Source: Terebella lapidaria
Taxonomy: Eukaryota; Annelida; Polychaeta; Terebellida; Terebellidae
NCBI GenBank assembly: GCA_949152475.1
Contig: OX424555.1
Span: 57,827,977 to 57,891,976 of the forward strand
Length of the DNA stretch: 64,000 nt
Direction of reading: 5' to 3'
The notes beneath the pieces were generated by a model. It had not been told where the DNA came from. It did not search any database and saw only the letters and a program-made list of their open reading frames with translations. Position numbers and translations under genes: made by a program. Positions 1-64,000 of this stretch are shown piece by piece (the first letter of the stretch is position 1; each line of letters begins with the position of its first letter).

Positions 1-205
1 TGCTGATGGCTCGGCTTTAGCTTCTACTCGGGGGCGGACTTCTCGGACCATCATTGAGGCCGGATTCGGCTGCACCAGCATTAGCAGCATCAATTGCACC
101 TCCGCCTCTATCTGCATGCGCGCACCGAGCTGCGCCTTGCAGCGAGACTGTCTGGACACAGGCGTCCAGACAGCTTGTCGTCAGGAATCATCGTCCGTAG
201 GTGCA

Positions 206-634
206 CTAGCACATTAGTGCACTAACTCTATCCGAAGTGTCATCTGGATGGCCGTGCTCGGATGAATCTCGAGCTACAGGAACAGACCCCAACTCCATCA
301 ACTCATCTACATTCGAAAGAGTGTCAGGTTGGAGCAGCTGCTGGACCCTGATGTCTATGGGCCCGCTGCTCATGGTGAGGTCTGCCTTGCTGAGGTAACT
401 TTTGGCATTACTGCCGCAGATAGAACTGCTTCCAGAAGAGTTGACTCTAGACGCGGTGGACTGGCCATGGTCCGAAGGACGAAGTCGACTCGAACGCGTG
501 TAAACGTCATGCAGTTCATGGAGCACATCCTTCCGCAGTACCGCAGAAAGCACCAAGTGCGGAGGGTGCGGAGGCTTGTAGCGCCGGTATACATGTAAGA
601 GGCCATCGTGCATAGCGAGATGCTCCAAGACCAA
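206..634 (-). pseudogene. Integrase N-terminal fragment of gypsy pol
   Basis: The frame contains MHDGLLHVYRRYKPP and LRKDVLHELHD, matching the start of gypsy integrases just before the HHCC zinc domain. The rest of the frame does not carry the HHCC or DDE motifs, so it is a fragment, with the remainder lost or beyond the edge. Confidence 0.6.
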
Positions 635-649
635 AGCTTGGGTCTCCTC

Positions 650-1249
650 TGTGCAGGTTTTCTACACCCAAGTAGGATCTGATGGATTAGCGTCCATTAC
701 CAAGGCTGATAACTGCCGCGACTCAGACGTTGGGTCGGGTTCCCAGGAGGAAAACATCCCCACCGTGGAGGAGGATTTGCTGAGGCCATGTTGCACCCCC
801 AGATCGAACGCATGCCAGTTGCACCGGTAGAGTCGCATCCGCGCCAAGGGGTGAAATCCTGATGGTTGGGCCATCGCAGTAGTTCATTTGAGAGTGGCTC
901 GAAGCCACACTCGCATAAGCCACCAAACGTTCCTGTCCATCTACAATCTGTGGAAGACACCTCCAAGCGCAAAGTTGCTCGCATAAATGTCCAGTATGAA
1001 CTCACATTTGGGAAGTGGGTGTTGGAGCACAGGTGCTGACATCAAAGCCTTTCGGAGGTCCATCAAAGCTACATGTACCTCCTGGTAAGCTTCCCAGACG
1101 AAGTCAGTGCCCTTTCCCATGAGGACAGTCAAAGGACGTGCAATCTCCGCGAAGACCTGGATGAATCTGCGGTGGTAGCTCAAGGTCCTCACATCAGTCT
1201 GGGCAGAAATGTACAACATAGAAATGTAGGGATAGGCCATATAAGCCAA
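650..1249 (-). pseudogene. RT connection / RNase H fragment of gypsy pol
   Basis: The minus strand from about 1200 encodes SYHRRFIQVFAEIARPLT, then FVWEAYQEVHVALMDLRKAL, then APVLQHPLPKCEFILDIYAS. These follow the conserved order at the RT/RNase H junction of Ty3/gypsy elements, including the RNase H start (normally LDTDAS; here LDIYAS). The frame stops at 941 and resumes near 926 in another frame with a VAYAS and MNYC motif. Catalytic residues are damaged. Confidence 0.75.
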
Positions 1250-1756
1250 TCAAAATGTAGGGATAAGTAGACAGATCGGCCTCCTTTTTTGACAGACTGT
1301 TTTTATTTTGGACCACTTGTTGCTATGACATTGCTTATGTCTGTGTGTGCAGGTGTACATCACAATATCATACACGCTGCCAGGACAATTTTATTAATCG
1401 ACCTTTCGTCGCCAGGATGACTGTAATTGCACTTGCAGCGGAAAATGTTCAGATCACTGCTGAGTTTAATTCCAACAACATGGTTTGAAATCAAAAAATC
1501 ATAAAATAATATAATATGCAAGGCCTAAGGTTAAACCCAATGCGTTAACACATTCAAATTGTAATGACAAAGGCTCAATCCACTTGGATAATTGCATGTT
1601 ATGTCATTGATGTGATGCTATATTGCATCACAGAGCGGACTGTCTCACATAAAGAACTGGAATGACCCTATTATTATGACGTCACACTGACTTTAAATTT
1701 GTTTGCGGTAAGACAACCATCTACACTGTAGGTGAAACGCTTTAGACAACATTTCT
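1250..1756. other. Non-coding segment replacing the RT core
   Basis: This AT-rich stretch lies exactly where the gypsy RT core (fingers/palm with YxDD) should be, but no RT motif was found in any frame. It appears to be a replacement or an insertion with deletion. No clear TIR or target duplication was identified. Confidence 0.4.
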
Positions 1757-2150
1757 TTAGCTGTCTAATTCAGTGACCTCTTGGTGCACAATAGCTGCTC
1801 GTCGTGGACACTGTTTAACCAGACGTTCGTCCCGGAGGCCAAAGCAGTTTGCAGAGTGAGAGCGGTTGCTTGTCTTCCAGCCGGTCCTTGGGAACTCGAG
1901 ATTCCAAATGGTATGGCAGAGTATTGGGGTCATCCCTGGCCGCCACACATGCGCAGACGGCACAGTAGACTGGGTCGTCGGGGAAGGCCTTACTGGATGC
2001 CGCTAGCATGCTGGAGGCTGCAACTAGACTGTGGCGTAGTACAATAGGAGTATCTGTGGGGTTCACCACGAGAGGTGGAATCACACCAGGTTCGTACTTG
2101 ATCAGAGCCCCATCCAGCGCAAGTCCCATATCCCGGGCGAAATTACACAC
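1757..2150 (-). pseudogene. pol linker between protease and RT
   Basis: The minus-strand frame from 2150 contains GLALDGALIKYEPGVIPP followed by a VVNPTDTPIVL motif. The run around V-x-NPTD-x-P is a recurrent gypsy signature upstream of the RT. The frame then shifts near 1830, where the reading resembles the segment leading to the RT fingers. RT palm motifs that should follow are absent. Confidence 0.6.
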
Positions 2151-2158
2151 TGGTCAGA

Positions 2159-2610
2159 CTATACAGGGTCGACCATTGAAAAACATTCGAGCGTGAACCG
2201 TATTCTTGCGGCCACGATCATCTCACTGTGAGCTGGCACAACTGTAGTGCGCACCGCCCAGACCTGGAAAGAATGAGAAGGATCGGTCAGAATGGGACAG
2301 ATCCGTCCAGAACAGGAAATGAACTTTGTCCCCATCTCGAGTTCGTCGGTACTGAAGTCTGCAATTGCCCAATGAATCTGAAGGAAGTTCATTATCCTGG
2401 CTGCGCCGGAGATACACCTCGCCCCCAAGTATAACTGGCAAATCGATCAGTCCCTTGATAGATATACAGTTATTACCAGTTCTGTAGAGCTGATAACTTC
2501 TGGTGTCAGGCAGCTTGATGCTGCGGAGGGCAGAATGTCACATATACGTGCCCGTGGCTACGAGGGTAACTTCCGATCCGGCGTCAATTAGGAAGCATGT
2601 GCCAGCATGC
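2159..2610 (-). pseudogene. Degenerate retropepsin-like region
   Basis: Around 2595-2560 the minus strand encodes LIDAGSEVTLVA. This matches the aspartic protease active-site strand of gypsy elements (normally DTG or DSG), with the Thr/Ser changed to Ala. Downstream the frame reads VWAVRTTVVPAHSEMIVAARI-like sequence, typical of the segment just after protease in gypsy polyproteins. The changed active site and later stops mean it is dead. Confidence 0.55.
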
Positions 2611-2989
2611 ATCCCGGACCTGCACACACACAGTTTGGCTCTGCTGTGAGTCATCCGGGCACAGGGTTCGTGGTCGAATCCTCGTTGTCTGCCTTAGCGG
2701 CAGAGGAGCTAGAGTGATCCTCCACAACCATTTCCTTAGTTATATCTACTCGTTATATCTTAGTATTATCTATTTGAGATTCATCCTGCTCATCCGCAGA
2801 TGATGCAAACTCATTGGGCATATACGTGTGAGAACTGTTCCCCTATGCAATGTTGGACGCCACTACATCCGGAGTCAGTTTCCCTCACACGGAAATCAAC
2901 CCTGGGGTCCAGGTGGACCTGGTTGAAGGGAAGGGTTTCTCTGTCATGGCTCGGGATGTTCCCAGGTAGCCACCAGGCCAAAACTGCTC

Positions 2990-4325
2990 CAACACGTATG
3001 GACACTGAAGCCAGGAGCTGCCCTGCTTACTGCAATAGTAGCAATAGGACGTGAAGGCACAAAATGAGCCTAGAGATTCGATCGCAGTGCATTATGCAGT
3101 AATCTGTGCGGCACCAAGATCATACTCTGCCTCTTTGCACTCGCCCATGGACGAGTACGGCATAGCGGCTGGAGCCGATTGCACCGCCATCGTGGATTGA
3201 TGGAGCGAGTGCTCCAGGCCAAGCAGGGCTAGGGCCCTTGGCAGGTCCCCGGCAGGCCCTTGCCAGTCTCAGCTATGGTGGGTGCTCCTACAGGCACAGA
3301 GGGAAGTCCCACTTGTCCTACCGAGTAAGGGGAGGACAGAGGAGTGTAGCTGGCATAACTTGGGGCCAATCCACAGTTGCCAGAGAGGTCCGGTGTGCCT
3401 GCAGGAGCAAGGTAACCTAGCTAGCTGACCGCGGAGCCCACCACCAGAGCAGCGGACGCTGTATCCAATGTGGTTCCCCCAAGTCTTGACATATGTGCGG
3501 GCCCTAAGGCTTGGCCGCAGGCACATAAGGAGTTGAGGGGACTATTAGTTAGACCAGCAGTATGGTTGAAGCCATCCCCGGACTGTAAGGGATCGTAGTA
3601 TCCATGCTCGATGCAGTGAGCTGACTGTGCTTGTACTAAATCAAGTGTTAACTGTATTAGCCTCCGCTCCCTCTCGGTCAACCACTCTGAAAATAGCTGC
3701 CTAGGTGTAGACAGCGAGCGAACCCTATGATCAGGCCGCCCAGTCTGGGGCGACCGGCGTGGTCATATTGGCCTGGTAGGGCCAACTCGCTGAGCGTTTC
3801 ACTCAGATGGTCGACCACGTCGTTAAAAGACTGTTCGTCTGTACTCGGAGTCTGCCGGAGAAGGCTTCCAGAGAGGAGGAGAACGAGGTAGCTCTTGTGT
3901 CTGGCTCTTGCTGAAGTGCGGTGCTGATGGTCTCTTACTCCTCGCCACCATGGGAGTAAAGGAAAAGGGACCTGTCGTCAGCGTCGGCACTGTCCGCCGG
4001 ATGGGAGGAGTACAGCTATCCCCGGCCCCTCCTGCTACCATTCCTCGAACAGAAGCCTGGTTGGTAACCTTGCGATCCCGTAGGGTTTACTGCGCATCCA
4101 GAGATGCAGTCGTAGACCTTCTGGACATCTCTGCGGACTGGGACTTGTCTTGCGGGTCATTCGGGCGGTCTTCCGCAAGGCCGGAGCCTCCGTGGACCGA
4201 CTCATTGTTGGTTTGAGAGCGTGTTTGAATCGCAATGTTATCCTTCGGAGAGAAAAAGTTCCACAAGGACGAAGATGAGTGCGTGGTAGGCTGCGATGGC
4301 ACATCTTCGGACTAATCCTGGTCAT
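2990..4325 (-). pseudogene. gag: Degenerate gag region with broken CCHC zinc knuckle
   Basis: Several short minus-strand frames (about 4302-4087, 3681-3421) lie between the LTR and the protease motif, where gag belongs. At 3043-3002 the minus strand encodes CYYCSKQGSSWLQC, which has the spacing of a retroviral-type zinc knuckle (C-x2-C-x4-H-x4-C) but with serine in place of histidine. The knuckle would normally bind element RNA. Many stops separate the pieces, so no functional protein is expected. Confidence 0.55.
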
Positions 4326-4332
4326 GGTGCCA
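4316..4332 (-). other. Possible tRNA primer binding site
   Basis: Directly after the LTR end the minus strand reads TTGGCACCATGACC. A TGG start complementary to a tRNA CCA tail and a 0-2 nt gap from the LTR fit a primer binding site. I cannot name the tRNA. Confidence 0.35.
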
Positions 4333-4333
4333 A

Positions 4334-4837
4334 TGTATGATTTGGTGCCCGCTACTAGGGCATAAGTGCCCCGCCCTGTGGCATGGTTACTGCAAGCGCC
4401 ATATTTTAGCTAGGTAGTAGTCCGTCGTACGAGGTCTGTCTGATATGCAAATCAGAGATGCATCATCATAATTATGTAACCCGGTGTGTCGAGCATGAGA
4501 GCCATGGGAGCGGCATCCCGGATCATGATCCCCATGGGGATAGAACCCCGGATAGCTCGACAGTATGCCAGAGCCTGTATGCACCTTCCCAGGGCAAAAA
4601 ATCACCAATCCGGGTGCGTGAACACCGGATCCCTCCTGGGCCCCCCATTGGGATTATTCACGGGGCCCTAAAGCTCTCTAGTCAAGACGGAGGGGACAGG
4701 GGCACATGACCGCTCTACATCGTCGTCCTCTCACCTTGACAGCTCTGAGACAACTGGAAGTGTGAGGAAGTGTGAGGGTTGTATTTATAGCGGTCAGCTC
4801 ACAAGAATGAGGGCGACACGTGCACAGACCTGTCACA
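4334..4837 (-). repeat. Putative 5' LTR of the gypsy-like element
   Basis: On the minus strand the segment starts TGTGACAGG and ends CATACA, giving the TG...CA ends and short TGT/ACA inverted termini of an LTR. It contains a TATA box and is followed by the gag region. Boundaries are inferred because the second LTR is not in the window for comparison. Confidence 0.6.
4781..4789 (-). promoter_or_regulatory. TATA box of the LTR promoter
   Basis: The minus strand reads CGCTATAAATACAACCC, a strong TATA element at the U3/R position of the putative LTR. Transcription would run leftwards into the element. Confidence 0.55.
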
Positions 4838-4979
4838 GTGGAGTATATCCAAGGGGACGCACGTTCAAAGCCAACAGACTACATGTATACGATGTATGAG
4901 CATGCCGTAATACCTAACGCGATCTTTGTGCAAAATCGCCACACTATAGACTGTATTGTTCATAATACAAACGCAAGGT

Positions 4980-5715
4980 CTACACCCGTCTCGTATGTAG
5001 AGGTTAATTTACACATTTCACTTTTGAAATGGCCCTTTTTTCGTCAAATAAACTGCAACCATTTCGAAATTTCGAGAAAAAATGGGAAAATAAAAAGCTC
5101 CTCTCTATAGGACTTCCTATATGCCCATAATAAGCCCTACATGCGTTTTGTCTGCAGAGGGCAATCCACACATTTCAGGTCAAACGTGATCTTGAGATTA
5201 CGACTCAAGGTATTCTGAAGCCAACTTCAACGTAATCAAAAGATCCAACACATATGACTTCCTTATATGCTCACAAAATACAAACCTGAGCACTACCTGC
5301 AAGCGTTGTGTCTACAGGGGTCATTTACATATTTCAGCTTAGACGTGACCTTGAATCTTGGGGTCGAAGTCAAGGTCACCAATAGATCCATCATGCATGA
5401 CTTCTTATAATATATTCCTAAGCTCTCTCTACAAGAATAATGTCTGCACGTGCCAATCTACACATTCCAGGTTAAATGTGACCTTATACTTGATGTCAAG
5501 TTCCAGGTCACCAATAGATCCATCATGCGTGGCTTCTTATGCTCTATGACAAAATAGGTTATATGCCCTATCTACAAGAATAATGCCTGCATGGCTAATT
5601 TAGGAGGACGAGGTTGCTCTTGTGTCTGGCTGACATTTCAGGTCAGACGTGACCTTGAGGTTTAAAGTCACCAAAAGATTCCCAATAATTATTTAACTTC
5701 CTATATGTTCGTAAT
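4980..5715. repeat. AGGTCA-rich degenerate tandem array, left part
   Basis: About four degenerate copies (134-171 bp apart, anchored on CACATTTCAGG near 5168, 5327, 5461, 5632). Each copy carries AGGTCA/TGACCT half-sites, several arranged as AGGTCA-n4-TGACCT (for example 5640-5655) and TCAAGGTCA (5370-5378). The same family is at 10431-10830 and 20860-21690. The LINE is inserted at its right end. Confidence 0.75.
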
Positions 5716-6959
5716 ATGCTCACCCCGGTGGAGCAGTCACGACACAACCTGCTATTACCAGTTTCTTCCACAGCACTCCAAACGTAGATCCTGTAAAAAA
5801 GAGGAAAGCGAACTCTCCGTTGATGATACCCGAGATGTCCGATGACAGCTGGTCCGATGATATTCTGGGAGTGAAGAACGCTGTTACTTCTAAAATGAAT
5901 GACCTTTCTGGGACAATCAACCGTTTGATCGACAACGCTAAACAGGATATGTTAGGCCACATAACCAATCTCGAAAAGAAACTGGACCAAATGAACGAGA
6001 CCTTACAAAATCAGGAAGAAAAAATAAATGATTTGACTGACGAAAACACGCTCTTGAAGAATCGATCAGAACTTCTTGAAGGCAGAATAACTCGCGCCGA
6101 AAAACTGATAGAAGACTTGCGTGAAGACTCACTCTCCATTCAAGCGCGCGGAATGAGGGACAACATAGTTTTTCAAAACATTCCCGAGTTCGCTAACGAA
6201 AACTTGATACAAATACTCAACGACTTCCTCAAGTCCAAAATGAATATCCCCGAAAACGAGATGGAAAAAATACATCTTCTGCGAGCACACAGGATGGGGA
6301 AAGCTGGCAGCTACACCCGCCCAATCGTCGCACGCTTTGAACATGAAAGTGTCTATATCGTCATGAAACACACCAGAATTCTGAAAAACACACAATATGG
6401 GGTAAATGTCCAACTACCGAGAGAACTCGCAGAGCGCAGTAGGCAGCTCCTGCCTATTTCGAAACAGGCAAAGGACGCAAACAAGAAGATAGTGTGGAAG
6501 AAGGACAGGCTATTTGTCGACGATGAAGAACACAAAATTCACAGTGATCGCGCTGTCGGACTCAATGACTCTGGAATCATGGATAAAGCAGTAACAACCA
6601 AAGTTTATCGGTCACCACCAAAAGTGTACAACGGAAGTAGATTTCAAGGCTCGAAAATCAAAGTGCTCTCACAGCAAGATGTGCTGCCATCACTCCATGC
6701 GTTTTATCGAGATTCCCGTGTGGCATCGGCGACGCATAATATTTATGCCTACCGCATCCAAACACCCGATGGACTGTTTGAACATCACGAGGACGATGGC
6801 GAGTACGGAGCTGGGCGAAGGATTCTGAAGAAACTCCAGGACAAGGGCGAGCAGGACGTATTAGTGTGTGTCACGCGATGGTTCGGGGGAAAGGAACTGG
6901 GATCGGCCAGGTTCGGTCACATCGAGGAGGCTGTGGAGGATACACTGTCGTTAAACTGA
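5715..6959 (+). CDS. LINE ORF1p: PIP box, NLS, coiled coil, RNA-binding core and C-terminal IMPACT domain
   Basis: One uninterrupted frame. The first ATG is at 5823 (378 aa), but the frame is open from 5715 and the upstream 36 codons look coding, so the true start is probably lost. In order: QPAITSFF (5745-5768), fitting a PCNA-interacting PIP box; the basic run KKRK; a long coiled coil (about residues 20-100 from the ATG); an L1-ORF1-like core with DNIVFQNIPE and a C-terminal domain ending near residue 240; then an IMPACT/UPF0029 domain (about 265-375) with IYAYRI, EDDGEYGAG (from 323) and RWFGGKELG (from 352). L1-type ORF1 proteins bind element RNA as trimers. IMPACT proteins in eukaryotes bind GCN1 and restrain GCN2. 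The fusion is read directly from the sequence; its function is inference. Confidence 0.85.
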   Translation, partial: YAHPGGAVTTQPAITSFFHSTPNVDPVKKRKANSPLMIPEMSDDSWSDDILGVKNAVTSKMNDLSGTINRLIDNAKQDMLGHITNLEKKLDQMNETLQNQEEKINDLTDENTLLKNRSELLEGRITRAEKLIEDLREDSLSIQARGMRDNIVFQNIPEFANENLIQILNDFLKSKMNIPENEMEKIHLLRAHRMGKAGSYTRPIVARFEHESVYIVMKHTRILKNTQYGVNVQLPRELAERSRQLLPISKQAKDANKKIVWKKDRLFVDDEEHKIHSDRAVGLNDSGIMDKAVTTKVYRSPPKVYNGSRFQGSKIKVLSQQDVLPSLHAFYRDSRVASATHNIYAYRIQTPDGLFEHHEDDGEYGAGRRILKKLQDKGEQDVLVCVTRWFGGKELGSARFGHIEEAVEDTLSLN

Positions 6960-7097
6960 GCTGTCGATGAACTGAACTGTCTCACTGTATGATAGATTTC
7001 ATGTAATTTGGGTTGAGTAGATACGTTTACATTCTCTATTGATTATATGTATTTTGCATTTGACCTGTTTTTGTCTCTGTCTATGCACTATACGAAT

Positions 7098-10000
7098 GTA
7101 TGTATCAACGATGTTTGCTATACAGGTAGAGCTATATTGCACTTGTCTCCGTCTTCGTTGTTGTTGGTTGTTGTTATTGTCTTTGTCTTTAACCATACAC
7201 ACACCATTAGGTACATCATGCACTCATCATTTCATTCGCAAATCTGGTAAAAACAACGTATATCGATATATTTGGATTCAAAACCATGCCATACGTAGCA
7301 CGGCATACATGTATATCTACATTTTACTACATATAGTTGCCTTATTAATGAACAGGTGTGGCGACATCCACCCGAATCCTGGTCCAGTAACACTGTCATT
7401 CTGTCACACTAATATTAGAGGAATCATTATTAAAACAGCGGACGACCCCATGTATAAAGCTGACGAACTGTATGGGGACCTTTGTATATCTCAAGCCTTT
7501 GACTTTATCTGCATTAGTGAAACGCACTTAAAGAATGATACTGATTTGAGCTCTGTGCCCTTTCCCGCTGATGAGTACGTATTCTACAGAAGGGATAGAA
7601 ATTAACGCAAGGGGGGGGGGGGGGGGGTATCCTTGGGACTACTAAATTGTACCATACACAGATCCACGAACTCTCCCATCCCCGACTCGAAAATCTATGG
7701 ATTGAAATTAATGCTTCGAGCAAAACCATATTGTTGGGCGTCATTTATAGGCCCCCGAATACCAATAGTCATGAAACAGATCAATTTATTAGTGTCTTCT
7801 ATGATAATATACATGATGCTATTAATCGAAAACATGACGGTATTTTCTTACTGGGAGATCTTAATGACCGCTGTGACTCTTGGGACTCTGATCACTCGAG
7901 AAGTGACTTGGGAAACAAGTTAGTCAATCTAATTAATATGTATTTTAAACAGCTTATAAATGAACCTACGCATGTCACGGACCAATGCGCGTCACTTTTA
8001 GATTTGATAATCACTGATCCTCCGGGTTTTGTCACTGATTCTGGCGTTATGAACCCGATTTCGGATACTGATCATTGCACCGTATACTGCAAAACAAAAT
8101 TTGATTATATACGGGACAAACCTTATAGTAGACGCATTTATAATTATAATCGCGCAAATTTCGAACGGATGAATAGTGACATTTTGCAGTCACCCCTGAA
8201 CACGTTATTATATGCGGTTGAAGATGTCGATGATGCCGCTCAGATCTGGTACGATATAAGTCAAGAGAATATTGATATGAATATCCCCTCCCATACTGTC
8301 ACCATAAGACCACGTGACAAACCCTGGATGACGGGTGAATCACGGACACTCTTGCGGAAAAGAAATAGATTTCATAAGAAGTTCAAACGTACGAGGCGAG
8401 AACGTGATGAACAGTATTGGAAGAATAGTCGTAGTCATGTTAAGAATGCGATCATATGTGCAAAAAAGCGGTATTTTGAAGGTTTGTACATGTACCTGCA
8501 ATTGAGTAACCCTGCCACTGCCCCAAAACAATATTGGCGTATAGCAAAAGCGCTTTATGGAGTGAAGAAAATAGCACCGATACCACCAATCTTAGAACAA
8601 AATACAATTTATTCAACAGCTTCTGAGAAGTGTGAAATATTCAACAAATATTTTGTGTCTCAAACTAACTTGGACATTCACGCTAACCAGTTACCACAGG
8701 TTATTTGTGAAACACAAGAACGTCTAGATATGATCTCAACTACAGAAATGGAAGTGGCAAATATATTGAAACATCTAAACACTAATAAAACTACCGGCCC
8801 TGATAACATCAGTAATCGATTATTGAAAAGCTGTGCAGAATCAATTGCTGTGCCACTATGTATATTATTCAATATGTCGTTCAGAAATGGGAAAGTTCCT
8901 TCCGTTTGGAAAGTAGCAAATGTTTCCCCAGTTCACAAAAAGGGAGATACATCAACTTTGACTAATTATAGACCCGTCTCTTTGCTTTCATGTGTCGGAA
9001 AAATTCAGGAGAAAATCGTTTTTAGTCGTCTGTATGATTTTTGCACCAAACACAATTTATTAACATGGAGAAATTCAGGTTTTAAAAAACTCGATTCTGC
9101 CATATATCAGTTACTAAATATCACCCATAAAGTGAATATTGACTTAGAGCAAGGCAAAGACCTGTGTCTAGTTTTCCTTGATATTAGCCAGGCGTTTGAC
9201 AGAGTTTGGCACGATGGATTAATCTATAAACTTGAATGTAAGGGGATAACTGGGGAATTACTCGAATGGTTCCGTTCATATTTAACCGATCGTAAACAAA
9301 GGGTGGTAATCAATGGAAAAGGTCTAATTATTTAAAATTAACTGCTGGGGTACCGCAGGGCTATATTCTTGGCCCTCTTTTGTTTTTAATTTTCATAAAT
9401 GATATAGTTGATAACATCAAATCCGATATTTACTTGTTCGCTGACGACACTTTCTTGTACAAGAACATCAATTCTATACGGGACTATGAAATAATAAATG
9501 ACGACTTGAGTAAATTATCTCTATGGTCGCAGAAATGGCTGGTATCTTTCAACCCCCAGAAGACCGAATATATCAATATATCTCGCAAACAACGCAAACC
9601 TGCTGAGATACCCCTTGTGCTGAATGAAGTCCAAATAAATAAAGTCAATATACATAAACATTTGGGGATTATATTTAATGACAAGGGCACTTGGACCGAT
9701 CATATTTTACACTTGTACTTGAAAGCCTCAAGATCAGTTGGACTATTACGTCGGGTGCAGTATAGCGTTCCGTGAATGTGTTTAGAAACGTTATTCAAAT
9801 CATTTATCCGACCTATAATAGAATACGGTGATGTTATTTTTGATGGATCTCCGAAAACTTACTTGAAAGAATTGGATTGCATCCAGAGAGAATGTGCGCT
9901 AATATGTACAGGTGCCTATAAACACACAGCTCAAAGTGCCTTACTGAGTGAACTGGGTTGGGATCGAGCCTCTAGAATTGAGACGGGAAAATCATCGACT

Positions 10001-10425
10001 AATTATTATGTATAAAATACAGAACGGCCTTGCACCTGACTATTTATCTAATCAATGCACCCAATCAACGAGCGACACTGTACCATATCAATTGAGGAAT
10101 AGCCAGTGATTACGCACTTATAGAAATAAAACTACACAGCTAAAAAATTCGTTTTTTCCTAATACTGTCGTTGATTGGAATAATCTGAACTCGAATATAA
10201 GAACATCTCAGATACTCTCAATTTTCAAGTCTAGACTCAAACCGAATAAATATAAATGTAATAAGCTATATTGCCATGGGACTAGTAGACACGGGAGGGT
10301 AAACCACACCAGACTTCGACTTGGGCTAAGTGGGCTAAATAAACATAGATATAACTTTAAATTTATTGAGTCTGACAAATGTCCACACTGTATAGATATA
10401 TGTGAAGATACATCATGGCATTGAG
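7098..10425 (+). pseudogene. LINE ORF2: 2A-like peptide, APE endonuclease, reverse transcriptase (broken)
   Basis: The frame starts in a hydrophobic N-terminal stretch (ATG at 7098, perhaps not the true start), reaches the 2A-like motif at 7360-7386, then the endonuclease: CHTNIRGI, DFICISETHL, GVIYRPPNT, LLGDLNDR and TDHC. RT motifs follow: NKTTGPDNIS, NYRPVSLLSCVGKI, FLDISQAFDRVWHDG, GVPQG..ILGPLLF and the catalytic LFADD (about 9440). Breaks: TAA at 7603-7605, a 17-base G run at 7611-7627 with frame change, a one-base frameshift near 9323, TGA at 9773-9775, a further shift near 9985 and a stop near 10108. The C-terminal Cys/His region ends at CPHCIDICEDTSWH. The RT catalytic box is intact, so decay looks recent. 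Confidence 0.85.
7339..7386 (+). other. 2A-like ribosome-skipping motif in ORF2
   Basis: The frame encodes a hydrophobic run ending ALLMNRCGDIHPNPGP. The tail matches the 2A consensus D-(V/I)-E-x-N-P-G-P except His for Glu. 2A-like sequences at this position are known in APE-type LINEs of invertebrates. The skip would occur between the Gly at 7381-7383 and the Pro at 7384-7386, releasing the hydrophobic leader from the endonuclease-RT. Activity of the His variant is not certain. Confidence 0.65.
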
Positions 10426-10430
10426 TAGTC

Positions 10431-10830
10431 ATGGCATTGAGTTTGAACACTCAAGGTCATCTGAGTTCAAGTTCGAGGTCACCAAAAGATGCACAATATT
10501 ACTTTCTATGTGCTATTTATACAAACTTCTTGAACATATTAAAAAACCCATAAGGTAACGGTGATTCTGATAATATCCAAATATTGATATTGAAGCTTGA
10601 GTTTGACCTGAAACATTAAGCTAGTTGATCCTACAGGGAATAAAATAATCCTGTCCAAAGTTCTTGAACAGAATAATCACAATTTGATATGTGTAAGATG
10701 CCAACTAAAACTAACATTGGTAGGATGTGAGCTCTTTAATTAAGGTTGTCTGTCCATCATAACGCAAACATTTATTTGACCCATCAAGTTCAAGCGAGAC
10801 CTAGGATTCATATCTCCTCATAGAATATAC
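10431..10830. repeat. AGGTCA-rich degenerate array, right part
   Basis: Continues the array found at 4980-5715 on the other side of the LINE, with TCAAGGTCA at 10451-10459 and further degenerate half-sites. Matching phrases on both flanks (for example ACTCAAGGTCATCTGAG, GGTCACCAAAAGAT) suggest the LINE interrupted one array. Confidence 0.65.
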
Positions 10831-11340
10831 TTGACGTCGAGCGCAAATTCATGAGGCAAATCCTTGTTCTTGTGTCATATTTATTTTACAGAAAAAAGAA
10901 GATTGCCAAAAGAAAAGAATCGCCAGGGATTATATCAATAGTTTACTCATTTGAGGTAGTATATAGCTATCATGGAAATATATCTTCAATTTCTCTGAAA
11001 GTTTTCTCCACAAAAAAACCCCAACTAATTGTACGGTTCAATAGTTTAGAAGTTTCGAAATATCATTATATGCACGCGCATATACCTATTCTGACTGTCT
11101 GAGTCTTCAGCGCTGTGGTTCATCGACCTCGCACCTGCAGGTCGAGCTAAAAATAGAACACGGTATGTTATAACCTTCGGCACGAAATTGGACTCGAAAA
11201 TAAACACATTTGTAAACTGCAATTTCAATAGTAGTATTACATCAACATATAATACCATGATTTTAATTTGAAATAATGGGCCATATAGGTACAAATATGG
11301 GCAAAGTAATGTATTATTTCTCAATAATGCCACGAAAAGC
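10831..11340. other. No gene seen
   Basis: AT-rich sequence without convincing coding frames, repeats or splice-linked exons. It separates the AGGTCA array from the candidate NR2C promoter. Confidence 0.4.
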
Positions 11341-11600
11341 ATTAGGGATAGGACTCGGACCAGGTAGTCCGAAAGTCAGCAGGTGCCCGCTAAGCCGTCA
11401 CCAAACCGACCAATCAGAGGCCTCCATTCCATAGACGCCTGGAAGCCGTAGGTCACGAACTCTGACCTTTTCACCGGAGTCGTGACAGAAACTAGAATAC
11501 ATAAACAGGATTTGCGGAATTCAGGTAAATATATCGGTAATTTCCACGTTACGATCACATTCTACGGTAACTACTGATCGAATTGAGACAATATTGGACT
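11340..11600 (+). promoter_or_regulatory. Candidate NR2C promoter
   Basis: A less AT-rich patch about 1 kb upstream of the start codon. It has a canonical CCAAT box (CCAATCAGAGG, 11410-11420) and an inverted pair of nuclear-receptor half-sites, AGGTCA (11450-11455) and TGACCT (11463-11468), 7 nt apart. A donor-like CG|GTAACT near 11566 and a pyrimidine-rich acceptor ending at 12439 would allow a 5' UTR intron. No transcription start can be proven from sequence. Confidence 0.35.
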
Positions 11601-12558
11601 CGATACGAGCGATGGAACCTTAATTTATGTGTCGCAAATCGTGGGGTCTGTCAGAAAAGGTGTGCGTACTGTTGGCAAGAGAATGAAAGATGACTTCAGT
11701 TTGCACTTCGACTGAGGGTTCACCAGTTCACGGCCATCGATTCGGTCTACATTCGGCTTCCTAAAAACGGGGCGTTTTCTCTGGGCCACGCAACCGCTTT
11801 GGGTTCGATTTAGGATTCATATCATATGTATTTATGTATGCACAACGCTCTGCAAATGTTGGTCTAAATTTGGCTAAAATTCTCAACAAATTTCCCAGGC
11901 CTGGCCCAGTTCAATCAATCAATATGAATGCACATATGACCCAATTGTATTTGTAATGGCTGTCGCTTGCTTGCCCTTTTTACTCAGCTGATAAGCGGTT
12001 GCACAGCAAATGGTGCAGATCAATGGAGTATTGCAAAATTTCTTGAAAATACCACTGCAAACAATAATTTAGCACTAGAGTCGACTCTTATTGTTGTTGA
12101 TCATGTAACTAGGTCCATCTATTAGCGTAAACTAGGCCTAGTGGTAATAGATCATAGAGCTCATAGATCTACATGAAATAAAGGTATATAATTATTTGTT
12201 ATCTTCAACACTTGTTCATGCACCGAACGGGATAATAATACGTGGTGTATTATCCTACATTTGGAGCATGAACTAGCTAAACACGGGTCTGCATGTAGTA
12301 ACTTATTCGAGAATACATGAAGAAAGTATTAAGTATATGTTATAAAGAAATTAGTGTAGTCATTGGCTAGTTTTAGTGCTGATTGTATTGTAGATAATGT
12401 GAATTGTACTTACTAACTCTACCCTTTTATCATTGTCAGTAAAGAACTTCATCTCATCATCATCGGGACGCTCTGGGTTTGACCCATGTATCTCTGAAGT
12501 CTGTTGGGCGCCACTGCCATTGAACTGAAGAAGTTGCATCGCAAAATACATTAAAAAC

Positions 12559-15500
12559 ATGGCAGATGTCGAACAAGTGGAGGAAGTAGAGGAAACCATG
12601 GATGACAACATGGCGGGGGAGGGAGCAGCTGTCGTGGCGATAGAAAACTCCAGTCCAGAGATCATCCATGTCATGAGTTCCCCCGTCGGTGTGTCAAGTT
12701 CATCACAAGACTTGGGCAGTGCACAGGTGGTCGGGTTTTCAAACTTTGGCAGTACCGGACAGAGTCAAACTATCACAATCAGTGCCGGGGGAATGAACTT
12801 CCCAATGACGTTGCCAGCAGCTCAAGCACATTTGGTGAGCTCCGTGTAATGATAACTACATACTGTGTTGAAAGAACAAATTGAAAACCAGATTTAAATG
12901 ATAAAGGTGTTTCTTTCCGAAGGAGTTTCTTGACAAATCACTAATCTCGCAGTGACATATCTCTGAGTTGTATATTGATTGAAAAAAGAACTTTAGAAAT
13001 TTAATACAGTATTTAATATGATATTCCCATCTTTGCAAAACTACAGCTCAACAGTGCGAGTAGTTCGGATGGCGCGACTTTCCCCAGTCAGATCCTGATG
13101 GGCAGTGGTGATCTCTCTCAGAAGCTGAAAACTCTCAGCCAAGGACAGGTCTCCAGTGTCGGGATACTAGATGTGGCAGCTAAGCTGAAGGTACGATTCA
13201 AAAACAAAATATTTTGAATTGCATCTCAGGTACAGAATGTTTCTTGTATGTGTACTTCTCTTTGGCAGTTCGCCAAGTGGTACAAATATAAACTTTTGCT
13301 TGATAGGAAGAGCAGTGGACAGCTCAACAGCCTGTGTTATTGTCACAATCAGAGGTCAGAATATATCAATGACCTCAGTTTGTTAACTAGTAATAATATC
13401 AATGTGTTTTTGTCATAAACCATGTCGAGTGTTTAAAATAAACTGAACTGGTAAAATCTGTGTGGGAGATTTATTGCACATTTTACACAATATTGCTAAC
13501 ACTTAAGCAGAGTGTTATTTGAATAAAACAAAAGTTGTACAATTGAATTGCACATTAATTTTTTGAAAAAATCACTGCATTTGACTGTTAACACTTTTGG
13601 TGTACTCCTGTAGTATCGTAGCACTCCTGCGATCAATGCTTGTCATGTCATTCGCCATTTTTGGAAACCATTATTTCCTTTTGAAAAATAGTACTACATA
13701 GTCCTTTTTCAAATATTAGTAATATCTTTGTACTTGTATTTGAGACTTGTACAGTTGGGCAGTCAATGATGACAAACATTTTATCTTTGGCAGGAGCTGC
13801 AGGCTCAGCCTCCGTGTCGTCCTCATGTTCTGGAGAAGATCTGGGAGGAGTGTGTGGTCTGCGGAGATCGAGCATCTGGTATGTTGGATTACAACGTTTT
13901 TGAACTATCATCAAGGTTCATAATGGTTTCGATATGTGCTAGGAAATGCCTAATTGTGGCTTGAAAAGGAGAGCAGAAGTAACTTGGTATAGGACAGTGT
14001 TATATCGTGTGCCATGTCAAAAATGTCCAATGAATTGATTCCAGGTCGGCACTATGGAGTCATCAGCTGTGAGGGTTGTAAAGGCTTCTTCAAAAGGAGC
14101 ATCCGTAAGCAGCTTGGGTACGCTTGTCGTGGAAGCAAGGACTGTCCAATCACAAAACACTATCGCAATCGGTGTCAGTACTGTCGATTACAGAAGTGTC
14201 TGGCTGTGGGCATGAAGTCTGAAGGTAATTATTGTAATTATATGTCTTCTCAACTTTATACATAGTTTTGCATGAAGAGATGATAATATTATCTTGTTGG
14301 CTTGCTTAGGGATGTTTGATCTCTTTCAAAGCAAATAATATTTACCATATTGGTCCTAATAGTAGCACGGCGAGCCAAAGCAAGACCTCCTGCAGCAGCG
14401 CGCGCAAAAATGAGGTCAAACTTGAGATCAAATTTAGGAAAATCACTGAATAATATACCTTTAGCCTTTAATCCCCTTTATTCAGATTCAAATAACATGA
14501 ATGTGTGGATTGGAACACTCCAAGATCTTATTAGAAAGATATTAAGTAAATTATAAGGTTACTAAAATCGAACATTTTTTGGCAAAAGAGGGGGGTGCTC
14601 TACTATTAGGGCACAAGCCACTATTAGGACCAATATGTTATTCGATATGTTGTACCAGTATTATATTGACTAGTGATGCATCATGCCTTTATCTGAACCT
14701 AATATTTTTTTTCAACTGGACACCCCCCAGCTGTACAGCAGGAGAGGCGACCCACGGAAATGAAGGAGCGACCACCACAGCCCATAGCAACCTCAACACA
14801 GCGTATCTACGTCAGAAAGGACCTGGGAAGCTCTGCCGCAGCCATGCCTGCTTTCTCTGGCAAGGTAATAAAGACACTGGAAAAATAATATATAAGTTGT
14901 AACGTGTGCAACTTATTTGAGAGTGACTAATGAAATAGGGATACATATACATTGGAAATGTCTGGTTCACAGGAAAGGCTGTCAGAAAGCTTGCTATCAA
15001 ACTTACAAGAAAGACTCGTCCAGACGGAGGAAGGCTCAATCGTCCTGGGAGCTAACGCTAATAGCGCACAAAATACAGGTACACCATTTGTTCTGTAACA
15101 TGAAATAAATTCATAGTTATTTCATCCAATGTGAATACATGTTTAGATATATTAGGGCATCTTGAATGTAAGTTCAGAAAAGTCATAGTCAAATGTATAG
15201 AGACAAATTTTCCAAGAATAAAACGTAAAGGACAAAACCTGTGAGTGTCACAAAGTTTCTTAGAAACAATTTCTGATTTAAACCAAATTTAATCACTGCA
15301 GACCTGAGCACACTTGCGAATGTTGTCACCACTCTGGCTACAATGGACAAGGGTAAGTCCCAGAAGAAGGCATTGAACACAGCCAACGGTGACGGTCTGC
15401 AGGATGTCCAGGTCGGAAACTCAGCGGCCAGGGCCTTCGACACACTGGCCAAGGTCATCCAACCCAGAGTCGACAATGCCATGCATGGGGTGAGTCACGA

Positions 15501-17382
15501 CATATATATGATGGCTTTGCTATGGATATTCCATTATGCTTTGTGAATATAGGTGAATTGTATACATAATATATTATGTTAATATGTTGATTTTCCTTGA
15601 TTTTAAGTGCGAGGATTCGGAAGACCAAGACCAGTCAACAACATCAGACTCACAGGACAAGTCCATCTTCATGGAATATGATGGTGGGTAAACGAAAATA
15701 CTAGTAGTTCAAAACTCTATTGAAATACAAACATTTCGAGCAATGTCATGCTCTTTAAATATTCAATCATGAATGTTTGGTTCACATCACTAAACGACGG
15801 TCATAAGCCTTCATTCAAAGCAAATGCTATTCCTATTCCAGGTCCGATGTTGACTGAGATGAACTACCAGTTCACGTTGTCGACGCCCTCCCCGCTCCCC
15901 GCCTTTCTGAACGTGCACTACATCTGTGAGACTGCCTCGAGGCTACTGTTCCTCTCCATGCACTGGGCTAAAGCCGTCGCTCCGTTCCAGATAATCAAGT
16001 ATGCTTGTTGATGAATTATGAAGTTCACCTCAAAAGCATTTGTCTGTCCTAAAAACACATCTACTTATAGAAATAATCATGAAATTGGACCTGTTGAACC
16101 ATGTGAATATTAAGACTCCCCCCCCCCCCTCATCAAATTGAATAAACTGAGACAATTACATAATATTGAAATTACTAGTAATACAATTTTAGAAGCAGTT
16201 CCACTAGTTCAAACACTGATTCATCAACTATATGATCATGATGGTGCATGGACTTTGCTGATTAGCCTTTATTACCTCTTTGACAGCCCAGACTTGCAGA
16301 TTCAGTTGGTGCGAGCGTGCTGGAGTGAGCTGTTTGCTCTGGGGTTGGCTCAGTGTGCGGGCACAATGAGTCTCTCTACCATCCTAGCAGCCATCGTACA
16401 TCACTTACAGACCAACCTTGAACAGGGTAAGCCACTGACTGATTAATTATCGTGTTCTGTTCTACTTGAATTCTATTAGCTTGATTTTGTGTACTTTTTG
16501 CTCGCTTGATTGATAGAATTAGGAGGCTGTTTGTGGGTCTGGCTTTTGGTGTATTGTAATATCACAGATGAAACCTAAACAATTTGGTAGTGAGCGTTGG
16601 TTTTCTTGTTTATGAATTCTTCACTTTCTAACCACAGAAAAGTTACAAACAGACCACGTGAAGGTTGTGACGGACACAATAATGCGGCTACAGGATTACG
16701 TCAGTGCCACAACACAGATGAAAATCAGTGCTACTGAGTTCGCCTACCTGAAGGCAATGGTCCTCTTCAGTCCAGGTCAGTATATGGGGATTCACCTGGG
16801 TTTACCAGTAAAGATTGACTTTTCAGACTTTGACACAACAAATCATTAGTAACCAAACTTAGTTTGCATTATGACAAATCTTGACCAGCAAATTTGTATA
16901 CCACAGATCACTTGCCTTCTGAACACGGGCAGATCGAGATTTTCCAGCAGAGAGCTTGTATTGAGTTGAAAGAATACCTAGAGCAGACCTATGAGGGTGA
17001 CTGGCTCGCCCGCTACTCTAAAATGCTGCTGCGATTGCCCGCCTTGCGAAACCTCGACCCACTCATCATGGAGGAGCTGTTCTTCGCGGGACTGATCGGC
17101 AACGTTCAGATTGACAGTATAATTCCCTACATTCTTCGTATGGAGACGGCCGAGTATTCGTCCCACATGGGCGTCATTGACTCAGTACTCTCGCCCCCCG
17201 AGGCGTCAACACCCGAGCCGAATTTCAGCGAGAGCCAAGCAGCGTTTATCATCAGTCCACTGGAGTCAGAGTCAACACCGACGCTGAGTCACCTGATCAC
17301 AACCAATCACACACCCACGTCGGATTCGCTGATCACCGTTGACTCCCATAACAGCATCACCATCGTCTCACAAGACAGTTGA
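12559..17382 (+). CDS. NR2C: TR2/TR4-type orphan nuclear receptor (NR2C), 13 coding exons, 715 aa
   Basis: Coding exons: 12559-12834, 13047-13190, 13307-13354, 13794-13878, 14045-14224, 14731-14864, 14973-15078, 15302-15489, 15608-15683, 15842-15998, 16287-16426, 16638-16775, 16907-17382. All introns are GT-AG, phases agree, and the total is 2148 nt. The ATG at 12559 has an in-frame TGA upstream. The DNA-binding domain starts at Cys176: zinc 1 C176/C179/C193/C196 with P-box CEGCKG, zinc 2 C212/C218/C228/C231. A hinge with QQERRP and IYVRKDL, then DLSTLANVV and AFDTLAK, are NR2C hallmarks. The ligand-binding domain (about 413-645) has [46 protein letters not shown] and [14 protein letters not shown]2C receptors bind AGGTCA direct repeats in the nucleus and mostly repress transcription. 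The protein is longer than vertebrate TR4 (about 600 aa) owing to a long N-terminus and a Ser/Thr/Pro-rich tail (about 648-715). The short exon 3 uses a weak donor (GTCAGA). Confidence 0.93.
14346..14637. mobile_element. MITE in NR2C intron 5
   Basis: The terminal inverted repeats are CATATTGGTCCTAATAGT at 14346-14363 and its exact complement at 14620-14637. A second ACTATTAGGGC motif lies just inside. A 292-bp non-autonomous element within an intron; the frame it contains is not NR2C coding sequence. Confidence 0.6.
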
Positions 17383-18893
17383 GCCCACTACTTTTGTTAC
17401 ATGGTTTACACGAGTGGGCAGTGGGCTGAGATCAGACATCTTATTTCAAGTTGGTTACTCTGGATTGGCTGCGGCGTCTGTCATTTCTTTCTTGGTTGTT
17501 CTTTATCGTCCAGTATTGTAAGTTCTCTGGGATGTGTTCTGGTGTCAACTTTGAGTTTCCTTTTCTATGCCTTTCATACTGTTATAGCAGGTTTGCAGTT
17601 TCAGTGCCAATCATCACAAAATGTGCAGTGAATCTTGCAGTTCGATAAACATGTATATTTTCTCAGCACTAAACCTTGCCAGACACTAAGCTAAGAATTA
17701 TTGCCTGAGAGTTGATGTTGCCGTTAAAACGGCTGTCAACTCAGTTTCTTTCATAAGGCAGCATTATCATTTCAGTGACTAAATAATAGGTAAGATGTAT
17801 TGTTCTTGAAATAGATCCAGCCATTACTTTGTATCGTATAATCCTAGAAGTACTTTGAAGCATGTACCTCCAACAATCTGTGGTCTTAGGAAATTTTTGT
17901 TTACTGTTATTTCTGCAGGCCTAACAAAATCTGGTAGCCCACAGTGCCTTTTCCAAATGAGGATTGCATTTCAAATGCATTCCTGGTCTAGATTGTTTTC
18001 AGTCCCATCTGTGCAAAGCAAACATTGCATGTAAGAAAATGAGTAGCAAGTGGCCTTTATTTTCCAGGTCACAACCATCATAGAATAATCTGTAAATATT
18101 ATTTGACTTTCTTTGTTCTGTAAATATGTATTGTTTTGCATATTCATTTCGGCATACCATGTCTGATGTTCTGACATGAATTGTGCGATCTAGTCAAGAG
18201 TTGCAATGTTGTGACAAGGTGGGTTATATACTGTACTGGTACAATGACTGGGAGAATCAAGCAGAAATTTTTGATGTCTCACGAGTGGGAATGTGATTTA
18301 GGCAAATCCCATCAGAATCATCGCATGCATAACACATTATTATATCATTCACACCTGTTTTATTACGGGAAGTAAAGCAAATCTGTAAATAGTTCAATTT
18401 GTAAATACCATGGGAGGACAGCGACTGTCTCAAAGCTGCGTTGATGCAGCATCCATTTCCCGTAAGCGGGTCCTGATGATTTCTCTTACTTCAGCCTGAT
18501 TTTCATGTCGTATATTATTGTTACTAAGATATGATTTGTGTGTTCTGTAGAACAGTATTTATGTGCATAGTACGTTGGTACATGTGGGTTGTCTTTTTAC
18601 GTCTGTTGGTGAAGTTGTCTGTTTTGAGAAATGTTTTGTATCAAGTATATTTTTTTTCCATTTACACTTTTTGGCCTTGGAAGAATTGGTTGAGTGATAG
18701 CTTTGCATAGTGATGTTTCTGTAGTCTTTTCGCACCAAATCATATGTAGCTATTGTTGCTGTTTTATTGGGGAACCTGGCCTTTATTTACGAGTATTTTT
18801 AGCGCACTGTTTGGTTCTGCTTGCTGTTAGGTATATGTGTTGTTTGTTTTGTCTTGAAATATCTCCGATATTGAAATGATAAGTAAACACGTA

Positions 18894-19071
18894 CAGTGGT
18901 CCCCCCTCAGAAGAGACGCCAACTCTATGAAGACTTCCCTCTCTGTAATGACTTTTGATAATGGCACTAGGATGACTTTAACATGTGAATGAACCCTCCT
19001 AATAGGACTCCCCTTAGATAAGACCTCAACTTTGTGGCAGAAGAGTAGGTCTTATCTTAGGGGGACCAATG
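18894..19071. mobile_element. 178-bp pogo/Tigger-like MITE in the NR2C 3' flank
   Basis: Ends CAGTGGTCCCCCC and GGGGGACCAATG form imperfect TIRs, flanked by a TA duplication (18892-18893 and 19072-19073). It lies between the fourth and fifth Pumilio-type elements, so it would sit inside the 3' UTR if the distal poly(A) site is used. Confidence 0.65.
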
Positions 19072-19771
19072 TACATGGCTGACAAGCCAGTCAATTAAAT
19101 TCACATGTCCTACAATGTATTTTGGGGGGTCTATAAGAATCTGATTATTACACCTCATCATTGACGTTTAATATATACACCTACTCAGAGAAGAGTCAAT
19201 AATACTTATATGTGCAGATGGAGGCGTGGAAATCAATGGCATGGACTTTCTCATCATGGGCATTTTATAAACATATTTAACTTGAGTGCTTATATGATTC
19301 ATGTTGCCTGGATAACTGTGTGTAGTAGGCTTTTTTTTTGGAAGAGTAAAGCACATCTTGAAAATCATTGAATGAGAAGGACCGATGCAAAATATATAAT
19401 ATCAACCCATGCTCCTCTAAATGGACAGAAGAAATGTGCAATTGTGTGAAAGTTTTTTTATGGACACATAACAGACATGTAAATCATGTTCAGATTCAAA
19501 ACACTTGTAAATAAATTCAGTCATGTAGCTTAGTGAAATTGGCTAACAACTGCTAAGGTTAAACCTTAACATAAAATATAGTTGGATTTATATAGAGAAA
19601 TGTTGGATCACGTATGTACACATGGGCTTAATTGCGCTTTGTGACTAAATTGTATGATAGATTTAGCAACAGGGTCAAATATAATGTGTAATATATACTG
19701 TGTAAATTTATGATTATGTTTATTTTGCAGATTATTACATTTGACTATTATATGTCACCAAGAGTATGATC

Positions 19772-19777
19772 AATAAA
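19772..19777 (+). terminator. Candidate poly(A) signal for NR2C
   Basis: AATAAA followed by a T/GT-rich stretch (TTGTCATTTTATTTTCTGTG). An earlier AATAAA at 19510-19515 and a later one near 19990 are alternatives. Confidence 0.35.
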
Positions 19778-19800
19778 TTCAATTTATCATTGTCATTTTA

Positions 19801-20860
19801 TTTTCTGTGGACATTGTTTTGTCTTGTTAATGAGAGAATTAAAACTATGTTTATCAACAATAATTTCAGACTTTGTTTTCTTCTGACACCGAAACAATCT
19901 GGAGATTGTGGACTGACACAACAAAATTCTGATCCATTCTCATTGTGATTTGTCACCAAAATATACGTTCATGTTTTCACTTTTCCCATCAAAATAAACC
20001 TGACGTATAGCTGAATATATTTCCACAATTGTGTGGAGTATATATCCAAACTTTTAGTACTGTGAGCATTCAATCAGGCGCCAAACGCTTTGGGAAGGAG
20101 CCACAAAGTTCTGATTTTCATGACGTGTACTTTTCCGGGGAAAAAAACTACTGGGATTTTGTTGGACTGAACATTATGATAAACATTATGATTAATAAAT
20201 GCTATATGAACATTATGATACATGCACGAGCACTGAATCTTTTGACTCGTGTGGGATGAATAAAACCCCTCTATCTTGTCGATTACATCATTCTATTACG
20301 TCATACGCAGTAGGGAATTTGTAACATTTTCGATTAAATATCACAAGCAAAGCATGTACCGTATTATCAAAGTTACATACATGTATTGCCATGACGTTCA
20401 ATATATTTTTATTGCAAAATGCCAAATCAAATATAATTACATTTAATATGCAGAGATGATAAAAGTCGAACATGACAAAACTATTTGACCCTACCTGCTC
20501 CTCACTTAAACGTGGACGACTTTATTACGTCAAATACGAATGGGATTTTTGAACGAAATACAATGAACTGAATTATCACGTTGTAAATTAAGCAAGTTCA
20601 CAAAATTGTCCCTAAACTGGTCAACCGCACTCGTATCAGTTTCGATTCAAACGGCAATACATTATTGCTCGTCGAATAAACTTTCCTTAATGGCCAAGCT
20701 GTATTGAATCGGTTGACTAGTATGAAAATAAATTATCCTATTACATGTAAGAGAGGCTAAGAGGTAGAAAGCTAGCTAGGTACCGAAGCAATGTACAATG
20801 TTAAGCAAAAAAACCCAAACTTTTCCCCACTAAACTTTGCTGCTTTGACCGATCAATTTC
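19801..20860. other. No gene seen
   Basis: AT-rich intergenic sequence with no convincing frames and no repeat structure that I could recognise. Confidence 0.4.
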
Positions 20861-21690
20861 ACTGAAGGTCGAGTTCAAACTCATCTGGAGATCCACCTGA
20901 TGTGACTGCATATATGCTCAGGATACAGACCTAATAGCTCTATCGACAAGTGCCGCGGTTAACTTACATGTTTCGGGTCAAACGTGACCTCGACTATAAC
21001 CACTCAAGTTCATCTAAGTCAAGTTCAAGATCACTAAAAATGTGTCAAATATTTTTTTTTATTATGTCCATAATACAAAATTAAGCTCTCTAAACAGCCG
21101 TCCTGTGTGGAGAGTACTGTACAATGTACACATTCCGGGTAAGAAGTGACCAACCAATAAATTTACCATTAGGTCACTTGAGTTCAACTTGAGGATCACC
21201 AGAAGATCCGCCATATATGGCTTCCTATACGCTCATTATACAAACCTGAGCTCTATTTGCAGTCAATTTGTAGGCATAGGTCATGTTACACATTCCAGTC
21301 AAGACGTGACCTTGAGATCTACAACTCATGGTCACAATAGTATCCGAGTATACCCTCATGCTCAAAATACAAAATAATCCAAGCTCTTTGTACAGCTGTT
21401 TTGTAAACAGAGTTCAACTTACACATTTCACGTCCGAATGCTATGACCTTTGAATTTACCACTCAAGGTCATCTGAGATCAACTTCAAAGTTCCAAAGAT
21501 CCGCCATATTATGATTCCTATAAGTTCATAGTATAAATCAAAGCTCTATCTGCAGTCGTTTCATAACAATTCGCAAATTTTAGTTCGGACGTAACCTTAA
21601 TGTTCATCACTCAAGAGTATCCGAGGTCAATTTCAAGGTAATCCATGAACTTACTATAAGTTCTTCTTCGCTCTTGAACAAATCTGCTCT
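20861..21690. repeat. AGGTCA-rich degenerate array, third site
   Basis: Five degenerate units, 133-160 bp apart, anchored on TACACATTYC near 20967, 21129, 21287, 21420 and 21570. It is the same family as at 4980 and 10431. It carries AACGTGACC, TCAAGGTCA (21463-21471) and related half-sites. About 3.5 kb downstream of the NR2C stop. Confidence 0.7.
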
Positions 21691-22035
21691 GTGATGGGTG
21701 TTATATTGGGCTCCTGAGTGAGGGTTCATCCACAGGCCAAGAATATACATATATAACGTTTGGAAACGCTATAATCCTTGTAATCCTTATCACTATACAA
21801 ATACATTATTTACCACGAAAAAAATATATTCTGTCACCGATGATTTGTGAGAGAACCTGAGCACAGTTATCAATATTTGGGAAGAACTTAAATTAGATAA
21901 GATTCACTGATTCCGATAATTTCAACTAAAATTTTGCCCACTTATTCCACTGTATTATAATGCACTCAAATGCCTAGCAGTGTCAAACATCCCATAACTC
22001 CAGGCTGAAGAGGGGGAAATTATTACGGTACAATA
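21691..22035. other. No gene seen
   Basis: Nothing recognisable in this stretch. Confidence 0.4.
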
Positions 22036-22037
22036 TA

Positions 22038-22470
22038 CAGGGTGGGCTAATAATAAGGGTCTCGAAAACGATATGCATATATACATAGTCCAGACAGAAA
22101 ATATCAAGAGTAAAAATCTTATAAAATTTTAAAATGTAAAATATTTTTTTACATTGCACAACTTCCATAAACGCACCAACAGACTGAAATGTGTTCAAAT
22201 TGGTGCGGGGATTTTGGTGTGCTGGGTACTTTGACTAATCAGAACACCGGCCATTCGGGTTGAGGCAGAATTAGGATCAGTCAAGACACTGGTCCTCTTT
22301 CATCACTGATCATCTTGTTTGACACTTAAAACGAACATTTGTATTTTAATGCTTGTAATTCTTTTTAGATGCATTTGGAATCATTGAAAGTCAATTTAAA
22401 GACAAAAAGCCCCGCTTTTCTATTTTGTTTCGGTTAACTTTCGGACCTTTTTTTTTTTTAGCCCACCCCC
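22038..22470. mobile_element. Tc1/mariner-type MITE
   Basis: Ends CAGGGTGGGCTAA and TTAGCCCACCCCC match as inverted repeats at 11 of 13 positions and are flanked by TA (22036-22037, 22471-22472). No transposase frame inside. Confidence 0.55.
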
Positions 22471-23330
22471 TATTAATAAAAAAAAACCACTCAAAAATGT
22501 ACTGGAAGCACGTGCTCTGGTGCAATTATTTATCTGTGGGTGCGCCTGTGAAATTTTGATGGTACCGCATGGTAGCATATGTCTATTATCATCTGAAATT
22601 TGAATTAGGCAAGATCTGGATGCCGCAAATCTAAAAAGTCAAATCTGAATGCTGAAGCGAAGGCTGTCAGCATAAACCGCGCACTCATAAACTATATAAG
22701 GCTTTATACCAACTTTTTATACAATCGGATCTAACATAAGTTCAAGCTAGGACATGTAGGCTTTGGTCAATAGAGTTGACTTAAATTCTTAATTGATAAT
22801 ATAATATATACGCCTAAGTCAAAAAGCGCTACATTTTTTATGTCAAAATAATAATTATTACGTAATTAATTGGAGACATAAAATCATGGTCAGCAGATCC
22901 TTTGGTTCTTTTTTCTGCATTCGTTGGCAAATCGGTATTTATAGAATTGTTTACATTTAGCGAAAACGTGCACGCGCTGAAGACAATGCACACGAGGATA
23001 ATTAATATAAACAAAGGACGGGCATATATTCAAAAACAATTTTGTGGAACTCTTCAATCGAGGCAATCGAATTTGTGCGCATAGCTCATATCAGCAGATT
23101 GTGTTGCAGACGACAACTTCAACCGTCAAAAAGACAACTACAATCCGCCCAAGAGCTAAATATTCCAGGGAATTTACTGCAATTGTTCTATCAATGCAAA
23201 TATATTTCAACACGTTCTGATCAAGTGATTGAATCATGCACGTGGTTAAGTTTCTTGGTTTGTGAAACTTTGATCTGTTCTAGATCTAGATCTATCAATA
23301 TTAAATTATGACGACTTGGGAAACATTTAA
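22471..23330. other. No gene seen
   Basis: AT-rich sequence with only short frames. It ends at a poly-C tract (about 23331-23345). Confidence 0.4.
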
Positions 23331-23396
23331 GCCCCCCCCCCCCCTCCCCTCCTTAGATCTAGATTCTAGTATATGACGAATTCCCGCACCGCTCCC

Positions 23397-23422
23397 CGCA
23401 CAGTGTTGAAGAACACTGTGCG
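23397..23422. repeat. Perfect 11-bp stem-loop
   Basis: CGCACAGTGTT and AACACTGTGCG pair perfectly around the loop GAAG. A third partial copy (CACAGTGTTGA) follows at about 23430. Role unknown. Confidence 0.6.
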
Positions 23423-23454
23423 AATCCCCCACAGTGTTGATAAAATCAGTTCTG

Positions 23455-23690
23455 TTCTATTGGCATGGCGTTGCGTCAGTCGTCCATCCGTCATCGTCTC
23501 CATATTTAAATGTTACGGTCGATTAAAAAAAGATTAAACAAAAATGACTAAAATTATTCCAAGAGAGGTACTTTTTAGGGTTTTGATTTTCGCTTTTTTC
23601 TCCTCAAAATCGCGTCCGTTTTTGACAAAAAGCGATAAATTTGGACTCAAACGCCATTCAATGAAATTCAGTAGCTTTTTTCTCTTCTAA
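23455..23690 (+). repeat. FamA fragment (CCGTCC-type leader)
   Basis: TATTGGCATGGCGTTGCG, then CGTCCATCCGTC and a body with TTTTCGCTTTTTT and AAATTTGGAC, matching the leader of FamA copies at 39272, 47074 and 50334. The 5' hairpin is missing. Confidence 0.55.
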
Positions 23691-23810
23691 TTTTGCACAA
23701 GCCTCCATGGTCTTTATTTGTAACGTGTATAAGGATGGAGTACTTCCAATCGCATGAAAGGCCTGCAATGTGGGCCCATAAAAAACCAATATTACAAAAT
23801 TTTCGGCAGT

Positions 23811-24326
23811 TTGTTCGAAATATATTCAGTAACTTTATCTCTAATTTCATAATTAGATATGACATGTGTAAAGTTCGGCGACCCCACGATAAAGAGGTAT
23901 ACCTCATTACAGGGGTGTCACCGAATGTCTTATAAATCTGCCTGCATGTGTGCATCAAAAGTTTGTATCAGACCTTGGTCACCTGTTGCGCAGAAGCCTC
24001 CAGGCACACTGGCAGCACTTGAGAAAATCTGCATGGAAACTGGATAAGAATCACGAAATATATTTCGTGATATCGAAGAATCACGAATTGTTCGAAATAT
24101 ATTCAGGAACTTTATCTCTAATTTCATAATTATGTATGACATGTGTAAAGTTCGGCGATCCCACGATAAAGAGGTATACCTCATTACAGGGGTGTCACCG
24201 AATGTCTTATAAATCTGCCTGCATGTGTGCATCAAAAGTTTGTATCAGACCTTGGTCACCTGTTGCGCAGACGCCTCCAGGCACACTGGCAGCACTTGAG
24301 AAAATCTGCATGGAAACTGGATAAGA
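23811..24326. repeat. 277-bp-period direct duplication
   Basis: Copy 1 (23811-24049) and copy 2 (24088-24326) are nearly identical and start 277 bp apart. Between them is a perfect 22-bp palindrome centred on AAATATATTT (24050-24071). The short frames in the copies are not credible proteins. Confidence 0.8.
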
Positions 24327-24605
24327 TAGTCTCTGGATCTCATCAGGATATTGCCTTGTGAGAAGCCCGAGGACGACACACATGTTATAATCTCGGGTTT
24401 ATTCAAATATTACATGTGTGTCATCCTCGGGCTTCTCACACGGTCCGGACTCTTCATAGCGAGTTCCTGACAAGATCCAGATAAAAATAAAGATCCAGCT
24501 ACGTGTCCTGGGTAATTCTTGCCCAGTTTTCATGCAGACTGGCTTCAATACCTGCCAGGGTGTCTGGAGGCCTCTGTTGCACCATCCGACCGAGGTGTGA
24601 GATGG
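24242..24605. repeat. Long imperfect palindrome (foldback)
   Basis: The arms extend outward from about 24398. The inner arms 24358-24386 and 24411-24439 match at about 28 of 30 bases (GTGAGAAGCCCGAGGA). Further out, TCTGGATCT, CTGCATGGAAACTGG and GCCTCCAGGCACACTGGCAG pair with complements near 24480, 24530 and 24560. The left arm is part of the duplicated 277-bp unit. Confidence 0.7.
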
Positions 24606-26125
24606 AATTCAGATGAGATTCAGATGCTTAGTGTAATTTCGTCATGCACCTCGCACTGAGTAGATAACTATTACTTAAAACCCAATATTTGAGAGGGGCT
24701 GTAGCAAGAAATGGCTTAATCCGTCTACTTGTTCTAAACAACAATAGTACTGCTCGTTGGAAACAAAGGCTGTGCACTTGTTTAGAACCAAACAAAATGG
24801 CATAACAGTTCGGTATTCTGTATAAAAGAAAACACGTCCGATTAGACCTATACCGATTCAATCGGACCCTGGTGATCAGAAGTATGGTTTGGTTAGGTTT
24901 TACAGCAGATGGTTTTGAATTTGGTGTTCAAATCATCTGCTCACTGGAAACATGCTTGTCCAGTCTGTTGCGTTTTCAATTTTATCACTGTGTCCAAGCG
25001 GTTGTTTGTTGAGCCATCGGCAAGCTGTTTGAGATACAGAGCAGCCTTCAGTATCTCCTCTTCACAAGAGGCATACGTTTTCGAGGAATAGTGAGGAGCC
25101 TCTGATAAGAGTTGATGGTTGTGCCTATGCCCCAGCCGACATTGGATTATAGATGTCTAATCCATGAAAAACACAGCAAACAAGTCGCCAAAATATAGGT
25201 GGGTGCGCATGAATGCGTTCGGCATTTTGCACCCCTGAGGGGCCTATCAAAGGGCAAGAAGATACCACCGGGTCATATGTTCACGAGACACTAGAGGACA
25301 AACGTCAGGCTGATAAGAACAACTGAATACATTTACTTGACATATTTCATGTGCCTTGCCCCGAGCTTGTGTCTTGCATTTTGTAGGCGTTGTGCCTCGA
25401 TCGTCTTTCGTCTAGGTTTCTTTCATGTGTTTGCTTCGTGGCTTGCCCTGTCAGGTTGTATGGTACAGGCGTCTTGCCTGTAACATTTCCGATACATTGA
25501 GTACTCAAATTCAACATATTAATAAAATCCCATCGCAAGCTGTGAATATATTGGTCTATTTAGAAATGTGGTCTGTATTTTATCTGTATATCAGTCTACA
25601 ATACTATATACGAATGCAAATATATACTCATCAATATGGAATTGATACTCCTAAATTGTGATATCCTGACACACAGTTGTATCGTAGCAGATATTAATTG
25701 CCAGTATCTATTATTTATGAGGGTATAATAACTACCTGTACACTCACCACCAAGTTTTTGATTATGCCAACAGCAAAACTAAAACACATTTTTGGGGGAA
25801 AAAAACAATGTTCGACCGAATATTTACAGCCCAACTCACAATGACGTCCCTGAATGACGTCATCAGAGGAAAACAGTGTGTGAAATGTAAATGTTCAAAA
25901 TGTACACTGTCAGTTGTCGGTAACTATACTTGATGGGAGCATGGGTATCACATGTACAGTTGATGAATGTAAGTATCACTCTATTACCACTCACTCCACC
26001 ATGTATTGATCATGCTGCCATCAAAACTAAAACACAACATGTGTAAAATACACTTGTTTGTATTGTACAGTGATGCAATATTAAAGTCATCTGTTGGTGA
26101 GCCACACCGCATTTGCTCCTACGTT
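24606..26125. other. No gene seen
   Basis: Unique-looking AT-rich sequence with short frames only and no recognisable domain. Confidence 0.35.
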
Positions 26126-26297
26126 CTTGTCATTTGTATTGCATGTGTATGGCATGACTTGCATGTGTTCTCATGTATATGGTCTTGTTGGTCTCGTGTT
26201 ATGTGACATGTGGTTACACGTGCATAGTGAAATCGTTTGCCTGGTGTTTTACATGTTGCATGTTTATGTATTGTGTCCTGCATGTTGCATGTTTTCA
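26126..26297. repeat. Degenerate TGCATG minisatellite remnant
   Basis: GCATGTGT, TTTGCCTGG, ACATGTTGCATGTTTATG and CTGCATGTTGCATG are diverged pieces of the 57-bp unit found in A1-A6. As at the better arrays, it runs directly into a FamA 5' hairpin. Confidence 0.6.
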
Positions 26298-26383
26298 GGT
26301 TACTGAACCTTTGGTCCGATAACCTACTAGTATTCTCGTGGCGTTGTGTCCGTGGTCCGTATGCATCGTCCGTCTACACATTT
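26298..26383 (+). repeat. FamA 5' end (hairpin and CCGTCC leader), truncated
   Basis: Arms GGTTACTGAACC and GGTCCGATAACC flank TTT (26298-26324), followed by GTGGCGTTGTGTCC and CGTCCGTC. It is interrupted at 26384 by element T. Confidence 0.65.
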
Positions 26384-27823
26384 GTGTGTGTTGCTGTTAT
26401 AAAGTAACTAACCGACTGGGATTTGACCTTGGTTTCTTTAAAAATATAATTATTTAAATTATAATATACAAACATAATGAAGTTGAGGTAGTTACAATAA
26501 AATTAGTTACAATGAGAAATAAGACATAATTATTGGAAATGGGTTATGACTAACAATTACCATGATATGTGGGTAAATAACATGAACGACAAAAATCAGA
26601 ACCTAAGGCTGACACGCGCCACAAAGCATTCACAGGAACTGGGAATGGTGACAGCCAAAACCGACCCAGCCGGATCCAAGAATGTAAAGCATCCGTCCAG
26701 AGGACATCACATTTACCAGGAAAAAAAAAGCCTAGGACGACAACTACGACCCTCAAACTATATTTGTGAGATATAAGCAAGTAAGACAGTTGCTGATTTT
26801 ATCCGTCTCAGGTTAGGAGTAAAACATAAGACCCGAATGAAACCTCGATATAAATGAACAACGACGGAGGGAGTTGGGAATGAACAAAAATTGACCATTA
26901 AATGATGTGAAGAAAAGAGTAGATGAGAATAGATAGACCGTACGGTCTCGACAAAGAACATTGTAATTAAAGTAATAGAGGTAAGGTGATGGGTAGAAAA
27001 TGATCAGAATATTCTAGAATTAACATGCCTGTAATGGTGAGACTGACTCTTACTAGTTTGACCCGGATTGATTACGAAGGATGAGAATGACAAGAGTAAA
27101 AATCGAATGGCGATTGATGAAAACTATGGATTGACATATAGTGACCGTAACACCGGAAATAATACTGGTTCCGATGAAGAATGTGAATGAATAAGATACT
27201 GGGTCAGTGAAGTTTGTTGGACGAGGATCTGTCAAACGAGAAAGGGGTGAAACCGAAAAAAACGAAGCAGAAATGTAATGGTGATACCCTTAGTATCAGA
27301 ATGTTTGGACTGAATCTGTGAATTGTATGAAATATAATCGACAACGGGGAAAGTCCCAAAAACATGATAGTTGTATTTTGGAGGAGGAACATTTGGAAAT
27401 TGGAAGTGGAAGTCCCATTGGCCACGACTTTGTTGATTAATCATAGAAACGAAGAAAATGGGATGGGATGAAACAAATGAATTACTAGTAGTAAAGGGAA
27501 AGATGGATTGGTCGACCCGTGAACATAGAGAAGATGGACATCCATATACAAAAAAATTGTATATTCTGGAGCTAGAGTTATAATTCAAACACACTTACAT
27601 AAGGGTAGAATATAATTAATTGATGAAAAATATGGACATAGAATTATGATATGTGGAATATTGATATTGAATATTGTAACAAGTGCCAGACGACACTCAG
27701 TAATAGGATGAGTTTGGAAATTAGTAAGGTAGAGATAAAAGAGGAATGTAAGTTTTTATAATGTAATTTAAGAAATTGAGGAACAAATTTAGATTTCTGT
27801 ATGAGAGTGGAAGATAAGTGTAA
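26384..27823 (+). mobile_element. Element T, copy 1 (3'-truncated)
   Basis: Begins GTGTGTGTTGCTGTTATAAAG and is collinear with 33311-34893. Frames are disrupted and no protein domain is recognised. It stops at AGATAAGTGTAAA, where it meets a FamA 3' end (ATTGTCCGGTAA). Class unknown. Confidence 0.7.
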
Positions 27824-28250
27824 ACATATATTGTCCGGTAATCTGTCTTAACCTTTGGGCTAATTTTTTTTATTCAATCGTGTTTGCCAATTTGGCGGAC
27901 ATTTTTTTCTCATGAAAAATGGCCTTACTTCGTCGAAAGAAAGTATGATTTTTGTCTTTGATGGCCATTTTCTCAAAAATTATTCTGACAATTTTCTCAA
28001 AATGCATAAAATTCTCCCTATGTACTTTTCTCGACGGTCTGGGAATGTATGTCATTAACGAAAAAAACCTTTCAAGATATAACTTGATTTCGTATTATAT
28101 TCCATACAGAAAATGTGTGTTCGGCAACATTTACGATAATGTATGACAATACGGTTGAATACGATCAGTGTAGCAATTTATATTTTGGAAGATCAATACT
28201 CTGATTCCATTCTGATGATCTGACGGTAAGCTGCAGCACCCTTGGTGTTA
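27824..28250 (+). repeat. FamA 3' end joined to FamB body
   Basis: TATTGTCCGGTAATC...CTTTGGGCTAATTTT (27830-27870) is a FamA 3' end, directly followed by FamB body sequence (CAATTTGGCGG, TCTTTGATGGCC). It ends in CAGCACCCTTGGTG, after which array A1 begins. The same junction and leader recur at 43612-44765. Confidence 0.65.
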
Positions 28251-29735
28251 TGTTTCTTGTATGTTGCATGTGTTTGCTTGGAGGTTTGTATTGAGAATGG
28301 TTATCTATGTTTTTGCATGTTGCATGTGTTTGCCTGGAGTTTCGCATGTTGCATGTTTATGTGTTGTGCTTGTAGGTGCATAGGTTTGCCTGGAGTTTCG
28401 CATATTGCATGTTTATTTCTTGTGCTTGCATGTTGCATGGGTTTGCCTGGAGTTTCACATGTTGCATGTTTATGTCTTGTGCTTGCATGTTGCATGTGTT
28501 TGCCTGGAGTTTCGCATGCTGCATGTTTATATCTTGTGCTTGCATGTTGCACGTGTTTGCCTGGAGTTTGCATATTGCATGTTCTTGTCTTGTGCTTGCA
28601 TGCTGCATGTGTTTGCCTGGAGTTTCGCATGTTGCAGGTGTTTATGTCTTGTGCTTGCATGTTGCATGTGTTTGCCTGGAGTTTCGCATGTTGCATGTTT
28701 ATGTCTTGTGCTTGTATGTTGCATGTGTTTGCCTGGACTTTTGCATATTGCATGTTTATGTCTTGTGCTTGCATATTGCATGTGTTTGCCTGGAGTTTTG
28801 CATATTGCATGTTTATGCCTTTTGCTTGCATGTTGCATGTGTTTGCCTGGAGTTTCGCATGCTGCATGTTTATATCTTGTGCTTGCATGTTGCACGTGTT
28901 TGCCTGGAGTTTGCATATTGCGTGTTTTTGTCTTGTGCTTGCATGCTGCATGTGTTTGCCTGGAGTTTCGCATATTGCAAGTTTATGTCTTGTGCTTGCA
29001 TATTGCATGTGTTTGCCTGGAGTTTTGCATATTGCATGTTTATGTCTTGTGATTGCATGTTGCATGTGTTTGCCTGGAGTTTTGCATATTGCATGTTTAT
29101 ATCTTGTGCTTGCATATTGCATGTGTTTGCCTGGAGATTTGCATGATGCATGTTATATGTCTTGTGCTTGCATGTTGCATGTGTTTGCCTGGAGTTTTGC
29201 ATATTGCATGTTTATGTCTTGTGATTGCATGTTGCATGTGTTTGCCTGGAGATTTGCATGATGCATGTTTATGTCTTGTGCTCGCATGTTGCATGTGTTT
29301 GCCTGGAGTTTTGCATGATGCATGTTATATGTCTTGTGCTTGTATGTTGCATGTGTTTGCCTGGAGTTTTGCATATTGCATGTTTATGTCTTGTGCTTGC
29401 ATGTTGCATGTGTTTACCTGGAAATTTGCATGTTGCATGTTTATGTCTTGTGCTTGCATGTTGCATGTGTTTGCCTGGAGTTTTGCATATTGCATGTTCA
29501 TGTCTTGTGCTTGCATATTGCATGTGTTTGCCTGGAGATTTCCATGATGCATGTTTATGTCTTGTATTTGCATGTTGCATGTGTTTACCTGAAGTTTTGC
29601 ATGTTGCATGTTTATGTCTTGTGCTTGCATGTTGGATGTGTTTGTCTGGAGTTTTGCATATTGCATGTTTATGTCTTGTGCCTGCATGTTGCATATGTGT
29701 GCCTGGAGTTTTGCATGTTGAATGTTCATGTCTTG
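28250..29735. repeat. 57-bp TGCATG minisatellite, array A1 (about 26 units)
   Basis: The unit is about 57 bp and built from GCTTGCATGTTGCATG, TGTTTGCCTGGAGTTTTG, CATATTGCATG and TTTATGTCTTGT. Variants change GTTTTG to GTTTCG and ATATTG to ATGTTG or ATGATG. A block at 28500-28640 recurs about 340 bp later (six units), showing higher-order duplication. All long reading frames here (up to 339 codons, both strands) arise because 57 is divisible by 3. Confidence 0.9.
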
Positions 29736-29737
29736 TT

Positions 29738-30324
29738 GGCCCTTTGGGCCGATAAGCTATTATAGTGGTTTTTCGTCCGTCGTCCGTCGTTCGTCCGTTG
29801 TCCGTCCGTTTTTTTGGCATGTTGAATTTCCCCATAAATTTGTCAGAACATACCTTAGGCCAATATGTGAAGGTTTTTTAAATTTTTTTGATTGAATCAT
29901 TTTTGGCGATTTGGCGGCCATTTTTGACGAAAAATTGCCAATTTTGGACTTTGGTGGCAATTTTTTAAAAACTGTCTGATCAGTTATGAGATTTTTGTTT
30001 CAAAACAATCTTCTCATGTACATCTATGACGTGTATAAGTTTCGTTGCCCTTGAATCGCCGGTCTGCGTGTGGCGGCCATATTTATTTTTTGACGGGTCG
30101 GCGGAAAATTTTTTTTGGTCCCAAATCGAGTCACTATTCGTTTTGAGCCATTTCTTGCGAAAAAAACATTTTTTTTTGGCCATTGAAAATTTTACTCAAT
30201 TATTCCTTCATAATGGGAGCTGTGCGGAGTAAACTCATAGAACACTTCACGATAGAGCCTAAGTATTTTCACATTCAAATGGGAAATCATATCTTGCAGT
30301 TTGAATGGTGACCTTGGGCTAATT
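29738..30324 (+). repeat. FamB copy 1
   Basis: Starts with hairpin GGCCC-TTT-GGGCC (29738-29750), then GATAAGCTATTATAG, a (CGTCCGT)-rich leader, TTTTTGGCATGTTGAATTTC, and a body with GGCGGCCATTTTTGACG. It ends in CTTGGGCTAATTTT just before array A2. Nearly identical to 40842-41400. Confidence 0.75.
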
Positions 30325-31011
30325 TTGCTTGCATGTTGCATGTGTTTGCCTGGAGTTTTGCAAATTGCATGTTTATGTTTTGTGCTTGCATGTTGCATGT
30401 GTTTACCTGGAGATTTGCATGTTGCATGTTTATGTCTTGTGCTTGCATGTTGCATGTGTTTGCCTGGAGTTTTGCATATTGCATGTTCATGTCTTGTGCT
30501 TGCATATTGCATGTGTTTGCCTGGAGATTTCCATGATGCATGTTTATGTCTTGTATTTGCATGCTGCATGTGTTTACCTGATTTTTGAATGAGCTGCGTT
30601 TAAGAAATTCTATGGACGTCATCATGATCTGGTTGATAAATACAGCAAATCCATATCTGCCATGCAACTAGATCTATTTTCATGTTAATTTTGGGGAATT
30701 CATGACGGGTGCCACTAGTGGGGCAGGAAATGCTCACTCTTTCCGGAACACCTGATTTCACCTCCTAATGGCCATTTACGGGGGTTCATGAGTTTCCCTG
30801 TCATTTTTGTTTTCTCTCACTTCGTATGCCTGATATGACTTTTTGTCCCCGGATTATGAGATTGGATAACGGACCCTGTTTTGTTTGCTCGGAATACTTA
30901 ATACTGGGTATTGATTCCACGTCTATTTGCATGTTGCATGTTTATGTCTTGTGCTTGCATGTTGCATATGTGTGCCTGGAGTTTTGCATGTTGAATGTTC
31001 ATGTCTTGTTA
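30325..31011. repeat. Minisatellite array A2, interrupted by an RT-element 3' fragment
   Basis: 57-bp units occupy 30325-30581 and 30924-31011. They match array A5 (40441-40843) closely. Relative to A5, about 90 bp of array are missing where the 30582-30923 fragment is inserted. Confidence 0.8.
30582..30923 (+). pseudogene. 3' end of an RT-type retroelement (inverted partial copy of 47931-48216)
   Basis: 30594-30687 encodes AAFKKFYGRHHDLVDKYS ending DLFSC*, the same C-terminus as the minus-strand fragment at 48163. It is followed by about 235 bp of shared 3' sequence ending TTGATTCCACGTCTA. Inserted within the minisatellite. Confidence 0.7.
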
Positions 31012-31845
31012 GCCCTTTGGGCCGATAAGCTATTATAGTGGTTTTTCGTCCATTGTCTGTCGTTCGTCCGTCGTCCGTCCACTTTTTTGTCATGTTGAAT
31101 TTCTCCATAAATTTGTCAGAACATACCTTAGGCCAATATGTAAAGACGCTTTTTAATTTTTTTTGATTGAATCATTTTTGCTGAAGTATTTTCACATTCA
31201 AATGGGAAATCATATATTGCAGTTTGAATGGTGACCTTGAATTTGACCTTCAATGACCTTCAAAATCTATTTAGACAGTTTTACTCAAAATCATGTGTCA
31301 GATTCTCCTTAAGTACCTTTGTGATGTGTATAAGTTTTGTTGCCTTTGAAATGACGGTCTGCGTGTGGCAGCCATTTTGATTTTTTGACAGGTAGGCGAA
31401 AAAATTTTTTTGGTCCAAAATCAAGTCAATATTCGTTTTGAGCCATTTCCAGCAAAAAAAATGTTTTTTTTCTGGCCATTGAAATTTTTTTTGGACTTTT
31501 CACCAAAAAAAATTTCACCCAAATTTTTCCTTCATAATGGGATTTTTGCGGGGCAAACTCCTAGAGCACTTTAAGATAGAACCGAAGTATTGGCACATTC
31601 AAATGGGAAATCATATATTGCGATTTGAATGGTGACCTTGGATATGGTCTTGGAAGGCCAAAGCGAGTTTTTTTGTCGAAGGAAACAATGATTTTTGTCT
31701 TTGGTTGCCATTTTCTCAAAATCTATTCAGACAATTTTCCGCGAAATACATAATATTTTCCCTATGTACCTTTGTGATGTGTATAAGTTTCGATGCCTTT
31801 GAATTGATGGTCTGTGAAAATATGTCATTAACGAAAAAATCTTTC
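31012..31845 (+). repeat. FamB copy 2
   Basis: Starts GCCC-TTT-GGGC (31012-31022), with the CGTCCGTCGTCCGTCC leader and a body matching 40842-42010, but with an internal deletion near 31185. Three spaced TGACCT half-sites lie around 31232-31260. It ends at the start of array A3. Confidence 0.75.
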
Positions 31846-32570
31846 AAGTTGCATGTGTTTGCCTGGAGTTTTGCATATTGCATGTTTATTTCTTGTGCTT
31901 GCATGTTGCATGGGTTTGCCTGGAGTTTCACATGTTGCATGTTTATGTCTTGTGCTTGCATGTTGCATGTGTTTTGCCTGGAGTTTCGCATGCTGCATGT
32001 TTATATCTTGTGCTTGCATGTTGCACGTGTTTGCCTGGAGTTTTCATATTGCGTGTTTTTGTCTTGTGCTTGCATGCTGCATGTGTTTGCCTGGAGTTTC
32101 GCATATTGCAAGTTTATGTCTTGTGCTTGCATATTGCATGTGTTTGCCTGGAGTTTTGCATGATGCATGTTAAATGTCTTGTGCTTGCATGTGGCATGTG
32201 TTTGCCTGGAGTTTTGCATATTGCATGTTTATATCTTGTGCTTGCATATTGCATGTGTTTTGCCTGGAGTTTCGCATGCTGCATGTTTATATCTTGTGCG
32301 TGCATGTTGCACGTGTGTGCCTGGAGTTTGCATATTGCATGTTCATGTCTTGTGCTTGCATATTGCATGTTTGCCCGGAGATTTGCATGATGCATGTTTA
32401 TGTCTTGTGCTTGCATGTTGCATCTGTTTGCCTGGAATTTTGCATATCGCATGATTATGTCTTGTGCTTGCATATTGCATGTTTTTGCCTGGAGTTTTGC
32501 ATATTGCATGTTTATGCCTTTTGCTTGCATGTTGCATGTGTTTGCCTGGAGTTTTGCATATTGCATGTTT
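31846..32570. repeat. Minisatellite array A3 (about 13 units)
   Basis: 57-bp units. The stretch at 31985-32125 has the same order of variants as 28855-29000 in A1 (CATGCTGCATGTTTATATC, GCACGTG, GCGTGTTTTTG), so A3 derives from A1 or from a common parent by segmental duplication. Confidence 0.85.
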
Positions 32571-33310
32571 GTGTGTGTTGCTGTTATAAAGTAACTAACC
32601 GACTGGGATTTAACCTTGGTTTATTTAAAAATATAATTATTTAAATTATAATATACAAACATAATGAAGTTGAGGTAGTTACAATAAAATGAGTTACAAT
32701 GAGAAATAAGACATAATTATTGGAAATGGGTTATGACTAACAATTACCATGATATGTGGGTAAATAACACAAATATGAACGACAAAAATCAGAACCTAAG
32801 GCTGACACGCGTTCACAGTAAATACGATCTACCGTACATAATGATACATGGAAGAAACATAGTACACAAACTGAAAAAAGATACATTAGACATAATTCTA
32901 AAATAGTACAATAACACATAATATAGGAAAGTGAAGAAATACAAGATAAGATTATATTTTGAATATAACGGAGAAACAACACGAGATTACATGACAATGA
33001 AATGATATGGTATATAGTACTATAGTATACAACAGTACTTGTATGTAAATAATATTGACAAGGAAAAAGGGTGGGTTGGGTGGGAAAATTGAAAGGAAAA
33101 CAACCTCGAGGAGCTTCTAGTCGAAAAGAGAGATTGTCATTGGTTGAATAATCAGGTAACGTTGTCAAGGGATACCAATTCTACATAAAATGCGGACTGT
33201 AGAAATTAGAAGAACGGATAAAAAGGCGGGAATGATAACCTTGGGGATAGACTACCGGCACGCTAACACACACAAACCCGTTTGTAGCCTGCGTCCACAA
33301 ACTGATTATT
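32571..33310 (+). mobile_element. Element T, copy 2: 740-bp internally deleted form
   Basis: The left 241 bp (to GCTGACACGCG at 32811) match the start of copy 3, and about 225 bp at the right (33085-33310) match its end (38865-39091). The middle is missing or replaced. It abuts copy 3 with no intervening base. Confidence 0.75.
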
Positions 33311-35049
33311 GTGTGTGTTGCTGTTATAAAGTAACTAACCGACTGGGATTTAACCTTGGTTTATTTAAAAATATAATTATTTAAATTATAATATACAAAC
33401 ATAATGAAGTTGAGGTAGTTACAATAAAATGAGTTACAATGAGAAATAAGACATAATTATTGGAAATGGGTTATGACTAACAATTACCATGATATGTGGG
33501 TAAATAACACAAATATGAACGACAAAAATCAGAACCTAAGGCTGACACGCGCCACAAGGCATTCACAGGAACTGGGAATGGTGACAGCCAAAACCGACCC
33601 AGCCGGATCCAAGAAAGTAAAGCATCCGTTCAGAGGACATACATTTACCACGAAAAAGAAAAACCTAGGACGAAAACTACGACCCTTAAACTATAATTGT
33701 GGGATATAAGCAAGTAAGACAGTTGCTGATTTTATCCGTCTCAGCTTAGGAGTAAAACATAAGACCCGAATGAAACCCCGATATATATGAACAACGACGG
33801 AGGGAGTTGGGAATGAACAAAAATTGACCATTAAATGATGTGAAGAAAAAAGTAGATGAGAATAGATAGACCGTAGGTCTTGACAAAGAACAATGTAATT
33901 AAAGTAACAGAGGTAAGGTGTTGGGTAGAAAATGATCAGAATATTCTAGAATCAACATGCCTGTAATGGTGAGACTGACTGTTACTAGTTTGACCCGAAT
34001 TGATTACGAAGGATGAGAATGACAAGAGTAAAAATCCAACGGCGATTGATGAAAACTCTGGATTAACATATAGGGACCGTAACACCGGAAATGATACTGG
34101 TTCCGATGAAGAATGTGAATGGATAAGATACTGGGTCAGTGAAGTTTGTTGGACGAGGATCTGTCAAACGAGAAAGGGGTGAAACCTGAAAACGAAGCCG
34201 AACTGTAATGGTGATACCCTTAGTACCAGAATGTTTGGACTGAATTGTGAATTGTATGAAATATAATCGACAACGGGGAAAGTACCAAAAACATGATAGT
34301 TGTATTTTGGAGGAGGAACATTTGGAAATTGGAAGTGGAAGTCTTATTGGCCACGACTTTGTTGATTAATCATAGAAACGAAGCAAATGGGATGGGATGA
34401 AGCAAATAAATTACTAGTAGTAAAGGGAAAGATAGATTGGACGACCCTTGAACATAGAGAAGATGGACATCCATGCTCCTAGATCTCTGGGAGCTCACTA
34501 ATCATATATATGCAGTGAAAATGTTTATGGTATACTATGAAAAGGCCACTAATTCTTAGGGAAAAATGTTAAAGAAATAAGACTTGATGTAGAACGATGG
34601 GTTAAAAGGTCGACAACAAAATGTTTCAATATTCTGGAGCTAGAGTTATAATTTAAACACACTTACATAAAGGTAGACTATAATTAATTGATGAAAAATG
34701 TTGACATAGGATTATGATATGTGGAATATTGATATTGAATATTGCAACAAGTGCCAGACGACACTCAGTAATAGGATGAGTTTGGAAATTAGTAAGGTAG
34801 AGATAAAAGAGGAATGTAAGTTTTTATAATGTAATTTAAAGGTATTGAGGAACAAATTTAGATTTGTGTATGAGAGTGGAAGATAAGTGTAAAGCTACGT
34901 AAAGATATTGTAAAAATTGAAAAAGGGGTTGGGTTAACCAGGTGGAGTGCTTGTGAAGAATTCTTGGTTTCCTAACCATTTCTCATAAATATTGTTTAGG
35001 ATAGGGAAGGGTAAGAGGAAAGGACTGGCGATAATTCTGTAATAGAAAA

Positions 35050-35770
35050 ACCCAGAACAGGGGCAGCTTGAGCTGCTGACTTACAGCTAGGGACTGAGAT
35101 CTGGAATTAAGAGAAGGAACTGGGGGGCTGGCTCACAGATCGAGATTAATGATTAGACTAGGGTACCTGGACTTGCAGGCTGGGGCTCCTGACCCACAGC
35201 TAGACACTAAGATCTAGAATTAGAGATGGAACTGGGGCTCCTGACCCACAGATTGAGATCGATGATTAGAATTGAGTACCTGGACTTGCAGGCTGGGGCT
35301 CCTGACCCACAGCTAGACACTAAGATCTAGAATTAGAGATGGAACTGGGGCTCCTGACCCACAGATTGAGATCGATGATTAGAATTGAGTACCTGGACTT
35401 GCAGGCTGGGGATCCTTACCCACAGCTACATAATAAGATCTAGAACTAGAAATGGAACTGGGGCTCCTGACCCACAGATTGAGATGACGATTAGAATTGG
35501 GTACCCGGACTTGCAGGCTGGGGCTCCTGACCCACAGCTAGACACTAAGATCTAGAATTAGAGATGGGACTGGGGCTCCTGACCCACAGATTGAGATCGA
35601 TGATTAGAATTGAGTACCCGGACCTGCAGGCTGGGGCTCCTGACCCACAGCTAGACACTAAGGTCTAGAATTAGAGATGGAACTGGGGCTCATGACCCAC
35701 AGATTGAGATCGATGATTATAATTGCAGCACCCTGACTGGGAGGCTGGAACTCCTGACCCACAGCTGTGT
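35050..35770. repeat. 113-bp tandem repeat inside element T (about 6 units)
   Basis: ACTTGCAGGC recurs at 35171, 35284, 35397, 35509 and 35622. Each unit holds two copies of GGGGCTCCTGACCCACAG, suggesting an older half-unit duplication. Confidence 0.85.
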
Positions 35771-36342
35771 AACCGGAGGGTAATAACAGCCTGAGGTCCT
35801 CGGCTGTTGACAGGAGAGGCACCCGACCTACACCCGTAATGGCAGTATTGATGTTGGAAGTGGTTTCAGGTGCACTGGGATCCGGAGCGTGAGCATCCCA
35901 CGAATTTACACGTGAAGACATGCTCAGCAGTTATTAGATTGTCGGCTCCAGAGTCGAGGGGTACTGTTATGTTGGCACATGGCTCAACAGCCTTGGTTTT
36001 CTTGTGGAGGCATATTCTGCAATATTAGAAAACGAGAACGAGTACCTGTGGAACAACATTTAACGTGATAAATACTTGAACAAGATTGAACTCCGAAATG
36101 AAAGAGGTATCGTTATGCAGATTTACTGGAAATGAATAACAAGAACCATAAACACCAACGAATTTATAATACGCTAGCATCTTTTGAAGCGAGACAGGAG
36201 GAAGTGAAAATTTAATTAAATTTGATAAAATGAATTGTGAAGTACCGTACTTAAAATATACACGTATACTTAAATTTAATTTATGAAATATATGAAAATA
36301 TCTAATGGAGGAACTATATAAAATATATAATACTGAAATCTA

Positions 36343-36565
36343 AACATTACCGCAGACCGACCTAAATTTTACCAGGGGCAGTAAGCCCTACACATTATCA
36401 CGGTCATCCAGGCCTAAACATTATCACAGCCAGTCCGCCCTAAAATTACCATGAGCAGTCAGCTCTAAACGTTACTACGGGCAGTGAGCCCTAAACGTTA
36501 GCACGGGCAGTTGGCCCTAAATATTACCAAGGGCAATCAGCCCTAAACAATACCAAGGTCATGGC
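36343..36565. repeat. 26-bp hairpin-forming tandem repeat inside element T
   Basis: Units of the form CCCTAAACGTTACTACGGGC plus AGTGAG, spaced 26 bp, about eight copies. Each unit carries GGGC...GCCC that can pair across the unit boundary. Confidence 0.75.
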
Positions 36566-36599
36566 CACTTACATCCAGTAAGTGACAGGGTTTAATAAA

Positions 36600-37367
36600 T
36601 AATGTAGATATATAATCTAGGAAAGACATGAATGATAACACTGGTAACAAGGGCACACAGCCCGAAACAGACAGCGAAAGCTCTGGAGCCTGTTAATTGG
36701 ACTCCCAGGATAAATCCCGCAAGGAGAGCAGACACTGAACACATTATATATATATGGTGAATATTGATGAATATAAACTTTTTTTTTTTTTTGGGGTACA
36801 TATGATATATATGTATATATATATATGGTATACAAACAAGGTCTGATAGTACATATAAACTAAATGAATAAATACTGGAACTAGGGCACACCGCCCACAA
36901 CTGAAATATTTTCAAATATGTATATATATATAATATGATATATAAATAATGTAAATATATACAAAAGACATGCATACTAAAACTGGTAACTAGGGCACAC
37001 AGCCCACAACTGACAGCGAAAGCTCTGGAGCCTGTTAATTGGACTCCCAGGATAAATCCCACAACGAGAGCAGACACTGACATTAACACATTATTTATAT
37101 GGTAAATATAGGTAAATATATACATATTTTTTGTAGATATGGTATATATGTATATATGGAATAAAAAATGGTATGATAGTAGATATAGAATAAAGGAATA
37201 AATATTGGAAAAATGTAAATATATATAGAATACATGAATAATAAAACTGGTATCTAGGGCACACGGCCCAACTGACAGCGAAAGCTCTGGAGCCTGTTAT
37301 TGGACTCCCAGGATAAATCCCACAACGAGAGCAGACACTGACATTGACACATATTGGTAAATATATA

Positions 37368-37414
<47 letters not shown>

Positions 37415-37745
37415 TATTGTATATATGTATATATGGTATAAAAAATGATAGGATAGTACATATAGAATAAAGGAATAAATACTGGAAAAAATGTAAATAT
37501 ATATAAAAGACATGAATAATAAACTGGAAACTAGGGCACACAGCCCACAACTGACAGTGAAAGCTCTGGAGCCTGTTAATTGGACTCCCAGGATAAATCC
37601 CGCAACGAGAGGAGACACTGGCACGAAAAACATTATATACATATTTTGTGTAAAATATAATCTATGATATATAAATAATGAAATTATAGATGTATATAAT
37701 AACACTGGAACTAGGGCAAACAGCCTTGAACCGTCAGCGGAATTG
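36600..37745. repeat. About 0.3-kb tandem repeat inside element T (4-5 units)
   Basis: GGGCACACAGCCC, GACAGCGAAAGCTCTGGAGC and GGACTCCCAGGATAAATCCC recur near 36650, 36990, 37255 and 37535, with a partial copy near 37710. The spacers are AT-rich; one has a 41-base T tract (37371-37411). The frames here are repeat artefacts. Confidence 0.8.
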
Positions 37746-38864
37746 GACTTCCATTATAAAACAAAATAAATAATAAATATTATATATTTACATTGTAATA
37801 TGATAAATACTTGTATGAATGACAGAGGATAACTGACACATTAGAGAGTATATATATTTATACCTGCAGAGTACAGACGAATTAACAAATGATAACAGAT
37901 TGAGGAATAAACAAATATAGAAAACATTTTATGGATTTCTGACTATGTAAAAATTGATCGACCTAAACATTTGAACGTATATATATATATATTATTATAC
38001 GTTATTAGATAAACTATTACTAGATGTAGTATAATAAGTTTATGTTTGTTATGAAGATAGAATGAACTGATGAAAGAACTGTCGATGTACATGGATATGC
38101 TGGCCCACACTCTCAAAGGAAACAAATACCGTATAAAATACTTTACGTAGCCGTCAAGTGTCACCAGTTGGATGATGTTCTAAGCGATAGATCTACACCA
38201 CACTAGATCTAGTCCGTGAACAATGTTGTTACCGGTTTTTAAAAACGGATGTCTTAATTGAAATTTGTGTGATGTTGTCTACATGATGTTGTGTACATCA
38301 TTTTACACCCACGGAATTTCTGGATGCAGTATGAATAGGGAAAATACTGGGAGAGGGGTGGAGCGGGAGTAGAGGTCAAAAATACATCCACGTTTGTCGT
38401 TCGTGACGAATTTACAAAGTTATACAAACAACGTTATGACCACCTTGAGCATAAAATGTCGCAGCATCACCGAGCCGGTCAATGAGACGATCGACCGATG
38501 ACACGATAGGGGCTTATCCAGATTTGTATTTGAAGGCGAACACACTAACCATTGGAGACAGATGTGTCGATCCGATTAATAATTGATACTCTTGTATAAT
38601 ACGGCTACAGTAGATATAAAATGTGTTTAATATATATGACAAAATATTTATAACATGCTAGGCCTATCGATTCTGGAGAAGCGATCGAGGCAAAAATTTC
38701 GGTCTTTCACCGGCCTCGGGGAAAAATAAATAAATCTGTTAGATGCTAGGAGGGATTCAAAAAATATAAAACCCTATAATAACAGTGATCACTAATGATA
38801 AGCGTGATAAAATTTTAATTCTATACTTCAAGCGATGGGGCAGAATATCTTGGATTAAAAATTG
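37746..38864. other. AT-rich interior of element T
   Basis: No gene or repeat seen, apart from a short (AT)n tract near 37980. Confidence 0.4.
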
Positions 38865-39091
38865 AAAAATTGAAAGGAAAACAACCTCGAGGAGCTTCTA
38901 GTCGAAAAGAGAGATTGTCATTGGTTGAATAATCAGGTAACGTTGTCAAGGGATACCAATTCTACATAAAATGCGGACTGTAGAAATTAGAAGAACGGAT
39001 AAAAAGGCGGGAATGATAACCTTGGGGATAGACTACCGGCACGCTAACACACACAAACCCGTTTGTAGCCTGCGTCCACAAACTGATTATT

Positions 39092-39271
39092 ATATCATGT
39101 TCTTGCACATTGCATGTTTTTGCCTGGAGATTTGCATGATGCATGTTATATGTCTGGTGTTTGTATGTTGCATGTGTTTGCCTGGACTTTTGCATATTGC
39201 ATGTTTATGTCTTGTGCTTGCATATTGCATTTGTTTGCCTGGAAATTTGCATGATGCATGTTTATGTCTCG
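39092..39271. repeat. Minisatellite array A4 (about 3 units)
   Basis: Resumes the 57-bp repeat directly after element T (CATTGCATG, TTTTTGCCTGGAGATTTG) and runs into a FamA 5' hairpin. Confidence 0.8.
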
Positions 39272-40440
39272 TTAGGTTATCGGACCTTTGGTCTGATAAC
39301 CTATTGCCATGGTGTTGCGTTCGTTGTCTGTCGTCCGTCCGTTCCTCCACACTTTTATCATTGAACTTTACAGTCGAATATTTCTGAAATTTTGCACAAA
39401 AATACCTAAAAATATTTCCAGAGAAGATTTTTATTTTAGTTTTCTGATTTTCGCATTTTTTCCAAAATGGCGGCCACTTTCGACGAAAAATGTCTGATTT
39501 CGGACTTTGGCGGCTATTTTCTCAAAATCTGTTCAGTAACTTATTTTCTTATTGAAGCATATCACACCTCATAAAATTATGATCCCATATGATGTGTATA
39601 AGTATCGTATCGCTTGAATTGCTCGAAGTGGGACACTCTGGTTCCAAACTCGGCCCGAATGGGACTTTCCCATGTCAAATTCTCCTATGCTTTATAATGG
39701 GGCACATGTTTCCAAATATCTCACCTAATATTGAGACTAGAGATTAAGAATCAATTGTGGACATATATGAAATGATATATGCTGAATATTCTCGTGACCT
39801 TGAATTTGACCTTTTACCTCATTTTCAAGGTCACAGGACTAAATGGCTAGTATCTTGCTTATTATCGACTTTACAGCTTATGAAACAATTGTGAACATGA
39901 AGGAAATATATTCTGAATATTCTCATGATCTTGAATTTGACCTTTAACCTGACTTTCAAGTTCAGTCCCCTTATTTTCAAGGTCAGAATACAAAAGAAGC
40001 TTATATCTCGCTTATTATCGAATTTACAGCTTATGAGTCCACAGTGAACATATAGGAAATGACGTATGCTGAATATTTTGGTGATCTAGAATTTGACCTT
40101 TGACCCCATTTTAAAGGTCAGAGAACAAAATGGCTAATATCTCGCTTATTATTGACTTTACAGCTTAGGAATCAATTGCGAATATAGAGGAAATGATATA
40201 TACTGAATAATTTCATGACCTTGAACTTAAACTTTGAGCTGATTTTCAAGGTCACATCAAAGAATGGCTAACGACTTACAGCTTAGGAATCTATTGTGGA
40301 CATACTAGAAATGATATCTTTGTTGAATATTTCATGGCCTTGAATTCATTAATGACTTTATTTTCAAGGTCACTGGACAAAAGGATAATATTCAAAATGT
40401 ATATTGTCCGGTAACCTCTCTTAGCCCTTGGGCTAATTTT
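39272..40440 (+). repeat. FamA copy, apparently full length
   Basis: The 5' hairpin GGTTATCGGACC-TTT-GGTCTGATAACC (39275-39301) is followed by the GTTGCGTTCG/CGTCCGTCC leader, the body, about five ~125-bp subrepeats with TGACCTTGAATTTGACCTTT and TCAAGGTCA (39825-39833 and others), and the 3' end CTTAGCCCTTGGGCTAA. No coding capacity. Confidence 0.8.
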
Positions 40441-40843
40441 GCTTGCATGTTGCATGTGTTTGCCTGGAGTTTTGCAAATTGCATGTTTATGTTTTGTGCT
40501 TGCATGTTGTATGTGTTTACCTGGAGATTTGCATGTTGCACGTTTATGTCTTGTGCTTGCATGTTGCATGTGTTTGCCTGGAGTTTTGCATATTGCATGT
40601 TCGTGTCTTGTGCTTGCATATTGCATGTGTTTGCCTGGAGATTTCCATGATGCATGTTTATGTCTTGTATTTGCATGCTGCATGTGTTTACCTGAAGTTT
40701 TGCATGTTACATGTTTATGTCTTGTGCTTGCATGTTAGATGTGTTTGCCTGGAGGTTTGCATATTGCATGTTTATGTCTTGTGCCTGCATGTTGCATATG
40801 TGTGCCTGGAGTTTTGCGTGTTGAATGTTCATGTCTTGTTAGC
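40441..40843. repeat. Minisatellite array A5 (about 7 units)
   Basis: Starts right after a FamA 3' end (GGGCTAATTTTGC|TTGCATG) and ends at the FamB 5' hairpin. Paralogous to A2. Confidence 0.85.
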
Positions 40844-42165
40844 CCTTTGGGCCGAAAAGCTATTATAGTGTTTTTTCGTCCGTCGTCTGTCGTTCGTCCG
40901 TCGTCCGTCCACTTTTTTGGCATGTTGAATTTCTCCATACATTTGTCAGAACATACCTTAGGCCAATATGTAAAGACGTTTTTTAATTTTTTTTTTGACT
41001 GAATCATTTTTGCCGATTTGGCGGCCATTTTTGACGAAAAATTGCCAATTTTGGACTTTGGTGGCAATTTTTTAAAAACTGTCTGATCAGTTATGAGATT
41101 TTTGTTTCAAAACCATCTTGTCATGTACATCTATGACGTGTATAAGTTTCGTTGCCCTTGAATCGCCGGTCTGCGTGTGGCGGCCATATTGATTTTTTGA
41201 CGGGTCGGCGGAAATTTTTTTTTGTCCCAAATCGAGTCACTATTCGTTTTGAGCCATTTCTAGCAAAAAAAAATTTTTTTTTGGCCATTGAAAATTTTAC
41301 CCAATTATTCCTTCATAATGGGAGCTGTGCGGAGTAAACTCATAAAACACTTCACGATAGAGCCTAAGTATTTTCACATTCAAATGGGAAATCATATATT
41401 GCAGTTTGAATGGTGACCTTGAATTTGACCTTCAATGATTTTCAAAATCTATTTAGACAGTTTTACTCAAAATCATGTGTCAGATTCTCCTTAAGTACCT
41501 TTGTGATGTGTATAAGTTTTGTTGCCTTTGAAATGACGGTCTGTGTGTGGCAGCCATTTTGATTTTTTGACAGGTAGGCGAAAAAATTGTTTTGGTCCGA
41601 AATCATGTCAATATTCGTTTTGAGCCATTTCCAGCAAAAACATTTTTTTCCCTGGCCATTGAAATTTTTTTTGGACTTTTCACCAAAAAAAATTTCACCC
41701 AAATTTTTCCTTCATAATGGGATTTTTGCGGGGTAAACTCCTAGAACACTTTAAGATAGAGCCGAAGTATTGGCACATTCAAATGGGAAATCATATATTG
41801 CGATTTGAATGGTGACCTTGGATATGCTCTTGGAAGGCCAAAGCGAGTTTTTTTGTCGAAGGAAACAATGATTTTTGTCTTTGGTTGCCATTTTCTCAAA
41901 ATCTATTCAGACAATTTTCCGCTAAATACATAAGATTTTCCATATGTACCTTTGTGATGTGTGTATAAGTTTCGATGCCTTTGAATTGATGGTCTGTGAA
42001 AATATGTCATTAACGAAAAATTCTTTCAAGATGTAACTTGATTTCGTATTATAGTCCATACAGAAAATGTGTTTCTAGCAACATTTACAAACATGTTTTA
42101 ACAATAGATTTCAACATCAGTGTGACAATTTATATGTTGGAATATGATTCTCAAATTTAACATTG
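40842..42165 (+). repeat. FamB copy 3
   Basis: Hairpin core GCCC-TTT-GGGC, then the CGTCCGTCGTC leader and the longest FamB body in the window, with TTTGAATGGTGACCTTG twice. Segments match 29738-30320 and 31190-31845. Confidence 0.8.
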
Positions 42166-43650
42166 GGTCCGCCCGTAACGCCCATCCATTCGCACTTTAA
42201 AGTTTATAAAGATTAGCTTTAAAGTTTATGGTCGAATCTTTCTGAAATTTTGCCAAAAAATACTTAAAAATATTTCCAGGAAGGTTTTTTTTTAGTTTTG
42301 GACTTTGCCGGCCATTTTCTCAAAATCTGTTTAGTAACTTTTTTTCGTTTTTGATACATAACACTCTTCATATGTACTTCTGTGATGTGTGTAGGTTTCG
42401 TTGCGCTTGAATTGCTCGAAGTGGGTTGAATTGCTCAAATAGGATTTTCCCATGTTAAATTATCCTATGCTTTAAAATGGGACACATTTTTTTTCTAAAT
42501 ATCTAATATTGAGTTTAGAGATTAGAAATCAGGAAGCAATTATGGATATGCAGGAAATGCTATATGTTGAATATTCTTGTGACGTTTAAGGTTCTTGAAT
42601 GTGACCTTTGACCTCATTTTCATGGTCTGAGCACAAAATGGCTAATATATCGCTTATTATCAACTTTATAGCTTGGGAATCGATAATTATTGTGGACATA
42701 CAAGAAGTGATATACAACAAATATTCTGATGACCTTGAATATGATATTTGATGTCATTTTCAATGTCGGAGCACAAAATGCCTAATATCTCACTAATTAT
42801 CGACTTTACAAATTTGGAATCAATTGTGGAAGTACTGGAAATGATGTATGCTGAATATTGTGATGACCTTGAACTTGATATTTGATCTCATTTTCAGGTC
42901 ACGACAAAATGGACGATATCATTTATTGAGAATCAATTGTGAACACACAGGAAATGATATATGCTGTATATTTTGATGACCTTTACTTTGGATTTCGAAT
43001 TCAATTTCAAGGTCACAACACAAAAAGGCTAATATCTCAGTTATTATATAAGGTTATTGATGAGATAACGGGTTTAAGGCACGAGTTCTTGTCGCGCTAC
43101 ATAACTCACGAGCTTGCGAGTGAGTTTGCGCGACATGAACGAGTGCCTCAAACCCGTTATCACCCAATAACCTTATTATTATATACCCCCACATAAATAC
43201 TTTTTTATTTTAATAAATAGTGGTTATTTATCTGAATTCAGATGGCATTTAGGGCCTTTTTAGTGTCAGCAAGCCTGTTTGTAAACAAGATTCGGACTTG
43301 GGCCCGGCCATATTCAAGTCAATGACGTTTTCGTTTTACTAGCATTTAGAGCCGCCGTTGCTATGGACACGTAATACAATAAGTGCAACACACAAGTGAT
43401 CCGATATGGGAACTTATCGGAACGATCGCTTAACATTAAAAATAGAGGGAAATTTCACGTAAGGTATATAATAATTGAATTTACAGCCCAGCAATTAATT
43501 GTAGACATGTAGGAATAATACATGCTGAATATTGTTATGACCTTGAATTTGGCCAGTGACCTTATTTTCAACTAAACGTTATAAGATGGCTAATATCTAA
43601 AATATAAAACATGAATTGTCCGGTAACCTGTCTTAACCTTTGGGCTAATT
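42166..43650 (+). repeat. FamA copy with damaged 5' end
   Basis: The leader GTAACGCCCATCCATTCG replaces the hairpin. The body has ~125-bp subrepeats, with a perfect TGACCTTTGACCT at 42602-42614. The 3' end is TGTCCGGTAACCTGTC and CTTTGGGCTAA. It carries the foldback MITE at 43047-43183. Confidence 0.75.
43047..43183. mobile_element. Foldback MITE
   Basis: Arms start ATAAGGTTATTGATGAGATA and are mirrored by an arm ending ACCCAATAACCTTAT. They continue through ACGGGTTTAAGGCACGAG and GTCGCGC on the left, and GCGCGACATGAACGAGTGCC on the right. The centre is ACTCAC...GAGTGAG. Almost the whole element is one hairpin. Confidence 0.75.
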
Positions 43651-44764
43651 TTTTATTCAATCGTTTTTGCCAGGCGGCCATTTTTTTTTTATGAAAAATG
43701 ACTTATTTTGGACTTTGATGGCCTTTTTATCAAAAACGGTCTGATAAGTTTTGAGATCTTTGTTTCAAAACAATTCCCTCATGTACTATTATGAGATGTA
43801 TAAGTTTCTTTGTCCTTGAATTGCCGGTCTGTGTGTTGCGGCCAGTTTAACTTTTGTACGAGTCTGCGAATTTTTTTTTTGTCCCAAATCGAGCCACTAT
43901 TCGTTTTTGGCCATTGAAAAAGGTTTGGAATTGAAAATTTCACCCATTTTTTCCTTCATGAAGAGAGCTGTGCGGAGTAAACTCATTGAACACTTCAAGG
44001 TAGATCCTAAGTATTGGTACATTCAAATGAGAAATCATGTGTTGCGAGTCGAGTCGAAATAAACCCGATGATTTTTGTCTTTGGTGGCCGTTTTTTTTCA
44101 AAATATATTCAGACAGTTTCCTCAAAATCATGCATAAGATTCTCCTTATGTACCAATTGTGATGTAAAAAGTTTTGTTGCCTTAGAAATGATGGTCTGCA
44201 TGGGGCAACAAATTTGATTTTTTGACGGGTAGGCAAAAAAAACAAAATTGTGCGAAATCAAGTCATTATTCGTTTTGAGCCATTTCCAGCAAATTGTTTT
44301 TTGGCCATTGAAGAATTTGCAGGGTAAACTTTTCAAGATAGAGCCTACGTATTGGCACACTTGAACGGGAAATCATGTATTGCGGTTTGAATGGTGACCT
44401 TGAATTTGGCCTTGAATGACCTTGGAAGGTCAAAACGACCTTACTTCGTCGAAAGAAATTATGATTTTTGTCTTTGGTGGCCATGTTCTCAAAAACTATT
44501 CTGACAATTTTTCTCAAAATGCATAAAATTCTCCCTATGTACTTTTTGAATCGACGGTCTGTGAATATATGTCATTAACGAAAAAATTCTTTCAAGATGT
44601 AACTTGATTTCGTATTATATTCCATACAGAAAATGTGTGTTCGGCAACATTTATGATAATGTTTGACAATACGGTTGAAAATTAGTGTAGCAATTTATAT
44701 TTTAGAAGATCAATACTCTGATGCCATTCTGATGATCTGCCGGAAAGCTACAGCACCCTTGGTG
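43651..44764 (+). repeat. FamB body without its 5' hairpin
   Basis: FamB body sequence joined directly to a FamA 3' end, as at 27824. It ends with CAGCACCCTTGGTGCTATG, a 6-bp perfect stem, before array A6. Confidence 0.7.
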
Positions 44765-47073
44765 CTATGTTTTTTGTATGTTGCATGTGTTTGCTTGGGG
44801 GTTTGTATTGAGCATGGTTATGTCTTGTGTTTGCATATTGCATGTGTTTGCCTGAAGATTCGCATGTTGCACGTTTATGTCTTGTGCTTGTCTGTTGCAT
44901 TGTTTACTTTTAGTTTTTCATGTTGCATGTTTATGTCTTGTGCTTGTATGTTACATGTGTTTGCCTGGAGTTTTACATATTGCATGTTTATGTCTTGTGC
45001 TTGCATGTTGCATGTGTTTGCCTGGAGTTTTGCATATTGCATGTTTATGTCTTGTGCTTGCATGTTGCATGTGTTTGCCTGGAGTTTCGCATGTTGCATG
45101 TTTATGTCTTGTGCTTGCATGTTGCATGTGTTTGCCTGGAGTTTCGCATACTGCATGTTTATGTCTTGTGCTTGCATGTTGCATGTGTTTGCCTGGAGTT
45201 TCGCATGTTGCATGTTTATGTCTTGTGCTTGTATGTTGCATGTGTTTGCCTGGAGTTTCAGATGTTGCATGTTTATGTCTGGTACTTGCACATTGCATGT
45301 GTTTGCCTGGAGTTTGCATGATGCATGTTATATGTCTTGTGCTTCCATGTGGCATGTGTTTGCCTGGAGTTTTGCATGATGCATATCTATGTCTTGTGCT
45401 TGCATATTGCATGTTTGCCTGGAGTTATGCATGATGCATGGTATATGTCTTGTGCTTGCATGTTGCATGTGTTTGCCTCTAGCTTTGCATATTGCATGTG
45501 TTTGCCTGGAGATTTGCATGGTACATGTTTATGTCTTGTGTTTGCATATTGCATGTGTTTGCCTGGAGTTTTGCATATTGCATGTTTATGTCTTGTGCTT
45601 GAATGTTGCATATGTTTGCCTGGAGTTTTGCATGATTCATGGTATATGTCTTGTGCTTGCATGTTGCATGTGTTTGCCCCTAGTTTTGCATTTTACATGT
45701 TTATGTCTTGTGCTTGCATGTGTTTGCCTGGAGATTTCCATGATGCATGTTTGTGTCTTATGCTTGCATATTGCATGTTTATGTCTTGTGCTTGCATATT
45801 GCATGTGTTTGTCTGGAGTTTTGCAGATTGCATGTTTATGTCTTGTGCTTGCATATTGCATGTGTTTGCCTGGAGATTTGCATGATGCATGTTATATCTC
45901 TTGTGCTTGCATGTTGCGTGTGTTTGTCTGGAGTTTTGCATATTGCATGTTTATGTCTTGTGATTGCATGTTGCATGTGTTTGTCTGGAGTTTTGCGTAG
46001 TGCATGTTTATGTCTTGTGCTTGCATATTGCATGTGTTTGCCAGGAGATTTGCATGATGCATGTTATATGTCTTGTGCTTGCATGTTGCGTGTGTTTGTC
46101 TGGAGTTTTGCATAGTGCATGTTTATGTCTTGTGTTTGCATGTTGTATGTGTTTGCCTTTAGTTTTTCATGTTGCATGTTTGTGTGTTGTGCTTGCATGT
46201 TGCATGTGTTTGCCTGGAAGTGTGTTTCTATGTTGCATGTGTTTGCCTGGAGTTTCGCATATTGCATGTTTATGTCTTGTGCTTGCATGTTGCATGTATT
46301 TGCCTGGAGTTTTGCATGATGCATGTTTATTTGTTGTGCTTGCATATTGTATGTGTTTGCCTGGAGTTTTGCATATTGCATGTTTATGTCTTGTTCTTGC
46401 ATGTTGTATTGTTTGCCTGGATTTTTGCATGTTGCATGTTTATGTCGTGTGCTTGTATGTTGCATGTGCTTGCTTGAAGTTTTGCTTGCATGTTGCATGT
46501 GTTTGCCTGGATTTTTGCATGTTGCATATTTATGTCTTGTGATTGCATGTTGCATATGTTTGCCAGGAGTTTTGCATGTTTATGTCTTGTGCTTGTATGT
46601 TGCATGCGTTTGCCTGGAGTTTTGCATATTGCATGTTTATGTCTTGTGCTTACATATTGCATGTATTTGCCTGGAGATTTGCATGATGCATGTTTATGTC
46701 TTGTGCTTGCATGTGTTTGTCTCTAGTTGTGCATATTGCATGTTTATGTCTCGTGCTTACATATTGTATGTGTTTGCCTGGAGATTTTCATGATGTATGT
46801 TTATGTCTTGTGCTTGCATGTTGCATTGTTTGCTTTCAGTTTTTCATGTTGCATGTTTGTGTGTTGTGCTTGCATGTTGCATGTGTTTGCCTGGAAGTGT
46901 GATTCTATGTTGCATGTGTTTGCCTGGAGATTTGCATGTTGCATGTTTATGTCTTGTGCTTGCATGTTGCATGTGTTTACTTGAAGTTTTGCATGTTGCA
47001 TGTTTATGTCTAGTGCTTGCATGTTGCATGTGTTTGCCTGGAAATTTGCATGATGCATGTTTATGTCTTGTTA
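44765..47073. repeat. 57-bp TGCATG minisatellite, array A6 (about 40 units)
   Basis: The longest array. Same unit as A1, with shortened variants (for example 45470-45500, 46560-46580) that break the 3-bp periodicity locally. It runs into a FamA 5' hairpin at 47074. Frames on both strands are artefacts of the unit length. Confidence 0.9.
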
Positions 47074-49020
47074 GGTTACCGGACATTTGGTCCGATAACC
47101 TATTGCCATGGCGATATGTCCGGTGTCCGTCGGAGTCGGCGAGAGTGAGGTGTTTTTTGGTTTTTTGGTTACCGGACCTTTGATTCTATATCCTATTGCC
47201 GTCCGTCGTCTGTCGTCGTCCATATAGATTTTTATGTTTAAACTTTACGGTCGAATTTTTCTGAAAGTTTGCAAAAAATGCTTGAAAATATTTCAAGAGG
47301 GAAGTATTTTTTAGTCTTCGTTTTTTTAAAAAGTGGCGGCCATTTTTGACAAAAAGCCAATTTTGGATTTTGAGGGTCGTTTTCTCAAAATTGTTCAGTA
47401 ACTTTTTTTCAATAGATGCATAACACTCTTCATACGTACACCTGTGATGTGTATAAGTTTCGTTGCCCTTGAATCACTCGAAGTGGGTCATTTTGGCTTA
47501 TCAACTTTACAACTTAGGAATCCATTGTGAACATATTATAGGAAATAACATATCCTGAATATTCTGATGACTTTGAATTTGACCTTTGACCTCATTTTCA
47601 AGGTCCGAGAACAAAATGGCTAATATTTCGCTTATTATCGACTTTACAGCTTAGGAATCAGTTGTGAACATGATATATGCTGAAAATTCTCATGACCTTG
47701 AATTTGACCTATGACCCCTTTTTCACGGTCAAAGGACAATATGGCTAATCGACTTTACAACTTAAGAGTCAATTGTGGATATACAGGAAATTATATATGC
47801 CGAATATTCTGATGATTTTATGACAATCGACAATATCGACATTATTGAGATTGGAGGTTAGGAATCAATTTAGCGCATATAGGAAGTCATGTACATCTAT
47901 GCTGAATATTGTCATGACCTTGAAATAGACGTGGAATCAATACCCAGTATTAAGTATTCCGAGCAAACAAAACAGGGTCCGTTATCCAATCTCATAGTCC
48001 GGGGACAGAAAGTCATATCAGGCATACGAAGTGAGAGAAAACAAAAATGACAGGGAAACTCATGAACCCCCAAAAATGGCCATTAGGAGGTGAAATCAGG
48101 TGTTCCGGAAAGAGTGAGCATTTCCTGCCCCACTAGTGGCACCCGTCATGAATTCCCCAAAATTAACATGAAAATAGATCTAGTTGCATGGCAGACATGG
48201 ATTTGCTGTATTTATCAACCAGATCATGATGACGTTCATAGAATTTCTTAAACGCAGCTATAAGTCTTGGTAAAACATATCCTTGTCGCAGCAGTTTAGA
48301 GACTAGCTGGGCACTTCGATAGACAAAGTCCTCATATTTGCAACTAGCTCTGGAATAGCGTATAAGTTGAGAAACAAACACACCATATGCCGGTGACATA
48401 GGAATGTTGCTGCTTAGAAAAGGGAAATTGACTATGGAAAAATTGAAATCATCACGTTTGTCATATAATCTAGTTGACAGGTTAGAATCATTATCAATCT
48501 CCAACCTCAGGTCTAGATAGTTGGAAAAATTAGCGGAGTCTGTAGTATCTTTAATTTCAAGTTCCTTAGGATATATGACATCCAAATAATCACCAAACTT
48601 GGGATTATTTAGCGACAATCTATGTATCGGAAAGTGAAATTAAAATTACATGTCATGCAATGAAATCTGCACTGACCTCATTTTCAAGGTCATATGACAA
48701 AATGGCTAATATCTCGTTTATTATTGACTTTACAACATGGGAATCACTCGTTGACATACAGGAAATGATATATGCCGCATATTCTGGTGATGTTTAATTT
48801 GACCTTTGACTTCATTTTTAAGGTCACAGGACAAAATATCTAATATCTCTCCTAGTATTGGATTAACAACTATAGGAATATAGGAATTGATGTATGCTGA
48901 ATATTCTCCTGACCTTGAATTTGACCAGTGATCTTATTTTCCAGGTCACAGGACAAAATAGCTGAAGTCTAAAATCTAAAACATATATTGTCCGGTAACC
49001 TTTCTTATCCCTTGGGCTAA
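47074..49020 (+). repeat. FamA copy interrupted by an RT fragment
   Basis: The 5' hairpin GGTTACCGGACA-TTT-GGTCCGATAACC (47074-47100) is followed closely by a second partial 5' start at 47167. The body has a perfect DR1 TGACCTTTGACCT at 47580-47592. The minus-strand retroelement fragment (47931-48631) splits a subrepeat. The 3' end is TTATCCCTTGGGCTAA (49005-49020). Confidence 0.75.
47931..48631 (-). pseudogene. C-terminal half of an RT-type retroelement ORF, 5'-truncated at the catalytic box
   Basis: The frame 48631-48163 encodes RYID, then (after an apparent loss of a few bases) LSLNNPKFGDYLDVIYP, KELEIKDTT, TRLYDKRDDFNFSIVNFP, SPAYGVFVSQLIRYSRA and FYERHHDLVDKYS. This is the segment following the RT catalytic YIDD box in a retroelement family I recognise by sequence but cannot class firmly (possibly Penelope-like). 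Shared 3' sequence of about 230 bp follows and ends TAGACGTGG on the plus strand. Loss of the aspartates makes it inactive. Confidence 0.65.
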
Positions 49021-49215
49021 TTAGGCATCCCGATTGAAAATCGGGAAGCCTTATGTTTTTGTCTGTTTTTTTTTTAATTTTTTTTATTTCCGCCGTTTGG
49101 TTTCCGGATCATAACTCTTGAACGCCTTAATCTAACTTTCCGAAATATTCACAGCTCATCCGGAATACTTTGCTCCTAACCCCTATTGTTTTGCGTCGAG
49201 ATCCGAAATCCAAGA
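49021..49215 (+). repeat. FamC element start (third hairpin family)
   Basis: The arms AGGCATCCCGATT and AATCGGGAAGCCT (49023-49051) pair at 12 of 13 positions around GAA. They are followed by TTATGTTTTTGTCTG and a T-run. It lies two bases after the FamA 3' end. The body mentions CCAAGATGGCC like the other families. The 3' end is not identified. Confidence 0.55.
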
Positions 49216-50333
49216 TGGCCACCAGCGGCTCAGTCATGCCTGACAAGTGATACAGCAGTATAGCTAGCAATGTCCAACATGACCCTAGGCTCATATCCAT
49301 GCATAATCGCCACTCCCCCCTCCAAAGCCTGGTTTACTAGTGTGTGTACATGGTAAAGGAATGAAGTTCCACCCCACAGAAAACAATAGTTGGTTAATAG
49401 GCCAACGCACATGACAGGACATGCATGTGGAATGATTTGCCCTGTCTACATTTATATTGTACAAACATGTATTGTTTGAATGTTTTGTTATTCAACTCTA
49501 TTTCACATGCAATGACCAAATCATCATTGTTTTAGTTAGCGGGGAAATGTTTGGCTTTGGTTATAATATGAGTGCGAAAATTCCGCTGTGTTGTACAAGT
49601 TTTGAAATCACAAAATTGGCCAAGATGACGAAGCATTCTTTTAGTCACGTATCATTTTACATTTGACAGGGGCATCTGATTAAATATACTAGTACTCTGA
49701 ATAATATTGGCTGGGTAATATTCATTTTGGGTGGCAAATGTCTTGTGGGCCAAGTTCAAGATGATAGAAAGCATTTCTTGTAAGAACTGTCTGATAAGCT
49801 CTCACTCTTACCCACATACAATTAAGAAAACGACTCTTTAGATTCGATTGAAAATATTTTTTTGATAATTTTTTCATACCAGGGTACACCTCTAGAGATA
49901 AAGTAAATAAATATAAACAAAATGGCGGCGACCTACTTGGTACCCCATGGTACCACATATATAAACTCGTACGTGTCATATGGGTTAGATGATCACCGGC
50001 GCCTGCATTATCACGCTGTGGCCACCCTCGGAATTGCATATGATGCCATAATATCTCAATTTGACACCGCCAACTAAAGAGTTTCTCCTGCAGGAGTGGT
50101 ATAAAGTAGACCCCGGGGATATGGAGCATAGAATGAATCATATTCATTTGTTGTGTATGATGGACCAGAATATGTCATTTATAGTCCTGCCATTCATAGA
50201 CATGCACATTCTGACGAGATATACTAACAGGGTCCATTGTCTAAGGGAAATAGCTCAATTTGTTGTCGATTGCAGCTGCAGTTGGTGCAACCGCATTGCA
50301 TTTCTGGTAAAATAATCTTAAACTATATTTTTA
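49216..50333. other. No gene seen
   Basis: Short frames on both strands without recognisable domains or splice links. Confidence 0.35.
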
Positions 50334-51117
50334 GGTTACCGACTTTTAGTCCAATAACCTTTTGGCCTGGCGTTGCGTCCGTCGTCCGTCTACATTAGTT
50401 CACGGGCAAATTATTCTGAAATTTTCTGGAAAAAATGCCTAAAAATATTTTAAAAAGGAAGGTATTATTTGTTTTGTTGATTTTCGCTTTTTTTCAAGAT
50501 GGCGGCCATTTTCGACGAAAAATGCACAATTTTGATCTTTGGCGGTCGTTTTCTCAGAAAAAGATTTTGGTCTCAAAAGTTTCCTCTCATGTATCTCTGT
50601 CATGTCTATAAGTTTCGCTGCGCTTGAATCACCGGTCTGCATGTGGCCTCCATTTTGATTTTTTCTATCGATGAAATTTGTTTTGTTCCAAATAGCGTTT
50701 CTATCCATTTTGGGTCATTTCTAGGCAGAAGAAAATTCCCCTGTGAACATTTTTTTGGACCTAGAAAATGTTCGGCCTTTTTACCTTCATATAAATGAGA
50801 GCCGACACAACTGTAGACATAGAACGCTTGAATATACATAGAAAGATAGAGCTTAGATATTGTCATTTTCAAATGGAAAGTCATTTATGGCGATTTGTGT
50901 GGTTATCTTGAATTTGACTTCCGATAACCATGAATGGTCAAAATAGATATTTTGGGTGGGAAAATGCTCAATTTTCTACTTTGTGGGTAATGTGAATTGA
51001 CCGATGCAGAAAGAATGCTGGTGATGAAGCTTAGGTTTGTATTATGAGCATGTAGGCACTTTAGTGAATTTCATGTGTCATTTATTCGGTAACATTTCTT
51101 AGACATTGGGCTAATTT
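50334..51117 (+). repeat. FamA copy, diverged
   Basis: The 5' hairpin core GACT-TTT-AGTC lies within GGTTACC...CCAATAACC (50334-50359). It is followed by TGGCCTGGCGTTGCGTCC and CGTCCGTC, the ATTCTGAAATTTTC body, and a weak 3' end GGTAACATTTC/ATTGGGCTAA. Confidence 0.7.
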
Positions 51118-54100
51118 CGGACATTTTGTAGATGGTGTATACGAGGGATTCATGTCTACAACTATTATAGTCACTGTGAAGGATGCCACTATTGTTTTGG
51201 AAGATGTTCATAACTGATAGATGGATATTGTTTCACCATAATGAACCACGATTGCGGTCTTGAAAATCACACATATTATGCGTTTTCCCGAAACGTAATT
51301 AAAATTGTTTAGTTTGCTACCGAATTGTATCTAAAACATGAGTTCACCTGAATACAAAATATATCACAATTATAATTGATCGCGAATAGCAACGGGTGAC
51401 AATAATTAAAGCAAAGGGCAATAATCAGTGTTACAAACCGTCAGATAACTGAATGATATATCAACACGACCCTGTGGCTCCATTAGCAAATCTTATATCT
51501 CAAGGAGAGATTTCTCTTGGGCCGCAGGTGTTTGCGAGGAACTTAAAAGCGTCACGAGGTTCCCAATTCAATTCTTCGTTCCCTTTAGACAGACCGTAAA
51601 ACATATAGTAGTGACTGAGTAGTGGAAGCCAGAAGTAATCTTTCAATTTTCTCTCATGATTTCAAATACAGAAGCAGCACCTTTGAATGTTAGATATATT
51701 TGCTGACGCTATTATTGGTAGCTTCCTGGTTTGTTTTGGGGTACTTGTCGTACACCTATTCCTTGGGGTTTGATTCGTATTTTCAAGTTGTTTTGATCAG
51801 CTGTTGGGAATTTGTGCACCAATTCGTAAAATATGGTGGACAGTAGAAACAACTATACATCCTCATGTTTGTCCCCGATGGCGCCAGCGAGACTTTCGAA
51901 TTGGTATAGGCTAATATTGTTTGGTTGGGCTTTGTTTCTATTAAAAAAACTGTCTGGTTCACTATTGACATCATCTTTTACATCACATTGTAAAAATGGT
52001 AATAGTCTGATACATAAATTACTACGTGACAAAATTAGCTTATTGAAAATAATGACTGATGCCGATAATATCATGCTATATGGCATAATAATGTATATAG
52101 CAATATATAATGTATATATAGAGATATAGGCAATATGGACATGTTGTAGGAGTGGGCACCACGTTTACAAAATTAAAATTTTCATATTTTGCACAATCAG
52201 TCAGAATCATGCCACTTTGTCTTAAATGGGACGATTTATTAATTTCAGTAAATGCATGGCAATGTAGCAGGAATGGAAATGAATATACGTCGATATAACA
52301 CCAGGCATGTCCATTACGTACTGCCACAACTGACGATGAATTGGAGCACCACCATCAAAGGTCACCAGGACGTGTTGGTTAGTGTTGGTGTGAAGCTATT
52401 GAAAACCCTAAAGGATCATCCGACCAGCGCCCAGCGCAGTCAGGTCCGGACGTCGTTGTCGTCCTTCAAATCTGATTTGCTCGCGGTGTAAATACAGCCT
52501 AAAAGCCGGCTGTTTTAGGATCAAAGGGAGTGTTGTGTGGTCAAGCTATGGCGTTCAGCAGTTTGTGTCATACAAATGGCTTACGCGTGATACGCGTACA
52601 TGGAATCCGTTCTTGGGCACAATTTGTTGACCGTTTTGATCTTGCTGAAAAGACAGAACATTTAACATTTAAGATTCACATTCTACTGGTTAAGTTCAAG
52701 TAAAACAAATTAGGTAATAACAAATCAAAGTTTCTGATATCAAACATGTGACATGTCGTATGTGTTTGCTTTTTCATGAAGGCTCCGTGCCAACCTATCG
52801 ACGTAGGATTTGGCATGGACACGATACAGAAACAAATTTCATTGACGTTCAGTATCCTTTCAGCAGGCGTATAAAATTGAGATATGTTTCCGCGTTGGGA
52901 ATATGAAGCAAGTAGGCCTATATTAGCAAAGTAGGCCTAGTAATGAATTTTTAGACAATTATTTGGGAGGGGGTGGGGGTGGGGTGGGTGGTTGAGGGTA
53001 GGTTAATATTGTGAAAAGTACATTCAGCTGTTTAATGATGTGCAGTTGCCTGTAGCTCTAATGTCGTGTTTTTTTCTCTTTTGACATCATAAATAAATGT
53101 GTTTAGGATCTAACCATTCGCAAATTTTATTTCGCAATATTCGTCATTCGTGCGTATAATGTGAAGTTGTCAAATGATTCATGACATGGTCAATATTTAT
53201 TCGGAATTCTACACATATAACAAACACTGTGCAATACAATTTGATAGACACGAATTAACTAATCAGCACGCTGGTATCATTCTATTGAATAACACACGGA
53301 TAACGTTACTATAAAATAGACGAAAGTATATTTGTATGATATGCACGAAACGGACGGACAATAATCAATGTTGCTCCATTAACCATTAGTCTCGTCTATT
53401 CTGAAGACCGCAGGTGTTTCAGGGGAACTCTAATAGCGTCACAAAGTTCTGGTTTTATTTCTTCATTCCCTTTACACAAACCGTGAAGGTTATCGCACTG
53501 ACTAAACTGTCGAGGTCGATGAGGCTTGCATTCGATAAAAACACTCTCAGTATTAAACCGCTTTTACAACATAGTTATATGAATCGCTAGAACATAATCC
53601 CTCTGTCAGTACATGCAAATGACTGCTCTCCAGAAAAAAATCTACACATTAAACAAACACTGACATGACGTGTAAATTTCATACACATTCTCTGAAAATG
53701 TACTAGGAACATGTAGATGAAAAGCTAATACTAGTATAATGCACAGATGTGGCGTGAAATCATGAACACAATTACTATACATTATTGCGTAGGCGAGTTT
53801 GGACCCATTATTATTATAATAAGGATCGTACCCATAAAAGGCGACCTCTCCTAAAAATTGTTATAACTCTCTCAGATTGTAAAATTTGTCAACAAATATG
53901 ACATATATTATTGTTCTTGCATAGTTTTAGATGGCTACTGGTTCAAACTTGTTTTCATTTTTGGAGTTTCTGAGATAACTCTCAAAAAGTCTTACGAAAC
54001 GGGGCATGTCATGCATTGTGATGAAATACCTTTGTGATATGCGGGTTTCAAATATATTTCAGCATAGAAGCATTATTTGGGTGTCAATAATTTTCAGCAT

Positions 54101-54252
54101 TTCTCATTATCTACAGCAAGAAAAAAGTTGAAATTTCCGAATTTGAGAACATGCGGTTCCGGGGTAGTATTTGAATCACACTCGAAAGCTTCGGTTGACA
54201 CGCAAATGTTGTTAGAACAAAGACATCTATTTACCCTTGACCGATTCACTTT
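51118..54252. repeat. Non-coding region with dispersed paralogous segments
   Basis: The GCCGCAGGTGTTTGCGAGGAA segment (about 51520-51600) recurs diverged at about 53400-53490. The segment 52335-52495 (GAATTGGAGCA...GGATCATCCGACCAG...GATTTGCTCGCGG) recurs at about 60548-60700. The frame in 52252-52491 is not conserved in the second copy, so I do not call a gene. Confidence 0.5.
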
Positions 54253-54589
54253 TCATGCACATGAGTGAGTATATACATATGTTCCATACCTAGAGAAGCG
54301 GTAATGATGATCATAGGCACTTGGGTGCATTAACATCATTAAAATCTGCATGTTTGGAAAATGGGTACAGGATTCCAGCCGCAGGTGGGGTATGTAAACC
54401 AGCCTCGGAAGGGGTATGTAAGCCCGCCTGAGGAGGGATATTGGCATGTATGACATGGAACAAGGTGGGAAGATCGACATTTCGTGCACGTAAATTAATA
54501 TATACATACAACACATGCCAAGACAAGCAGATTTAATGACCCTAGACCCTAATGACCCTAATGACCCAGCCCAAGGAAGTGTATAGCTG

Positions 54590-55060
54590 CTAAGGAGGGT
54601 AGTTGACCCATGCCAGGAGGCCTAAGTATTGGAGTTGACCCATGCCTAAGGAGGCCTAAGGTGGGGAGGTGACCCATGCCTAAGGAGGCCTAAGGCGTGG
54701 ATGTGACCCATGTCTAAGGAGGCCTAAGGTGGGGAGGTGACACATGCCTAAGGAGGCCTAAGGAGGGGAGGTGACACATGCCTAAGGAGGCCTAAGGTGG
54801 GGGTGACCAATGCTTAAGGAGGCCTAAGGTGGGGAGGTGACCCATGCCTAAGGAGGTCTAAGGTGTGGAGGTGACCCATGCCTAAGGAGGCCTAAGGTGG
54901 GGACGTGACCCATGCCTAAGCAGGCCTAAGGTGGGAACGTGACCCATGCCTAAGGAGGCTTAAGGTGGATAGGTGACCCATGCTTCAGGAGGCCTAAGGA
55001 CAGGAGGTGACCCATGCCTTTAAGGATGCGTAAGGAGGTGACCAATATGTAAGCCGGCAT
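54590..55060. repeat. 34-bp minisatellite
   Basis: Units of GGTGACCCATGCCTAAGG plus AGGCCTAAGGTGGGGA, spaced 34 bp (for example 54671, 54705, 54739, 54773), about 13 copies. Flanked by a looser region with GGTATGTAAGCC motifs (54380-54440). Confidence 0.85.
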
Positions 55061-55276
55061 AAGGATTGGCATTGGTATGTATGACCTGAAAGGTGGGAAG
55101 ATCGGCACTTCAAGCACGTAAATGGATATAGACATACGTTAATGCATGCCTAGACAAGCAGATTTAATGATCCTAGACTCTTGGGTGCATCTGATATTAT
55201 GAAAAATAGTGGACTAGTAGGCCTAAGTTGGGATGACGGGGTATCTAAGCCAGCCTAAGGAGTTGTATTGGCATAT

Positions 55277-55351
55277 ATAATAATAATAATAATAATACTT
55301 TATTTTTATATAGCGCATACAAATTAAAATTCTCGATGCGCTTAACAATAA
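55277..55351 (-). repeat. SINE-like tail
   Basis: (ATA)n, then CTTTATTTTTATATAGCGCA and GATGCGCTTAACAATAAAA. Reverse-complemented, this is the GCGCTATATAAA...AAAGTATTATTATT tail common to SINE-like elements in many marine animals. No clear pol III head was found. Confidence 0.55.
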
Positions 55352-55526
55352 AACCACAAAGTTAAACAACACAAAAGTGTACAAAACATTATTAAATAAC
55401 ACAAAAGTGAGTAAAATAGATTAAAATATGCTAGTGGATTATATGACCTGGAGGTGGTAAGATCAACTTTTCAGGCGCGTTAATGAATATATACATACAT
55501 TAGACTACATGCCTAGGCAACCAGAT

Positions 55527-55629
55527 TTAAAGCTGACGGAGCCGTATATAAGGGGTGCCCTCCCCCCGCCCACTGCAGAGCATGGGCTGGGGGGACGCCT
55601 CCCCTTATATACGGCTACGGCAGCTTTAA
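55527..55629. repeat. Foldback with 29-bp arms
   Basis: The arms 55527-55555 and 55601-55629 match at 27 of 29 positions (AGCCGTATATAAGGGG core). The loop holds CCCTCCCCCC and GGGGGG that can extend the stem. Confidence 0.7.
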
Positions 55630-55721
55630 TGTTCCTAGGGATGATGGGGTATGTAAGTCCCAAGTGTGCCTGCTGTGTCAGGGCATCAATGGAAAGAAGC
55701 ATATTATCTCCAAGTAGGGGA

Positions 55722-56225
55722 GAGACGTGTAATATGGACCGGTGTGTAACATGGACCACCCCAGGTAGAAGCAGCAGGACTGCATATATATCCATGGTGA
55801 TTGACGTAATTATGACACTCATCAATTGTGTCTTTTTGTCATCGAGGAGAACAACATCACAGAAGGCATGGTGTATTTAATGAAATTTGAGTGAAAATCG
55901 CTAAAAATAATGTTATTTTTTAATCGTAAGTATTATCATCTGGTCAACTATTGTTTATCCCAAGGGCTACGTTGTGATTCCTTATTACATGTCATTAAAT
56001 ATAGTATTTCAAAGGTTAGTTGTGATTATGCCTTCAATTCGTTAGAAACCAAATTACACGAGACGTGGTCCATTATCACTACATGGTGGTCCAGACGAGA
56101 GACGTGTAATATGGACCGGTGTGTAATATGGACCACCCCTGGTAGAAGCAGCAGGACGGTATATATATTCATGGCGATTGACGTAGTTATGACACTCATC
56201 AATTGTGTGTTTTTGTCATCGAGGA
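55722..56225. repeat. 127-bp direct duplication
   Basis: Copies at 55722-55848 and 56099-56225, offset 377 bp, about 90% identical by eye. Each starts GAGACGTGTAATATGGACC. The frame through them changes amino acids at many of the differences, giving no sign of protein constraint. Confidence 0.75.
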
Positions 56226-56322
56226 AGTGCAAGGTACAGTACTGTAAAAAGTCATATTTTGCTAGACGATATTTTTGGCAGCGAGGAAAAAAAACACCAA
56301 AATAAATCTCGTATGGAATTCC

Positions 56323-56950
56323 TGAAGGGACATTAAGACTTACTACTTACTGAATGAACATTATATATATATAATGGTTTACCACTTGCTACTTTGCTGT
56401 AACTTACCACTTACTACTTACTCATTACTACTTACCATTTACTACAGTAACTTACCACTTACTACTTTCCACTTATGACTAGGCTAGTAGTAGAGTATAC
56501 TAGTACACTACCTGTCAAAAGTAGGACACTTTGGTAATGTGCGAATCAGTAATTACGTGAGTATGTCATATATGCAAATAGTTTCAGCATTTTATAGCCA
56601 AAGGTTAATCATCCTTCATCTGGTCCTTGCTTTCTTGTACCCAGATGTGACATTCCTAAGCACAGCATGCCACTTTCATTGAGACTTAAAACATGTGGTT
56701 TCACTAGCGTCATAATACTTTTGTCAGGTAGTGTAAGTGGTAAGTAGTACGTAGTAAGTCGTAAGTGGCAAGTAGTATGTAGTAAGTCGTAAGTGGTGAG
56801 TAGTACATAGTAAGTCGTAAGTGGTAAGTAGTACATAGTAAGTCGTAAGTGGTAAGTAGTAGGTGGTAAGTTAACAGTAAGTGGTAAATCGTTGGGCCAT
56901 ATAACGTCTATTCAGTAAGTAGTAAGTGGTAAGTCGAAATGTCCCTTCAT
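56323..56950. repeat. Imperfect palindrome of TTACCACTTACTACT repeats
   Basis: The left side carries ACTTACTACTTACTGAA and TTACCACTTACTAC repeats (56340-56475). The right side carries their complements GTAAGTGGTAAGTAGTA (56733-56935). Outer ends GAAGGGACAT (56323) and ATGTCCCTTC (56940) also pair. A MITE occupies the centre. Confidence 0.7.
56506..56733. mobile_element. Tc1/mariner-type MITE, 228 bp
   Basis: Ends CACTACCTGTCAAAAGTA and TACTTTTGTCAGGTAGTG are near-perfect TIRs flanked by TA (56504-56505, 56734-56735). No transposase inside. Confidence 0.75.
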
Positions 56951-57139
56951 TCTGCATCATTCATTCACCGTAATACGGAAGAGAATTAGGGACATGACAC
57001 AAATTAGTCTCTCTCCAGTATGCCTAACCAGTACATACAACTAGTAATGTGGTTAGAGTTGGTTTGTATGTTAATCGTAGCCTGCGATTCGAGCTCAGTT
57101 GGTTTGCTTTGATCTTCCCAAATAAGTATATCAGTCCCT

Positions 57140-57470
57140 TTTGATGGGTAAGTAGTACCCTCAGTAGGGGTATGTAGCACCCTCCGATGAGTATGTCAGG
57201 CTTTCAAAGGGGGTATGTATCTCCTTGTATGGGGGTATCTCTAACTTTCGAAGGGGTATGTCGGGCCCTGAAATGGGCATGTCATGCCTTCAATGGGGGT
57301 ATGTCTGTCTTGAGAAGGGTATGCCTGACCCTCCGATGGGGTATATCCTGCCTTGCCAGGGGTATATATGACTTTCGTGTGGGGTATGCCCGACCTTCAT
57401 GTACCCTCATGGGTGGGGTATGTGCGGCCCTTACTTGGAGACCATGGGGTAGTTCAAGATAATCTGTCGT
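57140..57470. repeat. About 22-bp degenerate minisatellite
   Basis: About 11 copies of a GGGGTATGTCxGxCCTTxxA-like unit, 20-23 bp apart. Followed by an (ATT)n microsatellite at 57490-57533. Confidence 0.7.
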
Positions 57471-57487
57471 ACATACCCCCACAATTA

Positions 57488-57534
<47 letters not shown>

Positions 57535-58289
57535 CTTGAAAAAATCATCACAATAACGTTTTATGTTGATACGACATTGAGGAAAGAAATTTGCCTAGAT
57601 GTCAAACTCCAGAGACCGCTATAGTTCAGAATAGTGTTAACAAAGTTATATGAATAATAACGGAGTCTCTCATCTCCTACTGGAGATTCCAGACAGTAAA
57701 TAGCCTCACTATTTTATGACAAACTAATCTTGGTGGACACAGAAGCAGCACATCTGTATGTTGTCTCTATTGGTTGTCGTAATGGGCATTGGGCAATCTC
57801 ATAAGTAGTAAATCAGCACGAAGTGTGGCATATAAAATTACACACGATGACAAGTTTGCCATACGAAAAGCTTATCACTAATATCTATCCCCTGTATTCT
57901 TAAGATGTGACCTAGCTTGGAATCGCCTGTGATGCCAATATATCCAATATTGACACATGCGACAGATATATATATATATTCAAAATTGATTTCTCTGCAG
58001 ACGTGGTGACGACGTTGTATGAAGTATACTTTCGGGATATGGGAAAAATTATGTTAGGTATTTGCACAATAAATAAAAATTAGGCCACTTATTGGCATCA
58101 GCATTTTCACAAGATATGCACTAAACAGCTGGATGGAGACCAGATATCAGCTACCAGATACATTCAGGTACAAAACATCTTTGGTTCAATTAAGATTTGC
58201 AAGTGAACTATTAACAGTGGTGTATATTATTTGTGTGAAATGTTCTAGTTGTTTGCTGTTCTCATTGGACGAACGTGATTGTTCCTTAT

Positions 58290-59872
58290 CAGGGGCGGAT
58301 CCAGAAATTTGAAAAGAGGGGGTCCAACATTATACGGAGTGGGGTCTGGGGCCCGCTCAAGGGCCCCAGAAGCAAGAGCCTTTGTTCTGGACATGTGGTA
58401 GTTTCCTGGTATCTACTGGGTGTGAATCCCACTTCTTGGTATATTTGTAAAAAAAAGTTGTGAGTGAAGCGAGCCTGTCTCCTGATGGGTCTGGGACCCG
58501 CTCAAGAGACCCTGAAGCCAGAGTCTTATTTTTCATCTCCTGGGTATAAATTTCATTTGAATACCCATTGATCGCCATACTTTCATAATAAATGCAAAAA
58601 CTAGAAACGAAGCGAACCTGTCTCAGCTTAGAGGGGAGGGGGAGGGGGCGGGGGGACCTGCTGAAGGGCCCAGAAATCAGAGCCTTTTTATGTTCTAAAT
58701 TAGATTTAGTTTTGTGGCCTGTCCTGGGAATAAATTGCACTTAAAAATTCATCGATGACCATGTTCCGGAAACTTTGGTAGAAAGTAGAAGGGAAGCTAC
58801 CCATTTTGGCCGGGGGTCTGGGGCCCGCTTAAGGGCCCCAGAAGTCATAGCCCGTTTTATGTTCTGAACTTATTTTGTGGCCTTCTCCTGGGAATAAATT
58901 GCATTTAGAAATTCATCGATGACCATTTTCTGGAAACTTTGGTAGAAAGTAGAAGGGGAGCTACCCATTTTGGCCGGGGGTCTGGGGCTCGCTTAAGGGA
59001 CCCAGAAGTCATAACCCATTTTATGTTCTGAACTTATTTTGTGGCCTCCTCCTGGGAATAGATAGCACTTTAAAATTCATCCATGACCATGTTCTGGAAA
59101 CTTTGGTAGAAAGTAGAAGGGAAGCTACTTATTTCAGCCGGGGTCTGGGGCCCTTAAGCGGGCCCCAGAAGTCATAGTCCTTTTTATGTTCTGAACTTAT
59201 TTTGTGGCCTTCTCCTGGGAATAAATTGCACTTAAAAATTCATCGATGACCATGTTCTGGAAAGTTTGTGAAAAATGTACATGTAGAAGAGAAGCTACAC
59301 ATTTGGGCCGGGGGTCCTGTGGCCCGCCCAAAGGCCCCAGAAGTCATAGCCTCCCTTAGTTCTGAAGTAATTTTGTGGCCTTTCCTGGGAACGGTTTCAC
59401 TTAAGAAGTCATTGATGACCATGTCCTGGAAAGTTTGTGAAAAGGTGGAAGAGAAGCTGGACATTCGGGCCGGGGGTCTGGACCCCACTGAAATGCCCCA
59501 GAAATCATAGCTTGTTTATGTTCTGAATTAATTTAGTGAATCTCCTGGTTGCACTCAAAAATTCATTGATGACTATATCCTGAAAAGTTTGTAAATAAAT
59601 GTAGAAGGGAATCTGCACATTTGGGTGGGGGTCCGGGGCCCGCTGAAGGACCCCAGAAGCCAGACCCCTTTTTATGTCCCGTGATAGCTTCCTGGTATCT
59701 CTTGAGTATACATTTCGAACAAACTCAACTTGATCAACTTGTTCTTGTACATGGTATTTTGACATCATTATTTTTCGGGCAGGAAGGCTGAACCCGCCTT
59801 ATATTTACATGTATTTTTTTTCGAAAAGGGGGGGTCCTGACCCCAGTAACCCCCCCTCTAAATCCGCTACTG
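58290..59872. mobile_element. 1,583-bp non-autonomous TIR transposon with 5-bp target duplication
   Basis: Starts CAGGGGCGGATCCAGA and ends TCTAAATCCGCTACTG, imperfect inverted ends. Both sides carry CTTAT (58285-58289 and 59873-59877), a direct target-site duplication. The interior is about nine diverged units, 145-170 bp apart, each with a GGGGCCCGCT/AAGGGCCCC self-complementary core (near 58343, 58489, 58655, 58814, 58978, 59143, 59310, 59474, 59634). No transposase. Confidence 0.75.
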
Positions 59873-59877
59873 CTTAT

Positions 59878-61020
59878 TGTCCTAAAATATATACCGCAAT
59901 GCTAACGCAGTTTCTCATTCAACGGTTGGCAACGGATGTGCGTGACAAAGTCGACTGCAGTCAGCTCATGCACAAAGTGAATAACAGCAAATATGTTTAT
60001 TGGTATCAAAGAATAACCTGTGTGCCTCGTTATAGATATAAACTCTGGGCTCCAGCAGTTTGTTGTGATCAAACTAAGAAAATAATACGCACTGGCCAAT
60101 AATGCCCCGTAGATTTTGTGTAACGAGAAATGCATGGCCATAATAGTTGTAGCCATCAGGCAAGATTTCGGCCAATTATTCACTGGTTCTCCAAATCATA
60201 TAAAGTTTGTAGGTACATAATTCTGAACATCATATCAACCCAAAAGCAACACAAACAGGTCATACAACATAATTGTATGATTTGCTATCTTATTGTGTCC
60301 GAACGATGGATTTCCTGAATTTGCTTTCGTTCTGGAATTCAGCTTAGAATAATAAATGACCATATTATGGATATTTACTTGTGGCGCTGCCATTTAGGCC
60401 GCCATTGACTTGTCGACATCATTTTCAGAAATATACTTCAGATTGTATAGCGTGACTATTCTCTACTCTAGCAAATGTTTGTATAGAACATTACTGTTGT
60501 ACATCCATTACGTTGTGTCACAACTCGTAACTGTAAACATCGGTCGATGAATTGGAGCAACATTATAAAAGGTCACGCAGGTCTTGTTGGTTAGTGTTGA
60601 TGTGAGGCGACTGAACTCCCCAAAGGATCATCCGACCAGTGCCCAGCACGGTCACGTCTGGACTTCGTTGTCGTCCTGCAAATCTGATTTGCTCGCGGTG
60701 TGAATTACAACCCCATCGCTGGCTATGGACACAGCAATGTCGGTCGAGTAATGCAATGGGGGCTTGCTGCCATAGTGAGCCACGTAATCTCCACTGTAGA
60801 ATGGAAAACGTGGAGGTCACACGGTCAAGGGAAGTTATGTTGTGTTCTGTGTGCGAGGTCTGTTGTTTGCCTTTGTGGGTTATCCTTGTATGAATATACA
60901 AGTATGGATTCTATTTTTGAACCGGACTTGTTGACGGATGGAACGAAACCAATTAATATGATGGAGAAACATTTCTTTACCATTTGCGTTCCATTGGTCA
61001 GGTTCACATTCACACTCCAA
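59878..61020. other. No gene seen; contains second copy of the 52.3-kb segment
   Basis: 60548-60700 is paralogous to 52335-52495. No recognisable protein in the frames. Confidence 0.45.
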
Positions 61021-62875
61021 TTTACATGAAGGATGTCTTTGTAAATTTTGAGTACACTAAACCAATACCAATCTTTGTAAGCAACTTATATATGTGTGCC
61101 TTCTTGATACAATTATATTAATTATTTCCATTCATACAATAATGGTTATGGAGAGGATGAACTCTTTAGCCTCTTGGCTCGTGATACTTATGTACTTGTC
61201 CTACACACATTTCAAGGGGTTGTTTGGAATTCCTGAATAGATTTTAATCGGTTATTAGGTAGTTATGTACTAATTTCATCAGGTATACACTGTAAATTAT
61301 TATATTTCACACTGTCTATTCTGTATGACTCCAGTGTGATTTCGATATTTGGTTTTATTCTAGATTTGTTACTATTCGTAAATATTCATTTGTATAGTGT
61401 TTTATTTCATTTAAAGTCAGATGGGATAAGTGGATAGCAGATTTGTGTGTTTTCAATAGAACCATGATTGTCCTCCGATCCTAGTTAATAACGCGTGAGT
61501 GTCCAAGATAAAGTAATGCATAGTGGATAAAGCAGCATCAAGCTATACAAAAGATTCAACCTTTGCATCCCTATACATCATACAACAAACACAGCGCTGA
61601 TGGATGGTTTATTTGGCCTAATGCACGATAGAGCAAATTTGTACAGCTACTTTTCTCAGTCTACTTTTCTGGCAAGTGAAAGTTGTAAAAATTCATAATT
61701 GATAGTAAAAAGTGGCGTGTTGCGTTCATGAAACGAACACAGTGAAGAGAGAGTATTTAATTTTGATGTTAATCAGGACGGGAGTACCTGGAAAGCCCTC
61801 GGGCCATAGAACTAAATTCGTCGTAGAAAGGAACTGAAAAAACATTTTCACCATAGAACAATGCAAAAGTAACTCGTTGGCCAACGGATCATCTACCTAT
61901 GTACATATAATTCGATTCATTTTATATATACACATTCACACGTACACGTATATACATTCGCATGTTATATACATCGATCAGCACTCGACAGGCAACACAA
62001 ACAATAAAAAAATTGCTAACAACTGTTCCTTGATGTTGATAAACAGGTAACATAAATATTCTTATGGAAGTATGTTCCATTAGAATCAAAGACCTTGGAA
62101 TACAATTTAACCTATTTAAATTTGTTACTACATATTCAGGATCAATGAGTAGTTGTTGTAAATGAACTGCAGTTTGTGAAGTCACATTGAGGGAACTAAT
62201 TAATGTTTCATATTGAATCATCGACAGCACTATATTCGATTACATGAACAACATTTAACATAGTACAAATATAGTTTACATGCCCAGTATACATGATACA
62301 TTCAATACATCATTTTGTTGACAACATAGTCGTTTCAAATATACATGCACACATATACCGTCGTTGATTACAAAGCTTGTATTTGTATATCCTACTAATC
62401 TGCAAGAAAACAACAAGACCAAGCTACCTAATGTTTTACGTGTGTACGTATATTGTGTCTACAAAAAAACATATGTTCTGTACAAAATATGTTGCTCCAA
62501 CACACACCAATACCGTACAGACAAGACAAGGAGTTTATTTCCAATATACATCAAATTAATCATACACGGATGTACGCCAGTGGATATGAGAATATTGTGC
62601 TCAATATCGACTTTGTTACTGCACACACTTGTCAAGGAGACTTTTATAGAACAATAGATCGAACGTGCAATCTCACTCACTACGACTTATGCGAATGTCC
62701 AATATAAGTCATTCTTGGCTTGACATATGTCGTTTTCATTCGTTGTCTATGTGACATAATTAACATGGAAATAATTAATATAATTGTATCAAGAAGGCAC
62801 ACATATATAAGTTGCTTACAAAGATTGGTATTGGTTTAGTGTACTCAAAATTTACAAAGACATCCTTCATGTAAA
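61021..62875. repeat. Perfect 111-bp inverted repeat with 1.63-kb spacer
   Basis: 61021-61131 and the complement of 62765-62875 are identical over 111 bp, starting TTTACATGAAGGATG and ending ATTATTTCCAT. The spacer has no recognised gene. It could be a foldback element or the scar of an inversion. Confidence 0.8.
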
Positions 62876-63093
62876 ATGTCTTGCATGTATGTAAATGTGA
62901 ATGTACACTAGGTTTTCTGGAAGAAGAAGCAAGAATTCTCAATCATCAAAAATATAACAACCTGAATGCAGCGATAGATTATTATTCCCTGGTGAAGTAA
63001 TGGATGGATCCCCTCATATTCCTAAAGCACAAAACAGAACTCACAATAAAAAGATACACCTCAGAGATACCTAAGCCCAGTATACTTCTCACA

Positions 63094-64000
63094 TTAAACA
63101 GTGAACACACCCCACCACAAAACAACACCAATCCCTGCCCCGACCCCCAAAGTTACCTCTACCCTCTGCCGACCCCCATTACCCAAGCCCCCACTGGAGG
63201 CGGTAGTGGCCTCGACCACTACGGGGTCACAGTGTCCCGACATGATCTCTGGAACCATGTGGTCGCACAATTCGACGAACATTTCGGCGGCATTGGTGCC
63301 ACAGATCGGCTCCACGACCCCAGTAACACAACGCTCCAGGTCTTCTATTGCTCTATAATGGATAGGAGAACTGACATAAGTTTCCAGTCACTTGAAATAT
63401 CAGACATATACAGTACGAGGTTCCACTTGCTGCTTGCATCGCCATATATCTATTGTTCAAGTTGAATAACGACAAAATGGCTGAAAAACTAAATTACAAG
63501 GACGTGTATCGGGGGTGGGGGGCATCGGGCGTATTGAATACTTACGTGCACATGATATCGTTTTCTGTATTGTACATGTAATTAACATGTTCCATAGCTT
63601 GATCTTGGGCTTGTAGAAATGTATTCATACAGACACCAGTGTCTTCAGATAATCGGGCGTAACAGTTGGCGTGGTTCATGTATCCTGTGTGGTGAACATA
63701 CAAGTGAAGAAGTAAGTTGCAAAAGAAACACAAACATATTATCAAACACTAGATATGAGGTAATATTGAAAACACCTTAATGTTACACAACAAACAATTT
63801 GGAGTGTATTTAAACGACTGGTAATGTATTTTATCAGGAACAACATATACGCACGTTCAAAATATGGTAATTCTGTGCAAAGTCGTCCAAAACCCGTCTC
63901 CAAGTCCGAGAGTATACCCTGGGCCTGTTCCAGATCATCGGAGACCTCGCGGCGGCACGCGTCCACTATCTGTGACACACACCGTCGGGCATCCTCATAG
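63094..64000 (-). CDS. Partial gene: cysteine-rich, probably secreted or membrane-attached protein (last three exons)
   Basis: Three minus-strand exons join in phase: 64000-63855 (continues beyond the edge), 63684-63546 and 63352-63094, with donors GTGCGT and GTAAGT and acceptors CACACAG and TTATAG. The protein reads ARRCVSQIVDACRREV, then GFGRLCTELPYFER, YMNHANCYARLSEDTGVC, NDIMCTAIEDLERC, EPICGT and ELCDHMV. Regularly spaced cysteines point to an extracellular disulphide-bonded fold, loosely like DUF19-type domains. The C-terminus is Gly/Ser/Thr-rich, then hydrophobic (VTLGVGAGIGVVLWW) up to the stop at 63094-63096. This suggests a GPI-anchor signal or a membrane tail. The N-terminus and signal peptide lie outside the window. 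Function unknown. Confidence 0.6.

Follow-up and report, generated by a model that had tools for sequence, protein, structure and literature searches.

The window, a stretch of 64,000 nucleotides from Terebella lapidaria, contains a truncated and decayed copy of a LINE, the features of which are listed in Table 1. Comparison with a sibling copy on a different contig (L031, G000:C17:11256900-11262900) by blastn revealed 98.6% identity over positions 5711-8251 and 98.2% over 8282-10413; by this alignment, the window copy lacks the head of ORF1 and the tail of ORF2, and its ORF2 frame is broken. Between the two ORF1s, 12 of 1242 bases are different, with 10 codon changes and 1 silent change, as expected for decaying dead copies. 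A degenerate tandem array flanks the LINE (5112-5719, resuming from 10449), with units approximately 130-170 bases apart on both sides. Nuclear receptor exons (zf-C4 and Hormone_recep; 13993-14262 and 16885-17379), NR2C/TR4-like by eye, are located 3' of the LINE, and a 57-base tandem repeat forms several separate arrays (28256-32574, 39090-40839, and 44774-47071) in which several reading frames stay open for hundreds of codons.

Table 1. Features of the LINE copy, in positions of the window
Feature	Position	Strand	Evidence
LINE copy, both ends truncated relative to sibling L031	5711..10413	+	blastn to L031
ORF1 frame, beginning missing, head without start codon in this copy	5715..6959	+	
Coiled coil of ORF1, aa 46-146	5850..6152	+	Single long helix in AF2 model; matches to coiled-coil families and structures
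RRM and C-terminal domain (CTD), L1 ORF1p type, aa 147-277	6153..6545	+	
UPF0029/IMPACT ancient domain, aa 307-411	6633..6947	+	
Conserved THNIYAYR block of UPF0029, aa 340-347	6732..6755	+	A339 and H341 in 24/24 rows of alignment A1
Conserved DDGEYGAG block, aa 360-367	6792..6815	+	D361 and G367 in 24/24 rows of A1
Conserved RWFGGKELG block, aa 388-396	6876..6902	+	R388 in 23/23, W389 in 22/23, G396 in 22/23 rows
ORF2, start of endonuclease part, head with GDIHPNPGP motif (2A-like)	7348..7605	+	
ORF2 in a different frame: endonuclease, then the first half of the reverse transcriptase	7599..9335	+	Pfam RVT_1 E 4.4e-15, Exo_endo_phos_2 E 1.4e-8
ORF2 in a different frame: remaining half of the reverse transcriptase	9296..9775	+	Pfam RVT_1 E 9.4e-12
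ORF2, C-terminal part, cut by truncation	10110..10413	+	tblastn to L019, L020, L022, L027, L029; L031 runs further

The sequence-only reading had joined a LINE ORF1 protein to an IMPACT domain, and this observation is confirmed: one unbroken frame runs from an ORF1 of L1 type, with its coiled coil, RRM, and CTD, into a complete UPF0029 domain. The domain matches the Pfam profile UPF0029 (PF01205) with E 4e-24 and 85.1 bits against a curated cut-off of 27, covering profile positions 2-107 of 107, and the motifs THN, DDGE-AG, and RW-GG-LG are all present; the decayed sibling L031, which is outside A1, has R at position 341. The L1 ORF1 profile Transposase_22 (PF02994), proposed as a second check, is absent among the 21 Pfam families matching window ORF1 at E <= 1, and by sequence this protein is distant from L1 ORF1p (2ykp, E 0.003 using a profile). 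A single AlphaFold model of window ORF1 matches human LINE-1 ORF1p structures as well as YigZ and Yih1 structures, and both the UPF0029 fold and the L1 ORF1p-type fold of coiled coil, RRM, and CTD were recognized in it.

Search of the same genome with PF01205 gave 381 candidates, of which 150 were scored; all 150 are above the cut-off, 140 have no stop inside the match, and they are held by frames of at least 300 aa in 111 cases and at least 400 aa in 87. Altogether, 46 of the 150 places were read as sequence (28 loci L003-L030, L031, five loci L032-L036, 11 of the 14 loci L037-L050, and the window). The five fetched as short-frame matches that might have been host IMPACT exons (L032-L036) were rejected as such, being truncated LINE copies by eye. 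With window ORF1 as the genome query, 104 matches were obtained (window included), comprising 77 that span coil/RRM and UPF0029, 7 that stop before UPF0029, and 20 other partials; ORF1s lacking UPF0029 are under-sampled here because the query itself contains the domain. Similarly, the 14 window-type ORF1s of one comparison set were picked for spanning both halves, and thus their having both is no independent evidence.

In the protein collection, the window ORF1 query matched 25 proteins: 23 fusions, an ORF1 lacking UPF0029 (P0023), and an RWD-UPF0029 protein (P0025). Further searches of this collection added P0028-P0031, P0026 (lacking UPF0029), and P0027 (fungal). In total, 27 collection proteins match both the RRM and the UPF0029 profile as window-type fusions, none being more than 58% identical to the window protein; these profiles are circular for members of A1, outside which are P0028-P0031 and the loci of the T. 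lapidaria genome. The 27 fusion proteins probably come from other species, although subfamilies within the one genome differ as much. Nothing was found in IMG/VR, searched with A1 and with an ORF1 of architecture C (see below), or in phage records. The genome-contig collection yielded only bacterial YigZ (L002) and L001, an ORF1 of the same type lacking UPF0029 and adjoining a LINE-like endonuclease ORF on a contig labelled Epulopiscium sp. (bacterial single-cell), which is probably host-animal DNA inside a bacterial assembly.

Comparison of the 28 loci L003-L030 revealed three ORF1 architectures that differ in the position of UPF0029. In architecture A, the window type (7 of 28, with L028 in two frames), the order is coil-RRM-CTD-UPF0029 and the domain is C-terminal; in architecture B (10 of 28), the order is PHD-coil-UPF0029-esterase-zinc knuckle; and in architecture C (10 of 28), UPF0029 follows the esterase (PHD-coil-esterase-UPF0029-zinc knuckle). 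The remaining locus, L030, is too broken for a call. The Pfam domain order was verified on L003, L010, L011, and L023 (B), L007, L008, L013, and L015 (C), and L019 and L029 (A), the other loci being assigned by reading, RRM profile, near-identity, or tree. The GDSL esterase was listed in all eight B and C ORF1s scanned, above the curated cut-off in five (L003, L007, L013, L015, and L023). The PHD finger is above the cut-off only in L023, below it in L003, L007, and L013, and unlisted in L008, L010, L011, and L015; some of the PHD-less ORF1s may be 5'-truncated, and L003 also matches PHD structures. Zinc knuckles at the end of the B and C ORF1s were read by eye, with one sub-threshold zf-CCHC match (L015). 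Just upstream of a B-type ORF1, the reverse strand of L006 (1903-2466) contains a second, divergent UPF0029-like stretch that matches our own profile with E 1.7e-11 and has no Pfam match at E <= 0.01.

The ORF2 proteins of the A elements are 24-28% identical to those of the B and C elements, and B and C are approximately 45% identical to each other. UPF0029 therefore belongs to two distantly related LINE lineages and takes three different positions in ORF1. From the look of ORF2, these LINEs are putative members of the Jockey group. The location of the fusion upstream of an endonuclease-RT ORF2 holds both for the window, by Pfam matches on its ORF2 pieces, and for the open ORF2s of L019, L029, and L015. 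The ORF2 heads of the window (7348-7386) and of L019, L020, L022, L027, L029, and L031 carry a [GE]D[VI]H[PC]NPGP motif, which we assume to resemble 2A.

Among 20 loci with 8 kb of DNA, chosen for UPF0029 alone, 16 have an ORF2 downstream on the same strand; it is doubtful in L026 (at 4.6 kb), and none was found in L024, L028, and L030. Both ORFs are open in L019 (458 and 1219 aa), L029 (453 and 1197 aa), and L015 (550 and 1022 aa). The A-type copies L019, L020, and L022 have a common 5' start and a common 3' end with short repeats, and the C copies have a common 3' end and variable 5' ends. Examination of nine elements for target-site duplications gave convincing direct repeats in two, L019 (14 bp) and L022 (11 bp), displaced by 11-12 bases from the aligned 5' start; L020 has an AT-repeat match only, and six C copies have no direct repeats. 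The carriers are therefore APE-type LINEs, as characterized by ORF2 with AP-type endonuclease and RT, target-site duplications, common 3' ends, and 5' truncation.

A one-off chimaera, an assembly error, or a host IMPACT gene struck by a LINE would agree with the broken and truncated state of the window copy. The sequence-only reading itself had named, as grounds against its claim, a missing IMPACT profile match or other copies lacking the domain. What we found is a Pfam match, 150 places in the genome, 77 two-half matches among 104, 27 collection fusions, elements having ORF1 and ORF2 both open, and direct repeats on their flanks; a one-off origin is ruled out by these places, open elements, and two-half matches, and a host IMPACT gene beside the LINE is rejected since the frame is continuous and the copies are dispersed. 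Explanations of this kind have next to no probability. Recurring at approximately 150 places and in three kinds of ORF1, the domain has become an enduring component of these LINEs and is no accident, and we regard it as practically certain that they are APE-type LINEs whose ORF1 acquired UPF0029 as a lasting module.

Phylogenetic analysis of the RRM-CTD region separated 33 carriers from 3 non-carriers at 99/86 (95/84 when P0024 is excluded). This split is in keeping with one UPF0029 gain in the A lineage, although the non-carriers are few. UPF0029 itself was analysed in two trees. In the second of these, B and C are united at 100/99, with B alone at 98/94 and C alone at 95/87; in the first, P0024 is placed among the B rows. 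A single clade of A rows is neither demonstrated nor rejected (p-AU 0.18 in the first tree and 0.50 in the second). The second tree places 55 LINE rows on one side and 3 fungal and 2 bacterial rows on the other (94/83, not starred), and the split between bacterial and eukaryotic rows is supported at 100/98, bacteria being set as outgroup. Both UPF0029 trees were built excluding L006b, truncated P0002, P0031, and L030, and the second also excluding P0024 (very long branch), ten near-copies, and L037.

Of the earlier proposal that the element captured a host domain, the capture stands as likely, whereas the donor gene was not found, nor was an animal host IMPACT for comparison. Seven RWD places were detected in the genome, and a comparison of the lists by eye put each of them at least approximately 0.49 Mb away from all 150 UPF0029 places. 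For six of them (L051-L056), the surrounding 0.6-1.3 kb lack UPF0029 and none is IMPACT-like by eye; the seventh, outside the six places read, has stops inside, and failure to find a host IMPACT does not amount to its absence. One of the places, L056 (G000:C1:36063500-36064100), has the RWD domain in a 1722-aa frame with no stops, the N-terminus of which is GCN2-like by eye (0.6 kb read).

The dN/dS check proposed for the IMPACT part was carried out between subfamilies and gave 0.07-0.22 for UPF0029 where computable, mostly at high dS, with most dS values near or past saturation. The B pairs have 0.07-0.10 at dS 1.3-3.5, and 0.16 and 0.22 at dS of approximately 0.2; the C pair L007/L008 has 0.17 at dS 2.3, the B and C pairs given being only those with at least 8 differences. 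For architecture A, L029/L027 gave 0.13 at dS 2.1, and L038 versus the window gave 0.08 at dS 1.6, the latter in a set where dS falls between 0.1 and 1.8 in only 3 of 230 pairs. Single copies decay like dead LINEs, as seen from the changes between the window and L031 and from L018, for which comparison with seven further young C copies yields dN/dS of 0.44-0.78. In 252 of 276 fusion-protein pairs, similarity is higher over UPF0029 than over RRM-CTD (mean 47% vs 39%); this domain evolves slowly everywhere, and thus high similarity alone says little.

The window LINE shares with type II (L1-type) ORF1 systems, known from the L1, CR1, L2, and R1 clades in the available text of PMC4120745 (types of Khazina and Weichenrieder), the same coiled coil, single RRM, and CTD followed by an APE-RT ORF2, and differs from them by the C-terminal UPF0029. 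Architectures B and C resemble type III/IV ORF1s with PHD or esterase (CR1, L2; PMC4120745) in the GDSL-type esterase, in some cases the PHD finger, and terminal zinc-knuckle-like motifs; they differ by UPF0029 before the esterase in B and after it in C. IMPACT and Yih1 have the same UPF0029 ancient domain, and the LINE domain has the eukaryotic spacing of the DDGE-AG motif, whereas the bacterial YigZ family (1vi7, 2cve) has two extra residues in this motif. Unlike IMPACT and Yih1, the LINE protein lacks RWD and has UPF0029 fused to a LINE RNA-binding protein. No description of such a fusion came up among the open-access papers listed (Repbase and subscription papers being outside this search): the terms IMPACT, UPF0029, and YigZ are all absent from the main text of PMC4120745, which covers 448 Jockey-superfamily ORF1s, and none of the open-access papers mentioning UPF0029 has a transposon title.

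The step from an IMPACT domain to GCN1 binding and GCN2 inhibition, made in the sequence-only reading, was not supported as stated. RWD (PF05773) was not matched by window ORF1 at E <= 1, nor by L031 or 10 other ORF1s at E <= 0.01, and the GCN1-binding part of IMPACT/Yih1 is the N-terminal RWD (PMC4503747, PMC7140605, and PMC6550387, here and below as far as their available text goes). Overexpressed alone, RWD inhibits growth on amino-acid starvation (PMC7140605), and alanine changes in it lower Gcn1 binding and abolish inhibition (PMC4503747). An anti-stress module, in which UPF0029 of ORF1p binds GCN1 or a GCN1-ribosome complex and damps GCN2 such that element RNA is translated under stress, would draw on the inhibition of GCN2 by IMPACT and Yih1 through competition for GCN1 (PMC4503747, PMC7140605, PMC6550387) and on the RWD heading the GCN2-like (by eye) frame in this genome. 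Since the LINE took only the ancient domain and not RWD, the GCN1 pathway is the less likely reading; with no listed UPF0029 place close to an RWD place, we consider it improbable.

Alternatively, the domain may bring ORF1p particles to actin or move them along it. IMPACT/Yih1 need the ancient domain to bind actin, but it is not sufficient (PMC6550387), and the sufficient region overlaps the linker region (PMC4503747), which is absent here; a cytoskeletal tether is thus another unlikely role. That UPF0029 stays merely as part of the ORF1p fold or stability, with no partner of its own, would suit its place after the CTD in the window-type ORF1s read and the separation of carriers from non-carriers in the RRM-CTD tree. 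The kept residues, however, include loop motifs common to YigZ and Yih1, and in B and C the domain occurs in unrelated surroundings, which makes a purely structural passenger rather doubtful.

Our preferred reading, held tentatively and with somewhat less than even confidence, is that UPF0029 serves the ORF1p particle as an accessory module for RNP contacts; the anatomy and this mechanism taken together we judge about as likely right as wrong. As in L1 ORF1p, the coiled coil, RRM, and CTD of the ORF1 protein would bind element RNA, and UPF0029 would hold a conserved cellular partner by the conserved loop face common to YigZ and Yih1, a contact that may aid particle assembly or local translation. 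Such a module need not act via GCN1, since the GCN1-binding RWD was not taken along. The partner would most likely be RNA, or the ribosome where the RNA is translated, and less likely actin. Nucleic-acid binding is shared by most of the known ORF1 modules, and Yih1 also interacts with ribosomes; for these reasons we favour the RNA or ribosome contact. The stretches of Yih1 that suffice for binding ribosomes, actin, and Gcn1 overlap the area around its linker (PMC4503747); LINE ORF1 lacks this area, a point against the ancient domain binding ribosomes by itself. On the ancient domain, the invariant residues lie together on one face of the molecule (PMC4503747), and the function of this domain is called unknown (PMC4503747, PMC7140605, PMC6550387).

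A bolder and improbable reading is that LINE lineages exchanged UPF0029 as a mobile module, or captured it repeatedly, and that it was kept for docking the ORF1p particle on the host translation machinery, locally relieving the stress shut-off. If true, a retrotransposon would carry its own manipulator of the integrated stress response, and this would hint at what the ancient domain itself does.

The known LINE ORF1 modules are few, namely, coiled coil, RRM, CTD, zinc knuckle, PHD, and esterase (PMC4120745, available text). The addition of one from a translation-regulator family, which shows low dN/dS in comparisons of subfamilies and appears in three builds, suggests that the elements described here use a host process not yet linked to LINEs. 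These elements also offer a natural handle on the ancient domain, which is conserved in all kingdoms and is found here free of RWD and beside an RNA-binding protein.
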